Of a stretch of 64,000 nucleotides of DNA, positions 1 through 64,000 are shown in pieces (the first letter of the stretch is position 1; the number at the start of each line of letters is the position of its first letter). Source of the stretch: Utricularia gibba. Its lineage: Eukaryota > Streptophyta > Magnoliopsida > Lamiales > Lentibulariaceae. Below the pieces are notes generated by a model. The model was not told the origin of the DNA. It made no database searches and saw only the letters and a program-made list of their open reading frames with translations. The stretch lies in assembly GCA_002189035.1 (NCBI GenBank), contig NEEC01000025.1, positions 372,001 to 436,000 of the forward strand, read 5' to 3'. The translations under genes were made by a program, and so were the position numbers.

Positions 1-516
1 AAAACAAAAAACCGTCAAAATATCAGTTGGAGTTGAGACGACGATGATCAAATCAGGTTGTAATTAGCAACTAATCGCAATTACCATGTCGGTGCGAAGC
101 AAAAGCAAAAGGGCCTCAGCGGCAACCTTAGTGGGCCGCCATCAGTACAGCAACCTTCCGGTCCAGAGACAAATGCCGTTAGGTCCGGCCCGAATTATTA
201 GGATATATATCTCACTCACCTTAAAAGCCCGTGGACAGAAAAACGAAACCGACAGTTGAATATACAGTAATAATATAGTTTAATTAATGACTTATTTGAA
301 TCATTTTTATTTAAATAAATACCATTTATATGCATATAATTGAAAATATATTTTATAGATGAATCTTACAGATATGTGTTTAATAAATGTGTTTAGAATA
401 TATAAAAATGTTATTAATATGTTCCAACATTATATGTTGCACCTATTGCTCATAGCTGAGTAGACGGTCCTAGGCGTGGCCTGGGCTAGACCCATTTGCC
501 GCTTACCTATTTGGTC

Positions 517-606
517 ATGAACCCCGAGTCAACCGGAATATCAAACTGGTCCCAGACAAGGGGTTCCTTGTCTGGTGACTCGGACCTGGACCCGACCCGG
601 GTTCAT
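517..606. repeat. Nested inverted repeat
   Basis: A perfect 10-bp hairpin (552-561 against 566-575, 4-base loop) lies inside a larger imperfect inverted repeat. The outer left arm starts ATGAACCC at 517 and carries GAGTCA to 531. The right arm runs from TGACTC at 576 to GGGTTCAT ending at 606. Unlike the flanks, the stretch is GC-rich. It could be a mobile-element end or a hairpin relic; the sequence does not say which. Confidence 0.6.
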
Positions 607-1469
607 ACCCAAGAAAACGCTAGTCCCTTGGAGGGTCACTGAAAATTGGCGTACTTGACCCACTTGTACGTTTTTCGAACTTGTTTTGATGAAAAGAAAA
701 CAAAGCATCCCATGGAAAAGGAAAGCAAAGATCACTTTTCTTCCGCTGTCCACGTTCTTGATGAATTATGGGACCAGATTTCAACTGGTGGTAGGGACTA
801 CCCACTCCAACCATCACAAGAACTTCATATTTTCTCGACGATTGCTGTAAAAACGAAGGTGGAACAGACGCCCATGAAGGCAAAAGCAGGAGTATGAGCA
901 TCATCAGTATGCAGGGAGTGAGAATTCTGATCCAAAAATGGTCTGTGATCACGTTGTTTCAGGTTAGGGTTACCCTTCAAAGGAAGCATTATTCTCTGCT
1001 GAAAAGTATTGGTCACTTGTTCATGTAACCATCAATCTGGTTGTAATAGGGGACCCGAGGGTCTTTCATCCCCCGGAACATGGAATCAAAGCAAAGATCT
1101 GCACAGACATTCTATCGGATTAGCACAAACAAAAGAAAAAAAATCAGGTCTGAATATTTCCTTGTCTTCGAACTACTCCATTTAATGGTGGCTTACCTTA
1201 ATTTAGGAGATTAGGGTGTGTGCAAAAGGACGAGAGATGTGTGCCTGGAATGGGTGTAGGGGACCTTTGATCCATGTGAAGGTGCCCTGGTGTTGGGGTC
1301 CCTGATCTATTGGCCTAATATTGACTTTCCTGCTGATCCAGTCGCAGTCGCCATGCTTCTGTTATGCTGTAATCTACCTTCCTCTGCATCCTTTGTATTA
1401 CTACAAAGCAATCTTACATCGATAAATGAAAAATGAAAGTAAAACAATAAGTATATGAGATATTGTATA

Positions 1470-1577
1470 TTACTAATAACAATTGAGTTTAATTTTTTTT
1501 AATATGATTTATATTTATTTATATATTTAGAATTTATATGTGTTCGTTTAATTAATCGAATCTTGAATTTCAATACT
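1470..1577 (+). repeat. Dispersed ~105-bp AT-rich repeat, copy 1
   Basis: This copy has the core TAATATGATTTATATTT followed by a stretch ending in an ATCGAATCTTGAATTTCAATAC-like motif. Related copies lie near 3061, 10584 (reverse), 10691 (reverse), 12868 and 39241 (reverse). The family is not identified. Confidence 0.5.
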
Positions 1578-2850
1578 TTACGCCTCTGGGTTGACTGCAC
1601 ACTTGTTACATCAGATGTGTAAACAGAAGTAGATGAACCAGAGAACCAAATACAAGTTCCTTACAATCCTACACAGGCTTCCGTGCATCTGTGAAGCTAT
1701 TCTTCTATCCGAGACTGGGGTGACAGGGATATGAAATCGGCCCTTCATGTTCAAATTGTCTACTTGTGCTGCACCTGCTGGTCATAATATCCCACATGCC
1801 TCACCAAACAAAAGCAAGCGTTGCAGTTCCCAGTCTCGTTTGTTGTTAAGATAAGCCTACTGCTATTATTTCTTCATACAAAAACCCATGTGGGGGAACC
1901 GTGCTGTTTTGTCATACATTCGACATTAAAACCCAAGGGCGCTGGAGCTCATTATCAAAAGGGCAACCTTGGAATTTGGTGAAATATACTGTAAACAGTA
2001 AAAAAGCATTTATTAACCGCAATATTAAATAGCAATCAATAAATATGGGTAAACTTTATGGGCTTACCATAGCGCATCGGTGTCAACTTTTTCATAGCCG
2101 ATGTGAAGTTCTGGGTTGATACGTTGACTTTGCAGTGCATGAAAAATAAAATAAAGAGCTTATTTTCAAACCCTTTTTACAGTAAAGGCGACAGATTTGA
2201 TCTGCCTATGCATAGAACGAGCCCAATGAAGTGGAATAAGGCCATCGATCGACTCCAAGTGCATGTTAATGGGCATCATGTTGTCCCCTCTGAAAATTAT
2301 GGTAAATTAAATATATAAGATATTATGAATCATTAATAATCGATTTAGTTTAAACTTTTAGGATAAACTTTACGGGCATGCATAGTTGTGTGTGTGAATG
2401 TGATCATTCGGATAAAACCTTAATTTTGACGAGAAATTAACTTGGTGTAAGATTCCCTGCCGACCCACAAAAGAGTTTGGATTGTTTCATCGTTTTTGGA
2501 TGCTGGATTTGTTTAACGTGAGGTGTTCGAGAAGCAAACAGCAGGCAATGAAGTGAAGTGTTGGCGCAGTGAAAAGTGAAACACACCCTCACACAATCAC
2601 TAGCCGATGATCGACAAGCCCTACCGCCTTGCGGCGTCTGATTTGTAAGTCGGCGGCGTGAACCCCCCTTTGCAATAAAAACTCATGATCATGACGCTCT
2701 GATTACGAAACCCTGGTAACCTTTTCAATGCACCACAAAAACAAAGTTAGAATATGCTTTTCAGAAGCTCTACGCCGATTCGACGCAACCCTACGATCCG
2801 ATCGATGGATCGGGTCCACTCCCATATTCCCAAGCGCATGTACTTGATAG

Positions 2851-3491
2851 TAGAGTTGGACAAGGGTTCGAGGCACCTACCAATAGGTTGAACACATGGA
2901 GTCGATTTTCTATACAATGGTTTGTAAGAGTCTATCGATCCAAACCCTCCAAATTCACAATATACGACATTCATAGACATTTTGAACTTATCTAAATATT
3001 AGAACAAATAATTTCATATTAAGATTTAAAAATAAAATAATCAAATATATAAAAAAGTAAAGATTATTAGTAATCAGTTAAATTTAATCTTTTTTAATAT
3101 GATTTATATTTCTTGTATATTTTAACGTTATATATATTTACCTGACTCATCGAATCTTTAATTTCAACACTAAAAATTTCAGGCATTATAAATTAGTAGC
3201 ATTTGTGATACTTGAAAATAATTTCAAGGCATCGTAACACATGCACGATGAGTAATATCTACGTATGATTTTCAAATCAAAGAATAGCAGAATAAGGGGG
3301 ATGAAGCAAGTAAAACCCTATAATGCAACATATGAGCCAACACACAAACTATTATTTTAATAATAGACTGATTTAAATGCTCGACCCATTTTGACCTAGG
3401 GTCAGATTCTACCTATCATCTATTGATTCGATTTGTATCTATTTTTCTCGAATATGAGTTATGAATGGACCCGTATCCACGCCCAACTCTA
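2851..3491. mobile_element. Probable non-autonomous hAT-type element, degraded
   Basis: The left end reads TAGAGTTGG and the right end is its reverse complement, CCAACTCTA. The flanking octamers are CTTGATAG (2843-2850) and CTTGGTAG (3492-3499), seven of eight bases identical. An 8-bp target duplication and TAG-starting terminal repeats are typical of hAT transposons. There is no transposase reading frame inside. A copy of the dispersed AT-rich repeat (3061-3170) is nested in it. The short terminal repeat makes this less certain than the element at 27656. Confidence 0.5.
3061..3170 (+). repeat. Dispersed ~105-bp AT-rich repeat, copy 2
   Basis: It shares the TAATATGATTTATATTT core and the ATCGAATCTTTAATTTCAACAC-like end with the copies at 1470 and 12868. 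It lies inside the probable hAT-type element. Confidence 0.5.
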
Positions 3492-3711
3492 CTTGGTAGC
3501 ATCCCAGGTCTGGATCGTGATGGTATAATTTGGTCTCACGGACATCAAATCTTGCATACAAATTGTGTTTTAATTATTACAAAAGATAACTAACTTTTAC
3601 TTCAAAGTGGGAAAATGGAAACGTCGGATTTTTTAGGTATACGTAATGTGTAGGAGAGTTCCAGGGGGATGTACGTATTGTGCTGAAAGGAATAGGTATC
3701 GGTCATGAGAG

Positions 3712-3731
3712 ATATATATATATATATATAT
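3712..3731. repeat. (AT)n microsatellite
   Basis: Ten AT units lie about 80 bp upstream of the GDSL lipase start codon. Confidence 0.9.
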
Positions 3732-3809
3732 GATATGAGCATTGGGTGTGGCTCTAAGCGAGCACTTTTTTGTGAGGCACCGTGCGGTTCTCTTTCCTTC
3801 CTCTTCGAC

Positions 3810-5890
3810 ATGCAATTTATCCTTCTCCTGCATGTGGCCTTGCTGCTCCTCTTCTCTACCACCGCGGCGGCCGGAGCTTTGCGGCGGCCTCGTACCAACA
3901 CATCGGCCATATTCGTGTTCGGAGATTCCACTGTCGATTCCGGCAACAATGACTTCCTCCCCACCGTGGGAAAGAGCAACTTTCCACCCTACGGCCAGGA
4001 CTTCCCCGGCCAAGTCGCCACCGGGAGATTCTCCAACGGCAGGCTTGTCACTGATTACATCGGTTAGTATGAGCAAAATGAATTGGGTATTCTAAGCTTT
4101 TATCACCATAATTCCACTACCATTATTATTCGACAGTGTCGTATTTGGGGATCAAGGAGTTTGTACCACCATATCTGGACCCGACCTTGACCGTCGATGA
4201 TCTCAAGACCGGAGTCTGCTTCGCCTCCGCCGGAACCGGCTTCGACCCCCTAACAGCCAAGATCATCGTAAGCATTCCCCCCTTTCCGTCAACCGGAATC
4301 CGAAAATTTCACCACGCACATGGTTAATGCGACAGGGTGTGATTCCAATGGAGAAGCAACTCGAAAACTTCAGAGAATACAAACAAAGAATGGAAGGCTA
4401 CATCGGGAAACCGAAAACGCAGGATTTGCTCAGGAAATCAACGGCGGTGATCAGCGCCGGCACCAACGATTTCATAGAGAACTATTTCCTGATACCCATT
4501 CAAAACAAAACCTACACCATCTCAGCTTACGAGAGCCTACTCCTCCAGCTCGAGATGCAGTTCATCCAGGTACATTGCCATTTTCTCCTTGAACCCATTA
4601 ATCCTTTTTATCTCCTAAAAATAATTAATAAATAATATCATATTCAAGTCCTGATCCATCTCCAGGCTGGAGGGACTTCTACTCTTTTCCTTATACTGTT
4701 CATATCGGAATCACCGCGACGGTGATAGCATTTATTTATTTATTTTTATTTTTAAAAAAATTATTCGGACAACTTTTAGCAGTGAAGCTCAACCTTTTTG
4801 TGTTCAAAGAGTGATGGAATATTATTTTAAAATATTTTAGTTATTATTTTTTTTTAAAAAAAATACGAACCGGGGTCAGTGTTTGTGATTCAACCTTGAA
4901 GTGGTCCACCCGGGGTGGACCACAAACCGGTCCCGAGTCACACGCTTATTCATGATTTCGTATTAATTATCTTAATTACTGTGATTAACGTATAACAATA
5001 ACCATTAATGATGATTTTAACTGTTAATCCTTTGGGAAGCCCGCGCTGTCTCCTTTATGAATCAGATTCATTGTGCGTCTTTGTCTGAACAACTCAGGTT
5101 GATGCAGACAATCAGCGCCAAGTAGATGGAAGAAAAAATTTGTTCAGATCGTTAGATCCATCGTTTCTGTTCTGTTAAACAACTTGATCAATGTGGAACA
5201 TCGATGTTATTGTAGCAAGCAATCGAATCTGTTTGAAACCAGACATTGGGGATTTTTTTTTACTTGGTGCAGGAGATTTTGGATATGGGGATCCGGAACG
5301 TCGCTGTGGTGGGACTTCCGCCGATGGGATGTGTGCCGGCGGTGATCACTCTCGACTCCGACGATTCTTCCACCAACTGCAGTTGTCTGGAGCAGTTGTC
5401 GGCGGTGGCCCGAGATTACAACCGCCAGCTTCAGGCCAAAATCGTGGCGTTGCAAGGCAACAACCGCCACACCAACATTGCGTATATTGATATCTACAAG
5501 CCTGTGGATGATTTCATCAAAAGACCCCAATTTTACGGTGAGATCATTCATTCCACATGGATCTGTTCATGCCATTTTAGTTAGAACAAAAACCCACAGG
5601 AACACGAAGAAACACCCTTTCTGCGTCTGCTTCCATGATCTTTTCCGCCGCCATTGTTTCTGCTCTGAGTTTCTGCGAATCTGATAGGCTTCGAGGTGGT
5701 GGATCGGGGATGCTGCGGCAGCGGAGTCATCGAGATTTCGATACTATGCAACATCGAAACCCCGGTTTGCAGTGATGCGTCCAAGTACGTGTTCTGGGAC
5801 TCGGTGCATCCCACTCAAGCTGCCTACTACAAGCTCTTTCTTAGCCTCATGCCAGTGCTCAATCGGTTTTTCTCAAGTATCGTCACATAG
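3810..5890 (+). CDS. GDSL esterase/lipase
   Basis: This is a secreted GDSL-family serine hydrolase of 361 residues, the usual size for plants. There are five exons: 3810-4062, 4137-4267, 4336-4569, 5273-5537 and 5688-5890. All phases close and all introns are GT-AG; intron 3 is 703 bp. The protein opens with a hydrophobic signal peptide ([14 protein letters not shown]). Block I reads [13 protein letters not shown] and carries the catalytic Ser. The block III region has [11 protein letters not shown], followed by [12 protein letters not shown]. Block V reads [12 protein letters not shown] and carries the catalytic Asp and His. I chose the ATG at 3810 because the longer frame begins in the AT microsatellite and adds a non-signal leader. 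Family knowledge points to ester or lipid hydrolysis outside the cell or in the vacuole; the substrate is unknown. Confidence 0.93.
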
Positions 5891-6392
5891 TGTTGTTCCC
5901 CACATTGTCAAAATTATCAATAATTGATTTGAAATACCCCTTGTGTTGTTCTTGTAGAAAAATACAAAAAAAAAATAACATTTGAATGTAGAGTACATTA
6001 TCTTTAAAAAATGTGTATGAAAAATTCCAAGTTTCTTCAAAAAACATTGAGATGCATATTGCATTGCTTATTTACACTTTTAAAAAGAAATCACATGGCC
6101 TCTGATTCAATAGAAATCGACACTTCCACTTTTTTTATTTTAATAATTCGTATTCATTTTTTTTTTTTGCATTGATATAATAAATAAAATATACAATTTT
6201 GTTTGGGAAAGCGATACTCTGGAGTGAAACCAGCAAACCAACACACTGTGTACTGAAATGCTAGTTTATTGCCATGTTGGGGCAAGTGTCACAAAAAAAG
6301 ATGTCTGAAAATTTAAGGAAAATTTCCAACAATCACATTGTTCTAACGGTAGTATACGAGGGAAATTTTTGGTGGCACTGGAACACGGGTCT
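5891..6392. other. Convergent 3' intergenic region
   Basis: These 500 AT-rich bases separate the stop codons of the GDSL gene (+) and the glutamate-receptor-like gene (-). They presumably hold both 3' UTRs and terminators. I see nothing else. Confidence 0.7.
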
Positions 6393-9273
6393 CTAGCGCC
6401 CGCGGAGGTACAATTGCAGCATCCCTCTGAGTTTGTGACACAGTTCGAGGAGCTGGGGAAGGAAGAAAGCTAAGGTAGAAAGACCAGAGATCCCAACATA
6501 GCCAAGAAAGAGAACCCAGAAGCTTGTCCAGTTTAAACTGGTCACATTATCAGGGCTTGAGCATTCAGGGGATGGTGAGAAGTAAGCGAGCTCGAGCTGC
6601 TTCAACCGGCCATTCTCCGACAGCATCAGAATGGCTCGGGAAAAATCGTCTGTAATCGGAGAACCCTTCTGGAATGCCTGCAAACAGAGTCTCGGGTGAG
6701 ATTCTTTATTGTTGGATCAACGTCTGATCTGGTTTATAGACGATAACTTACAAAGCCCAGTCCGCCGAATCTGTCACCGGTGAAGTGTGAGTGGTTCTGA
6801 ACGATGGTGTATCCCTTGCACTGTTCGCTGAAAAAGGCCTTCTGATATGGGAGTTCAAGAAACGCAGCTGAGATGTTGCCACTTTCGAACTCTTTGATAT
6901 AGGACTCCTCGTTCGATACCTTTCTGATGTTTTCAAGTTTGAACTCAAAAACGTCGACCAAGTACTTGATCATGAAGGAGGCGCCGTTGCAGCCGACGTT
7001 CTTGTTTTGATACTTCAGCCACTGAATGTCCGGCACGGTGGGTGTGAGACGGGGAACTGTTAGCAGCGAGGAAAAGCTGGCGGTGTAGCTTGAGTTTACG
7101 GCTAGCACGACGACGAGCCACGCCACTACAACTACGCGGGTGTGGCTGTTGCAAACCTTTTCCCCTGCAACATCGAAGAGTTTGATTGATCAGTTCATGG
7201 GACCTGCTGGTCGACCGGTGGACGGACGTTGGCTTCTCCGGATGGCTCAATGAATTAAATAGGGATGAACTAACTTACTGTGCACAAAGAAAAGGGAGCA
7301 AAAGGTGAACCAGACGGCGGTGCAGAACTGACTCCAGACGGAGCCGGAGAATTCCGGATTATGATTCCGCTCGAGGAGCCATACTATAAACACCGTGTAT
7401 AGCAACATTAGGCCAGTGGCTGCCCACATTCCAACGGTGAATGGCCGAACAAATATCCATTTCTGATCCGGTGATGTCGGCTTCACCCTGACCACCATCG
7501 TCAATCCTGATGCTGCGTACGGCTGAGTGAAATCCACAGCTAAAGACCGCCTTGCTAGAATGGTAATATCTCCAACAGCCGCATCGAACGTCTGCAATAA
7601 TGAATCAGGTAAAGAAACCAGAAAGAACAGTAGGGTCATGGAGGAAGATGCGCTTGTTCTTTACCTTGTTTGCAACACTCTGTACAAGTTCATCGTAGCT
7701 GCCATCAAAAGGAACGAATTTGTGGGGGAGATGATAGCCTTTCTCCTCCTCCAGAATCTTCAATGCTTCATAAAAGACATTAATGCAGTACCCTGAATAA
7801 ATTGGGGTGTTTGTGCTCGAGTTCGTGCTAATTTTCACAAACTTACGGAACACTGTCCTCGTGGGGACTCCAACGATCAAAGGGGTGGATTCTGTAGGCA
7901 TGGACCACCCCTTGGGAACCTCCCTCAACTCCCCTGGCCAGAGTATTGAATCACTCCACTGGCTCATTTTGCTCTCCCACGGGCCTCCTCCATCGGAAAG
8001 AGTTCTAGAAAAGCCTTGATCTGATTTCCAATAGCCCAAGTCTCTGTAGTTTCTTCCTATGACATTCATAATTTTGATCACTGATGGCTGCATTAGCTCT
8101 CCATTTTGGAAGCTAATTACTCCACTTAAACCTGTGAAGTTGCTGGACAATATCCTTGTCACAAGGTCTGTAGAATTGCCTATGCTTCTTCCATTTGCTT
8201 TCTGTACAGAGTTTCTCATGGCCATGATGCTGTCGAAAGCGCGAAGAGCGTATATTCCAGGCTCTGAAATTTCTTCATCAGGGTAATCTGCTCTGATAAC
8301 TCTTCTGAATTGCTGCTTGAAGTGTTGGTAAGGACTATTTCTTACAGAGAAGAAGGATGTCACTCCAAGCGCACCTTCCAAGGAGGAATTCTCAGAAAGG
8401 AATAGTGAATTCAATAAACCAGCGAGGGGGTCTGATACTATCCAAGCAGAATGCTTATCCATCATCTTCTGCTGCCTGGCTTCATTGAACAAAAGAGCAC
8501 CCCATGCCAATGATGTCTTCAGGACGATAAAAACCCTTGATTTCCTGGACACCAGAGCACTTACTTCATTGTGAATGAAGCTTCCAGGATCAGAGACAGA
8601 AGCATAATTTGGGAGAACCAGATGACTATCGATCTCGACTGAAGAGCCCCGAAGGCCCTCGGATAATGCAGTAAATGCACCTGAATCACTCCCATGAGAG
8701 TCGACTTCGTAGATCACCATGACCTTTCGCCATGGGAATGAGGTTATAATATCAGTGAAGCACTTGATCTGAAGCCTCAAGTCTGGGACCATCTGAACCA
8801 GAAACGGCCACTGGTCTTGCATATTCTGTTTTCCGATCACTGTCCCCGAGAAAGAGATAGTGGGTACTTTCGCTTTTGCTCCAACGCTTGCAACCAGAGC
8901 CGTTTCTTCCCATGATGTCATTCCGACTATGGCCGCCACACCCTTATCCTTCACAAGCACTTCAGCTGGAAGTCCCAGATTCCGCGTTAGAATTCTAAAA
9001 CGACAATAAGGGCTAGTCACGTTGTCATTCGTTACCTGCACGAGCAGTCTGCAGAGGGTCCCCATTCCCAGGATCAAGATAATCAAGATGGAACAAGCCG
9101 CGAGCAGCTACTTTAGCTCCGGTTCGGATCTCGATTCCGATACGGGAAGTGTTGCCAACTAACACACCTACATGCACCCTCGAGTCCGCCACCGCAAACA
9201 CGGTTGACACCAGAGTGGCAAAGCAAACGAACCGATGAAGAAGACTGGGTGATGAAGCTATGCGCAGAATCAT
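6393..9273 (-). CDS. Glutamate receptor-like cation channel (GLR)
   Basis: Plant ionotropic glutamate-receptor homologue: a ligand-gated, calcium-permeable channel of the plasma or endomembranes. Exons from the 5' end are 9036-9273, 7665-8965, 7279-7591, 6752-7164 and 6393-6677, giving 849 residues with all phases closing. Intron 1 is only 70 bp. A signal peptide (about 1-27) is followed by the amino-terminal ligand domain. The ligand-binding core carries DAAVGDITILARRS and VDFTQPYAASG. M1 is near 567-586, the pore loop (WSQFCTAVWFTFCSLFFVHRE) near 597-618, M3 with SYTASF near 628-653 and M4 near 807-829. Slightly shorter than many GLRs (about 900 residues) but all channel parts are present. 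The five-exon layout and sequence feel clade-II-like; that assignment is inference. Confidence 0.93.
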
Positions 9274-10938
9274 GACGCAGCAAATCTAATCAATCAATTC
9301 GGAGAATCAAGAATCTAATGGACTCCCATGTGGTTCAACTCGAGGTTGCACTGCCAGAACGCGCAACGATATTTATCACCTACTGCAATTTGCCCAACGT
9401 TGACTTGGGCTCGGTCCTGGTAAGAAAATAGAAATATTTATTTTTAGTATCATGTTTTCGACTATTTCAAAAAAAAATGCAAAAACATCTCAATTTTCAA
9501 TCCATATAAATAATCTAATCTTCACGTTTTAAGATTTTAAAAAGTATATCTCAATTTGTCAAAATTGTGCAACAAAAACTCAAACGATTTTCAAAATTTT
9601 TAAAAAATGAACCTATTCATGATATTGTGAACAATTTCACATCTAATAAAATTTTATAATAGGATTTTTTATATTTGTATATGAAGATCGACAAATCAAA
9701 ATCTCTTTTTAGAGTTATATCGTATTTGTATCTCATGATTTTTAGAATTCGATGATGATAATACTATTAAAAAAGAAGTAATATAAGTTGTTGATACTGT
9801 TTATAATGATGCATCGTTATGATAGCGTTAAAATAAAAAATATTTAATTTTGATAACATATAGAATTAAATATATAATTTTATAAAGATGATGATAAATC
9901 ATTTACAAAAAAAAACGTAAATTAAATGATTTATAACTTAATTTTAAAATTTAATGATTAAAATTTTTATATTGAATGTACTTTAGGGTGTTACCTAGAA
10001 ACTCCACCCATATTTAAGATATATACTTTGTCATTTTCTTCGACGTGTGACGACTTATGAACATTCATTCCTTTCCAGGGCGCTGCCGTTTGTCTTCTTC
10101 TCTGACAAAAACAAATGGACTCAGTCGAAAACAATAGTCCTGTCTTGTCTTCTACATGATGCCGCCACCGTTGACCCTTCTTCCAATCGTGAAAAAGACT
10201 CCCATTTGAAAAGGGCATTTATAAATATATATTTTTTCTTGTGAATTCCCAAGAACCTTCTCTTTGCCCTTATTATATGCTTCAACTGGGCCAGCCGTAC
10301 ACAAAGGACCATTGGGTTCATTCGACAAGATCTGGGCCGGCCCCAACCGCAGAAGAAGTACTACGAGGTTCGTAATTCACTCGCCTTTTTGGATTTTTTG
10401 GTACGATTTGTATGATATAGTTTCAAGAAAATAGTTTAAAATAAGTGCTTTTTTTAAAGTAGCCACAGCTCATAAATGCTTCAAGAAGTTCTGAAACAAA
10501 TAAAAGGGTGCTCCAAAAAAAAAAAAAAAAAATTTGGAATGGTTTTTCAATATATTTGTAATACAAAATTTATTCTTTTTATGTGTTGAAATTCATGATC
10601 CAATGGATTGACTAAGCATACATGAAATTCAAGTACATGAAAAATATAGATCACATTAGAAAAGTTATGAGATAATCACTTTATTATCATATTAAAATTC
10701 ATGATATAATGAATTAAACAAACACACATGACATTTAAATTATAAAAAATATGCATCATATTAAAAAAGATTAAGTTCAACTAATTATTAATTATATATA
10801 ATCTATTATATATTTGATTATTCTAATTTTATTTTTAGATATGAGATTGATTATTATATTGATCGAATTTTTGGAAGTGAGTGTGGATTCACTTATTCGA
10901 TTGGGCGCTCACATGACACACCACTTGGGTGGTTTGCA
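9274..10938. other. AT-rich intergenic region
   Basis: There is no gene here. It contains a long A run near 10516 and two adjacent reverse copies of the dispersed AT-rich repeat (10584-10800). The GLR promoter (-) should lie in the first part. Confidence 0.6.
10584..10800 (-). repeat. Dispersed AT-rich repeat, copies 3 and 4 (tandem, reverse)
   Basis: Two adjacent diverged copies, about 10584-10690 and 10691-10800, read as the reverse complement of the copies at 1470, 3061 and 12868. Each has an AATTCATGATnnAATG-like start and an ATATAGATCACATTA- or ATATGCATCATATTA-like core. Confidence 0.4.
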
Positions 10939-12008
10939 TTACATGGTTGCATAAGAAGCATCCTGCGCGATTCCACACAGTCCGGTGGAGCCGACGAACA
11001 TCTCCATCTGAATGTAACCTGCGTCTCCCCAGCCAGTTCCCCAAGAGTTCTTCACAATCCAGTATGGAGGATTACTCGTGGTATCGTACCCCACGGCCGT
11101 CACCACGTGATCCAAATTCGTGCCGCATTCACCCGTGAAGACTCCACTTTGGTACAACTGAAAATCGGATCCGCTCGCGTCAATCGTCACCGCCACCGGC
11201 TGGTTCGCCACCGCAGCTTGTAACGCCGACTCGCTGCCGCTCTGCACCTGGCCGTACCCTGTGGTTTGCACAGCGACTTGGCCTTCTGCTTGGCTGTTGC
11301 ATGTTCCCTGAGATGCTGTATAAGGGTAGTTGTCTTCCGTTGTGAGGCCATTCTGGACCACGAATTGCAGCGCAACTTCCGCCCAACAGCCATTGCAACC
11401 ATAGCAAGAGGAATCACAGTCTACCAGCTCCTGTTCTGCGAGGGACACCAAGTTACCTGTTTTTATAAAGTTGATGCCTTCCGTAGTGGCAACTGTTCCA
11501 AATGCCCAGCAACTACCTGCGAGAATCAAACCAGATTAGGAACACTACAATCAAAACTGTTCTGTCTGAATATCAGGACGTCGGATCTACCGCATTGGCC
11601 TTGGTCCTTGATGGGGGTGACGGCTCCATTCTGTCTCCAATCGATGGACGCCGGGAGAGCAGCTTCAGTCGCGTTGTAGTAGTGCACGGGTGCGGTGGTG
11701 CGTGGGTGGGGGATATACTTGTTCCTGGCGCGAAATTCCTCGTTGCTGAGATCGGCGAACACGTTCTCGCCCAACTTGTACGAGCGCCCGGCGGCGTTCA
11801 CAGAATCGATGTACTCAGCGTTCTTCTTGAAGATTTCAAATCTCTTCGCCTTCTCAGTCTCGTCGGCGTAAACCTTTCCGTACTTTGCCATCCATCTCTC
11901 ATGCCTAGCGATCATCGCGGCGTCGGGGTTGGCCCGGGCCTCCGCCTGGAAGATGGCCACCCCGAGGAACAAGACGAGCGCCATGAAAACAATCTTACCG
12001 CACTCCAT
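10939..12008 (-). CDS. Papain-like cysteine protease CP1 (C1A, SAG39/SAG12-like)
   Basis: Secreted or vacuolar C1A cysteine protease, 331 residues. Exons are 11591-12008 and 10939-11516, and the 74-bp intron splits the glycine just before the catalytic SCW. It has a signal peptide (about 1-24) ending before EARANP. The I29 inhibitor prodomain carries an ERFNIN pattern (E-KAK-R-FEI-F-KK-N-AEY-I-DSV-N) and a GENVFADL motif. The mature enzyme starts near LPASIDWR. The catalytic Cys is in GQCGSCWAF (C142), His in NLDHVVTAVGY and Asn in VKNSWG. The usual GCNGG turn after the active-site helix reads GCNGCW, so one Gly is Cys, and the following AF is AL. The C terminus is SYATM rather than SYP. It is the first of six tandem relatives. 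Family members act in senescence, nutrient recycling or defence. Confidence 0.93.
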
Positions 12009-12071
12009 TGCTCGAGAACAGACACAAAAAACTGAAGCAAGTTGTGGGAAATGAAGTGAAGCCCGGGAGGG

Positions 12072-12079
12072 TATTTAAA
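12072..12079 (-). promoter_or_regulatory. TATA box of CP1
   Basis: The - strand reads TTTAAATA 64 bp upstream of the CP1 ATG. Its position matches the TATAAATA boxes of the other array members. Confidence 0.6.
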
Positions 12080-14117
12080 GAGAGAGCTTCACCCTCTTTC
12101 CTTGGGCTAAGTTTGGAAAGCAACGATATAAAATATGCTGTCAAAGTCAATTCCGCCTTTGAAAATAATAAAGAAAGCAGTAAATTAAAAAATTAAATGA
12201 AATGATAATTTATATATGTTGAAAATGATTATTATAAATTTATTCATGTTTTAAATATAAAAAAATGATAATTAATTTTTATATTGTATGAATCTAAAAT
12301 TAAAAAAATATTTGATTTAAATTATATTTCATTAATCCTTTATATTAAAATCCTTTTATTTAAAAAAATATTAATTATTGTAATTAATTATAAAAAGAAT
12401 AAATATGATTGTAAATTCAAATCTTAAATCATTTTTCAAAAATTAACTACCTTACCATATTTTTTTATAGAACTGGAGTTGTTCTTCAAAAAAAAAAAAA
12501 GAATTTAATAACTATATTATAAACTGAATTAGTTTTGCTTTAAATGTATGAAGAAGAAGATATCAACAAGATTTTTGCCTCATTTGGCGCCAATTCGGAA
12601 ACGGGCACTGCGGTCTGCTTTGTCGGTGTCGGGTAGTCGTTATTTCAGTTAAAGAGCAGAAAGAATGTTTGATTTTCCCTGTTGAATGTGTACTTCAATG
12701 CCCCCACTTACAAATAACAATAAGTTCTTGAATAAATGGATCATTAAGAGAGGCTCATTTGTCTACTTAGACAGACATCCATTCCAAATCAAGTTTATGA
12801 TGAGTAAGTGACATTAAACCAAACCATCAAAATTAATATAAATAGTTAATTATATAATACTTATAGATAATTGATAATTGATTGTATTTAATTTTTTCTA
12901 ATATGATTTATATTTATTATATATTTGGATTTTACATATGCTCATTTGATTTATCGAACCTTTAATTTCAATACAACAAATTATACATTAAGGAAAACTT
13001 ACTGACTCGACGATCCCAATCAGTACACCCTTCCATTTCTTTTTTTAATTAAACAAAAAAAATGATAGCTTATCCTGTCAATGCATTCAATAATATTAAT
13101 ATTATGTGGAATAGCGCGGTTTTTCAGTGCTGTGGGATTCAGTATTTGAATGTGATCCACAGTTCAACAGTTCCTAAAAAGGATTAATTTGAGGTCTACT
13201 GAATTCTCCCCCAATTCAATGCATTTAAATAATTATTTCTTTGGATATTATTCTAGAAACAAAACATCTCCTCCAAATGAGAAAAGTGTATAACGGCTGA
13301 CTTGAAAAAAAGACCATATTTAATTATTCTACTTTTCAAAAGCGACCCAAAAAAAATGAATTTGATTTGTTTTTTTAGAAGAACTAATTAATGAAACAAG
13401 AGTACATTTTGATTGGATCGACCTCGTTAAGAAAATGCATGGGATAAGATTTTTAAACATGGAAATAAAAATGTACGAAGAAAACCACCGAGCTGTCGTA
13501 TAAACTCCTTGTAATTGAAAATAAATAAAAAAAATTCCGAAAATATTCATACTAGACATAATATTTTTTAAATAAATTTAATACATAAAGAAGATACGTT
13601 TGTATTGTAGTTGGAATCACACCTTTAGCAAAGTTCATTTAGAAGATAAGTTTGTATTTTAATATACACTATGTAATAGATAACAAAATTCTCAAGATAT
13701 CTATTCATTTCTCATCAAATCTATAATTAACATTAAGTAATTTTTTTATGTTCTGTAATTACTCGTACACTCTCTTTCACGTACTACGAGGTCATTTGGT
13801 ATATGAATATTTATTGTATATAGATTAAATTTAAAAATAAACCTTCGTTTTAGTAACTACTTTTATTTTATCATGAATCAGTTCTAAAATTCGAATTTTG
13901 TTATTAAACCTAGTTTTTGGGTATTTTTGTCACTATTCTCATCGTCTCATGGCAGTGTTGTTATCGTGTCTTAGGTTTCACCGCGAAAATAGTTAAGAAA
14001 AAAGATTGGAAAAGGAAATAACTTCATTGAACATTTTTATTTTGCCGTGTCACAAACTTATTGTTTTGTTGTGCCACCATCTTCCTCTCTCGGAAGTTGT
14101 GCTCTCAGGGTTGAGCT
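12080..14117. other. AT-rich spacer between CP1 and CP2
   Basis: There is no gene. The spacer contains a copy of the dispersed AT-rich repeat (12868-12974). The CP1 promoter lies at its left end. Confidence 0.6.
12868..12974 (+). repeat. Dispersed ~105-bp AT-rich repeat, copy 5
   Basis: It has the core TAATATGATTTATATTT and an ending TATCGAACCTTTAATTTCAA. It aligns with the copies at 1470 and 3061. Confidence 0.5.
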
Positions 14118-15104
14118 TTAGTAGACCGGATACGAACCGTCGGTCGCAATTCCGCAGATTCCGGTGGACCCGACTCCGATCTGCATTCGAATGTATCCCT
14201 CCTCTCCCCAGGTAGTTCCCCATGAATTCTTCACTATCCAAAATGGCCCAGACAAGTCATACCCAACAACCGTCACGGCATGGTCCAAATTTGTACCGCA
14301 TGATCCTGTGAAAATCCCACCGGAGTACAACTGGAAGTCCTGTCCACTGGCGTCAATGCCTACGGCAACCGGCTGATTCGCCACCGCGGCTTGCAATGCA
14401 TCCTCGCTGCCGGATGTAACCGTCTGGTAGCTGGAGATGGTAGCAACGCTTTGGTAATTGCTTGAGGAGCAGGTTCCCTGAGTAGCGGTGTAAGGGTAAT
14501 CAGTTTCATCGGTGATGCCATTGTTGCCGATGATCCATTTGAATCCGTCCTCAGGCAGACCGCCGTTACAGCCGTTGCAGTACGTGTCACAGTCAACGAG
14601 CTCCTGCTCCGACAATGACGGTAAGGTTCCGGTCTTGATCGCGGTGATCCCTTCCACCGCAGCCACGGTTGCGAATGCCCAGCAGCTACCGCATTGGCCT
14701 TGGTTTTTGACAGGAGTGACAGCTCCCTGGGTTCTCCAATCTACACTCGATGGAAGGGTCAATTGACTTGCTTCCGATTGGTGCACCGGCGCGGCGGTAC
14801 GTGCCCGGGGTTTGTATGTGTTCCTTGCCCTGAACTCCTCATTAGTGAGATCAGCGAACTGGTTCGCCGCAAGTGTGTAAGACCGGCCGGCGGCGTTGAC
14901 GGATTCGATGTACTCCACGTTGCTCTTGAAGATCTTGAATCTCTCATTCTTCTCAGCTTCGTTCTTGTACACGCGGCCGTATTCCGCCATCCATTTCTCG
15001 TGCCTAGCGATCATCTCCGCATCAGGGTTAGCTCTCGCCTCCGCCTGGTAAACAGATGCCCCGAGCAGCAACAGGAGCGCCACGAAAACAACCCTCGACG
15101 CCAT
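14118..15104 (-). CDS. Papain-like cysteine protease CP2 (intronless)
   Basis: C1A cysteine protease of 328 residues in one uninterrupted reading frame. The other members have an intron between Gly and Ser of GQCGSCW; here GQCGSCWAF is encoded continuously. The parts are a signal peptide (1-22), then the I29 prodomain with the ERFNIN pattern ([20 protein letters not shown]) and mature enzyme from about VDWRTQG. The triad is C141 (GSCWAF), H275 (NLDHAV) and N293 (VKNSWG), with the GCNGG turn intact. It has a good start context and a TATA box 63 bp upstream of the ATG. It is closest to CP3, which is also intronless and shares [11 protein letters not shown]. It looks functional. Confidence 0.95.
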
Positions 15105-15166
15105 GGCCTGAGAAGATGCAAGATGCGAAGGAGGAGAAGTGATGATTGAAGTGGAGATGGGGAGCC

Positions 15167-15174
15167 TATTTATA
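15167..15174 (-). promoter_or_regulatory. TATA box of CP2
   Basis: TATAAATA on the - strand, 63 bp upstream of the CP2 ATG. Confidence 0.65.
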
Positions 15175-16551
15175 CAAAGAGTTTACACCCGGTTTCAGAG
15201 GAGAGGTCAATTAAATGCCTATAAGCATATATAGATACAAGAATTCCTTTCCACCATTTTCTCAAATCACTTCAATTGGTCAATGCCGTTGGCTGTTGAA
15301 GTAAACAAAGGTTCAAACTTCCATTTGTCAAATCGTGAAAAAAATATAAGGGTATGTTTGATATTCAATAAACATTTCAACTTTTATTGGAACACAAATA
15401 AGTCAACTTCTCAAAAAAATTGAAACATGTTTCATGTTTATGTGGAACAAAAGTAACACGTGTTTTATTCGAAAATCACTCTAAAATTTACATTTGGACA
15501 TGATACTCTTGTTAGAAGATGAATTAATATTATGAAGAGGCAAACAAACAAACAAAAAATAACTGGGTATCTCTTCCTGTAATAATAAATAGTAAGCATC
15601 AAAACCCTAACGCAGTAGAGAAGTTTGGTTTGTAAAAGTGCATGGAATTGGAGCCTGACGACTCCACGCTCAATCATTACATCTAAATGCCATCCACCGA
15701 TTCGTCCACTTCGGAATTCCAAATCACCTTCTACACTAATTACATGCATTAAAAGACAATAAAGAACAAACCCTTTGTTTTCTAGTAGTTAATTAAATGG
15801 GATTAGTTGAGTATTTATCACATATTTGATCGAAAAATTTATAATTTGATTTATATACTCATAATTAAATAAACTCCTTACTATAGTGGGATTAATGAAA
15901 CCAATCTCACACATGATTTTATATTTCGATATAAATAAAATCTTAAATAAAAAAAGCATGGGATTAGTTTTTTGTTTTTTTTTTAATGGAAGCCCTTAAA
16001 TTTTGGCCTCTACTTTTGCAAAAAAAGAAAAAAAATCAATTTTAATCCATGCATTTCATATGGCATTAATAATTTATTACATTGAAAAACCCCTCTTATA
16101 GGTTATAAGATAAGAGCAAGTTTCCCTATCTTTTTGATTCTCAGGCAAGATGAATCTATCTAAATGCATAGCTATGTAGGGTTCCATTATTGAGTTTCAA
16201 ACTTACTTTAATTCAATATCCAAATGGACAGGGGAGGGATCATCTTTTTTAGGTGGGATTTTATAACTCTTCTTACTCTTCCAAAAACAAAAGAATATAT
16301 ATTCACTATTTATTTCTTGGATGTGTCAAATAAATGCACATAAGTTGCTAATTGTTTTTATTGTATTTTTCATCGACTTTTCAATGTTATGGAATATAAT
16401 TCACTTTCATATGCTGCTTTTTAATATGTTTTCGTGAATATAATATAAAAAAGATAGAAAAGGAAAATAGGTTCATTGAAATGGAATCCATGAACATTCT
16501 CCTGTTCTTGTTATTTTTGTGTGTTGTGTGTGCGATGTTGCACCCCTACTT
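15175..16551. other. AT-rich spacer between CP2 and CP3
   Basis: I find no coding sequence, RNA gene or clear mobile element. Confidence 0.6.
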
Positions 16552-17546
16552 TCAATAGATGGGATACGAAGGATCCATGGCGATTCCACAGACGCCGTAC
16601 TTGGTGACACCCATCGCCATGTAAATGTATCCCTCATCTCCCCAATCCGTGCCCCAAGAGTTCTTCACGATCCAGTAATCCCCGCCGCTACCAGTGCTGT
16701 ACCCTACAACAGTCACGGCATGGTCCAAATCCGTGCCACATGTTGATGAGGAGAAAATCCCACTTGAATAAGACTGGAAATCATCTCCAGCGGCATCAAT
16801 AGCCACGGCGACGGGTTGGATGGCCACCGCCGCTTTCAGCGCAGACTCACTGTCGGCTGTAACGTCAGCATAGCTTGAGATCGTGGCAACGTTGCTGTAA
16901 TAGTCCGATGAGCAATATCCGTCTTCAGCGGTGTAAGGGTAGTCATCCTCGGATGTGATGCCGTTGTTGTTGATGATCCACTGGAATCCCGATTGTGAAG
17001 TGCCGCCGTTACAGCCATCGGAATCTGTGTCGCAATCCACCAGCTCCTGCTCTGATAATGACGGTAAGGTTCCGGTCTTGATCGCGGTGATTCCTTCCAC
17101 TGCAGCAACAGTAGCGAATGCCCAACAGCTACCGCATTGTCCCTGATCCTTTACGGGAGTGACAGCTCCTTTGGTTCTCCAATCTATGCTCGCCGGAGGA
17201 GTTACTTGAAGTGGCTTCGAATGGTGAACCGGCGCAGCAGTGCGTGGCCGAGGCTTGTACTTGTTCCTTGCCCTAAACTCCTGGTTGGTGAGATCAGTGA
17301 ACTTGTTCTCTGCAAGCTTGTAAGAAAGGCCGGCAGCATTCACAGAGTCGATGTGCTCCACATTCTTCTTGAAGATCTGGAATCTCTCCGCCTTCTCAGC
17401 ATCATTCTTGTACACACGCCCGTATTTCGCCATCCATTTCTCATGTCTTGCGACTATGTCGGCATCAGGGTTGGCTCTCGCCTCCGCCTGATAACTCGCC
17501 ACCCCAAAAGCAAGAGGACTGCAACCAAGAAAACCCTAGACGCCAT
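16552..17546 (-). pseudogene. Papain-like cysteine protease CP3, intronless, frameshifted signal peptide
   Basis: C1A protease closest to CP2 and also lacking the family intron. From 17502 the frame is open to the stop and holds the whole prodomain, the catalytic Cys (GQCGSCWAF), His ([11 protein letters not shown]) and Asn (VKNSWG). No ATG lies in that frame at the right place. The matching start is the ATG at 17544-17546. It begins [15 protein letters not shown] in another frame and shifts at a run of four G (complement of the C run at 17502-17505). One more G would join signal peptide and prodomain. As written the protein would lack its signal peptide. Either a recent pseudogene or a one-base assembly error; the rest shows no decay. 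Confidence 0.85.
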
Positions 17547-17595
17547 ACCTAAAGAAGATAGATGTAGTGATGATTGAAGTGCAGTAGCAGACAGG

Positions 17596-17603
17596 TATTT
17601 ATA
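17596..17603 (-). promoter_or_regulatory. TATA box of CP3
   Basis: TATAAATA on the - strand, 50 bp upstream of the ATG at 17546. The promoter looks intact although the reading frame is not. Confidence 0.6.
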
Positions 17604-19215
17604 GAAGTAAAGCTACGCCTTATCGGAGACCGGAACTTCCCGATTCAGCTGCCTCTGAGAGAATATACAGATAGGCCCAAGAATTCCTTGAGCTCAATTA
17701 CTGCAGTGAATTAAATTGGTCAGCATAGCTGACTTTCGGTTGATAATACAGTTATTACAGTTGAATTCTTTGTTATTCCAAGTGCACCCTGTCCACATAC
17801 ACCATCGCTGAATAAATCCGTCGGGTTGAAAGTTGAAACTTTATAGATGGTTTAAAAAGAAGTTTAGTCTAAGTTTTGTTTCTATTTTACAATTTAATCC
17901 ATCATTTAGAACAAAAAAATTATTAATAACATGAGTTAAATGTATATTAATTATCAACATAATTTATTCACCGGAAAAAATAACATATAGATTTGATTTT
18001 TATAATAGAAAACAAAGAGTTAATAATTTATATCTTCTTTTCTAAAAATATATATAACGTTATCATTACCTCTAATTTTTGTACACATTATACGATAATT
18101 TAATATTTTTAATTGTAAATTTAATGCAAATCATATTGTTCAATATTTCAACCAGTAGATTTTTTAGAAGATTCAATGAAATTTGTTATTCCATTATTAG
18201 GATATCGTTAATCATAATATTGATAAATAATATAATATTTTAATAAAAATATAATATTAAAATAATATTTTATCATATAAATAAAAGTGATGCCAAAGAA
18301 TAACATAACTAAAAATTATTTAGTATACTTCTCAAATATTATATTGATATTATATCAGTTTTTAATATATTATTTATACACCAATTAAATTATTGAATAT
18401 TATATCAAATCATAAAATAAATTTTACAAATATGCTGACTTGACATGACGCAATTATTAAGTAATAAATTATCAATTTGTTTTTAATCTACTAATAAATC
18501 ATTGAAATCATCTTCATAGTAGCAATTTATCAAATAGAAAATAAACAATCTGTTTTTAATCTATTCCTAACTGAATAGTGTTCATGCAAGAAAATTTTTC
18601 AAATAGTGATCTGAAAAATTTATTTTCTTCTTGTGTTCCTTCTTCTTTGATTTTCTTGGTCTTCTCCTCTTGAGAGATTGTTCTTCATCAAAGTCCACCC
18701 TGCATTTACTGTAATCTCACTTGAAAAGATATTTTTCCTTCCCTCTTATCTCACCTCCTCCTGATTTGTGTGTACATTCTTTACTTTTTCTATATTTTTC
18801 TCTTTTTGGTTCCATTTTTAATATAACTTCTCTAGAATAGGTTCTGCCATATATAATTTTTTGACTTTTCGGGATGTGAGTCATTGGGTGTGAAACTTTA
18901 CTCAAATAAATGAAATTAAATCAAGATTAGGACTATGTTCTTAGTTATCTTATTTGAATATAGTTTTCATATTATTGATTATTTGATATTTATGTTAATG
19001 AGGTGCATATATAAATTACTTCAATCATTTTTTAGTCATTTTTCGTAATTCCATGTGTGTTTTATATTTATGATTAAACAAGTAGGGAAACGTGACCGAA
19101 AACAACTTCATTGATGGTGAACCATATGATTTCTCATGTTGCCTCGTGCCGTATCATTTATTTGCTAGCAGCACAACTATGTGATACGGATGATCCCGGG
19201 AGAGAGGGGTTTTGT
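17604..19215. other. AT-rich spacer between CP3 and CP4
   Basis: A very AT-rich stretch with no coding sequence or structured RNA that I can recognise. Confidence 0.6.
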
Positions 19216-20308
<1,093 letters not shown>

Positions 20309-20380
20309 TCTCAGGGATGCTTCAGTTGCCGGAGAAGACAAGTTGGGTGTAGGTTGGTGGAAGTGGAGTGGCGAAGGGGT

Positions 20381-20388
20381 ATTTATAG
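20381..20388 (-). promoter_or_regulatory. TATA box of CP4
   Basis: TATAAATA on the - strand, 73 bp upstream of the ATG at 20308. Confidence 0.6.
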
Positions 20389-23300
20389 ATGCTCATACCC
20401 AGATCAATTAAAACCCTACGAGAGTAGACATAAGAATTCCTTGATTGCCATTTTCCAAATCATTGAATGGGTCAGCATCGTTCCAGATGTCAAACACAAA
20501 ACCATGGGTTTTAATGGAACCAAATTCTGAGATACCAAACTATTTCCATGAACATACTGTGGGTGTTTCCTTTGCAAATTTCATATTTTAGTATTACCCT
20601 CATCAAGGCATTTAGGCCTCATTTGATTGATAGTTTAAAATTTTCATAGGTTTATGGATCTATATGAAAAATAATGTTGATATCAGAGTTTAGTATATTT
20701 GGATGATAAAATACTTGAAAGAACCATGTGTAGCTCACGAATTAGGAACCTTGTCTTTGAGGATGCAAAAATTGTATAGTATTTTTACTCAAGAAACGAG
20801 CATGTGATTTCTTTTAGACAGTGTATAATTTATAAGTAAAATTTGTAACTCAAAGGTAAAAAAAAATAGCCATTAGGATAGCAGATTTAAGGTATGTTTA
20901 TTTTCGCTTCATTAAAAACGCTTAAAAAATGCTTTTATTGAAGTGATTTTGTTGAAGCAAAAACTGTTTTCAAAATTACTCTAAATTCTTATGAAGCCTT
21001 AAGATCTCATTTTCTTGAAGTGGCCTAGTAGAAAAGAATGAAGCGTTAAATATCGTAGAAAAATAATGTGAGAGAAAAAGAGTATTTTTGAATTAAAAAT
21101 ATTAAAGTGCTTTAAAATTTGATAGAAGCGATTATAAATCTGTTTCAAAAAAAGTTGAAGCGCTTAGAAGTGCTTCAATGTTTCATTTCAAAAAAAAAAA
21201 AATTATTTATGTTTTCAATAAAATCACTTCAAAATCACTTAATTTGAAATAGAAGCGGAATAATCAGACATTTACTTCATTTTCTACCTATGGGCTCTTA
21301 CTCGTGTAGGCTGCTCCATTTTTTCTATCCGTTGGGCCAGTATTAGTTTGCATGTACCATTGGGCTCAATCGTTCATATTTGCCCTAGTTTTTTGGTTTT
21401 TCCTCCATCTTCTTCCTTGTGTTGCTGCTCAAGGTAGAGTTCATGTGCTTCGCACAGTTTCACAAGGAAATAAGGATTATCTCATCACAATTCAACAATA
21501 ATTTGTATTTAATATCTTGAATTAATAGAAATTATAATATTGTCTCAGTGAATTTAATATAAATTTAGTAGTTTCCTAAACTCTCGGTATATTTCTCTGA
21601 GGCATCACTAGTGAGTGATTCATCCATCAAATCTGAGTGGGCAAATAGGGAGGAAAGTGAAAATAAAGTAACTAAGAGAATTAAAAAAATAATTAGCAAG
21701 GACAAAAAAGTCTTTTTAAAGTTGGGTATAAAAATATCTATGCCATGTCTAGGTGCACACATACCCATAGGAAAGGATATTTGGCAGATATTTTTATATC
21801 AGAAATTATAATTTTTCTAAATGTATAATAAACCAACCCTAGTCTGTCACATCAAATGTTTCAGCAAAAAAAAAAAAGAACTATAGAACATTTCAGATAA
21901 GTTGAATAATCTTAATCAGAACTATTTGAAAAAATACAATTTGTGAACTATCAATGGATATGAATGCAATAAATCAATGCTTTTTAAAATTTAAGTTGAT
22001 ATGAATGGATAACTAATTCATTAAATTCTTTAAAAAATTATATAAAATAAGTTTTTTATTCGACTTCATAAGTATACTTAGATATAACTAACTTTTATGT
22101 TAAAAAAATTTACAGATAACAAAAAACATCATATCAAACATCCTCTTAGGGATCATTTTCTTACAAACGATCATTCTTAAGAGCTATGTGGGATGAGTTA
22201 ATACCTGTTGAAAAGCATGGTTTGGTTTTGGGTTCTTTAGTCCACTCTTGGGATATTTTCTCTATTACGCGCTACGAAGCACAGAATTTTGACTATAGGA
22301 ATGGATTTTGGCAGGGAAGAATTCCAGAAGCATTTAAATCTCCACATCACCTTCACCCCATTCTTCATCTCTTAGGGCTTGTCATCAAATCAACCCCAGC
22401 AATAGTTTCTCCACAGGGATATCCTTACAAAAACACGACCATCTGAATAATGGGGTTTAATAAATATTTTTGATGACTGAAGGATCTACGGTGAATCCGT
22501 GCTATTTTTAGATTCACATCTTCGGAAATGTGAATGGGTGGATTTAGGCCAGTTCTACATATGAACATAGTTCTGCTGTTGATAAACTAGCCATGCAATA
22601 TTTACTCTTTGAACGTAGAGCGTGGACCAGCGAATCCAACCTGTCATTAATGTTAAAACATTCTTGACAGCAGGCCGGCTGCTTAGACAGAATGGACTCT
22701 ATGATTAGCACATTAATTTGGGATGTATTAGAAAACCAATTTTTTAGTTTTCAATATAAGGCTTGGTGCCAGTTTGACATTGTATTTTAATGTGTTTGTG
22801 GGATTAATTTGCATAAAAATGAAAATTTTGGTAAAACTCAATATATTTGTAATAAAAAAAAATAGAATATTAGCTATATATCATAACCTTGGCTACCACA
22901 ATTCTGAAGGTTTTTTGATAGTATGTATACAAAATTTATACTCAAGTTTACACATAAATCGTTGTTTAATTAATTATAATATATATAATAGTTTTATATA
23001 TACTCATTTTTTAAGATGATATACATAAATTGAAGTGGAAGCTATTATATCTATACTTAAACATACTAATATTTTACTATCAAGCGACCTATTCATAAGA
23101 TGTCATGATTTGAGCTTGATCCATATTCAAAATGATAGTTCCTACTTTAAGGGGGAATTTAATCTTTATGTGTGTCGTACATGGATTCATATCAAAGAAA
23201 TTTATCCTCATTCTTTCGAATATGATGTTGAACGCCATCTGAGATCACACCACAATGAATTCACGGTCTTGTAACCATGTGAAGCTTTCATAATCTAGGG

Positions 23301-23636
23301 TTTATAATACATGGCGTTAAGTAGTAATTAACATATATCTTTATAATTGAATGCAAAGTAACCTTCAAACTTAGGAATTCATATCTTTCATTTTTTTCTG
23401 TACATTTTTTTGGGAAAAGAGAGAAATCAATATCATGTAAGAAGTCATTAACAGGTGGCTATGTGGCCTCTAACTATGCAACAAAACCTATATTTTCTTC
23501 TTTAACTGCATTACAACTATTAATTTGTCGCAATGACTGTCACTGATTCTGTAAAATTTTTCCATAGACCTCCGATGGCTATCTGCAGCACTGTGTTGCT
23601 GGCCGAATTGATCATTGTGGGATGCGATATGGGTTG
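20389..23636. other. Divergent spacer between CP4 and CP5
   Basis: 3.2 kb of AT-rich DNA separate the - strand block (CP1-CP4) from the + strand block (CP5, CP6). Several small open frames occur but none has recognisable motifs or splice-consistent neighbours. I see no gene. Confidence 0.55.
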
Positions 23637-23644
23637 TATAAATA
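23637..23644 (+). promoter_or_regulatory. TATA box of CP5
   Basis: TATAAATA, 31 bp upstream of the CP5 ATG, so the 5' UTR must be very short. Confidence 0.6.
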
Positions 23645-23674
23645 CCCCTTTCCACCTCCTGAAAGTCACAAACA

Positions 23675-24758
23675 ATGGAGTTCAAGGTTTTCTTCACCGC
23701 TCTCCTCCTGCTTCTCGGAGCTCTGGCTTACCACTCTGAGGCCAGAGCGAACCCGGACGCCGAGATGATCGCTAGACATGAGAGATGGATGGCGCGATTT
23801 GGGCGCGTGTACAAGGACGAAGCTGAGAAGGCTAAGAGGTTCCAGATCTTCAAGCAAAACGCAGAACACATCGACTCCGTCAACGCCGCCGGTCTCTCTT
23901 ACAAGCTCGGTGAGAATGCTTTCGCCGATCTTACCAACGAGGAGTTCCGTGCGTCGAGGAATAGATACACTCGACATCATGCACGTTGTGCTACGCAATT
24001 CAAATACGACGCCGTGGATCTACAGAAGGTTCCGACGAGCGTCGACTGGAGAACCAAAGGAGCCGTCACTCCTATCAAGGATCAAGGCCAATGCGGTAAT
24101 CGATCAGAATCCATGCAATTAGCAGTTTACTAGAAACCAAAATGGGGGTTTATAAAATAAAAGGGTTTTCAATGGTGCAGGTAGCTGTTGGGCTTTCTCG
24201 ACAATAGCAGCGACTGAAGGAATACATGAGATCAAAACCGGGAAACTAGTTTCCTTATCGGAGCAGGAGCTGGTAGATTGCGACAAGACGGATTACGGCT
24301 GTGAGGGTGGTGAAATGCAAAATGGATTCGAATTCATCGTCAAAAACGGTATCACAACAGAATCCAACTACCCCTACGCCGCCGCCGACGACACCTGCAA
24401 CACCAAGAAGATGAAGCCCATTGCCGCCACCCTCACCGGCTACCAGAACGTCCCTGCCAACAACGAGACTGCGCTGCAATTGGCCGCCGTGAATCAACCT
24501 ATCTCGGTGGCCATCGACGCCAGCGGATCGGACTTTCAGCTCTATACATCTGGAATTTTCGCAGGATCATGCGGTACCGACTTGGATCACGGCGTGACGT
24601 TAGTCGGGTACGGAGTTTCCGGGAAGACCAAGTATTGGATTGTGAAGAACTCATGGGGCACCAGCTGGGGAGAGCAGGGTTACATCCGGATGAAGAGGGG
24701 TGTCGGTAAAGCTGGAATTTGTGGAATCGCAATGGATGCTTCCTATCCAACCGCCTGA
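23675..24758 (+). CDS. Papain-like cysteine protease CP5
   Basis: C1A cysteine protease of 332 residues from two exons, 23675-24095 and 24181-24758. The 85-bp intron splits the Gly before SCW. It has a signal peptide ([18 protein letters not shown]) and an I29 prodomain with a textbook ERFNIN pattern ([20 protein letters not shown]) and GENAFADL. The mature part starts near VDWRTKG. The triad is C143 (GSCWAF), His in [12 protein letters not shown] and Asn in VKNSWG, with GCEGG in the turn. It ends ASYPTA. It is intact and heads the + strand block of the array. Likely vacuolar or secreted, in senescence-type protein turnover (inference from family). Confidence 0.95.
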
Positions 24759-26335
24759 ACTGATACTTCCTAGAACCTTCGAGTGTCCCGTCGCGTCGTC
24801 TCTTTTGTAATAAATAATTGCAAAAAAAAACAAAAAAATAAAATAAAACGCCCTCTTTTTTCAATCAATTAGTTCATCCAAACCAGAGGAAACTGTTATT
24901 ATAAAAATCTAAACACGGGAGTGTTTGAGTTGCAGTAGTTATGTTTGGGTGCGCGATAGACTACAGCCCCAATGTGATGATTACGTATATAATAAACGTA
25001 TATAACATTCAAATAAATCAGATTCAATCAATTATTAATGATTTATAATGTTTTTATATATTTAATTATATTATTATTTTTTGATATAAAATTATTTATT
25101 TTAATATTTACAAAGATTATAGTATCAATAATTCAGACGCCCCATGTAGGTATGTTGTGTGAGGCACGGCACCCACACGGTTTCATATTTGTTTACATGT
25201 TATATTGATCCCGGTCGTATAGAAATTAAGGGATCAATCAGTTAAACGAATATATGTGAAGTTCAAATTAATTATTAGTGATTTATAATTTTTTATATAT
25301 TTAATTATGTGAATTTCAAATTCGAATGTGAGATTTTTTATTCCAAAAGAATGATGTGAATTGAAATGCGATTGCGCAAGGCTCCTCAGAGGATGCATTA
25401 ATGTGTCGTCTTCGAATCAAATCCCACATTTAATCCAACTACTAGAAGCTGAAGAACGTTGATTCCACATTCGGGAAGCCATGGAATTTTCCTACGCCCA
25501 TCTTCAAGACAAACATTCCACACCCATTTTCAAGAACTAAGTTGTTTAAAGATAATTAATTGGCACACGGCTTTTGAAGAATCATTTCCAGTTGCATAAA
25601 TTACGCTTCACTGAGTAAAGAGAATATTCAAAACTGAATCTTGAATATCTATCCGAATGTTGGGTGTCGATGAGCTGGACCAATGAACACCCTTTTTTTT
25701 TAAAAAAAGCACTATTATTATTTTTAGCACCATAATTCATATAGTGTGGATATTAAATTATTAAGAATTAATTTTATAAACAATGAAAATTAATTGTGCC
25801 ATTGTTTTGAAAAAAAACGAACTAATTATCTCAAATTTTTAAACAATCATGATAATAGTAAAATAGTAATGATTATATTTGTAATTTTCATAAATAATAA
25901 GGATAAATTATACCAATGAGATATAATATTAATTCTATTAATTAAATATCATATAAAAATAACCATTTTACATCATTTTTATCTCTTTTTAAATGAATTA
26001 TATTATTTTTTCATTTTAATTTCTGTGTACTTTCGATAAAAATATTCATACAAAATTAAGAGTATCCATTTATTTAAACATATCCGGTCCGTAACCAATC
26101 AGCTACAAAGACACAAAATATTAAATTATTTTTTGTTATTATTTTACTATGAAAGGCATTTAAAAAGCGAACAAAGAGGAAGCAAGATCAATTTTAAAGT
26201 CCTTTTTTCCTTGTTCATTATTTATGTCCTTCGAAGAAACAAAAATGGCGCCGGAGGAAGTCCCCTGTCCTCTCTATTCATAGGGATTTTGACGAGGGGA
26301 GTGTATGTAATGGATTTGATCTCTCGATCAAGCAC
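24759..26335. other. AT-rich spacer between CP5 and CP6
   Basis: There is no coding sequence. Segments near 24990-25080 and 25230-25320 loosely resemble the dispersed AT-rich repeat, but too weakly to annotate. Confidence 0.55.
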
Positions 26336-26343
26336 TATAAATA
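26336..26343 (+). promoter_or_regulatory. TATA box of CP6
   Basis: TATAAATA, 69 bp upstream of the CP6 ATG. Confidence 0.65.
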
Positions 26344-26411
26344 CCTTCTGCCACCCAACACCAATTCCCATCTCTCCTTTTCCGCAGTAGAGCTCAAGCA
26401 TCCGCCCAGCA

Positions 26412-27510
26412 ATGGCGTCCAAGCTTGTTTTCGTTGCGATGCTCTTGGTTTTGCTGCCACTGGTGTACCATGCCGAGGCAAGGTCTAACCCCGATGCGGC
26501 GATGATCGCACGGCACCAGAGATGGATGGCGCGACAGGGTCGTGTGTACAAAGATGCTGAGGAGAAGGCTTACAGATTCCAGATCTTCAAGCGCAATGCC
26601 GAGTTCATCGACGCCATCAACGCAGCCGATCTCTCCTACAAGCTCGGTGAGAACGCGTTCGCCGATCTCACTAACGAGGAGTTTCGTGCGTCTAGGAACA
26701 GGTACACCAAATCTGATCACACTGTCGGGACTCCATCTCCTTATGCAAAAGTAGATGCATCAGCGATTCCAGAGAGCATCGACTGGAGGGCTAAAGGTGC
26801 TGTCACACCCGTGAAGGATCAAGGCCAGTGTGGTAAGAATGCCAAGCGGCCCTCGACAATACGATTGATTTCAAGTTGGGTGCCATTTGTAATTCTTGAT
26901 GAGTGTGTGTTGACAAATATTTGCAGGTAGTTGTTGGGCGTTCTCGACGGTGGCCGCCGTGGAAGGTATCCATCAGATAACTACCGGAAACCTAGTGTCA
27001 CTATCAGAGCAAGAGTTGGTAGACTGTGACACCACGGATCAAGGTTGCAACGGCGGGGAGATGCAAAACGGCTTCCAGTTCATCATAAACAACGGCGGAA
27101 TCACGACAGAAGACAACTACCCATACACAGCAGAGAACGGAACATGCAACACCAACCTGTTGACACCAGTCGCTGCAACCATCACTGGCTACAGTAGCCT
27201 TCCAGTCAGCGAGTCCGCATTGCAGGCGGCGGTCGCCAATCAGCCCGTCTCCGTGGCTATCGATGCGAGTAGCTTGTTCTTTCAGTTCTACTTTGGCGGT
27301 ATTTTCAGTTCAAGCTTCTGTGGGACGACCTTAGATCACGGCGTCACGGTGGTTGGATACGATACCACCGGCTCCACTCCATATTGGATTGTGAAGAACT
27401 CCTGGGGAAGCAGCTGGGGAGAGTCGGGATACATCAGGATGAAGATGGGCGCCAACTCCCCTAATGGACTTTGTGGAATTGCCATGGATGCTTCTTACCC
27501 GATAGCTTGA
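26412..27510 (+). CDS. Papain-like cysteine protease CP6
   Basis: C1A cysteine protease of 334 residues; exons 26412-26832 and 26927-27510, with a 94-bp intron at the family position. It has a signal peptide ([17 protein letters not shown]). The I29 prodomain has ERFNIN-type spacing ([20 protein letters not shown]) and GENAFADL. The mature enzyme starts near IDWRAKG. The triad is C143 (GSCWAF), His in [12 protein letters not shown] and Asn in VKNSWG, with GCNGG. It ends ASYPIA. It is intact, and the sequence around the active site is the most canonical of the array. Confidence 0.95.
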
Positions 27511-27655
27511 GATTGCCTGGTGACCGTACTGGTAACCAATAAAACAAACCTCGAGTGAGTTTGTCTGCTAGGCCTTTGCTTGACTTCCTTGTCATAAAAA
27601 GAAATAAACTGGCATTGTCTCCAACGGATACTTTCTGAAAATGGATACATTTGCC
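27511..27655. other. CP6 3' flank
   Basis: A short 3' region with an AATAAA-like signal near 27538. It ends with the left target duplication (27648-27655) of the following element. Confidence 0.5.
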
Positions 27656-28175
27656 TAGGGATGAAAGTTAAAGTCAAAGCCCGTGGGCTGGCCCGGCTCG
27701 GCCCTTAAAAACAAAGAGCTTGGGCTTAGACATTGATGACCCAAAAAATTGTCGGGCTTTCTGGCTCGAATTCCTAAACCCTTAGGGTCGATTGAGCTTC
27801 GGGCCTTAAAGCCCGATGGGCTTAGGGCTAATTTAAAAATAGGATTTTTATATATAATAATTATAATTATTTTTAATTTTGAATAATTTAAATTTATTTT
27901 ATATAAAATATTAATTTTTAGGATAGACAATATGAATTAATAATTTATATAATAATTTAAAATTTTTTCTTTAAATTATTTAAATAATATAAAAATGTAT
28001 ATTAATGTTCAATAATTTTTTAAATTTATTTATTTATTATATGGTAGGCCCGTGGGCCGGCCTAATGAATAATCGGATTAAGGCCATATTAATCATATTT
28101 TTATGTAATCGGGCTTTAACCCGGCCCTCTGAAATAGAGTCGGGCCGGCTCGGCTGGGCCCAACTTTCATCTCTA
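27656..28175. mobile_element. Non-autonomous hAT-type MITE, 520 bp
   Basis: The left end is TAGGGATGAAAGTT and the right end AACTTTCATCTCTA, inverted repeats with one mismatch in 14. Identical octamers CATTTGCC flank it at 27648-27655 and 28176-28183. Terminal repeats starting TAG plus an 8-bp target duplication define hAT transposons. GC-rich GGCCCGGC-type subterminal blocks surround an AT-rich middle. It has no transposase frame, so it can only have moved with help from an autonomous relative. The perfect target duplication suggests a fairly recent insertion. Confidence 0.88.
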
Positions 28176-28183
28176 CATTTGCC

Positions 28184-28895
28184 GTCCTTTGAGTGTAGTA
28201 GTGGGCGTGGGCTGGCCCGATCCGTAGGCTCGATCCAACCCGTATGAATGTGTCCAGCCCACGGATCAACCTTTTCTAAGATTGACGGATTGGGTCGGCC
28301 AAATTATAAGAATTAAAAATAAAAAAATGGAAGTATAATAATTTATTTTCAGATTATTGTATATTTCATGTAAAAAATATTTTTATAAAATACCCACAAT
28401 TTTATTTTGTAAAAAAAATTAAATGGATTGGGAAATTTTCCAAAATAATCTATTTAGGGATTGGTTTATGTTGTTGGGCCTGGGTACATGAAAGGCTTGG
28501 GCAGGCTTTCCTAACGTGTTGATGTCTGAAGGAAGCCCAAGCTCCGGGATCAGGAATTCGCCGACGGCGAGGAAACGGAAACAGACACCGAAGTGATAGC
28601 CGTGGGTAGGCCGGTGTCAATGGGTAAACCCGTCTTTTCACGTAGCCGGAGGAGGACCGGACGTGAAGACGATCCTGACGGTCCAGATCTCCGAGGGAAA
28701 AATAATCACAACCGATAAACAAGGCTGACGCCGTAAACCAAATGACGATTTCCTGCCGAAATCGCGTGGCCGTCGACCCCACGCGCTCTCCCCGGCGGTG
28801 CCCCTTTCTCTTCGACTCCTTCCCCAATTCCCTTATTCCTCTAACCCATTTCCCTCTCTCTGGAAACCCTGCCGGAAAAGTAGACCCGTAATTCC
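28184..28895. other. Upstream region of the trihelix gene
   Basis: A GC-rich segment (28190-28290) resembles hAT subterminal sequence but I could not find a partner end. An AT-rich stretch follows, then the GC-rich 5' region of the trihelix gene. The 172-codon frame on the - strand here has no recognisable domain. Confidence 0.5.
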
Positions 28896-29798
28896 ATGGT
28901 CTCCGAAGCGCCGCCACGGCAGACTCCCACGCGCGACGATTGCTGGACGGAGGAAGCCTCCGCCACACTCGTCGACGCCTGGGGCCGCCGATATCTCGAA
29001 CTCAACAGAGGTAATCTCCGTCAAAAGGATTGGCAGGAGGTTGCGGCGGAGGTCAACGCGCTGCACGGTCATTCGAAGAAGACGCGCCGAACGGATGTGC
29101 AGTGTAAGAATCGGATCGATACTTTGAAGAAGAAGTACAAGGTGGAGAAGGTGAAGATTGCGGAGAGCGATGGGACGATGACCTCTTCTTGGCCTTTTTT
29201 CTCTCGGATGGATTTCTTGATCGGATCTAGCTCCAGTAAACCGCCCAGTAAACCTAATTTATCGGCTCCGTCGTCTGCCGGTGCTCACCCTACCCCGATT
29301 GCTCGCCTCCCTTCGCCGCCGATGGCTCTGCCTTTGCCCTACGATAGGGGGCATCCGTGTGCAACTCCCGTGGTAATGCCTCAGAAACGCCCCTTGTCGT
29401 CGGCGGCATTAGATGGGGCTTATTCCCTGAGGAACTACTCTGCGATGGCCGCCGCAGCGGCTGCGGCAGCGGAGGATGAAGAGGTGGAGACGGACGCAGA
29501 TGAAGAGGGGTCGGAGGATGGAGATGCACAAGAGGAAGAGTCGTGGCTGCAAGGAATGAGGAAAGTGGCGGAGGCTATAGAACAATTTGGGGAGATGTTT
29601 GAAAGGGTGGAGAAAAAGAAGCAGAAACTGATACTGGATTTGGAAAAGCAGAGGATGCTGTTTGTTCAGGATTTGGAGGTTCGAAGGATGCAATGGTTCA
29701 CCGATACTCTTGCACAGCAACAGAGAAAGAAGCAACCTAAACGTTCCGGATCCTCTGATGGTACTACCAGTGGAATTCCCTCTTCATTGCATGCCTAG
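28896..29798 (+). CDS. Trihelix (MYB/SANT-like) transcription factor, ASIL-type
   Basis: Single-exon nuclear DNA-binding protein of 300 residues. An N-terminal trihelix domain (about 14-105) begins [17 protein letters not shown] and includes WQEVAAEVN and the third-helix motif [16 protein letters not shown], then [10 protein letters not shown] Pro/Ser-rich linker follows, then an Ala tract near 184-192 and an acidic stretch ([12 protein letters not shown]). The C-terminal coiled coil, about 215-275, includes [19 protein letters not shown]. This order matches the ASIL1/ASIL2 clade, which represses embryo-maturation genes in seedlings; function here is inferred. The ATG at 28896 is the first in frame and sits in a compact GC-rich 5' region. 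Confidence 0.93.
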
Positions 29799-30835
29799 AT
29801 TTTGCTTTCTTGTTTCTTGTGTTGTGGGTACATGCTATTGTTTGATCAAGCGGTCTTATCTACACATATATCCCAGGTGAACGGTATTGCAACCATGCTA
29901 TATTCAGCCATCTGTCTAAAGTTATGCCTTTTATCCACACGTGACTACCTAGAGATTGATGTTGCTGCTTTATTGTACTTCTTGCTGTTAAACATGGGAT
30001 TGTAGTAAACCTACAAGTTTGAGGCATCAGACGAATCCCAGTTGACGATTCTATTAGTGTCTGATGTGAAAAACAAAGCCTTTTCTGTCTGAAACTTGCC
30101 CCTTTGATGATTCCAAGTGCTAATGTAGGAGCCATTGCTACTAGCTTTAGTTCTCATCCTCCATTTTTTGAGCGTCCGATGTGAAAAACAAAGCCTTTTT
30201 CTGTCTGAAACTTGCCCCTTTGATGATTCCAAGTTCTAATGTAGGAGTCAATGCTACCAGCTTTAGTTCTCATGCTCCATGTTTTGTTTCCAGCTCGCGG
30301 CTATGGCTTCGCAGATGCTTATCAATAGTCATGGTGATGCAAAGGTGAATCATCCCCTGGTAGTTGAGCGAAGAAGACGATGATTTATCAACCCACAGGC
30401 ATCTGGGAGGTCTACTTGATCTCTGAAACTAACACTCTTGTTTCATCTTTTTTTTTTTTTTACTTGTTAGATTTGTTAGCATTCACCGGTGACTTGAAAG
30501 GGTTTCTACCTTTTATTTATGCTGTGGATTTCATTTACCCTTTTCGTAGCTTTAGTTGCGTGATTGTGACAGCTGCTGCTGGCTGTTATTTCCAAGAAAG
30601 GGATTGCTACAAAATTAATCGACAAATATTTTTAAATATTAAGCCAATTAGTAAATGATGAGATGGAGACACGTGTTAGGTCGTGAGGATGAGGGCCAAT
30701 AAGGAGGCGCCAGGTGTCCGTGTTAGCAGACGTTCATTTGATCCGGCGGTGTATATGGGCCCGGGTCATATTTGAAGCCCAAGAATTATAAAGCCTGGCA
30801 GGCCCACGTTTCCGGGTTTTGTAACCGCCAACTCC
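29799..30835. other. Trihelix 3' region with a local duplication
   Basis: It holds the 3' UTR or flank of the trihelix gene and a tandem duplication (30059-30286). There is a T run near 30450. I see no further gene before the chimeric pseudogene. Confidence 0.6.
30059..30286 (+). repeat. Tandem direct duplication, ~113-bp unit
   Basis: Unit 1 is 30059-30170 and unit 2 is 30174-30286. Both start GTCYGATGTGAAAAACAAAG and end TTTTG, with only a handful of differences. It lies 260-490 bp downstream of the trihelix stop codon, probably in its 3' UTR or just past it. Confidence 0.85.
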
Positions 30836-31648
30836 GTGGTGGCTTTCTCTGCGGGTGTATCGCATTTGTCCCTCTTGAATGCAGTCGGAAACTTCAGGAA
30901 CCGGTTTTCCTTTCCGGCGGAAACTTGCGCACTCGAGAACTCGCTTGGTTTACGGAAGGGTCTATGCCTTGATCGGCCGTTCTGCATTTCCGTGGCATCC
31001 AGATTCACTGGGATCAAGAAACGAGTTCGGTCGATCGCATGTAATGCCTACGATGCCAAAGGAGCGGAGTCGGCATCATCGGTAGGTCGGAAAGTGAAAA
31101 TTGGCGTCTATTTTGCGATCTTGTGGACTGTGAATGCTGCACGGAATATGTACATCAATAAATCCTTTCATTTCCCCTGGCTCCTTTCCACGCTTTCATC
31201 TGGTAGTCATTCCATACCTTTGGTGCATTTCATTCCGATGTTTATATTGTCTCTCATACGAGAATTTGACTTACAATTGGTTGTCTTTTGGCCAGGTGGG
31301 TCGTTGCACAGCCGAGATAATCTCTAGATACGAGAGATGGATCGAGCATTTCGGCAATGTGTACAAAAACGAAGCTGAGACGAGATGTTCAAAATCTTTA
31401 AGCGCAATGCTAAGTTTATCGACACTTCCAATGCTGCGATGATCTTCAGATACGAGAGATGGATGGAGCGATCCGGAGGTGTGTACAAGAACGAAGCTGA
31501 AAAGGCCAAGAGGTTCGAAATTTTCAAGCGCAATATTGAGTTCATCGACTCTAACAACGCGGCCGGAGAGAATGAGTTCAGAGATCTCACCAACGAGGAG
31601 CCTTGTGGTAGGAATGGGTTAAAGCCGCGTCCAAGTACTGCTGCCTAG
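30836..31648 (+). pseudogene. Chimeric pseudogene: GPT translocator fragments joined to cysteine-protease prodomain fragments
   Basis: 30836 to about 31195 matches exon 1 of the GPT gene at 53795-55426 on the other strand: transit peptide and first membrane helix (RKVKIGVYFAILW, FPWLLSTLSS). The start codon is GTG instead of ATG. Near 31195 it jumps to the last bases of GPT exon 3 (TTTCATCTG), then continues through a recognisable GPT intron 3 (31203-31295, ending TCTTTTGGCCAG) into the first 15-16 bases of exon 4. At 31311 it switches to a C1A prodomain (AEIISRYERWIEHFGNVYKNEAE), repeated in diverged form from about 31434 ([19 protein letters not shown], then the ERFNIN region, to a stop at 31648). 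Retained intron means a DNA-level rearrangement, not a retrocopy. The GPT and protease parts do not stay in one frame. There is no catalytic domain. Not expected to be functional. Confidence 0.88.
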
Positions 31649-32471
31649 TCAGAAAAATTAATGGAATGTGAATTGCTCAACCAGTACTTGATCAAGCATG
31701 ATCCGTGATCATCCACTCGCTTTCTAATTTCCATGATTCTCGATTGGTTTGTTCAAGTTGTTTCAGTATGGTATTTTTACTCTGTTGCAAGTTCTGTTTT
31801 TTAGTGTAGTTCTATTCTGATCATCTTCTTCTTTGTTAGAAGCTTCAATTGTTTGTCCAAATTGAATTGCAGGTCTTCTATTGCATAAGATCAGATCAAA
31901 TGAAGAAAGGGGCTTCGATATAACAAGATTGGAGGACACCCAAGTTGAGATGGAATAACCAGGGAATCAATGTCGTTTCAAAGTGTCACCCACCACTCCT
32001 AACCATCATTCGAACAACCACCCTGATCAGCCGTAGGTAGACAACACTGAATCAAAATCTTTTTGTTTTTTTGTTTTTTATGTGTAAAATGATCATAAAC
32101 AACCGTCAACGCCGTTATCTTGATCCCCACAAGTAAACTTTATCCTAAGTCTAAGAATGAGATTGGTCAACCTCTGCCGTTCGGCTTCAGTCGGATGGAT
32201 TGAGATTAAAGGCCTAGAGGCAAGCCAAGGAAGATTCTTTTTTGTTTTCAACGATGCTGGTTGTTTGAAAAAAAACACAGATGGCATCAATTTGTCCGAG
32301 TGCAACCCAGAGGCTAGCGGAGGAGGATTTTTGATTCTGATGAGAGGGGCTTGTAACTTTTTGTGTGTACTGTGAATCTGAAGCCGTTTTCTCGGACCCC
32401 ATTTCATCTCCGCCGTCAAATTGGAGCTTTTCTATATAAAATCTTATCTTGGGTTAGTGCAGGTGGGATTG
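31649..32471. other. Spacer upstream of the RING-CH gene
   Basis: There is no coding sequence that I can support. The 5' UTR and promoter of the RING-CH gene should lie in the last 200-400 bp. Confidence 0.55.
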
Positions 32472-33130
32472 ATGGAGGAACCCAGTACCGGAGACGAATT
32501 GGGAGCGAGGGAGATTGTTGACAGTGATTCGAAGAAGTCCAGAGAGGAATGCCCATGTGTTACACTAGATGTCGTTGACGGTGGCGAGGACTCCGAGGCG
32601 GCGTGTCGAATTTGCCATCTGAGTGGCAAGGATATTGATCAAGGTGTTGATCAGTTGATGGAGATCGGGTGTGGGTGCAGAGGGGAGCTCGGTGTAGCTC
32701 ATGTCCAGTGCGCCGAGGCCTGGTTCAACGTCAAGGGAAATCTGTGAGTCATCTATATTCCTGCACCCTTCCCAATCCACTGAAATTCGTCAATATGTTT
32801 GATGCAACTTATACATCTGTTTTCTGGGTGCTTTTCTAAGATCAATAGAACAAGCTCCCATAAAAGAGTTATGTTAAAAGATGTGTGAATGGGCTCAACA
32901 GGTGCTGCGAAATCTGTGGAGAAACGGCTAAGAACATCACCGGCACATCTAATGCGTCGTTCATGGAGGCTTGGAACGACGGACCTGATGCCGGTGTGGC
33001 CACGCTAGCCCTGTCCGGTGGCGCCGCCCGGCAAAGATGGCTGCAAGGAAAGTACATATGTAATCTTTTGCTGGTTTTGCTGGTGATTTTATTCATTTTC
33101 CCTTGGTTTTTTCGTGGAAATTTGTTCTAA
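32472..33130 (+). CDS. RING-CH (RINGv) zinc-finger protein, probable membrane E3 ligase
   Basis: Two exons, 32472-32743 and 32902-33130, give 166 residues. The RING-variant domain has the C4HC3 order: CRICH, then CGC, HVQCAEAWF and CEICG. The intron falls between the His/Cys and final Cys pairs (KGN-L-CCEICG). A C-terminal hydrophobic segment (CNLLLVLLVILFIFPWFF) should anchor it in a membrane. The family ubiquitinates membrane proteins; the substrate is unknown. The start is the ATG at 32472, because the longer frame has no ATG. It converges with the Rho-N gene, with the stops 149 bp apart. Confidence 0.9.
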
Positions 33131-33279
33131 AAAGTCATATTCCTGTACTTTGCCATACTATGCAAATCCGAAGTCAAATTCTTGTACTTTGCCAAATGAA
33201 TAACAATCACTAAAGTTTGTGGCTAATTTTTAATAGTTGACAAAATGGCTTGAGGTTACAAGGATAACCTGCAATCTTC

Positions 33280-34262
33280 TCACTTGGCAAAGAGCTCAAG
33301 AAGGTCAGATTTCCTCAGCCTTGAGTACCCCTTGATTCCTCTCAATTTGGCCTCTTCTTTTAGCTGCTGAAGAGTCATTTCTTCAAATTTGAGAGTTTGA
33401 GCACTGTTCTCGTCAGCCTCAATCACAGGTTCCTCTTCTTGAGCCAAATTGGGTGTACTAACTTCCATTTTAGTACTTCTAGGAATGGGTGATCTTCTAG
33501 AGAAGTTTGATGGAGGTCTTGTTGGTGTTGAATTCTGTGTGCCATCTTCATCGTTCTTAAATGTGTCCTTTGACTTGTACCCCTTTCCACTCGAAGCGTT
33601 CCTGAACAATCAACGGAAAACAGAGTGAAAATCTTTGGGGGATTCCACAACAAGAACGGAGTTTGAGCAGAACCTCTTTTTGTGTTGAGTGCTTCGATGA
33701 GTGATTCTGCAGAAGGGGCGTTATTGTTGCCATTGAGCTTCATGTTTCTCTTCCTGGAACTGGGAGTTTCTCCTTTAGAAATGGAAGATTGTATTCTCTT
33801 GAATAGATCAAGAATCGCTTCCTTGTTAGGTGATAAAGAGGATTTCCGGCGAGAGTCATCTTCCGGCAAGTCTACTTCCGCCGTTACTCTTCCGCGGTTT
33901 GAATGAGGAGGTGCTCGGCTTCGAATCGAAGGGATTCGTGCAATTTCTGCCAAATTGAACAAGCGCTGCATCAAAAATTCATGATCTCAGCCACAATGTG
34001 TCGCCCTAATCCCCTTCTTTCACGAAGACCTCAAATTTGAATAAAAAATCCCGAAATCAGTAAGCCCTAAGTATGGAATATTGAAATCCCAACTTCATAC
34101 GCAGGGATGAACATAGCCTGGAGATTGAATGACGATTGCAGCGGCGAAAAGATGAATACCTGATGCAGGAACAAAAGGCCTCTGAGAAATAATGGATCTG
34201 GGCAGCGACGATAATGTACGGGCTTGCAGAAATGACTGTGAAGAGACGAAAAGTTCAGCCAT
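33280..34262 (-). CDS. Rho-N/SAP-like domain protein (RHON1/BP-73-like), one-base deficit at exon 2 end
   Basis: Three exons: 34160-34262, 33674-33946 and 33280-33601. Exon 1 starts MAELFVSSQSFLQARTLSS, a plausible plastid transit peptide. Exon 2 holds EAILDLFKRIQSSISKGE, typical of plant Rho-N proteins. Exon 3 ends with a Rho-N/SAP-like module (EEMTLQQLKEEAKLRGIKGYS and RKSDLLELF). Arabidopsis RHON1 binds plastid RNA and helps RNase E; function here is inferred. The exon 2/3 junction does not close: exon 2 is one base short of the phase needed by exon 3. An extra A in the five-A run (complement of 33677-33681) would give ALNTKKRNASSGK. Alternative GT donors leave introns of under 60 bp, so I favour a missing base. 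Corrected length is 232 residues, short for the family. Confidence 0.78.
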
Positions 34263-34610
34263 TTGATTCCTCTCGCAGATTCAGAAAGCCACAAGGCAGA
34301 CGAACGGAAGCGTTTCTTGGTATATCCTGTCGTCAAGCATCTCTCTCTCCACGTCAGGCCCTCAACTTCAGATAATCTGGATTTAAAAGAAATTATAAAA
34401 AAGGTACAAAAAAAAGACAAGATCAGGGCTTCTTGTGGATCAAAAACGTGGCGTAGTTTTTCCCTTGCAGACTAGAAGTGTGAGTATTTCCCACGTTCAA
34501 ATGGGCATCCTGGTGTGGGAGATGGTGAGAAGAGGTGGGGTTCCTTGCGGAGGGAAAGAGATGCAGATGCTAGAATTGGATATAAACTAATTCTGAGTAA
34601 CTTCAACAAC
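34263..34610. other. Promoter region of the Rho-N gene and 5' flank of tRNA-Trp
   Basis: There is no coding sequence. A CAACAAC motif lies just before the tRNA (34604-34610), resembling the CAA initiation motif of plant tRNA genes. Confidence 0.5.
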
Positions 34611-34682
34611 GGATCCGTGGCGCAATGGTAGCGCGTCTGACTCCAGATCAGAAGGTTGCGTGTTCGATTCACGTCGGGTTCA
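34611..34682 (+). tRNA. tRNA-Trp (CCA)
   Basis: A 72-base cloverleaf. The acceptor stem GGATCCG (34611-34617) pairs with CGGGTTC (34675-34681), with discriminator A at 34682. The D-arm is around GCGCAATGGTAGCGC. The anticodon stem TCTGA/TCAGA holds CCA at 34643-34645. The T-arm has GTTCGATTC. It has no intron. The internal A and B boxes are present, so it looks functional. Confidence 0.97.
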
Positions 34683-34711
34683 AACCTCCCGAAAGATTGG
34701 ATCCCTAATCC

Positions 34712-34716
34712 TTTTT
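34712..34716 (+). terminator. RNA polymerase III terminator of tRNA-Trp
   Basis: TTTTT 30 bp past the tRNA 3' end, the usual Pol III stop signal. Confidence 0.7.
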
Positions 34717-34893
34717 AGATTAATTCATTTTTTATCAAACTGGTTCAATCATTCTTTGGAACGCCCCTAATATACGAGATCAGTGGCTAAACTTTCTTAT
34801 GACGTGCAACATATAAAGGTATACAGAGAAGGAACCGCTATCACAACCAACCAACAACTTCTATGAAGAAAAGGAACGCAATGCAACTCCCAA

Positions 34894-36135
34894 TCACGTT
34901 CTCTCGGTAGGGGTAAGACTTCCTAGTTGTTCCCTAAGCTTATTTACATTCCTCGTATTCAGCCAGTATGCCTCACCACCATCACCTGAACCTGGATTTT
35001 CAGTAAGAAATTGTTCCCAGAACACATCATTGACACCTCCTCTCGTATTTGCAGTTCCTTCATCCTCTGGAGGAGCTCCCACCTCGCCAACAGATGAAGT
35101 TTTAGGCTCGGAATTCATGTCGATTCCTGCAGTAGGATCAGGGATGTTGACGTTCAGCTGAGTGTAGGATATACAAGGGCTGGAGGCACAGTTCGCAGAA
35201 TCAAACAGCTCCATGGATGATGGATCATGCTGCACTAAACCTTCATCAACATCCAGATCGGCCGCTACACTTTCCCAAAACATTAGAGAAGACTCCAATT
35301 GCTCTAACAACTCGTTGTTGAAGATTGCAAGCGGACTAGTATCAATCGCAGGTATCAGTGTTTGAGGAGTTGTCTCAGTATCTTTAGTACTGGCTTCTTC
35401 AGATAGAAAATCATGGCTAGGAAATCGCCTCTTTCGATGGTTAACTTCTGGTATGGAGATAAAGTCGAGAACTGGTCTTTGTATAGTTCGGGCCATGGTG
35501 GATAACATTTTGGTATGTCGATTTTCAACCCTTTGCACACGTCCCATCAAACTTCCCATTAGCTCAGTAAGTTCTTCATGCGCTCTTTGTTTGCTCCGAA
35601 GTTCCATGATAAGTGACTCTCTGTCACGTCTCAGCTTTTCAACTTCATCCTTATAACCATTTCGTTCGTATTCATTGAGCGGAGGGAATGAGGCCAGATT
35701 CGGAAGGGAGTGACTGTGAACAGGCTTGCGTCTATGAATATTCTTCAAAAGCTGGGGCTTCCCCCTGATAAAATCCTCATTTGCAAATTCCCATTTCTCA
35801 GGATCAACTTTTCTGAAACCCTGAAGACAAAAATATGAACAAAAGAAGCATGAATAAGCTAAGCTAAGCTATATCAGTGATGATCAACCATGGGGAATGA
35901 AACTCACTCACTCACTCACATAGGTATTCAGTTGCCTGATGAAACTCGAGAAATTGCTGTGCTTGAAATATCTGGGTAAAACATCCCTCGAAAACTCTGG
36001 AGGGTTCCATACAATGAAGCTTTTATTACTGTGACTCCATGAAACCACTGAGTTGGCGGATTTATCATCCAACATCTCATATGTCTTTGCGATAAACGGA
36101 GCCAAGGAGTTCGAACTACATGGAGCTTCATCCAT
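34894..36135 (-). CDS. HSFA4: Heat-stress transcription factor, class A4
   Basis: Nuclear activator of 380 residues; exons 35920-36135 and 34894-35820. The intron lies at the conserved HSF position inside the DNA-binding domain (RQLNTY/GFRKVDP). The DNA-binding domain (about 7-100) has [20 protein letters not shown] and [20 protein letters not shown]. The coiled-coil HR-A/B region starts around [20 protein letters not shown] basic nuclear signal (HRKRRF) follows. The AHA activation motif [13 protein letters not shown] is near 337 and a nuclear-export-like [10 protein letters not shown] near 366. HR-A spacing with AHA motif and export signal fits A4, linked to oxidative and heat stress. The start is the ATG at 36135; the longer frame starts at a non-ATG codon. 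Confidence 0.94.
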
Positions 36136-37025
36136 TGCAAAGCAAATCAATCTCGCAGCGAATTATCAAAATCCTACATCGCAACTGACCTCCTCTTCCT
36201 CATACAGCAAACCTACGCGCCATTAGGAAATAAAATTAAAATGTACAGCATCATACAAATGAAGTCTACAGACCATAGGATCTTAAATATTGCTTTGATT
36301 GAAGTCATTACAAACAGATACACACGATGAGGTTTTCCAAAGCAGCAGAAACTGAATGATTCCACGAATAGTCTAGAAACAAATACAATCCCAACAAGAT
36401 TACCAGCAGAAGGAAAAATCCATGGAGGAGGAGGCGACAGCGATCAACAAAAATCTCCTCACGACTGCGTATATACACGTGTCCGGTGTCGGATACCTTC
36501 TAGCAATCACCCCTACCAGGAGATCTCAGAAGATCGCCGAGAGAAGGAAACGGAGACAAGATAGTCAATTGTCAAGTCCCAAATTTCGTCCTCCAGCGTC
36601 ATTGCGATTTTTTAAGATAAAAGAGCAAAAAGAATGAAAAAGTAATATAAAAAAGACAAAATTACATTATCCAGGAAGTGAAATTTGGAGTCAATTAATT
36701 GGACCACCTGTATGCAAGTCAGGCCCATAATTGCCCTACTTGGGCCTGCGACCTGGACCCTTGCATAGGTAAATCCGTAATTTCACAAATTAATTTTAAA
36801 TCTAATTGACTCGTGTGAATATTTTTTAAGAAGCTATAGAAATCTATTGATTTTGATTCGAAAATCTTTCTAAAAAAATAATTTGTAATTCATCTTATTT
36901 CCTTTTTATTTTCATATTATATTAATTTTTCATCTAAATTATTAAAACAATTAATAAAAATAATGTAAATTAGCAAAGGAGGTATACATTAACTAACGTT
37001 TAAATACAAGGATAAATACAAAATG
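36136..37025. other. HSFA4 upstream region
   Basis: It holds the 5' UTR and promoter of HSFA4 (-), and at its far end the 3' flank of the MYB gene. The 71-codon frame at 36422-36637 has no recognisable motif. Confidence 0.55.
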
Positions 37026-38125
37026 TCACATGAACTCTTCCATGTCCTCAAGCCCAAAGATGCTGCTGCAGAAATTGTTTTCTTCCTCCAGAGCTGCAGC
37101 GCCGATCACGGCGGAGGACGAGTTCCAGGTATCGGGGCTCGAGAGGGGCGCCGAGAAAACTGTTTTGCAGCTCGAATTCATGTTTCTCTCGCTGCTACTC
37201 CCGCCATGGAAGCTGGAGGTCTCGTCGGGGATTCTGTGATCATAAAAATTTGTCTCCTGAAACGTATGGAGTGCTGAATCCAACGGGGTCCCCGGGAATG
37301 ACTGAGTCGAATTATCGAAACACGACGGGATCGGTTGGCTGCAGGCGTTTTCAATGGGATTAGGTGGGAGTTGGACAAACGGGGCGTGGTTTTGAAGAGG
37401 ACACTTTGGCTGAGATAACTGAGTTTCCTGTAGCTTTTTTAGTAAGGTATAAGGGCTCTCATGGCTTGTCTGCAAAAGGGCTAGGGCAAGCTTCATCATT
37501 TGAGGGTTTGTGTTGTTCAACAGGGCCTGAAGGTGAAGCACGCTGGAAACGTCGAGGCGGGGCGCAACGAGAAGCGACGATAGGTCGAAAAAGTCGAGAC
37601 GCGGGGCGTGTGTCACCGGATCAATTCCCATCTTCATCAGCCTCTTCCTGATGTGTGTGTTCCAGTAGTTTTTTATCTCATTGTCTGTTCTTCCAGGCAA
37701 GCGCGATGCGATCAGAGACCATCTGATCATAACCAGCATGCTAATCAGAATCATCAACATTAGAAAAAATGTGATCAGTTGATCATCTTACTTGTTCCCT
37801 AGAAGTCTGTGGAGCTGGATGATTATCTCCTCTTCCTCGAAACTAAACCTTCCCCTTTTGATATCGGGTCTTAGGTAGTTCATCCACCTGAGACGACAGC
37901 TCTTGCCACACCTTTCAAGCCCTGATAAGCACGAAAGATCAGTGGAAGCAGATGTGTTCTGAAGAATACAAAATGGGATTTGAAGTAAACCTACCAGCAT
38001 TCTTGGGAGCGTTCTCCAGTTCCCCGGACCGTGCTCCCGAATATACCAAAGCAATTTCTCGTCTTCATCCTCTGTCCATGGTCCTTTCTTGAGTCCACTT
38101 TTGTCACAAGAAGGCGGCCTTCCAT
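37026..38125 (-). CDS. R2R3-MYB transcription factor, subgroup MYB41/74/102-like; exon 1 is two bases short
   Basis: Three exons: 37995-38125, 37792-37921 (the classic 130-bp MYB exon 2) and 37026-37722. R2 reads [21 protein letters not shown], then [22 protein letters not shown]3 reads [20 protein letters not shown], then [28 protein letters not shown] after R3 marks the MYB41/49/74/102 group, regulators of cuticle, suberin and drought responses. As written exon 1 has two one-base deficits. The ATG at 38123-38125 reads ATGGAAGG where the family starts ATGGGAAGG. Near 38001-38008 LPRML replaces LPKNAG. With both bases restored exon 1 is 133 bp and the gene gives 319 residues in one frame. Either assembly errors or a very young pseudogene. 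Confidence 0.85.
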
Positions 38126-40680
38126 ACTGAAAAAGCCTGAAAGAACTCAAGTCTATTCAGACAAATGTCTCTTACACAGAGAAAAAAGCAATGAATGCAG
38201 ACAAATGCCAGCCACTGTATTTATAAACAGATGGGATGGGAAAAGAAAGGCTTTGAAGAAACCACGTTGCGAGTCAAACGAATGGCGCCGCCCTCTGATG
38301 CAACGTCAACCTTGTTTCGCAAGGGATGAAACAAGCAGTAAAAAGGTGGTTTTGGTTACATCAGCATCATTACATATAAAACTAACCCCAAGGAGACAGA
38401 TTGCACACATGTCTCTCTATTGTAAGATCTGAAAAGTGTTCAGATAAAACAATGATGTCCTTTTGTTGCTGACTTCACCCTTACTCGACACGTGGAGAGT
38501 AACTCTTACGGTTTGAATAATGGATACGTGAAATGGAGCTGACCACACCATTACAAACACCACATGCTGAAAATTATGTCGGGATGAGTTCCGATCATGG
38601 TGGAGTCTGTGCTCGTGCGGTGGTTATTCCTTACACACAGGAAGGTCTTACAATTGCGACTCCATGAAGGTTTTCTCCCCAAACGAACTACCGCATTCCC
38701 ACCTCCGCCATTCCAAGAACTTCAGCTTATTTTTTTCACCTGCTCCGGAGAAACTGGAGGCACCGGGCTTCCTTCACACGCGTCTTTCCGGAGGGGTTCT
38801 TGCATCTCTATCACCCTTAATTCACGAATCGTGTTAGAATATGAGGCCTAATGAACCTAGAATTTTCAGATAAATTTTGTTGTAAAAGTTGTTCAAACAT
38901 AGTACTAATCTTTCGCTCTTCTGATTTCACTGTTCTCATCCCTGGGTCGTCTGCTATCGGAATGCGTTCTCGACTGGAGTATCACACACACCTTCAAAAG
39001 GACAACCCATTTTTCATTCCAACTATCTTCTACTGTTCATCAACTTCCACAAGGAGAAGAATCTGAAGCAATTAGCATTCATCACACGGTGTACACCGAA
39101 TGAATGTCTTATTTCCAGCCTAACTTTTGCAATACACGCTTCTCTACTTCGCTTAAAATCACACGGCATTTTCGTTAACTCCATTACCTACCCAATAAAA
39201 GAAAGTCCCTCATCTTTGTATCCATTTGAATTGCTTAAATTGTTGAACTTACGAATCCTATGGATGGGATGGGTATGTGCATGAAATTCATATACACAAT
39301 AAATATAGATTATATTAAAAAATTAGATCGATCACATCATTTTAATTTTTCTAATGTTGTTTTCAAATTGAACTACTTTACTACATCACTTTAATCTTTT
39401 TTTTTGTGATGTAGTATTGTTAACTCCAATACAAGCTACTCGTGTGTGAACTGCTGAACAGAAGAGCACATCACTAAAGCACGTTTCTCTTGTTATTGTA
39501 AGAAGGTGTCGAGACAGGCAACAAAACTCAGTGTTTGTTAAGAAACCAAGTCCGAGGTGTTTGGTTCGTCATCTTCCAGCTGACGATATGATTTAAAAAC
39601 TCGTAAAACCATTCATACATACACATTGGTCAAAGGGGTTAGCAGAAGCAGGCCCCCCCACCCTCCCACACACGCTATCGCTAGCTCATTGTGTCGTCAT
39701 TTGGCTTGTTTCAAATGAAACTGAAACCAGTAAATTCATAAGGATACAGCGTAGTTACAGTTATCTTTGAATCAGAATTCGACGAAAAAGATGATACCGT
39801 CTGAGAGAGCTGAGAAACACACATGAAAAGGAAGCCAAATCTGTTGAAATATGAATACAGAAACTGATTAAAGCATCGAGGATAATCCTGAGGAATCAAA
39901 GAGTGTGTTGTTGGCATCAAGGAGGCCTTCAACTACTATTTTGACGTAGAAATCTTCAACTCAAAACCGGATCTTTTGAAAATGAAAACCTTTTCTTCAA
40001 TGCTCTACTCGAACTCTGTTTATCAGTTAATGGGCCGATGATTTGAGATGGGCCTCCTCTTGATATATGGGCTTGAGATGGACTCCATCGCTTCTTTGGA
40101 TTGTAACGGCTAGTGAGCAGGAAATATAAATAATAGTAATTTGGGGTATACTTGTGCACATGGTGTAAATTGTGGACTAAATGTAGAAATAAAGTTTTAA
40201 AAGGGACAAAGGGAAAAAAAAAGTAAAAAGGGTGGAGGGAGAAAGCTGTAAAGCGGGAAAAGGAATTTCCTGAAAAAAGAGAGGCGAAAACAGAAATATC
40301 CAAACGCATAATAATTCATTTCTAGAAGGGGAAGGGAAGGGTGGCCCGTGGCCCCAGAAGCCAGTACACGCACATCTTTTTTAAAAATACGAATATTTTA
40401 ATGTGTTTTATTTAGTTATTCAATAAGTATTTATAAATCTCCTTATTTCCCTGATAATTGAAGGTAAATGAAGTTTATTCTTCCAACATCCCTTGTCGTG
40501 TTGGCTTTTCAAGAGCAAACAGGAGTCATGGTTTGTGTTTCATTTGATATTTTTGACAGCGAAAGGTGTCACATTTCCTCTTCTGATTCCTGCTGCGGGA
40601 ATCCTCGGAGTGAAATCTCCTTTTTCTTCGCCGTTTCCCCAGAAACAACTACTCTGATCTCTGGTTTGAATGAAGCTGCC
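38126..40680. other. Divergent spacer between MYB (-) and GPI-protein (+) genes
   Basis: 2.5 kb with no supported gene. It includes a reverse copy of the dispersed AT-rich repeat (39241-39335). A 71-codon extension in frame with the downstream gene starts at 40468, but it is not signal-peptide-like. Confidence 0.5.
39241..39335 (-). repeat. Dispersed AT-rich repeat, copy 6 (reverse)
   Basis: The reverse complement carries TAATATAATCTATATTT followed by a stretch ending near ATTCGTAAGTTCAACA. It is diverged but has the same layout as the copies at 1470, 3061 and 12868. Confidence 0.35.
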
Positions 40681-41660
40681 ATGAGAACACACTTCTTCTT
40701 TCTCACCTTGTTCCTAGCGCACCTCCCTTTTCATGGCTTCACAGCTGTTCCAGCTTTACCTGTGGAGACGCAGGCGCAGACGTGCCGCCTCGACTTGTCC
40801 GACGAGCTCTACGGCGGCGTGGCTGAGGCCTGTGGCAGGGATCTCCATTGGAGTCGCTGCTGCCCTGTTCTCGCGGCGTGGCTCTTCGCCGCGCACGCAA
40901 GGGCTGCGCTTCAGATTCCGGCGATATCGCCGCTGCCCGGATCCGAGTTACCCATGATACCAGACGACTCACAGAAGTGCGTGAACTCGCTGCAGACGTC
41001 GCTAGAGAGCCGCAATATTCACATTCCTCGACCGAACGCCTCGTGTGACACCATTATGTGCTTTTGCGACATCCGCCTCCACCAGATCAGTTCGCTTAGT
41101 TGCCCGGCGGCTTTTAACGTCACCGGATTTATCAGAAACGCGACTCCGACGGCCGCGCTGAGGAACCTGGAGCGGAACTGCAGGAACTCGTCCTACGCTG
41201 GCTGTACGAAATGCCTCGGCGCACTGCAGAAGGTTAGTGGTTCAACACCTACCCTCCGAGTTGCGAGGCTTCATTTATTTCCCAATCATTTGGTTCATCA
41301 TCATCATCTGTCATTAATGCCTCTGATTTATGATCCCGGTGGGCCGGGATATCGCAGCTCAACAAGAACGGGACTAAATCCGGCGACGGCGAACGCGTGA
41401 ACCGAATGATGAACCGCGATTGCAAGCTTCTGGGTCTGACGTGGCTGCTGGCGCGTAACAAAACGGCGTACATCCCCACCGTCTCCGCCGTGCTCCGCGC
41501 CGTGATGTACAGTTCCGGCCCGGCCCATGAGTTCACGTGCTCCCCCGACCATGAGAACATGCCCCTCGCCGTTGATTCCTTGCACCTGGAAAAATCGTCG
41601 TCGACCAAAGTTGCTGTTGCGCTTCTGCCCCTCTTGCGTCTTCTGTTGTTGCTCTTCTAA
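40681..41660 (+). CDS. GPI-anchored SPARK-domain-like protein (At4g28100 type)
   Basis: Two exons, 40681-41232 and 41358-41660, phase 0, 284 residues. The N terminus is a signal peptide (MRTHFFFLTLFLAHLPF). The Cys-rich ectodomain starts after ETQAQTCRLD and holds RCCPVLAAWLFAAHARAAL, CVNSLQTSLESRNI and NRNCRNSSYAGCTKC-like spacing (actual: ERNCRNSSYAGCTKC). It has several N-glycosylation sequons. The C-terminal end is hydrophobic (VALLPLLRLLLLLF), the signal for a GPI anchor. The family is widely conserved in plants but mostly uncharacterised; some SPARK proteins act with receptor kinases at the cell surface. I chose the ATG at 40681 because it starts a clear signal peptide. Confidence 0.88.
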
Positions 41661-42207
41661 CCGTGGCAATTCGGGATAGGGGCATTTTCGTCTTCTGTTG
41701 GTGCATCGGTGCATGATTCCCAGGGCCTCGTCACGTGAGGACGGGGGCTGTTTTGTCATTTTTATTGAAGTAAAAATCGTAATTAAATTACAATTAAATT
41801 ATGAATGAATTTTGATTAACTTTTTTTATTTTATAATTTTTCAACATTTAACAATAGTATCATGTGCATTTGATAATTCTAAACAATTCAATCGCTATAG
41901 AAAATAGCATAAAACAAACAATTAACAACAATTATTGGTGTTTTCTAGTAATTCTGTGACAAAAATTAAAATATTTTAAATTATTTAAGTTTTTACAAAG
42001 TATTATATTGAATAATGGATACATGATATGGTCGTGATATACTACCTTTGCATATACCTCTCTACAATGATGCTATGAAAAAATAGCATGTTCATGTTGT
42101 ATCCACATTCCATAGCATGCAAAATCAAGGTGTTTCCATTGCAAATGTTTAGGGAAAAACAGGACAACACATGAGCGCAGCAATATACAGAGAGTGCATG
42201 TAGATAC
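41661..42207. other. Convergent spacer between GPI-protein and petC genes
   Basis: AT-rich; it should hold both 3' UTRs. I see nothing else. Confidence 0.6.
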
Positions 42208-43704
42208 TCAAGACCACCAAGGCTCCTCTCCTGTCCTGAAATCAGTTTCCAGCCATGGAACAAACACTACCTTTCCATCATCAACATCCGCGTGAACCAA
42301 TGCCAATGACTGCAAACAAACATATATCATCCAAGCATCACTATAACACGCATTGGCTTCTGTCTATGGGCATTCGCTTAAAAAGATGCAAGAACAAGGT
42401 ACCCCTCTTTGTTTCCCATTTTTTCCACTGGTATTAGGAGTGCCAAAGAACATGTGAGTTCAGCAATGCTTACCAGGGGCGCAGGTCCTCTGACAACTCG
42501 TCCTTGGTTGTTGTACTGGGAGCCATGGCAGGGGCAGATGAACTTGTTCTCAGCAGCATTCCATGGCACCACACAGCCAAGATGAGTGCAGACAGCATTG
42601 ATTCCATATGTTGCAAGTGTTTTGTCATTCTCCACCACAAGGTAAGTGGGATCGCCCTGCACACGAGTATGTTGTATCAGCAAGTCAAAGAAACGATTCT
42701 CATCAAGAGGAAACAGAACAAGGACATGTTATATCCACCTTCAGACCCTGTGTGAGGGTGCGGTCACCAGGGCCATGTGTTTTGAGCCATTGTGCTGCAA
42801 TAACATCTTTGCCAAGCTTGTCCTTTGCAACTAGACCACCAGCAGATCCTCCACCACTGCTCTTGAACAGAAAATGTTTGTTAGCAAAAACGAATGAAGC
42901 CATAGTGAGCTTGAATAATTAAAAAGACAGATCTCCAAAACTAGGACCTGTCCAAAATATTGAGATCCTTAGCCTAGGAACTCAAAAAAAAAAAAAAAAA
43001 CTGGCTTGATAAAGTTCCAATCGTTTACTGCACAGTAATTCTTTACTATCTGATGCAAACATAAAGACCCTAGAATCCCGCAAGAATAAGAAAAGAAAAT
43101 CGAGAGATGGCACCATGGGTTTTGCAAATCCATGGAAATCCATACCCTTCTTCTTTGATCAAGCGCTTTTGTACAAAAAGGGGAATTAGGTCTCAATCCC
43201 TAATATCCTCAAAAATACACTTTGGTTCTTAGAAACACTCAAATCAAGCAGTCAAATCAACCATGTGATTCACGACACCAGAATAGAAGCTCAAAACAAA
43301 ACGGAATGATAAGTTGATTATCTAATGTGAAAAACTGACCCTGGAGGAACAAAGAAGTATGTATAGGGCAGAAGCATCCCCCCAACTGGAAGGGAAACAG
43401 CGCCAAGAAGCAGCAAATTCATGAGCTGCCTCTTGCCCATGTCCGGAACCCGATCAGCCGGAATGCTTGTAGCCATTGATCTTACGGTCATCCTCCTGCC
43501 GGTCCATTTTCCTGCTGTAAGTGGATTGTGGGTCTTCTTGTACTTGCCGGAGGAAAGCTGATGTTGAAAAAAAGAAAAACAGATGATGAGCAACATACAA
43601 TACATGATACTTTACATGGCCAACGGAAGTGTTGTTCAAGGGAAGAACAGAATTACTTGAGAAGAACAGGCGACGGTGGCGGAGATCGCGGCGGAGGAAG
43701 CCAT
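42208..43704 (-). CDS. petC: Cytochrome b6-f complex Rieske iron-sulfur subunit, chloroplast
   Basis: Nuclear-encoded 2Fe-2S protein of the thylakoid b6-f complex, which passes electrons from plastoquinol to plastocyanin through cytochrome f. Five exons: 43657-43704, 43340-43557, 42739-42856, 42474-42656 and 42208-42309; all phases close, 222 residues. It has a Ser/Ala-rich transit peptide ([16 protein letters not shown]). A membrane segment near 60-85 ([20 protein letters not shown]) and a Gly-rich hinge (PPGGGGSAGG) follow. The cluster-binding motifs are CTHLGC and CPCHGS, with the [14 protein letters not shown] loop. It ends EEPWWS, as expected. Divergent from TFIIE-alpha, with 598 bp between the start codons. 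Confidence 0.97.
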
Positions 43705-44302
43705 GGAAAAGAAGCTGAGTATCAGAAATGAGGATTTCGGCTGGGGATGAGGTGATTAACCATCACAACCGCCATAAGATAAGGCCATTCCCTCACCAGC
43801 CACACGTTTGGATAGCTGCGATTTCGTTGGGCTATGGGTAGAATTGGGCCGTCTTGTCGGGCTAGGATCTACTTATTGGGCTTCTTAATGATTTTATTGG
43901 GCCTTGACCAATTATTAAATCCAAAATTCAGGTATTTAGGATTTCTCTGTCATCCTTCCCCTTACACTTCCGGAATAAGCGGATTCCGCCAACATCCGCG
44001 GCTGTCTGCACCTCAAATCAACAGAAGGGAGGGGACTAGAATCGCTTCTTGATTGCAGCCGTTGTCTTTGTGAACAAACACGCCGCCTTTTGGAGACAAA
44101 GGCCAATTTTAGGTTTCTAGTAAGCCTCGAGAAAGCGGGATTTGTTTATGGATTGTTTTCTGACCTGCAAGGAACTAGAATAGCAACTTGTGTGTGCTGA
44201 TTGCTTCGACGGATCGGCTGATCGTATAAGACCAGGCTGGAATTCGCCAACGCAGAAGTGAAATCGCCGTTCTGATTAGGCTATATAGTCATCGGTAGAT
44301 CC
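43705..44302. promoter_or_regulatory. Bidirectional promoter region of petC and TFIIE-alpha
   Basis: The only DNA between two divergent start codons. It contains four site II-type motifs: TGGGCT at 43828 and 43877, TGGGCC at 43845 and 43898. Such motifs bind TCP factors in housekeeping and organelle-related plant genes. Which gene they serve is not decided by the sequence. Confidence 0.5.
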
Positions 44303-47300
44303 ATGGTTGAGCCATCATTCAATCGGTACTGTTGTGATTGAAATTTGCATCCGAATGCGTTTGTGAGCAGATTTTGTAAATTAAATCTGTGCTTTTGTTC
44401 ACTTTGCAATAGTCTGGTGAAACTCGTGGCTAGAGCTTTTTACGATGACATTACTACCAAAAGCGAAAACCAACCAAAGAATGGAAGAAGCGACAATAAG
44501 GGGATAGCCGTGGTCGTTCTCGATGCCTTGACGAGGTCAGTTTCTTCTCTTTCAACCTCAGTTTATGGTTCTTGCTTTTTATGCGTTAGTATTTGCTATC
44601 TGGTATAGGATGATTAGCATGGACTACAAGTAAGAAGCTTTCGTTTCGTTTTACAGAGTTTCTTTGAGAGAATGAATTTGATTGGTCGTTTTATATTGTT
44701 AGCATCGTTTTCTGAACAACATATTCAGAAAATGAAGTTTTTTTTATTCCTTCTCCAGGCATCAATGGGTAAGAGAAGAAGATTTGGCCAAGGACCTGAA
44801 GCTTCATGCAAAACAACTTCGTCGGATTCTCAGGTTCCTTGAAGAAGAAAAACTAGTCACACGTGACCATCGAAAGGAGGTTTGTTTTATTGGTTTGAAG
44901 TTCAAGGATTTCCAAATTATTTCCCTCGTACATATAGATGCTGTATTGAGTAGTATGCATGAATTTTTGGGTACGTTATGATCGATTTGATTAAAATGGA
45001 GGATATACGATGATGATCTGGAAAAACCATGGCCACCTATCCATCCACTCTATAGCAGTACATCATCCCACTTCTGGGAAAATGTTGGGTGGCCATTAAT
45101 TTTAGTATTTCTTCTTGATAACATAATATAGCTTCTTTCTGACATTTTAAAATTGTGTAATTTGCAGACAGCAAAAGGGGCAAAGATATATAATGCCGCT
45201 GTTTCTGTGATGGGTGATGGCCAACAATCTGGAAGAGAGGGAGATGATAAGCAAAAGATGCACACACAATCATACTGCTGTTTAGACTATGCTCAGGTAC
45301 TTCATCCTGGTATATACTTCTGTTTAGATCATGCTTCATTCTTTTTAATACGTTCCGTACTTGTCATTCTTAAATAGTTTTGACACCAATTAATCACTTG
45401 CAGATGTATGATGTGGTACGGTACCGATTGTATCGCATGAAGAAAAAGCTGAAGGATGAACTGGAGAGCAAAAATACCATTCAAGAGTATATATGCCCCA
45501 GTTGCAACAGGAGGTATTTGCAGCAAGCTGTTTTTTAATTTCAATCATCTTTTATTTGTGTGTATGCTTTTATTTTACTCATTCGAAACAATTCACTGCT
45601 CTCCAAGTGCTTGAGCATTGTTTCCAATTGATTTCAGATATACTGCCCTTGATGCTCTCCGTTTGGTGTCACCACTTGATGATTACTTCCACTGTGAGTG
45701 CTGCAATTCGGTACTTGCAGCTGAGAGTGATAAGCTGACTGCACAGGATTTGGGAGATGGAGATGATAATGTTAGAAGAAGACGCCATGAAAACCTGAAA
45801 AACATGCTGGCAAAGATGGAGGTTTGTTCCTTTCACAATCATATCTTCTGAGAATTTACTTTTCTAGGTTTGTGTCAACTATTTTTTTTTTTTGTATTTA
45901 ATGTGTCAGAAAGTGATTTTTCTATCATTGATTACTACTGACCCAGATGCTTAGGACTTATGAGATCCATGAAGTCAGAAATCATTCATCTGAAATGAAA
46001 TTTTGAATTTTAGCAACTATGCCTCCAGGGAAAATAATCTGCGAAATCTTGTCAGTATAATAAGCTCTAGATTTTGTGGGGACACAATTTTCACGTTAGG
46101 TCTTTTGCGTTTCAATATGCTTGCTATTTCTTATATGTCAAATGGCTGTGTGTTTCCTTGTGCTAACATAAGTGCTCAATCATAGGAACAACTCAAGCCA
46201 CTAAATGATCAACTTGCTAGAGTAAGGGATTTGACAGCTCCTTATTTTGGAAACCTTCAAGCTTGGGAGCTCAAGGCAAATGCTGCTAGAAGATCTGGAA
46301 ATGGGGATATTAATCCCAATGACCCGTCTAAATCTTCTCAGGGATTTGATTTTGGTGGAACTCCGATGCCCTTCATTGGACAGACGAAGGTTCACCTTCT
46401 TCTATCCTCATTTGTATTGCGTCTTATCGTTCCCCATTGCCTGCACTCTTAACAGCATGAAAATCAAACCTTCTTTCGCGTGTCGTATTTATTTCATCTT
46501 TTGCGCGTGCATGCTATTCATGAGCATCTGTCTCTAGTTTGACCATATAAGCTTGAAAGGGAATATTGGAGAATACCTTTTTAAATTACGTTTCTGTATC
46601 CTTGGAAACTGGTGGTCTCACACCGCAGGTCGAGGTTGCATTTTCTGATATGGACCAAAAAGATGAATCAATCACTGCAAGTACACAGAGGAAGCGCTTG
46701 CCTCCATGGATGATTAGGGAAGGAATGGTTCTACATGAAGAGCAACGAGGCGAGTCAAAGGTGGAATCAAAAATGGGTGATGAGACTTTGGCCACCGCCG
46801 ATAACAAGGATGACAAGAAGTCTGCATCTTCAAATGATGATGCTAAGAACATACAGGTTCAGCTCTTCATGCCCTCGCTTACCTTCTTATATAGCATTTG
46901 ATCATACATGATGCATTTTGCTCACTCAATGCCGCCATTTTGTCACAGGATGAGTATATCAAAGCGTATTATGCTGCCTTATTAAAGATGCATAATGAAC
47001 AACAAGAGGCAGTCAAGAAAGAAGCGGAAGTACATAATCCCACGGCTTCCCCTGGTGCGCGCCAAATTGGCATGAAGTCAAAACGTGACGAAAATCCCGA
47101 AGGCGATGATAATGAATGGGAAGACGCTTCTGCTGGTAAGTTTTCCGGCCCATGTCGTTTAGTCTCACTGCAAGAATAGAGCGTACTATAACTTCAGTTT
47201 CATCAACAGTCTGAAAGTCGTGCTGTTTCAGTTGTCTCTGCCTGGCCAATTTACTTTCTTCTTCTTTCTGGTGACTACTGACACATGTTTTCAGGCGAAA

Positions 47301-47383
47301 CAACGAGACCCTTCAACTTGAATGTCGAGGCCGAAGCAGAAGCTTCCGAGGACGAGGATGAGATAGATTGGGAGGAAGGTTGA
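44303..47383 (+). CDS. Transcription initiation factor IIE subunit alpha
   Basis: Large subunit of TFIIE, which recruits TFIIH to the RNA polymerase II pre-initiation complex. Ten exons: 44303-44325, 44413-44535, 44759-44879, 45168-45296, 45404-45513, 45638-45821, 46186-46389, 46629-46856, 46949-47135 and 47295-47383. All ten join in phase, giving 465 residues. The first exon codes only seven full codons (MVEPSFN) and completes Arg across the intron. The N-terminal winged-helix region reads LVKLVARAFYDD and WVREEDLAKDLKLHAKQLRR. The zinc ribbon has CPSCNRR near 163 and CECC near 189. The acidic C terminus ends EDEDEIDWEEG, the conserved tail that contacts TFIIH. Confidence 0.95.
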
Positions 47384-47632
47384 ACCACGTGGCCCTGAAG
47401 CCATGGCGCCACGTGGACTTTAGGAGTATTCATTCCCACATCAGATTCTGCCTCCGTCACAGGCGGACGGCGGCAAAGGTATTTGATGGCCTCCGCCGAT
47501 CATATCAGTCCACGTCGTGGGCGCTGAGGGAGGCGGAGTGGACCCCATGCTTTACCTATTCATATCTCGCGTGTACTGTAGCTTTCTCGTATGCACAAAT
47601 AGGGTAGCTAGAGTTGCTACATCAGATGCCGA

Positions 47633-49450
47633 ATGCGAAACTCAACGTTGATCTGGATCTTGATGTTGCTTTGTGCCAATTCCAATTCGGTGAAACAAGC
47701 TTTGAAATCAGCCTGGTTACATTCCGCGTGTGTCCATTTAAGAAGCCTGGATGGACAACGCTCGATCGAGGCATTCTACGCCTCTCTTATCGAGCACGCT
47801 ACCAACAGGAGGCATCTCGCTCTGATCCACAATCAAATATGCACGCACGGCGTGCAGGATAACGGCTTCGTAATCACGAAGTTGATGAATGGTTGTTCAG
47901 ACGTTGGAGAAATCGGGTATGCACGCCACCTGTTCGATGCATTTCCTGATAAATATGCTTTTTTGTGGAATGGAATTATCAGGGGGTATTCGATGCATGG
48001 TATGCTGGGTCAGGTGTTGGAAATGTATTCGAGGATGCAGCTGGCATACGTGAGTCCTGATCCGTTTACTTTCCCCAATGTGTTCAAAGCTTGTAGTGGT
48101 TTGATGGCTGTTGATTATGGTAGAGCCGTCCATGGGCAGGTCTTTAGACGTGGTTTTGGAGAAGATTTGTTTGTGCAGAACGGGGTCCTGGCGTTTTATT
48201 CTAAGTGTGGGAAAATTGACTCTGCTTGTGTTGTTTTCAATGGGATGAGGACCACAAATATTGTTTCATGGACTTCAATTATCTCTGGTTGTGCTCAGAA
48301 TTCGCAGCCCCTGGTGGCCATGAATGTTTTCAGAGACATGAGACGATCGTCTGTGAAGCCAGACTGGATCTCTTTGATCAGTGTCCTGAAAGCTTGTTCT
48401 GATGCGGAAGAACAGAGTTATGGAAGATGTGTTCATGCATTGGTGACCAAAATGGGACTCATATTCGAGCCAGATATGCGAATATCTCTGACATCGTTCT
48501 ATGCAAAATGTGGGTTCGTCTTGGACGCAAGATACTTCTTTGATCTAATGGAAGTTAAGGATACCCTTCTCTGGAACGCCATGATCACAGGATTTGCAAA
48601 AAACGGGTACCCCGTCGAAGCTCTAAAGCTTTTCAATGAAATGATATCCAAAGGCATTCAACCTGATGCTGTGACATTGCAATCAACCATCCTGGCTCTT
48701 TCTCAACATGGTTCCTTGGAACAGGCCCGCAGGATGGGTAGCTACGTTGGAAAAAGTAAATTCAGAGATGATACATCTGTTAGCTCAGCACTCATTGACA
48801 TGTATGCGAAATGTGGAAACGTAGAACTGGCTCGTGATGTTTTTGATTCCACAGCAGTTAAAGATGTAGTGCTGTGGAGTGCAATGATCATGGGGTATGC
48901 AGTTCACGGCCAGGGAAGAGAAGCCATCAACCTGTACAACGATATGCAGGATGCAAAAATCCTTCCTAACGATGTCACATTCCTTGGCCTCATCACAGCG
49001 TGCAGTCGCTCGGGTCTCGTTGAGGAAGGGTGGAGCCTTTTCCTTAGCATGAAGGATTACAGCATCGCACCTCAACAGAAGCATTATGCTGGTGTCATCG
49101 ACATGTTGGGCCGAGTTGGGCAGTTTGGGAAAGCATTCAGTGTCATAAGGTCTATGCCTTTCGAACCGAGTATTTCAGTTTGGGGAGCTCTTTTGGGTGC
49201 TTGTAAGATCCACCGGAATGTGAGTTTGGGAGAGTTCGCCGCCGGGAAGGTCTTTGCAATAGACCCTCAGCACACAGGACATTATGTCCAGCTCTCCAAC
49301 CTGTACGCTTCGGCTGGGATGTGGGACTGTGTGGATAAACTCAGGGTGCTGATGAAGTCGAAAGGATTGAACAAGGGGGTGGGGATTAGCACAACTGAGA
49401 TCAATGGACAGAAGCTTCAGTCAATCAGGATGGGAGGCATTCAGGATTGA
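47633..49450 (+). CDS. PLS-class pentatricopeptide repeat protein, E-type, no DYW domain
   Basis: Single-exon protein of 605 residues made of about a dozen degenerate PPR motifs, e.g. YAFLWNGIIRGYSMHG, DLFVQNGVLAFYSKCGKID, VSWTSIISGCAQN and VVLWSAMIMGYAVHGQ. The E region includes SVWGALLGACKIHRNVSLGE and GHYVQLSNLYASAGMWD. PLS-class proteins bind organelle RNA and direct C-to-U editing. The overall sequence resembles Arabidopsis MEF22 (At3g12770), which carries a DYW deaminase domain. Here the frame stops right after the E motif (INGQKLQSIRMGGIQD), so editing would need a DYW partner in trans. The start at 47633 is the first ATG in frame, 250 bp after the TFIIE-alpha stop. Confidence 0.93.
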   Translation: MRNSTLIWILMLLCANSNSVKQALKSAWLHSACVHLRSLDGQRSIEAFYASLIEHATNRRHLALIHNQICTHGVQDNGFVITKLMNGCSDVGEIGYARHLFDAFPDKYAFLWNGIIRGYSMHGMLGQVLEMYSRMQLAYVSPDPFTFPNVFKACSGLMAVDYGRAVHGQVFRRGFGEDLFVQNGVLAFYSKCGKIDSACVVFNGMRTTNIVSWTSIISGCAQNSQPLVAMNVFRDMRRSSVKPDWISLISVLKACSDAEEQSYGRCVHALVTKMGLIFEPDMRISLTSFYAKCGFVLDARYFFDLMEVKDTLLWNAMITGFAKNGYPVEALKLFNEMISKGIQPDAVTLQSTILALSQHGSLEQARRMGSYVGKSKFRDDTSVSSALIDMYAKCGNVELARDVFDSTAVKDVVLWSAMIMGYAVHGQGREAINLYNDMQDAKILPNDVTFLGLITACSRSGLVEEGWSLFLSMKDYSIAPQQKHYAGVIDMLGRVGQFGKAFSVIRSMPFEPSISVWGALLGACKIHRNVSLGEFAAGKVFAIDPQHTGHYVQLSNLYASAGMWDCVDKLRVLMKSKGLNKGVGISTTEINGQKLQSIRMGGIQD

Positions 49451-49693
49451 ACTATCCAATGGAAAATGGAAGTCTGAAACTAAATTTTGCAGAAAGCTGC
49501 AGTGGTTGAATGTGACGGAGCTTGTAACCAACACCATCCAGGCTAACTATTATTCATGACGAGGACAAGTTCTGTAGCCGATCAAAGGGATAAGGAGGCA
49601 AAAAACTGCTACGTAAATCAGGGTGCGATGAAGACTAGTTAACAGTTCAAGAAATGACATGACTGACTTGCTATGATTAGTCCTCATTCGGAG

Positions 49694-52600
49694 TCAACCG
49701 ATGTCCACTTCCGCCGTCTCCTCATCGGCTCCATCAATGTCCACGGTCGCTTCTTCGCCCTTATACTGCGTAAAAGGAACCAGATACGCCAGAGGTTAAG
49801 AAAACAAAAACTCCCAGAAGAAATAAGGTTGCAATTTTCTGAAGATGTATAAACACAAGAAACCTGCGCATAAGCGTTTTCAGGAACTGGTGGGGGCAGA
49901 AGAGGCAAGCTCGGAACTTTTGCAGGGCCTTGTGTATCAGCTTCAGCAACAGTGGCTCCAACTGGCAATTTGTCATCCGACTCAACATCGTTTTCTTCGT
50001 TCAATGCATGAGCAGCTATACCTGTTGGTGGGAGGTTTGCTGTTTCATATGCCTTGTTCTGAAAAATTCACCATAGAAAGACTACATCATGGTCAGGTGG
50101 AAACATGTATGTTACTTAGACAACGCTCCGAGAAAAAATCAACAGAACAAAAAGTTATCCTTACCGCACCTTACCACTGGAGGCAGTATCAGGAGGCAGG
50201 AGTTCTCTAGTGGATATGTGTTCGTGATCTGAATCTGAGACTTTGCTACTTTTAAATTGAGCAGGGTAACTGGGCTGACGGGGAACGCTATCCACCCTAT
50301 GCTTTCCGGTTTCAGCCCTTTCACCAACTGAATCTACTTGACAAAGCGAATTTTGTAAGATAAGCCACTGAAGTGTTAAAAATGTAAACCTGTTATCATG
50401 AAAGAATTATGAAGCTTGCATTTGGGTACAAGTAATTCTCGGTAGGCTTAAAAAAACCCATTGTAAAAGGCTTTTACTCCTTACTTTGGTTTAGCACACC
50501 ATAATCGGTACGGACTCTCACTCTTCTCTGCATGGGTGATGAATTAATCTGGTCACGCATTGGGCTTACAGCATGCACGTTCCTAGTAGTATCAGCGAAC
50601 GTGTTAACCTTGGTTGGTTCATCATCGATAACTCGAGAAGCAACATCTAATTCCAGCTGCTCGGCCAATTTCTGAAAATGACCTTGTGACCTGAAAATGA
50701 ATTGTGACTACCCATTAAAATAAGGCAAGAAACACCCGGAATAACTAAAAAAAAAAAGCTCGAAAACTAAGATAAAATGAGCAACATCGAACCTCCTGAC
50801 TTCATCTTGTGACCTTAAGTAGCGGTGATGAGCTTTAAGGAATTTTTTGATCTTGGAAGTCCACCTGGAAAACAGTGATGTCAACCACCTCGCCAAATAA
50901 TGTATCAGAATCTCTTGTCATGGAACATACCATATTTATAATATCTGGATTTTAAAAAGATAATCAGCATAACTAGCAATGTCTAAAATTCTTAACGTCA
51001 ATATTCCATTCTTTAATCATCAAAATTACCAAGAAAACACCACAGCAATCAAAACCAAATGGGAAAGAGAGCAATTAATTCATCTCAGTACCTCTCACAC
51101 TCGTTTTTCTCTTTCAGCAGTTGCATTTCAAGCTCGTTAATGTTCATGGATAATGCATCGGCTTCTTTCGACTTGCCTTCCAGGTAAGCCTATTCAATAA
51201 CCACATGGATGAAAAAATGACATTATTTACAAATGTGCAAATAATATTAGCATGCATAGAATGAATTGATGTAAGAGAAATGGCTAGGAAGCAAGATGGG
51301 AGATCACAAGGTGTAATATCAACCTCGAGATCCCGCTTCTTCCTTTCCTCACTCTTAATTTCAGATTGCATTTCCCGGAGCTGTGAAACAGGGTAGAGAA
51401 AAAGAGAAAGGAAAATACAAGAAATCATATCTCTGAACCAGGAAAATGGAGTGCAAAATAAGCCAACTAAATGCCAACCTTCTCACGAATGCGTACTTGA
51501 GCATCGGAAGGAGTCTGCCTCCTTTCTTTAGATTGATCTTCAGTTCCATCTGAAAATCTTCCAGAATGATCACTTTCATCATCTATCTGCTTTCTCTTTC
51601 TGTGGTTTGCAACCCAGGAAAATAATGAACATTAATACAACACACAATAAGAAGAATACAAATTGAGAATGGTATTATCGCCCCAGGGAAGCATTCATTT
51701 TTCCCAAGTACCCAGAACATGAAGACCAGAGTTTTCCGAGAATGCAGCCACGAAAGATTAGCGTCACAAAGTCAGAGCTAGCAACAAAAAGTGCTCGTCA
51801 TGTACCCACATACCTTTTTCCAGCAGAACGCGGACTGCCACCTGAATTTTTTCAAAAAGTAATTAAAAAAGAAACAAAAATAAACCTTAAGAAGGGCCAT
51901 TAAATAAAGAAGAACTAAAGAAGTCAAGAAAATCAGACCACGAGATGAATATGCTGTTCTGTCATCTCCCCTTCCAAGAGAGTTGTAAGATGGAGAATGC
52001 CTTCGGTCAAGCCTCTCTCTCAAGTCCCTACCTTCTCGATAGTCTCGTCTTTCTGGAATGGTTGAAGAAATTAAAATCCAAAAAATAGAAGAGAGACCAC
52101 AACACCAGAATTAGCCAATAACAGGCATCCACCAGTAAAAAAACATGAAGTTTAACCTTACCATTATAGCAAATAATGAGTGTAAAAGTAAGAACAGTTT
52201 TAGTGCCTTCTCGAAAGATCCCATTTGCACATAAATAATTTCCCTTCTTATAAAGATAGATAAAGATATACCATGAGCTTATAGATAGAAAATCCTTCAA
52301 GAGTCATCCAAGCAACTCAAACAATAGACATCTCTGCCACCGAGCGATAAGAATAGAAAGCATTGGTTCAGACTTCTTTCATTTGCTTTCAGTGCGTAAT
52401 TGGACCACATTTACAATCTTAGGCATGAGAACAAGAGATTCCTTGCAGTTTATTTCAGAGATGGAATGACAAACCACTTTTGAAATACTTACACGCAGCA
52501 TAACAAAGTATGGATTGTGAATTCTGATGGCCTTTCGTAGTGCCATTAGTAGAGATCAGATGAAAATACCCTCGCCGAGAAACGCAGAGTTACCATGAAA

Positions 52601-53232
52601 ATATATTTGATCCTTTTAACGGATAGCCCGTTACAACAATGATAAGAATGAACCAAGATATTGAGCCATCCGAACATCGAACTCATCGAACTATCTTATT
52701 TTTTAAGTACAGAAGCAAAAGTGTCCAAAATCGAGCATCAAACTTAAGCGATCAGAGAATTCTCTCCTAACTTTCCCTCGGGAACTACACGACACAGCAT
52801 TAATAAAGATGAGCAGTGCACCACATGCCGCATCACCCAGAAGATTACATCTTCCTTATGCATAGAGTACGTGCATAAATAAGCACACTGCGGGGAAAAA
52901 ATGAGGACGAGACGGGTAAACGTCTTCGTTCCAATTAGGAAGCTTGGCTCTGGAATATGGCTGTTTATTTTCAGTAGCACCCGAAATCCCAATACAAAAA
53001 ATAAATACATAGACTACGCAATTAATGAAAGCCGAAAACAGTAGAGACCTTAGAAGGCAGCCTGAGAACTAGAAAACTTTCAGTAGCAAGGAGAAAAAGC
53101 AAATCAAGAAATACCATTAAAGGAGCCGCGGAGTTCGGCAGTGCCATGCGCGAAATTGCAATATTGTCGCGTGCATCGCCCTCTTTGAAACAGCACACAT
53201 AGCTTCGTCTTGTATAGTTTTCTGTCGACCAT
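49694..53232 (-). CDS. CCCH zinc-finger protein 13/40-like; exon 9/10 junction out of phase by one base
   Basis: Eleven exons from the 5' end: 53115-53232, 51939-52052, 51814-51841, 51479-51599, 51324-51380, 51092-51189, 50793-50864, 50485-50690, 50165-50327 (or to 50175), 49864-50058 and 49694-49765. Exon 1 encodes MVDRKLYKTKLCVLFQRGRC, then TRQYCNFAHG: one C-x7-C-x4-C-x3-H finger. An RS-like segment (RRDYREGRDLRERLDRRHSP), a basic patch (KRKRKQ), a long coiled coil (REMQSEIKSEERKKRDLE onward) and a Pro-rich end (LPLLPPPVPENAYAQYKG, acidic tail) follow. This matches the plant CCCH-13/40 family, thought to act in RNA metabolism. Exons 1-9 join in phase, as do 10-11. No GT/AG choice joins 9 to 10 in frame; one base is missing, possibly from GG at the exon 9 donor. 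Corrected length is 414 residues. Confidence 0.82.
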
Positions 53233-53794
53233 CCTCGCCGTCGTCCTCGGAAACCCAGCTATTCCCCAAATCCGAACCCTAAGTCAAGCAACTGACCGTC
53301 GACTTAGGTTTAGCGTGTGGTGGAGTACGGCAGCGCGAAGGGTAAAATCGCCAATCTCCGCTTCCCATTGTATATATACCGAAAAATGCAGAAGCCCAAC
53401 AATACGAGAGCCCATTTCAAAAGCCCATTAAAGGAGAACCCGAATGGGCTCCTCAGACATATAATTAATTCATCACTAATGGCTAATTAACTGATTAATC
53501 AGGAGAATCCCATTTCATCTCAGCCTCGGTTTAGTTCGGTTCGTTTCTTAAAAAAATTTCGAAGAATATTTTATTAAAAATATAGAAAAAGAACTTTCTA
53601 AATTTATATTACATTAAAAATAACAATCATCCATTAATCTTCCCACATGCGGTACGGAATGATACAGAATAATCCAAATGGAATATCAATTAATATTAAC
53701 CAATAGCACACCAAAACTTGAACTCCTTGTTAGTCATCACAAACGAATCCCCTCTGCAAAACTTCTCTCCTTGTCCGGGTCCCTGGCGCCCGCA
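53233..53794. other. Spacer between CCCH gene start and GPT gene end
   Basis: It holds the promoter of the CCCH gene (-) and the 3' region of GPT (-). Several GCCCA motifs (site II reverse) lie at 53392-53450. There is no gene. Confidence 0.55.
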
Positions 53795-55426
53795 TCACCG
53801 CTTAGCCTGCGGACACAAGAGTTCGGGTCTCAATATCAGGGCTGTAACCGGGTCAAATCCGGGTCTAGGACTCTGTGAAGGAAGCGTACAAACCTGGGAG
53901 TAGAGGAAGGTGCCAGAGATGGCAATAGCAGCACCAAGAGCGTTGATGGGCTGTAGAGGCGTGTGGAAAACTATGATGGAGGCGACAATGACAGAAATCC
54001 TCTTCATCGTGTTCCCGATGCTGAATGTTAGTGGAGAGATCTCGTTCAGAGACATGTAAGAGACTTGGTTGTACAGATGGTAGAATACGCTCTGTGCAAC
54101 GACCCACCTGGCCAAAAGACATGGAATTGTAAGGCAAATTGTTGTATAAGGATAGGAATGAGATGTGTCAAAGGTGTAACATGGTTACCAGATGAAATTT
54201 GGACCGATTTGGGCGACTGCCTTTTGCCACCCGAGTGCCCAGAGTTGAGGTCCCTCCATGGCTATTGCAAATGGAGTGAGAATCAAGAGGGAAAGGATTG
54301 AGAGGCAAGCGTAGTAGTTCAATCCACCAACTGATTTCCCTTCCATGCCTTTTTTTGAGAATATGTTTCTGAAGACGAACGCCAGGTTTGAAATCATGGC
54401 TCCCATGAAACCTGCACAGAAATATCAGTTTCAAGCAGAAAATGCAACAACAGGGAAGCATACAAGGAAATTGTGCTTCTCTATAGCTACAATAAAACAG
54501 GAACTTGACGTATAGTTGATCATCAACTCTGATATGAAAAAAATGGTATATGCAAAGGAAAGAATTGCACTAGAATTCTCAAATCATTGTAAACCCAAGA
54601 CCAGTTTCGAATCATCAGTAAATATGCGGAACTAACCAGTGAGATTGAAGTTAAGCTCAGTAAGAGCAGACAGCGCACAGCCTCCAATTATCGGCATCAG
54701 GGATAAGTACACCGGCAGGGGGAAACTTTCTCCGAGCAGAAATCTGGAAACCAGAACGCTGAAAGCTGGTTCACTGCTCTTGATTATATGAGTGAACGAA
54801 ACCGCAACTTTGGACATGCTAATCGTCGCCGCAACATGCCCAATCGTGTGCGCCAGAGCAACCTAAGCAGCATTTCAACAAACAGTAGGTAAACAAACTA
54901 GCCACACCGCCATCACGGCAAAAATTTATGGTATTTACCGGTAACAGAGACTTCCAGAAATTAACATCAGTCTCTGGAACTTCAGCAATCCTAATCGCCC
55001 AAGAAACCAACATGATCAAGGAACCGGCGGCCAGAGAAAGCGTGGAAGTGAGCCAGGGGAAAGGAAATACATTGAGAACTTTCTTGTTGTATATATTGAA
55101 CACAACATTGAGAGCCCACCAAGTGGCAAAATAAATGCCAATTTTCACCCTTTGAGCTACTCCTTCATTCAACTCCAAATTCAGCGGTACAGATTCAGCC
55201 CCCGAGCATCGTAGGCATTACATTCGATCGATGGCACTCGGTTCTTGATCCCACCAAATCCGAATCCAGTGGATATGTACAACGGCCGATCAAGGCGCAG
55301 GGCCTTCCCAGACCGATGCGAGATCTCGAGCGCACAACCTTCCGCCGGAAAGAGAACCGGCTTCGTGAAGTTTCCGGCAGCATTCAAGGCGGCGAAACAC
55401 GACCCCTGCGCAGAGAAAGCCGCCAT
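53795..55426 (-). CDS. GPT: Glucose-6-phosphate/phosphate translocator, plastid; one-base deficit in exon 1
   Basis: Inner-envelope antiporter bringing glucose 6-phosphate into plastids in exchange for phosphate. Exons: 54939-55426, 54637-54862, 54189-54411, 53894-54107 and a 12-bp last exon 53795-53806 (AKR-stop), an unusually small terminal exon that closes in phase. Corrected length is 387 residues. A transit peptide of about 75 residues precedes the TPT domain: RVKIGIYFATWWALNVVFNIYNKK, split here as RVKIGIYFATWW and NVVFNIYNKK, then FTHIIKSSEPAFSVLVSRFLLGE and FHTPLQPINALGAAIAISG. In exon 1 the frame breaks at a five-G run (complement of 55199-55203): NAYDARG is followed by LNLYR-stop, while AESVPLNLELNEG lies in the next frame. 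One more G restores it, and the pseudogene copy at 31061-31071 indeed reads NAYDAKGAES. Confidence 0.9.
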
Positions 55427-55816
55427 TGTAGAGCGAGAAATCTTCACCAACCCAAGTCGTTGATTCACCTACGGAAGAGTAGATGCCGATTTATAGGGAA
55501 ACCAACGGGTGAAGCTTTCGTCCGCAATAATCATTATAATATTATTATTCAATTAAAATAAATAAAACATTTTCCGTGCAAAATTGAATTTGGAATCGAA
55601 AACGTGTTCACTCACAAGACGCTTCAGAAACCGACTCGATTTGTGGTCATGCATCACACATCTCCTTTTTTGTTTCCTAAAACTTGTCCCAATTTTGTTA
55701 TCAAACAAAAGCATATAATAAACTTCCATTTATATAAAACAATCTTTGATAGAATAAAATTTAAGCTATATTTAGAAAAATTCCTTCAGAATTGATTTAA
55801 TTCTGGTAAAATAAGA

Positions 55817-55834
55817 ATATATATATATATATAT
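55817..55834. repeat. (AT)n microsatellite
   Basis: About nine AT units, upstream of GPT. Confidence 0.85.
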
Positions 55835-56167
55835 TTATTTATTTAAAATATAGAATTTGATGATCACCAAACGATCATGGAAAATTGATTCTTACATAAT
55901 TTAACGTAACGAAACACAATTTACTTCTTAAAGATTAAAGTTTTTTTGAAATAATTTTTAATTTAAAAAAACATTACAGAAATCTCAGAAATTACCATGT
56001 AGATTCATTTTTTAAAAATAAAAAATGAGGAAAAAGGTGAAAAATATTGAGCGAGTTGGGCTGGGTTTGTGTCCTTTTACCTGCATCGTATCGGGGGGAT
56101 ATCTACTGGGCCCACTGACCTGTCGGAGTGGTTGCGGGTTGTAAAGTATGAGGAAGCCTCGGCCGTC

Positions 56168-56440
56168 CACGTGGGGCGGGTGTCAGGGAATACGGACCGT
56201 TGATATACGTTTGGGGCAGGGAAGAAATGTGTGTTTTTGTTTTACCTATTTTGCACGCCTCAAAGTCGTTTTCATCCGCCAACTGGAGGGTTGGTTGATT
56301 GGTTCTCCTGTCCCGCTGCCCGCTCCATTTTGTTACTGTGCGCCGGGTCGGCACGTGGTGGGTGGACCTCGCCGCTGCTGAGCTCCCGTCGTCGGAGGCG
56401 TAACGTAATAATTAAAACTTGGTGGAGCTTGTGCCACGTG
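56168..56440. promoter_or_regulatory. Cluster of three G-boxes
   Basis: CACGTG occurs at 56168-56173, 56352-56357 and 56435-56440. It is 740-1015 bp upstream of the GPT start and 520-790 bp past the aconitase stop. G-boxes bind bZIP and bHLH factors in light, ABA and sugar responses. A role for GPT is inference. Confidence 0.4.
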
Positions 56441-56956
56441 CCTGGGCTCTTGTAATTGACGGTCCTGATTCTTGCCGACGTCATGCCGATCTCCAAAATG
56501 GAAAGTTCTCCTCGGCAACCTCCCACAACGTGCATACATTTCGTAGGAATGTTCGAGGAATAATTCAGAAATTTGCACACATTATTATAAGTACATGAAA
56601 AAACTGATCATACTCAATGTAGTTATGTTTAATTTCGGGAAATTTTACGTAAGTTTAAAACATGGATTAAAACCGCATGACATCAGCAAATTCGTAAGCA
56701 ACGGGTTCAGGTGACGTACACCACGAATCCGACGCGGCGGGGGTATTGAACGACAAGCGGGTGGAGAAGTCGTCATGGGGCCCAGGTATTTATTTTATTT
56801 TTTAAAAATCATCTGGAAATATCCTGGCAACGGAGTGCAATTCAGAAGCATGGATGGGGACAGGAGGAGAAGATGCGGGCTTCTCCGAAACCCGCGAATG
56901 GATTCAAAGAATGGAACTTTATTCCCACGGTGCAGATGGATGGCTTGCCGTGTTCG

Positions 56957-59900
56957 TCACTGCTTGCTCAGTTGTCGGATGACGTAGGGAAGGATGCCGC
57001 CGTGGTTGTAGTAAGCGAGCTCCACCTGACGGACGAACAACGGCGGAAATCAAGAGGCGACCACGGTATATAAAAAAGAAGAAGAAATTCCAAGGGATTT
57101 GATCGATCATGTGCAGATAGAATGTGGAAGTTTACCTCGGTGTCGAAACGCACGGTGCATGTGAACTGCTTTCCTGAATCGGTAGAGACGACTACATCTT
57201 GGCCGGGGCGGATATCGGAGATTTTGTTGGGAAGATGAATTGTGTAGCGTTCGTGGCCGGTTAAGCCCAACGAATCTGCATCTTCACCGGACTTGAAGCA
57301 GAGAGGAATGATACCCATCCCCACAAGATTACTCCGGTGTATCCTTTCGAAGCTCTTGGCGATCACAGCTTTCACACCCTGTAGAAGATCATTGCCAACA
57401 GGCACTAGAATCAGTAACTTCTTGCCGTTTCCGGTGTCGTGATGACGAAAAAGCGGCAAGGAAATGTGGATATCAAGTGACAGCACTAACCAAAAGCATA
57501 GGGCCCTTTGCAGCCCAGTCTCTGGAGCTTCCACTTCCATACTCAGCTCCGGCCAAGATGATCGTATCCTGCCCAGCTGACTTGTATTTCTACAGCCGCA
57601 TACCGTTTTCCATCAACAAATGATGATAGTGAAGAGTAAACGGTACAAAGAGATGATACATACCATTGCAGCATCGTACACAGAAAGCTTTTCTCCAGTG
57701 GGGATGTGCAATGTCTTGGGAGCAACTTCTCCATTCAACAGTTTGTTGACGAGCCGGATGTTGGCAAATGTTCCTCTCGCCATAATCTCATCATTGCCAC
57801 GGCGACTGCCGTAGGAGTTGAAATCCTTGCGATCTACTCCCCGCTCAATCAGAAACTTTGCGGCAGCGCTATCCTTGTGGATGCTCCCAGCAGGGGAGAT
57901 GTGATCTGTGGTAATGCTGTCTCCAAAGTTCAGCAAGCAGTAGGCATCCTTTACTTCATGGGGGCCAGGAGGGTCCATCGTCATGCCCTTGAAGTATGGC
58001 GGCTCGTGGATGTAGGTCGAATTCGGATCCCATGAGTAGAGTTTCGAGTGCGACACAGGCAGCTCGTTCCACATGGGATTACCCACAGTGATCGCCTTGT
58101 AAGTGCTCTTGAACATGTCAGGCAGTACACTGGATTGAACTACCTGAAAGAGAAGTTGCCAAAAATTGGAGTTTCACAGTTTTCCATGTGAGCTAGAAAA
58201 CGCACAAGTTAACAAACCTCTGCTACTTCTTCAGTTGATGGCCAGATATCCTTGAAGTAAACTTCCTTCCCATCCTTGCCAACACCAATTGGTTCTTTTT
58301 CAAAGTCAATGTCGACCTGACAGAGAAAATGTTGTAACAGATATACACTGATCAAGGATGATCACAATCACCATACCGTTCCTGCTAGAGCGTATGCAAC
58401 AACAAGAGGAGGTGAAGCTAGATAATTTGCTCTAGTCAACGCATGGACGCGACCCTCAAAGTTGCGGTTCCCAGAAAGTACAGCTGCTGCAACAATATCT
58501 GCACAATAGCAACACATCTCAAGTTAGCTTTCCAGGAAGAAGAAAGCCAAAGCAATTTGTCTTACCATTTTCGGATATAGCAGCTGCAACCGATTCATCA
58601 AGATCACCCGAATTCCCAATGCAAGTGGTGCAGCCATAACCCACAATGTGGAAGCCTTGCTGATTTAAGTACTCCTGCAGGCCACTGACATACGAGTATC
58701 TCATAGTAAACGAGTGTTTTTGGCTGATACACTGAATAAAAAGCATGACATCAAAAGCCACTCGTGCTCCCATGTATGTATTTCTGGTTTTTCAATACTT
58801 CATACTTCTAAATTTCAGAATATTGATATGAGTCAATACCTCTGCTGCAAGTATTTTGTGACAACTCCCGAGCCAGGAGCAAGGCTTGTCTTGACCCAAG
58901 GTTTTACCTGGTCAATGCAATGCCGTTGAAATGCGGTTGAAACAAAAACCATCTTAACACAAAAAGTGGTTCAGGTCTTAAGTAGAAAAATGTGTGCCTG
59001 AAGGCCAAGCTCAGAAGCTTTCTTTGCTACAAGGCCTGCTCCAAGCATGACACTGGGGTTTGACGTATTCGTACAACTTGTGATTGCAGCAATCACAACG
59101 CTACCATGCTTAAGTTCTGCCGGTTCTCCATGAAATGAAAACTTCGCAACCTTCTCTTGTTCATCCTTAGGCACAGCAAAACCCTACTTCCAAGAAGGAT
59201 CGTGAGAGAATATATAGGACTCAAGAGTTGGAGTTGATGCTAGCAAAGAACATTAGATAGCATCTGGAAGTGATCAGTTTCACGTCACACAGAAGAAGAT
59301 TTTAGCAGAGTAACTAAAGCTACATCACTTTCAATTTTGAAAAACTTGGTTTAGAAGAGTGAACTTTTTCCTCAGAAAAAAAAAAAAAAGAGGTTGAATT
59401 TTTACCTTGAACCCAACTTTGCTATCCAGGCAAGAATGCCAATCAACTTTCATGTCTTTCAATGGAACTCGATCATGTGGCCTGTTAACATGCATGACAA
59501 TTAACCAATCTTCCAGGAAAAAAAAAGTCATAAAACCGTACACATGGATATGGAATTTCTTCAAGGGGAAAAAACCTCTTGGGTCCAGAAATGCATGGTT
59601 CAACATCTCCCAGGTCTAGGTGCAAAGAAGATGAGTACACCCATTCTTGTTGAGGCTGTGATTACAAAGAACATCATACATGATCAAACGAAGAGAACAA
59701 AGTTTACAGAAAGGCAGACGCACCTCACTGTAGTCTACAAACATCTTGTTCGCTCGAAGATAAGCTTCGATCATTGCCACCTAAATGTCCACAAACAGGG
59801 TAATTTTATTGAGAAAGTAAAACTAACGTTGCTTTTCCTTTGGATGAAGTGTACTCACGGTCTCTTCACTTCTTCCCGTCAATTTCAGATACTGTAAAGT

Positions 59901-62189
59901 AACATTGTCCACAGGGAAAAACCCCATGGTGGCACCATATTCAGGTGACATGTTTGCTATTGTGGCTCGGTCAGCCAACGAGATTTCACCCACACCAGCG
60001 CCTGGAAACAAGCAGACATGCAAAAGTGATCTCCTAGCTGAAAATGGGGCAATGGAGAGTCAGGATCCGAAATATTACCATGAAACTCAACAAATTTACC
60101 GACAACACCATGCTTCCTGAGCATTTGTGTTACAGTAAGAACCAGGTCCGTAGCTGTGACACCATTTCTTAGCTTTCCAGATAACTTGAAACCAACCACT
60201 CCAGGCAAAACCATGCTCATTGGCTGTCAAAACGTATACACAACCGTCATGTGGTCTGAGGCATCTTTGAATAGAGAGGCAGATGAAGAGGTTTAATTTA
60301 GCACCTGGCCAAGCATCGCAGCCTCTGCTTCAATACCTCCAACCCCCCAACCAGCTACTCCTAGTCCGTCAATCATGGTTGTATGAGAGTCAGTACCAAC
60401 CACACTATCTGGATACAGTACACCATCGGTGTTGAAGACAACACGCCCAAGATATTCAAGATTCACCTAAAAAAGAGCATGTCTATCAGGGATAACAACA
60501 ACATGTCTATGAGCATAGAGATTTGACAAAGGGAAAGCAACAAGGCCTTTTACAGAAACTATGGCATAATCAAATACCTGGTGCACGATACCAGAGCCAG
60601 GTGGGATGACAAGCATGTTATGAAAAGCTTTAGAACCCCACTTTAGGAAACCAAATCTTTCCTTATTCCTCTGGAACTCGAGTTCCATATTCGCCTGAAC
60701 AGCATTGTCAGATCTTGTAACATCAACTTGGACGGAATGATCAATGACTAGATCTACTGGAACCTGAAAGTTTTCCCATCAGGTAGGTGTGAGTATTGAT
60801 CCATTAACATATCCAGAATTGAGTAACTTGAATAGAACCAAGAAAGACATAAAGTTGTAAATACCAATGGATTGATCTTGTCAGAATCACTACCAAGTTT
60901 GTTCATAGCATCACGCATGCAAGCAAGGTCAACGACAGCTGGAACACCCGTAAAATCCTACACAAAAAATTCATCAGATAAATAATTCTCCTAATGGAAT
61001 TTTCATTGCAATACTGGTGGTGATCAATTTTAGTACCTGAAGAAGCACGCGAGCAGGCTTGAAAGGAATCTCAACCAGCTTTGGTGATGTATTTTCCCAG
61101 TCAATTATCTTTTCAACATCTTCCTTAGTCACTTGGAAGCCATCACAGTTGCGGATTGCTGATTCAAGAAGGATTCTAATGGAGTAGGGCAGTTTATCTG
61201 CAGTAATGGAATAGGCAATGTGAAGAAAATCAAATTTTATGAATGAGGTGTTTAGCTTCGACAGCTGAGAGCAGAAAAGGTAGCATCAGAAGAAAAAAGC
61301 ATTGAATAAGATGAAAACACACATATACAAAAAGGAATTCGTTGTATGAACAAGGCATGCTCTATAACAAAGCAAAGTCGAGGCATAACAAGAAAGTTCT
61401 CACCTATCCTTGGATCACCCAGCGCAGGTAAACTGTAGAATTTTCCAAATTCACCACCTCCAGGCTTGGGAAGGCTAGTGAAAATTCCCTTGAAGGCATT
61501 TTCGGAGGCTGAAATAACATATCATGTAAAGTTAATTGATTGCAACATCTCAGAATTCAAGTTGTGAATGCAAGGTCAGCATCACACCAATGCAGGCTTG
61601 TAGACAAGACCTCCAATGCTACTATTTGTCTAAAAGAACTGAATTTCAACATGACTAACAAAAAGAAATCCATCACTAAGTACGGCATTCAAAAAATCTA
61701 AGATTTTTAAATCAGAGTCTTGCTCATATAAGCGAAACAACGAAAAGGTGGGAATAGGAAAAATTACTGACACATCGGATTTCCAAAGAATTAGTCCTCA
61801 CAGTTATGGTCGGTAAAGGAAAATTTCGCAAAGACATGAAACATTTGAGCGTGTAATGGTTGACCCGAATAGCTAGGGCCACAGATTAAAGAGCTCAAGG
61901 AAAAAAGCTAACCGATTGTCGCCATCTTGCGATACAACGGATTATCAGAAAAGGCAGAGGCGATTCTTATCTGAGCTGCTAGGCTGGCCGGTGATTTCCA
62001 ATCAACACGGTGTCTCCAACGCGGAGACGATAAATAACTCAGAGATCGTAACTGCACCTTCGGCTGACCAATACATCCACTAAGATGCCGAGATGCAGCT
62101 TGTTCCCCAGAGGCAGAAGAGACCTTTTTTGCCGCGCAGGACCCGAAGCCTCTCCTAAGGAGAGTGGATGCACCACTTCTTATATACAT
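56957..62189 (-). CDS. ACO: Aconitate hydratase, mitochondrial/cytosolic type
   Basis: Interconverts citrate and isocitrate in the TCA and glyoxylate pathways; 4Fe-4S enzyme. Twenty exons, all in phase, 989 residues: 61913-62189, 61404-61508, 61037-61197, 60865-60957, 60578-60763, 60305-60466, 60079-60223, 59859-60001, 59724-59780, 59576-59655, 59406-59481, 58998-59183, 58840-58907, 58566-58684, 58377-58498, 58218-58316, 57664-58143, 57491-57589, 57136-57378, 56957-57025. The N terminus ([18 protein letters not shown]) is a mitochondrial-type presequence, and the conserved core starts near [13 protein letters not shown]. Cluster ligands are C532 (SCTNTSNP) and C598/C601 ([10 protein letters not shown]). 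Other landmarks: [27 protein letters not shown] and [12 protein letters not shown]. The intron after exon 12 has a GC donor (CAG/GCACAC) instead of GT. I chose the ATG at 62189; the longer frame has no better ATG. Confidence 0.96.
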
Positions 62190-63144
62190 ACCTACCGAAC
62201 GCCGCCAGTCACATTCAAATGATAAAAGGATCACCCGATGGCAACAAGATGGCGTTTTCTTCAATGGTGGGATCGGATGGTTCTCTAATCTCTTGGGTTG
62301 TGTGCCGAGACGGCGAACGCACTCAAGCGGCGGATTAGAAGAGAAAAGTAGCTTGTGGGGGACACAGAAACGGCGATTAGGACCTTGAAAACCTTTTCTG
62401 TTGCTTTTATTCTCAAAATGAACAAGGCCCACGACAACTCGCGGCTGCTAATTCTTAACCTGAAAATTCGAGAAAAGCGGGACAGTAAAGTTGGTCTCCG
62501 ATCCCCATTATCGCCCTGATTCCTCCTCCGCTGCTCTAAAATTAGCCAAAAGAAATTTGACTTCGCATCTGAAGCTTCAACTAAAGTAATGCTTTCAGAC
62601 TTCTATTCTCTTATCCACCTTGGAAGATCGCAAAAGGTGCCATTTTTCTTCTTGGTTGCCACGTGAACCAGGTAACCTCTGTTGTGATAATTACCCCGTC
62701 GACGACAACAGAGCTAGTCATGAAAGGGACGTATTCAGCTTAAAAATGCTTCACGAAAGGCGTCAACTGGTTCAATTCCTCTCATTTTTTGTTTGCCAGC
62801 CTTCAAACAAAGGATAATCTCCATGTCCATTCAATGGGCCTGCATTTTAACATAACTGAATGTTTGAGCCAGAAACGTCCTCCCCAGTTCCATCTGAAAA
62901 CCAAGTTCTGAACTTTCCCCGAGAGGCATGCCACTGTCCGGTTTTTGTGAAATAATGGACATGAAAAGCTAAAGACAGGGCAGAACTACAGATCAACCAG
63001 TTGTATTCTAATACCACAACTGATACATGTATAAACATGCGTTCTTCCTTGATAATTTGACAGGCATACATAGCCTTCCGTTTCCAGTTCCCACAAAGAT
63101 AAGCATAGCATAGTTTTTCAGTATTCTATGGGTGTACCACGGAT
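62190..63144. other. Spacer between aconitase start and aspartic-protease end
   Basis: It holds the aconitase promoter (-) and the 3' UTR of the aspartic protease (-). I see no other gene. Confidence 0.6.
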
Positions 63145-63993
63145 TCAAGCAGCTTCTGCAAAGCCGACCCTCATATTACCATAGTCGAACACCGTGTGAT
63201 ATCGGCCCATGAACATGTCACCCAAGATCCTGCATCATAGACACAGTAAGTTAGCATGAATTAGAGTGTGTGGTTGGTGTTTCTTGCAAAAAAAAGGAAG
63301 CTACCATAAGGGTCCTCGTGGAGGCGCTACATCTAAGGCTGTGAATCCGCTCACACATTGAGCAATATCGCCCTCTCCCACTTTGAGTATATACTGATCA
63401 GTTACAGCAGATGTGGTATATTGCAATGTGAGAACCATAATTGTAGAAGCACATTAAAGTATGGATGGATGGATGCACACCTGGTCCGGGGTGAGCTCAA
63501 ATGTTTTACCGCCTATACTGAAGGAAACGGGTGGAAGGCTAGAAAGGTTACTGCAGTCGACAACAGATTCTCCCATCGGACTGGGGAGACGTTCACAGAG
63601 CTGCAAGTAGAATTGAAAATATTAGAACAATCAGAAACAGAAGGAATGAAAATGGGAGGATGAAATTTTGAATACGTTATTGATGTAGTTCAGTATTGCA
63701 TCCTCTGTTTTATTCTGTCGGAGCTGATTTTGCATCCAGACAACTGCCATTTCACACACTGAGCACATTTCATCATGTAGTCCAGACGACTGATCATTGT
63801 TGGCCTCATCAACGACAGTCTTGATAAGCATACTGAAGAGTGCAAAGACGAATCACATCAATTAATACTTGCAAAAATGCATGAACTAAGCATAATGAGA
63901 GCCAGTCGAGAACAAAAAAAACTCTCAAGACCTGAAATCCCGAGCACTATCCGAACATAAACCTATTTTGGAGCAGATTTTCTGAGGCTGAGA
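63145..63993 (-). CDS. Aspartic protease with plant-specific insert (phytepsin-like), 3' part only
   Basis: The last five exons of a vacuolar A1 aspartic protease: 63932-63993, 63676-63832, 63481-63600, 63305-63393 and 63145-63229, all in phase. The gene continues past the right end of the window, so start, signal peptide, prosegment and at least the first catalytic Asp are not visible. The visible part begins [13 protein letters not shown] in the saposin-like plant-specific insert. It continues [20 protein letters not shown], with a glycosylation sequon NKT, then [16 protein letters not shown]. The C-terminal lobe follows: [36 protein letters not shown] and [17 protein letters not shown], ending VGFAEAA. 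This order is typical of phytepsin/cardosin-type enzymes, which process vacuolar proteins. A 3'-side AG acceptor at 63994-63995 sets the first visible exon. Confidence 0.93.
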
Positions 63994-64000
63994 CTGTCAG

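Follow-up and report, generated by a model that had tools for sequence, protein, structure and literature searches.

A probable non-processed chimeric pseudogene of a plastid sugar-phosphate transporter and papain-type protease prodomains in Utricularia gibba

We have analysed a window of 64,000 nucleotides of the Utricularia gibba genome (bases 372001-436000 of the contig labelled C480), and related sequences were searched for in the whole assembly (100.09 Mb, 516 contigs). At 30836-31648 there is a composite relic of about 0.8 kb, in which a fragment of a gene for the glucose-6-phosphate/phosphate translocator (GPT), a plastid sugar-phosphate transporter, is followed in the same orientation by protease prodomain sequence; homology to two unrelated functional gene families within this one stretch is significant. 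When 30300-32500 was compared with the window itself, 30837-31203 matched 55425-55031, 31194-31311 matched 54197-54092, and the protease matches started from 31311. The following features were distinguished:

30836-31197, plus strand: remains of GPT exon 1, coding for the transit peptide and the start of the mature protein, aligned to 55426-55036 of the minus strand
31194-31197, plus strand: first deletion junction, TTTC, present in the GPT gene both in exon 1 (55039-55036) and at the end of exon 3 (54197-54194)
31203-31295, plus strand: relic of GPT intron 3 with GT and AG kept, homologous to GPT 54188-54108
31296-31311, plus strand: first 16 bases of GPT exon 4, 16 of 16 identical to 54107-54092
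31325-31327, plus strand: TAG ending the GPT frame just past the fusion, reached whether spliced or unspliced
31311-31437, plus strand: prodomain copy A, 77% identical to its best match, the gene at 19.2-20.4 kb
about 31431-31646, plus strand: prodomain copy B (I29, Pfam PF08246), 82% to the gene at 19.2-20.4 kb
31385-31649, plus strand: open reading frame of 87 amino acids with ATG, running from the last part of copy A through the whole of copy B, with an I29 match and the ERFNIN and GNFD residues kept
31708-31856, plus strand: degenerate tail of a third sequence, matching C321:1694096-1694233
30546-34892, no strand: interval that has no equivalent on C375, the homeologous contig
19216-20431, minus strand: cysteine-protease gene, the nearest to both prodomain copies by pairwise identity
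53790-55426, minus strand: intact GPT gene of five exons, translating to the full translocator save one missing G

The exon 1 relic (30837-31203) aligned to the GPT gene (55425-55031) with an E value of 2e-54, and 79% of the ungapped sites were identical. Homology begins at the start codon, which is changed from ATG to GTG at 30836, and the 5' flank of the GPT gene is not matched. At the first junction 842 bp are missing (55039 to 54197), comprising the rest of exon 1, introns 1 and 2, exon 2 and most of exon 3, the last 5 bases of which are the remnant of this exon in the relic. Intron 3 measures 93 bp in the relic and 81 bp in the intact gene. The original prediction had described the GTG-started exon 1, the jump within TTTC, intron 3 and a few bases of exon 4, and each of them was recovered in its place; it had also made itself dependent on a match of 31203-31311 to GPT intron 3 and exon 4, and this alignment is significant, with a score of 109.5 as opposed to at most 42.5 in 500 shuffles.

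Since intron 3 is retained with both splice sites, the copy is read as non-processed and a retrocopy is excluded, in agreement with the proposal of a chimeric pseudogene, composed of GPT and cysteine-protease sequence, that is not a retrocopy. No poly(A) was seen at 31650 on reading of the sequence. The assembly contains no closer GPT source: the two other GPT loci, on C3 and C414, have no DNA similarity to the relic in the transit peptide, and the relic is therefore grouped with the GPT gene of the window. In that gene one G is missing from the G run at 55199-55203, which causes a frameshift in exon 1, and the GPT paralogue on C3 is split over two frames near the WW motif; this suggests residual homopolymer errors of the assembly rather than real lesions.

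These probable indel errors in a long-read contig speak for an assembly misjoin as the source of the composite. The pieces of the relic are, however, unique, with an identity of 70-82% to the closest relatives in the genome, and since the assembly holds no match to the relic above about 82%, a misjoin could not have been stitched from the present copies; furthermore, the prodomain copies and the GPT part are similarly diverged. We regard a misjoin as extremely improbable.

The switch to a cysteine-protease prodomain that had been placed at 31311 was confirmed, the protease being of papain type and the domain I29; at this fusion point the GPT and protease sequences have 1 base in common. In copy A the frame is shifted by the loss of 4 bp near 31379. 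The Pfam I29 match over copy B reaches 43.9 bits (E 2.9e-11), and 18 bp are deleted in frame between ERFNIN and GNFD. The two copies are offset by 122-126 bp and their mutual junction falls within about 31430-31437. A tree that included 18 prodomains of the window and C375 placed them as sisters (support 98/93) with no close donor, and they have four states in common that are present in at most one other gene; no closer protease source was found elsewhere in the assembly. The doubling may have arisen either by in-place duplication of one copy or by a deletion that fused two sister genes. The differences between A and B are mildly biased towards silent changes (P 0.02-0.06), hinting at constraint after their split; this leans towards two once-separate sister genes fused by deletion, and would also fit a tandem duplication that remained coding for a while. 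Cysteine proteases are enriched in tandem in U. gibba (PMC8333044, PMC10663240, PMC6982007). The homeologous cluster at C375:1430000-1492700 has at least 12 prodomain-bearing copies as compared with six in the window, and contains near-identical, recent tandem sets (e.g. at 1444, 1448, 1453 and 1459 kb).

Beyond the prodomains, the tail at 31708-31856 is 73% identical to its counterpart on C321, with a local alignment score of 198 and a shuffled maximum of 104. The counterpart consists of the end of an open frame of 53 amino acids and the sequence downstream of it. The tail has no Pfam match, and no further copy besides that on C321 was found genome-wide. The frame on C321 (1694003-1694155; L028:5507-5659) is an orphan terminal frame beside an anthranilate phosphoribosyltransferase-like gene, itself without Pfam match, and its end is source-like sequence for the tail.

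The GPT part has decayed. Reading upstream from 30836, no ATG is met in frame before the TGA at 30773. Relative to the GPT gene, dN/dS of the exon 1 relic is 0.77 (0.48-1.20), with dS 0.43 and dN 0.33. When invariant positions were defined from three GPTs (those of the window, C3 and C414), 14 of the 33 in the mature part were found altered by a count made by eye (11 substitutions, 3 deletions). It counts against drift that all indels of the exon 1 relic preserve the frame. The exon 1 frame is still open, but a frame of this length stays open in about 10% of neutral simulations, so its openness is no evidence of function, and the open frame of 163 codons was rejected as a sign of function. Disabling lesions are combined with relaxed constraint, as in pseudogenes (start loss, the TAG, a frameshift, dN/dS of 0.77 and loss of invariant residues). 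Within an explanation that we hold to be likely as a whole, the relic drifted without selection on its transporter part. The suggestion that such a junction is raw material for new genes found no support here, the start codon being gone, the stop early and the transporter residues eroded.

The sole functional possibility left for the locus is the 87-amino-acid frame, which might be a living gene whose product, an I29 propeptide on its own, would inhibit the papain-type proteases of the neighbouring array; it would be a newly born free inhibitor, both derived from and acting on the adjacent carnivory-associated proteases. It holds an I29 domain in an ATG-started frame, six residues shorter than its relatives, and the strength of the Pfam match (E 2.9e-11), the retained ERFNIN and GNFD residues, and the 5 silent and 5 replacement changes derived in copy B are in favour of such a gene, as is the ability of plant propeptides, when isolated, to inhibit cathepsin L with Ki values in the nanomolar range (PMC6010012). 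Against it, inspection of the frame revealed no signal peptide, which the target proteases seem to possess; six residues are gone between ERFNIN and GNFD; neither copy A nor the upstream frame is intact; and the silent/replacement balance between copy B and W20 (P 0.03-0.10) is compatible with drift. Nothing beyond the open frame favours a product, and we consider this role most unlikely.

As to the age of the GPT copy, the intron 3 relic differs from GPT intron 3 by K 0.28 (0.17-0.44), and homeologous pairs gave dS values of 0.52 (trihelix), 0.48 (HSF-like) and 0.88 (aconitase exon). Because the dS of 0.43 is near this range of 0.48-0.88, the copy would date from about the time of the last genome duplication. 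A GPT counterpart was not found on the homeologous contig C375. The local duplication of the GPT piece that had been assumed is consequently not established: with a divergence like that of genome-duplication pairs and no GPT gene on C375, the piece could equally be a displaced duplicate from the genome duplication or a local one.

The surroundings of the relic were compared with the same contig. C375 matches the window up to 30545 (C375:1497846) and resumes from 34893 (C375:2082046), with about 584 kb between these points; the protease cluster and the trihelix gene are also present on it, to the left of the gap. Genes sampled near both ends of the 584-kb block have counterparts on C142, where they lie only 29 kb apart. 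The presence of about 584 kb on C375 as against 4.3 kb in the window points to a large rearrangement, presumably after the genome duplication, which, given the C142 arrangement, may have gone in either direction. C375 was unusable as an empty-site comparison, as synteny is interrupted there by the ~584 kb. Near the edge of the gap, the two homeologs share an 88-bp sequence (34606-34693 in the window, C375:2080438-2080526) at 99% identity, whereas the surrounding sequence is much less alike. Matches of 91-98% are also present on C505 and C402, and the sequence has the appearance of a young small mobile element on both sides. At 28000-28177, near the trihelix gene, lies a repeat that is dispersed over the genome, with about 35 matches of 67-94% identity.

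The position of the relic inside the interval of the synteny break brings up a different origin, namely a single repair event, in which short stretches copied from genes in the vicinity would have filled a break at the synteny junction (filler DNA, template switching). The two sources are no more than 25 kb away, all pieces are of similar divergence, and mosaic filler from nearby sites has been documented in the maize p2/p1 fusion gene (PMC2686159). However, the order and orientation of the sources are preserved, the pieces (100-370 bp) are longer than reported fillers (1-131 bp among the examples of PMC2686159), and the sisterhood of copies A and B is more easily obtained by duplication or by deletion between tandem genes. 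A filler patch is the main rival to serial deletion, and on balance an unlikely one.

Several gene fragments lying together with an intron have the usual look of transposon cargo, and their collection by a gene-capturing element (Pack-type DNA element or Helitron) was likewise weighed. The inverted repeats are limited to a 12-bp chance pair, the composite and its flanks are single copy in 100 Mb, and both nearest sources are local, all of which argues against capture; the 813-bp junction sequence occurs exactly once in the 100-Mb assembly. Terminal inverted repeats, a target-site duplication and multiple copies were not found at the locus, Helitron ends having not been systematically scanned. 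Capture by a transposon therefore has very little probability.

Serial deletions by end joining are, in our view, the likely origin of the locus. The pieces have one orientation and follow the 5'-3' order of their source genes, as expected of deletion products, and the junction microhomology amounts to 4 bp and 1 bp only; kept order and orientation together with 4- and 1-base junctions are the trace that end-joining deletions would be expected to leave. The ancestral state may have been a second GPT copy and one or two protease gene copies, arranged head to tail and followed by the third gene; this GPT-protease-protease array is a reconstruction from the U. gibba assembly. Repair of a double-strand break by end joining would have removed the GPT interior through the TTTC microhomology, another deletion the rest of GPT together with the start of the protease gene (1 bp in common), another the body between the two protease prodomains, and another everything from the second prodomain to the third sequence. 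The pieces, their order, orientation, junctions, decay and approximate age having been described above, we infer separate deletions as the origin of the junctions, as well as the order of these deletions and the absence of a product. The genome of U. gibba, about 100 Mb in size, has gone through at least two genome duplications of recent date and has shrunk by deletion (PMC8333044, PMC10663240, PMC6982007).

The internal deletion and the fusion of the original prediction are thus borne out by the 842 bp lost via TTTC and the protease switch at 31311; the doubled prodomain, the third tail at 31708-31856 and the location inside a synteny gap go beyond it. The locus is probably an old, decayed, non-processed chimeric pseudogene, an already known kind of object. 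It is a legible example of the erosion of a shrinking polyploid genome, in which two unrelated genes were fused and the junctions can be resolved to a few bases; apart from this clear anatomy it is ordinary and adds little that is new on mechanism, and it would gain weight only if the free I29 frame proved to be expressed.

In comparison with known systems, the 87-amino-acid frame, as an open frame with I29 only, resembles the stand-alone I29 inhibitors CTLA-2alpha, crammer and BCPI (PMC4089206) and, as an I29 domain only, the recombinant Calotropis propeptides (PMC6010012), a resemblance of sequence. With papain-like cysteine protease genes (the array of the window and C375) the relic has the I29 prodomain (PF08246), ERFNIN and GNFD in common; unlike them it has neither signal peptide nor catalytic domain, and carries the prodomain twice. 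With plant GPT genes it has exon 1, intron 3, the start of exon 4 and the exon-intron structure in common; unlike them it has lost most of the gene, the start codon and invariant residues. The maize p2/p1 gene (PMC2686159) joined members of one family, with a 50-bp filler and the gene structure kept, whereas the present locus joins unrelated families and is far decayed; in both, two neighbouring genes were fused at non-homologous points with little shared sequence, and the introns were kept.
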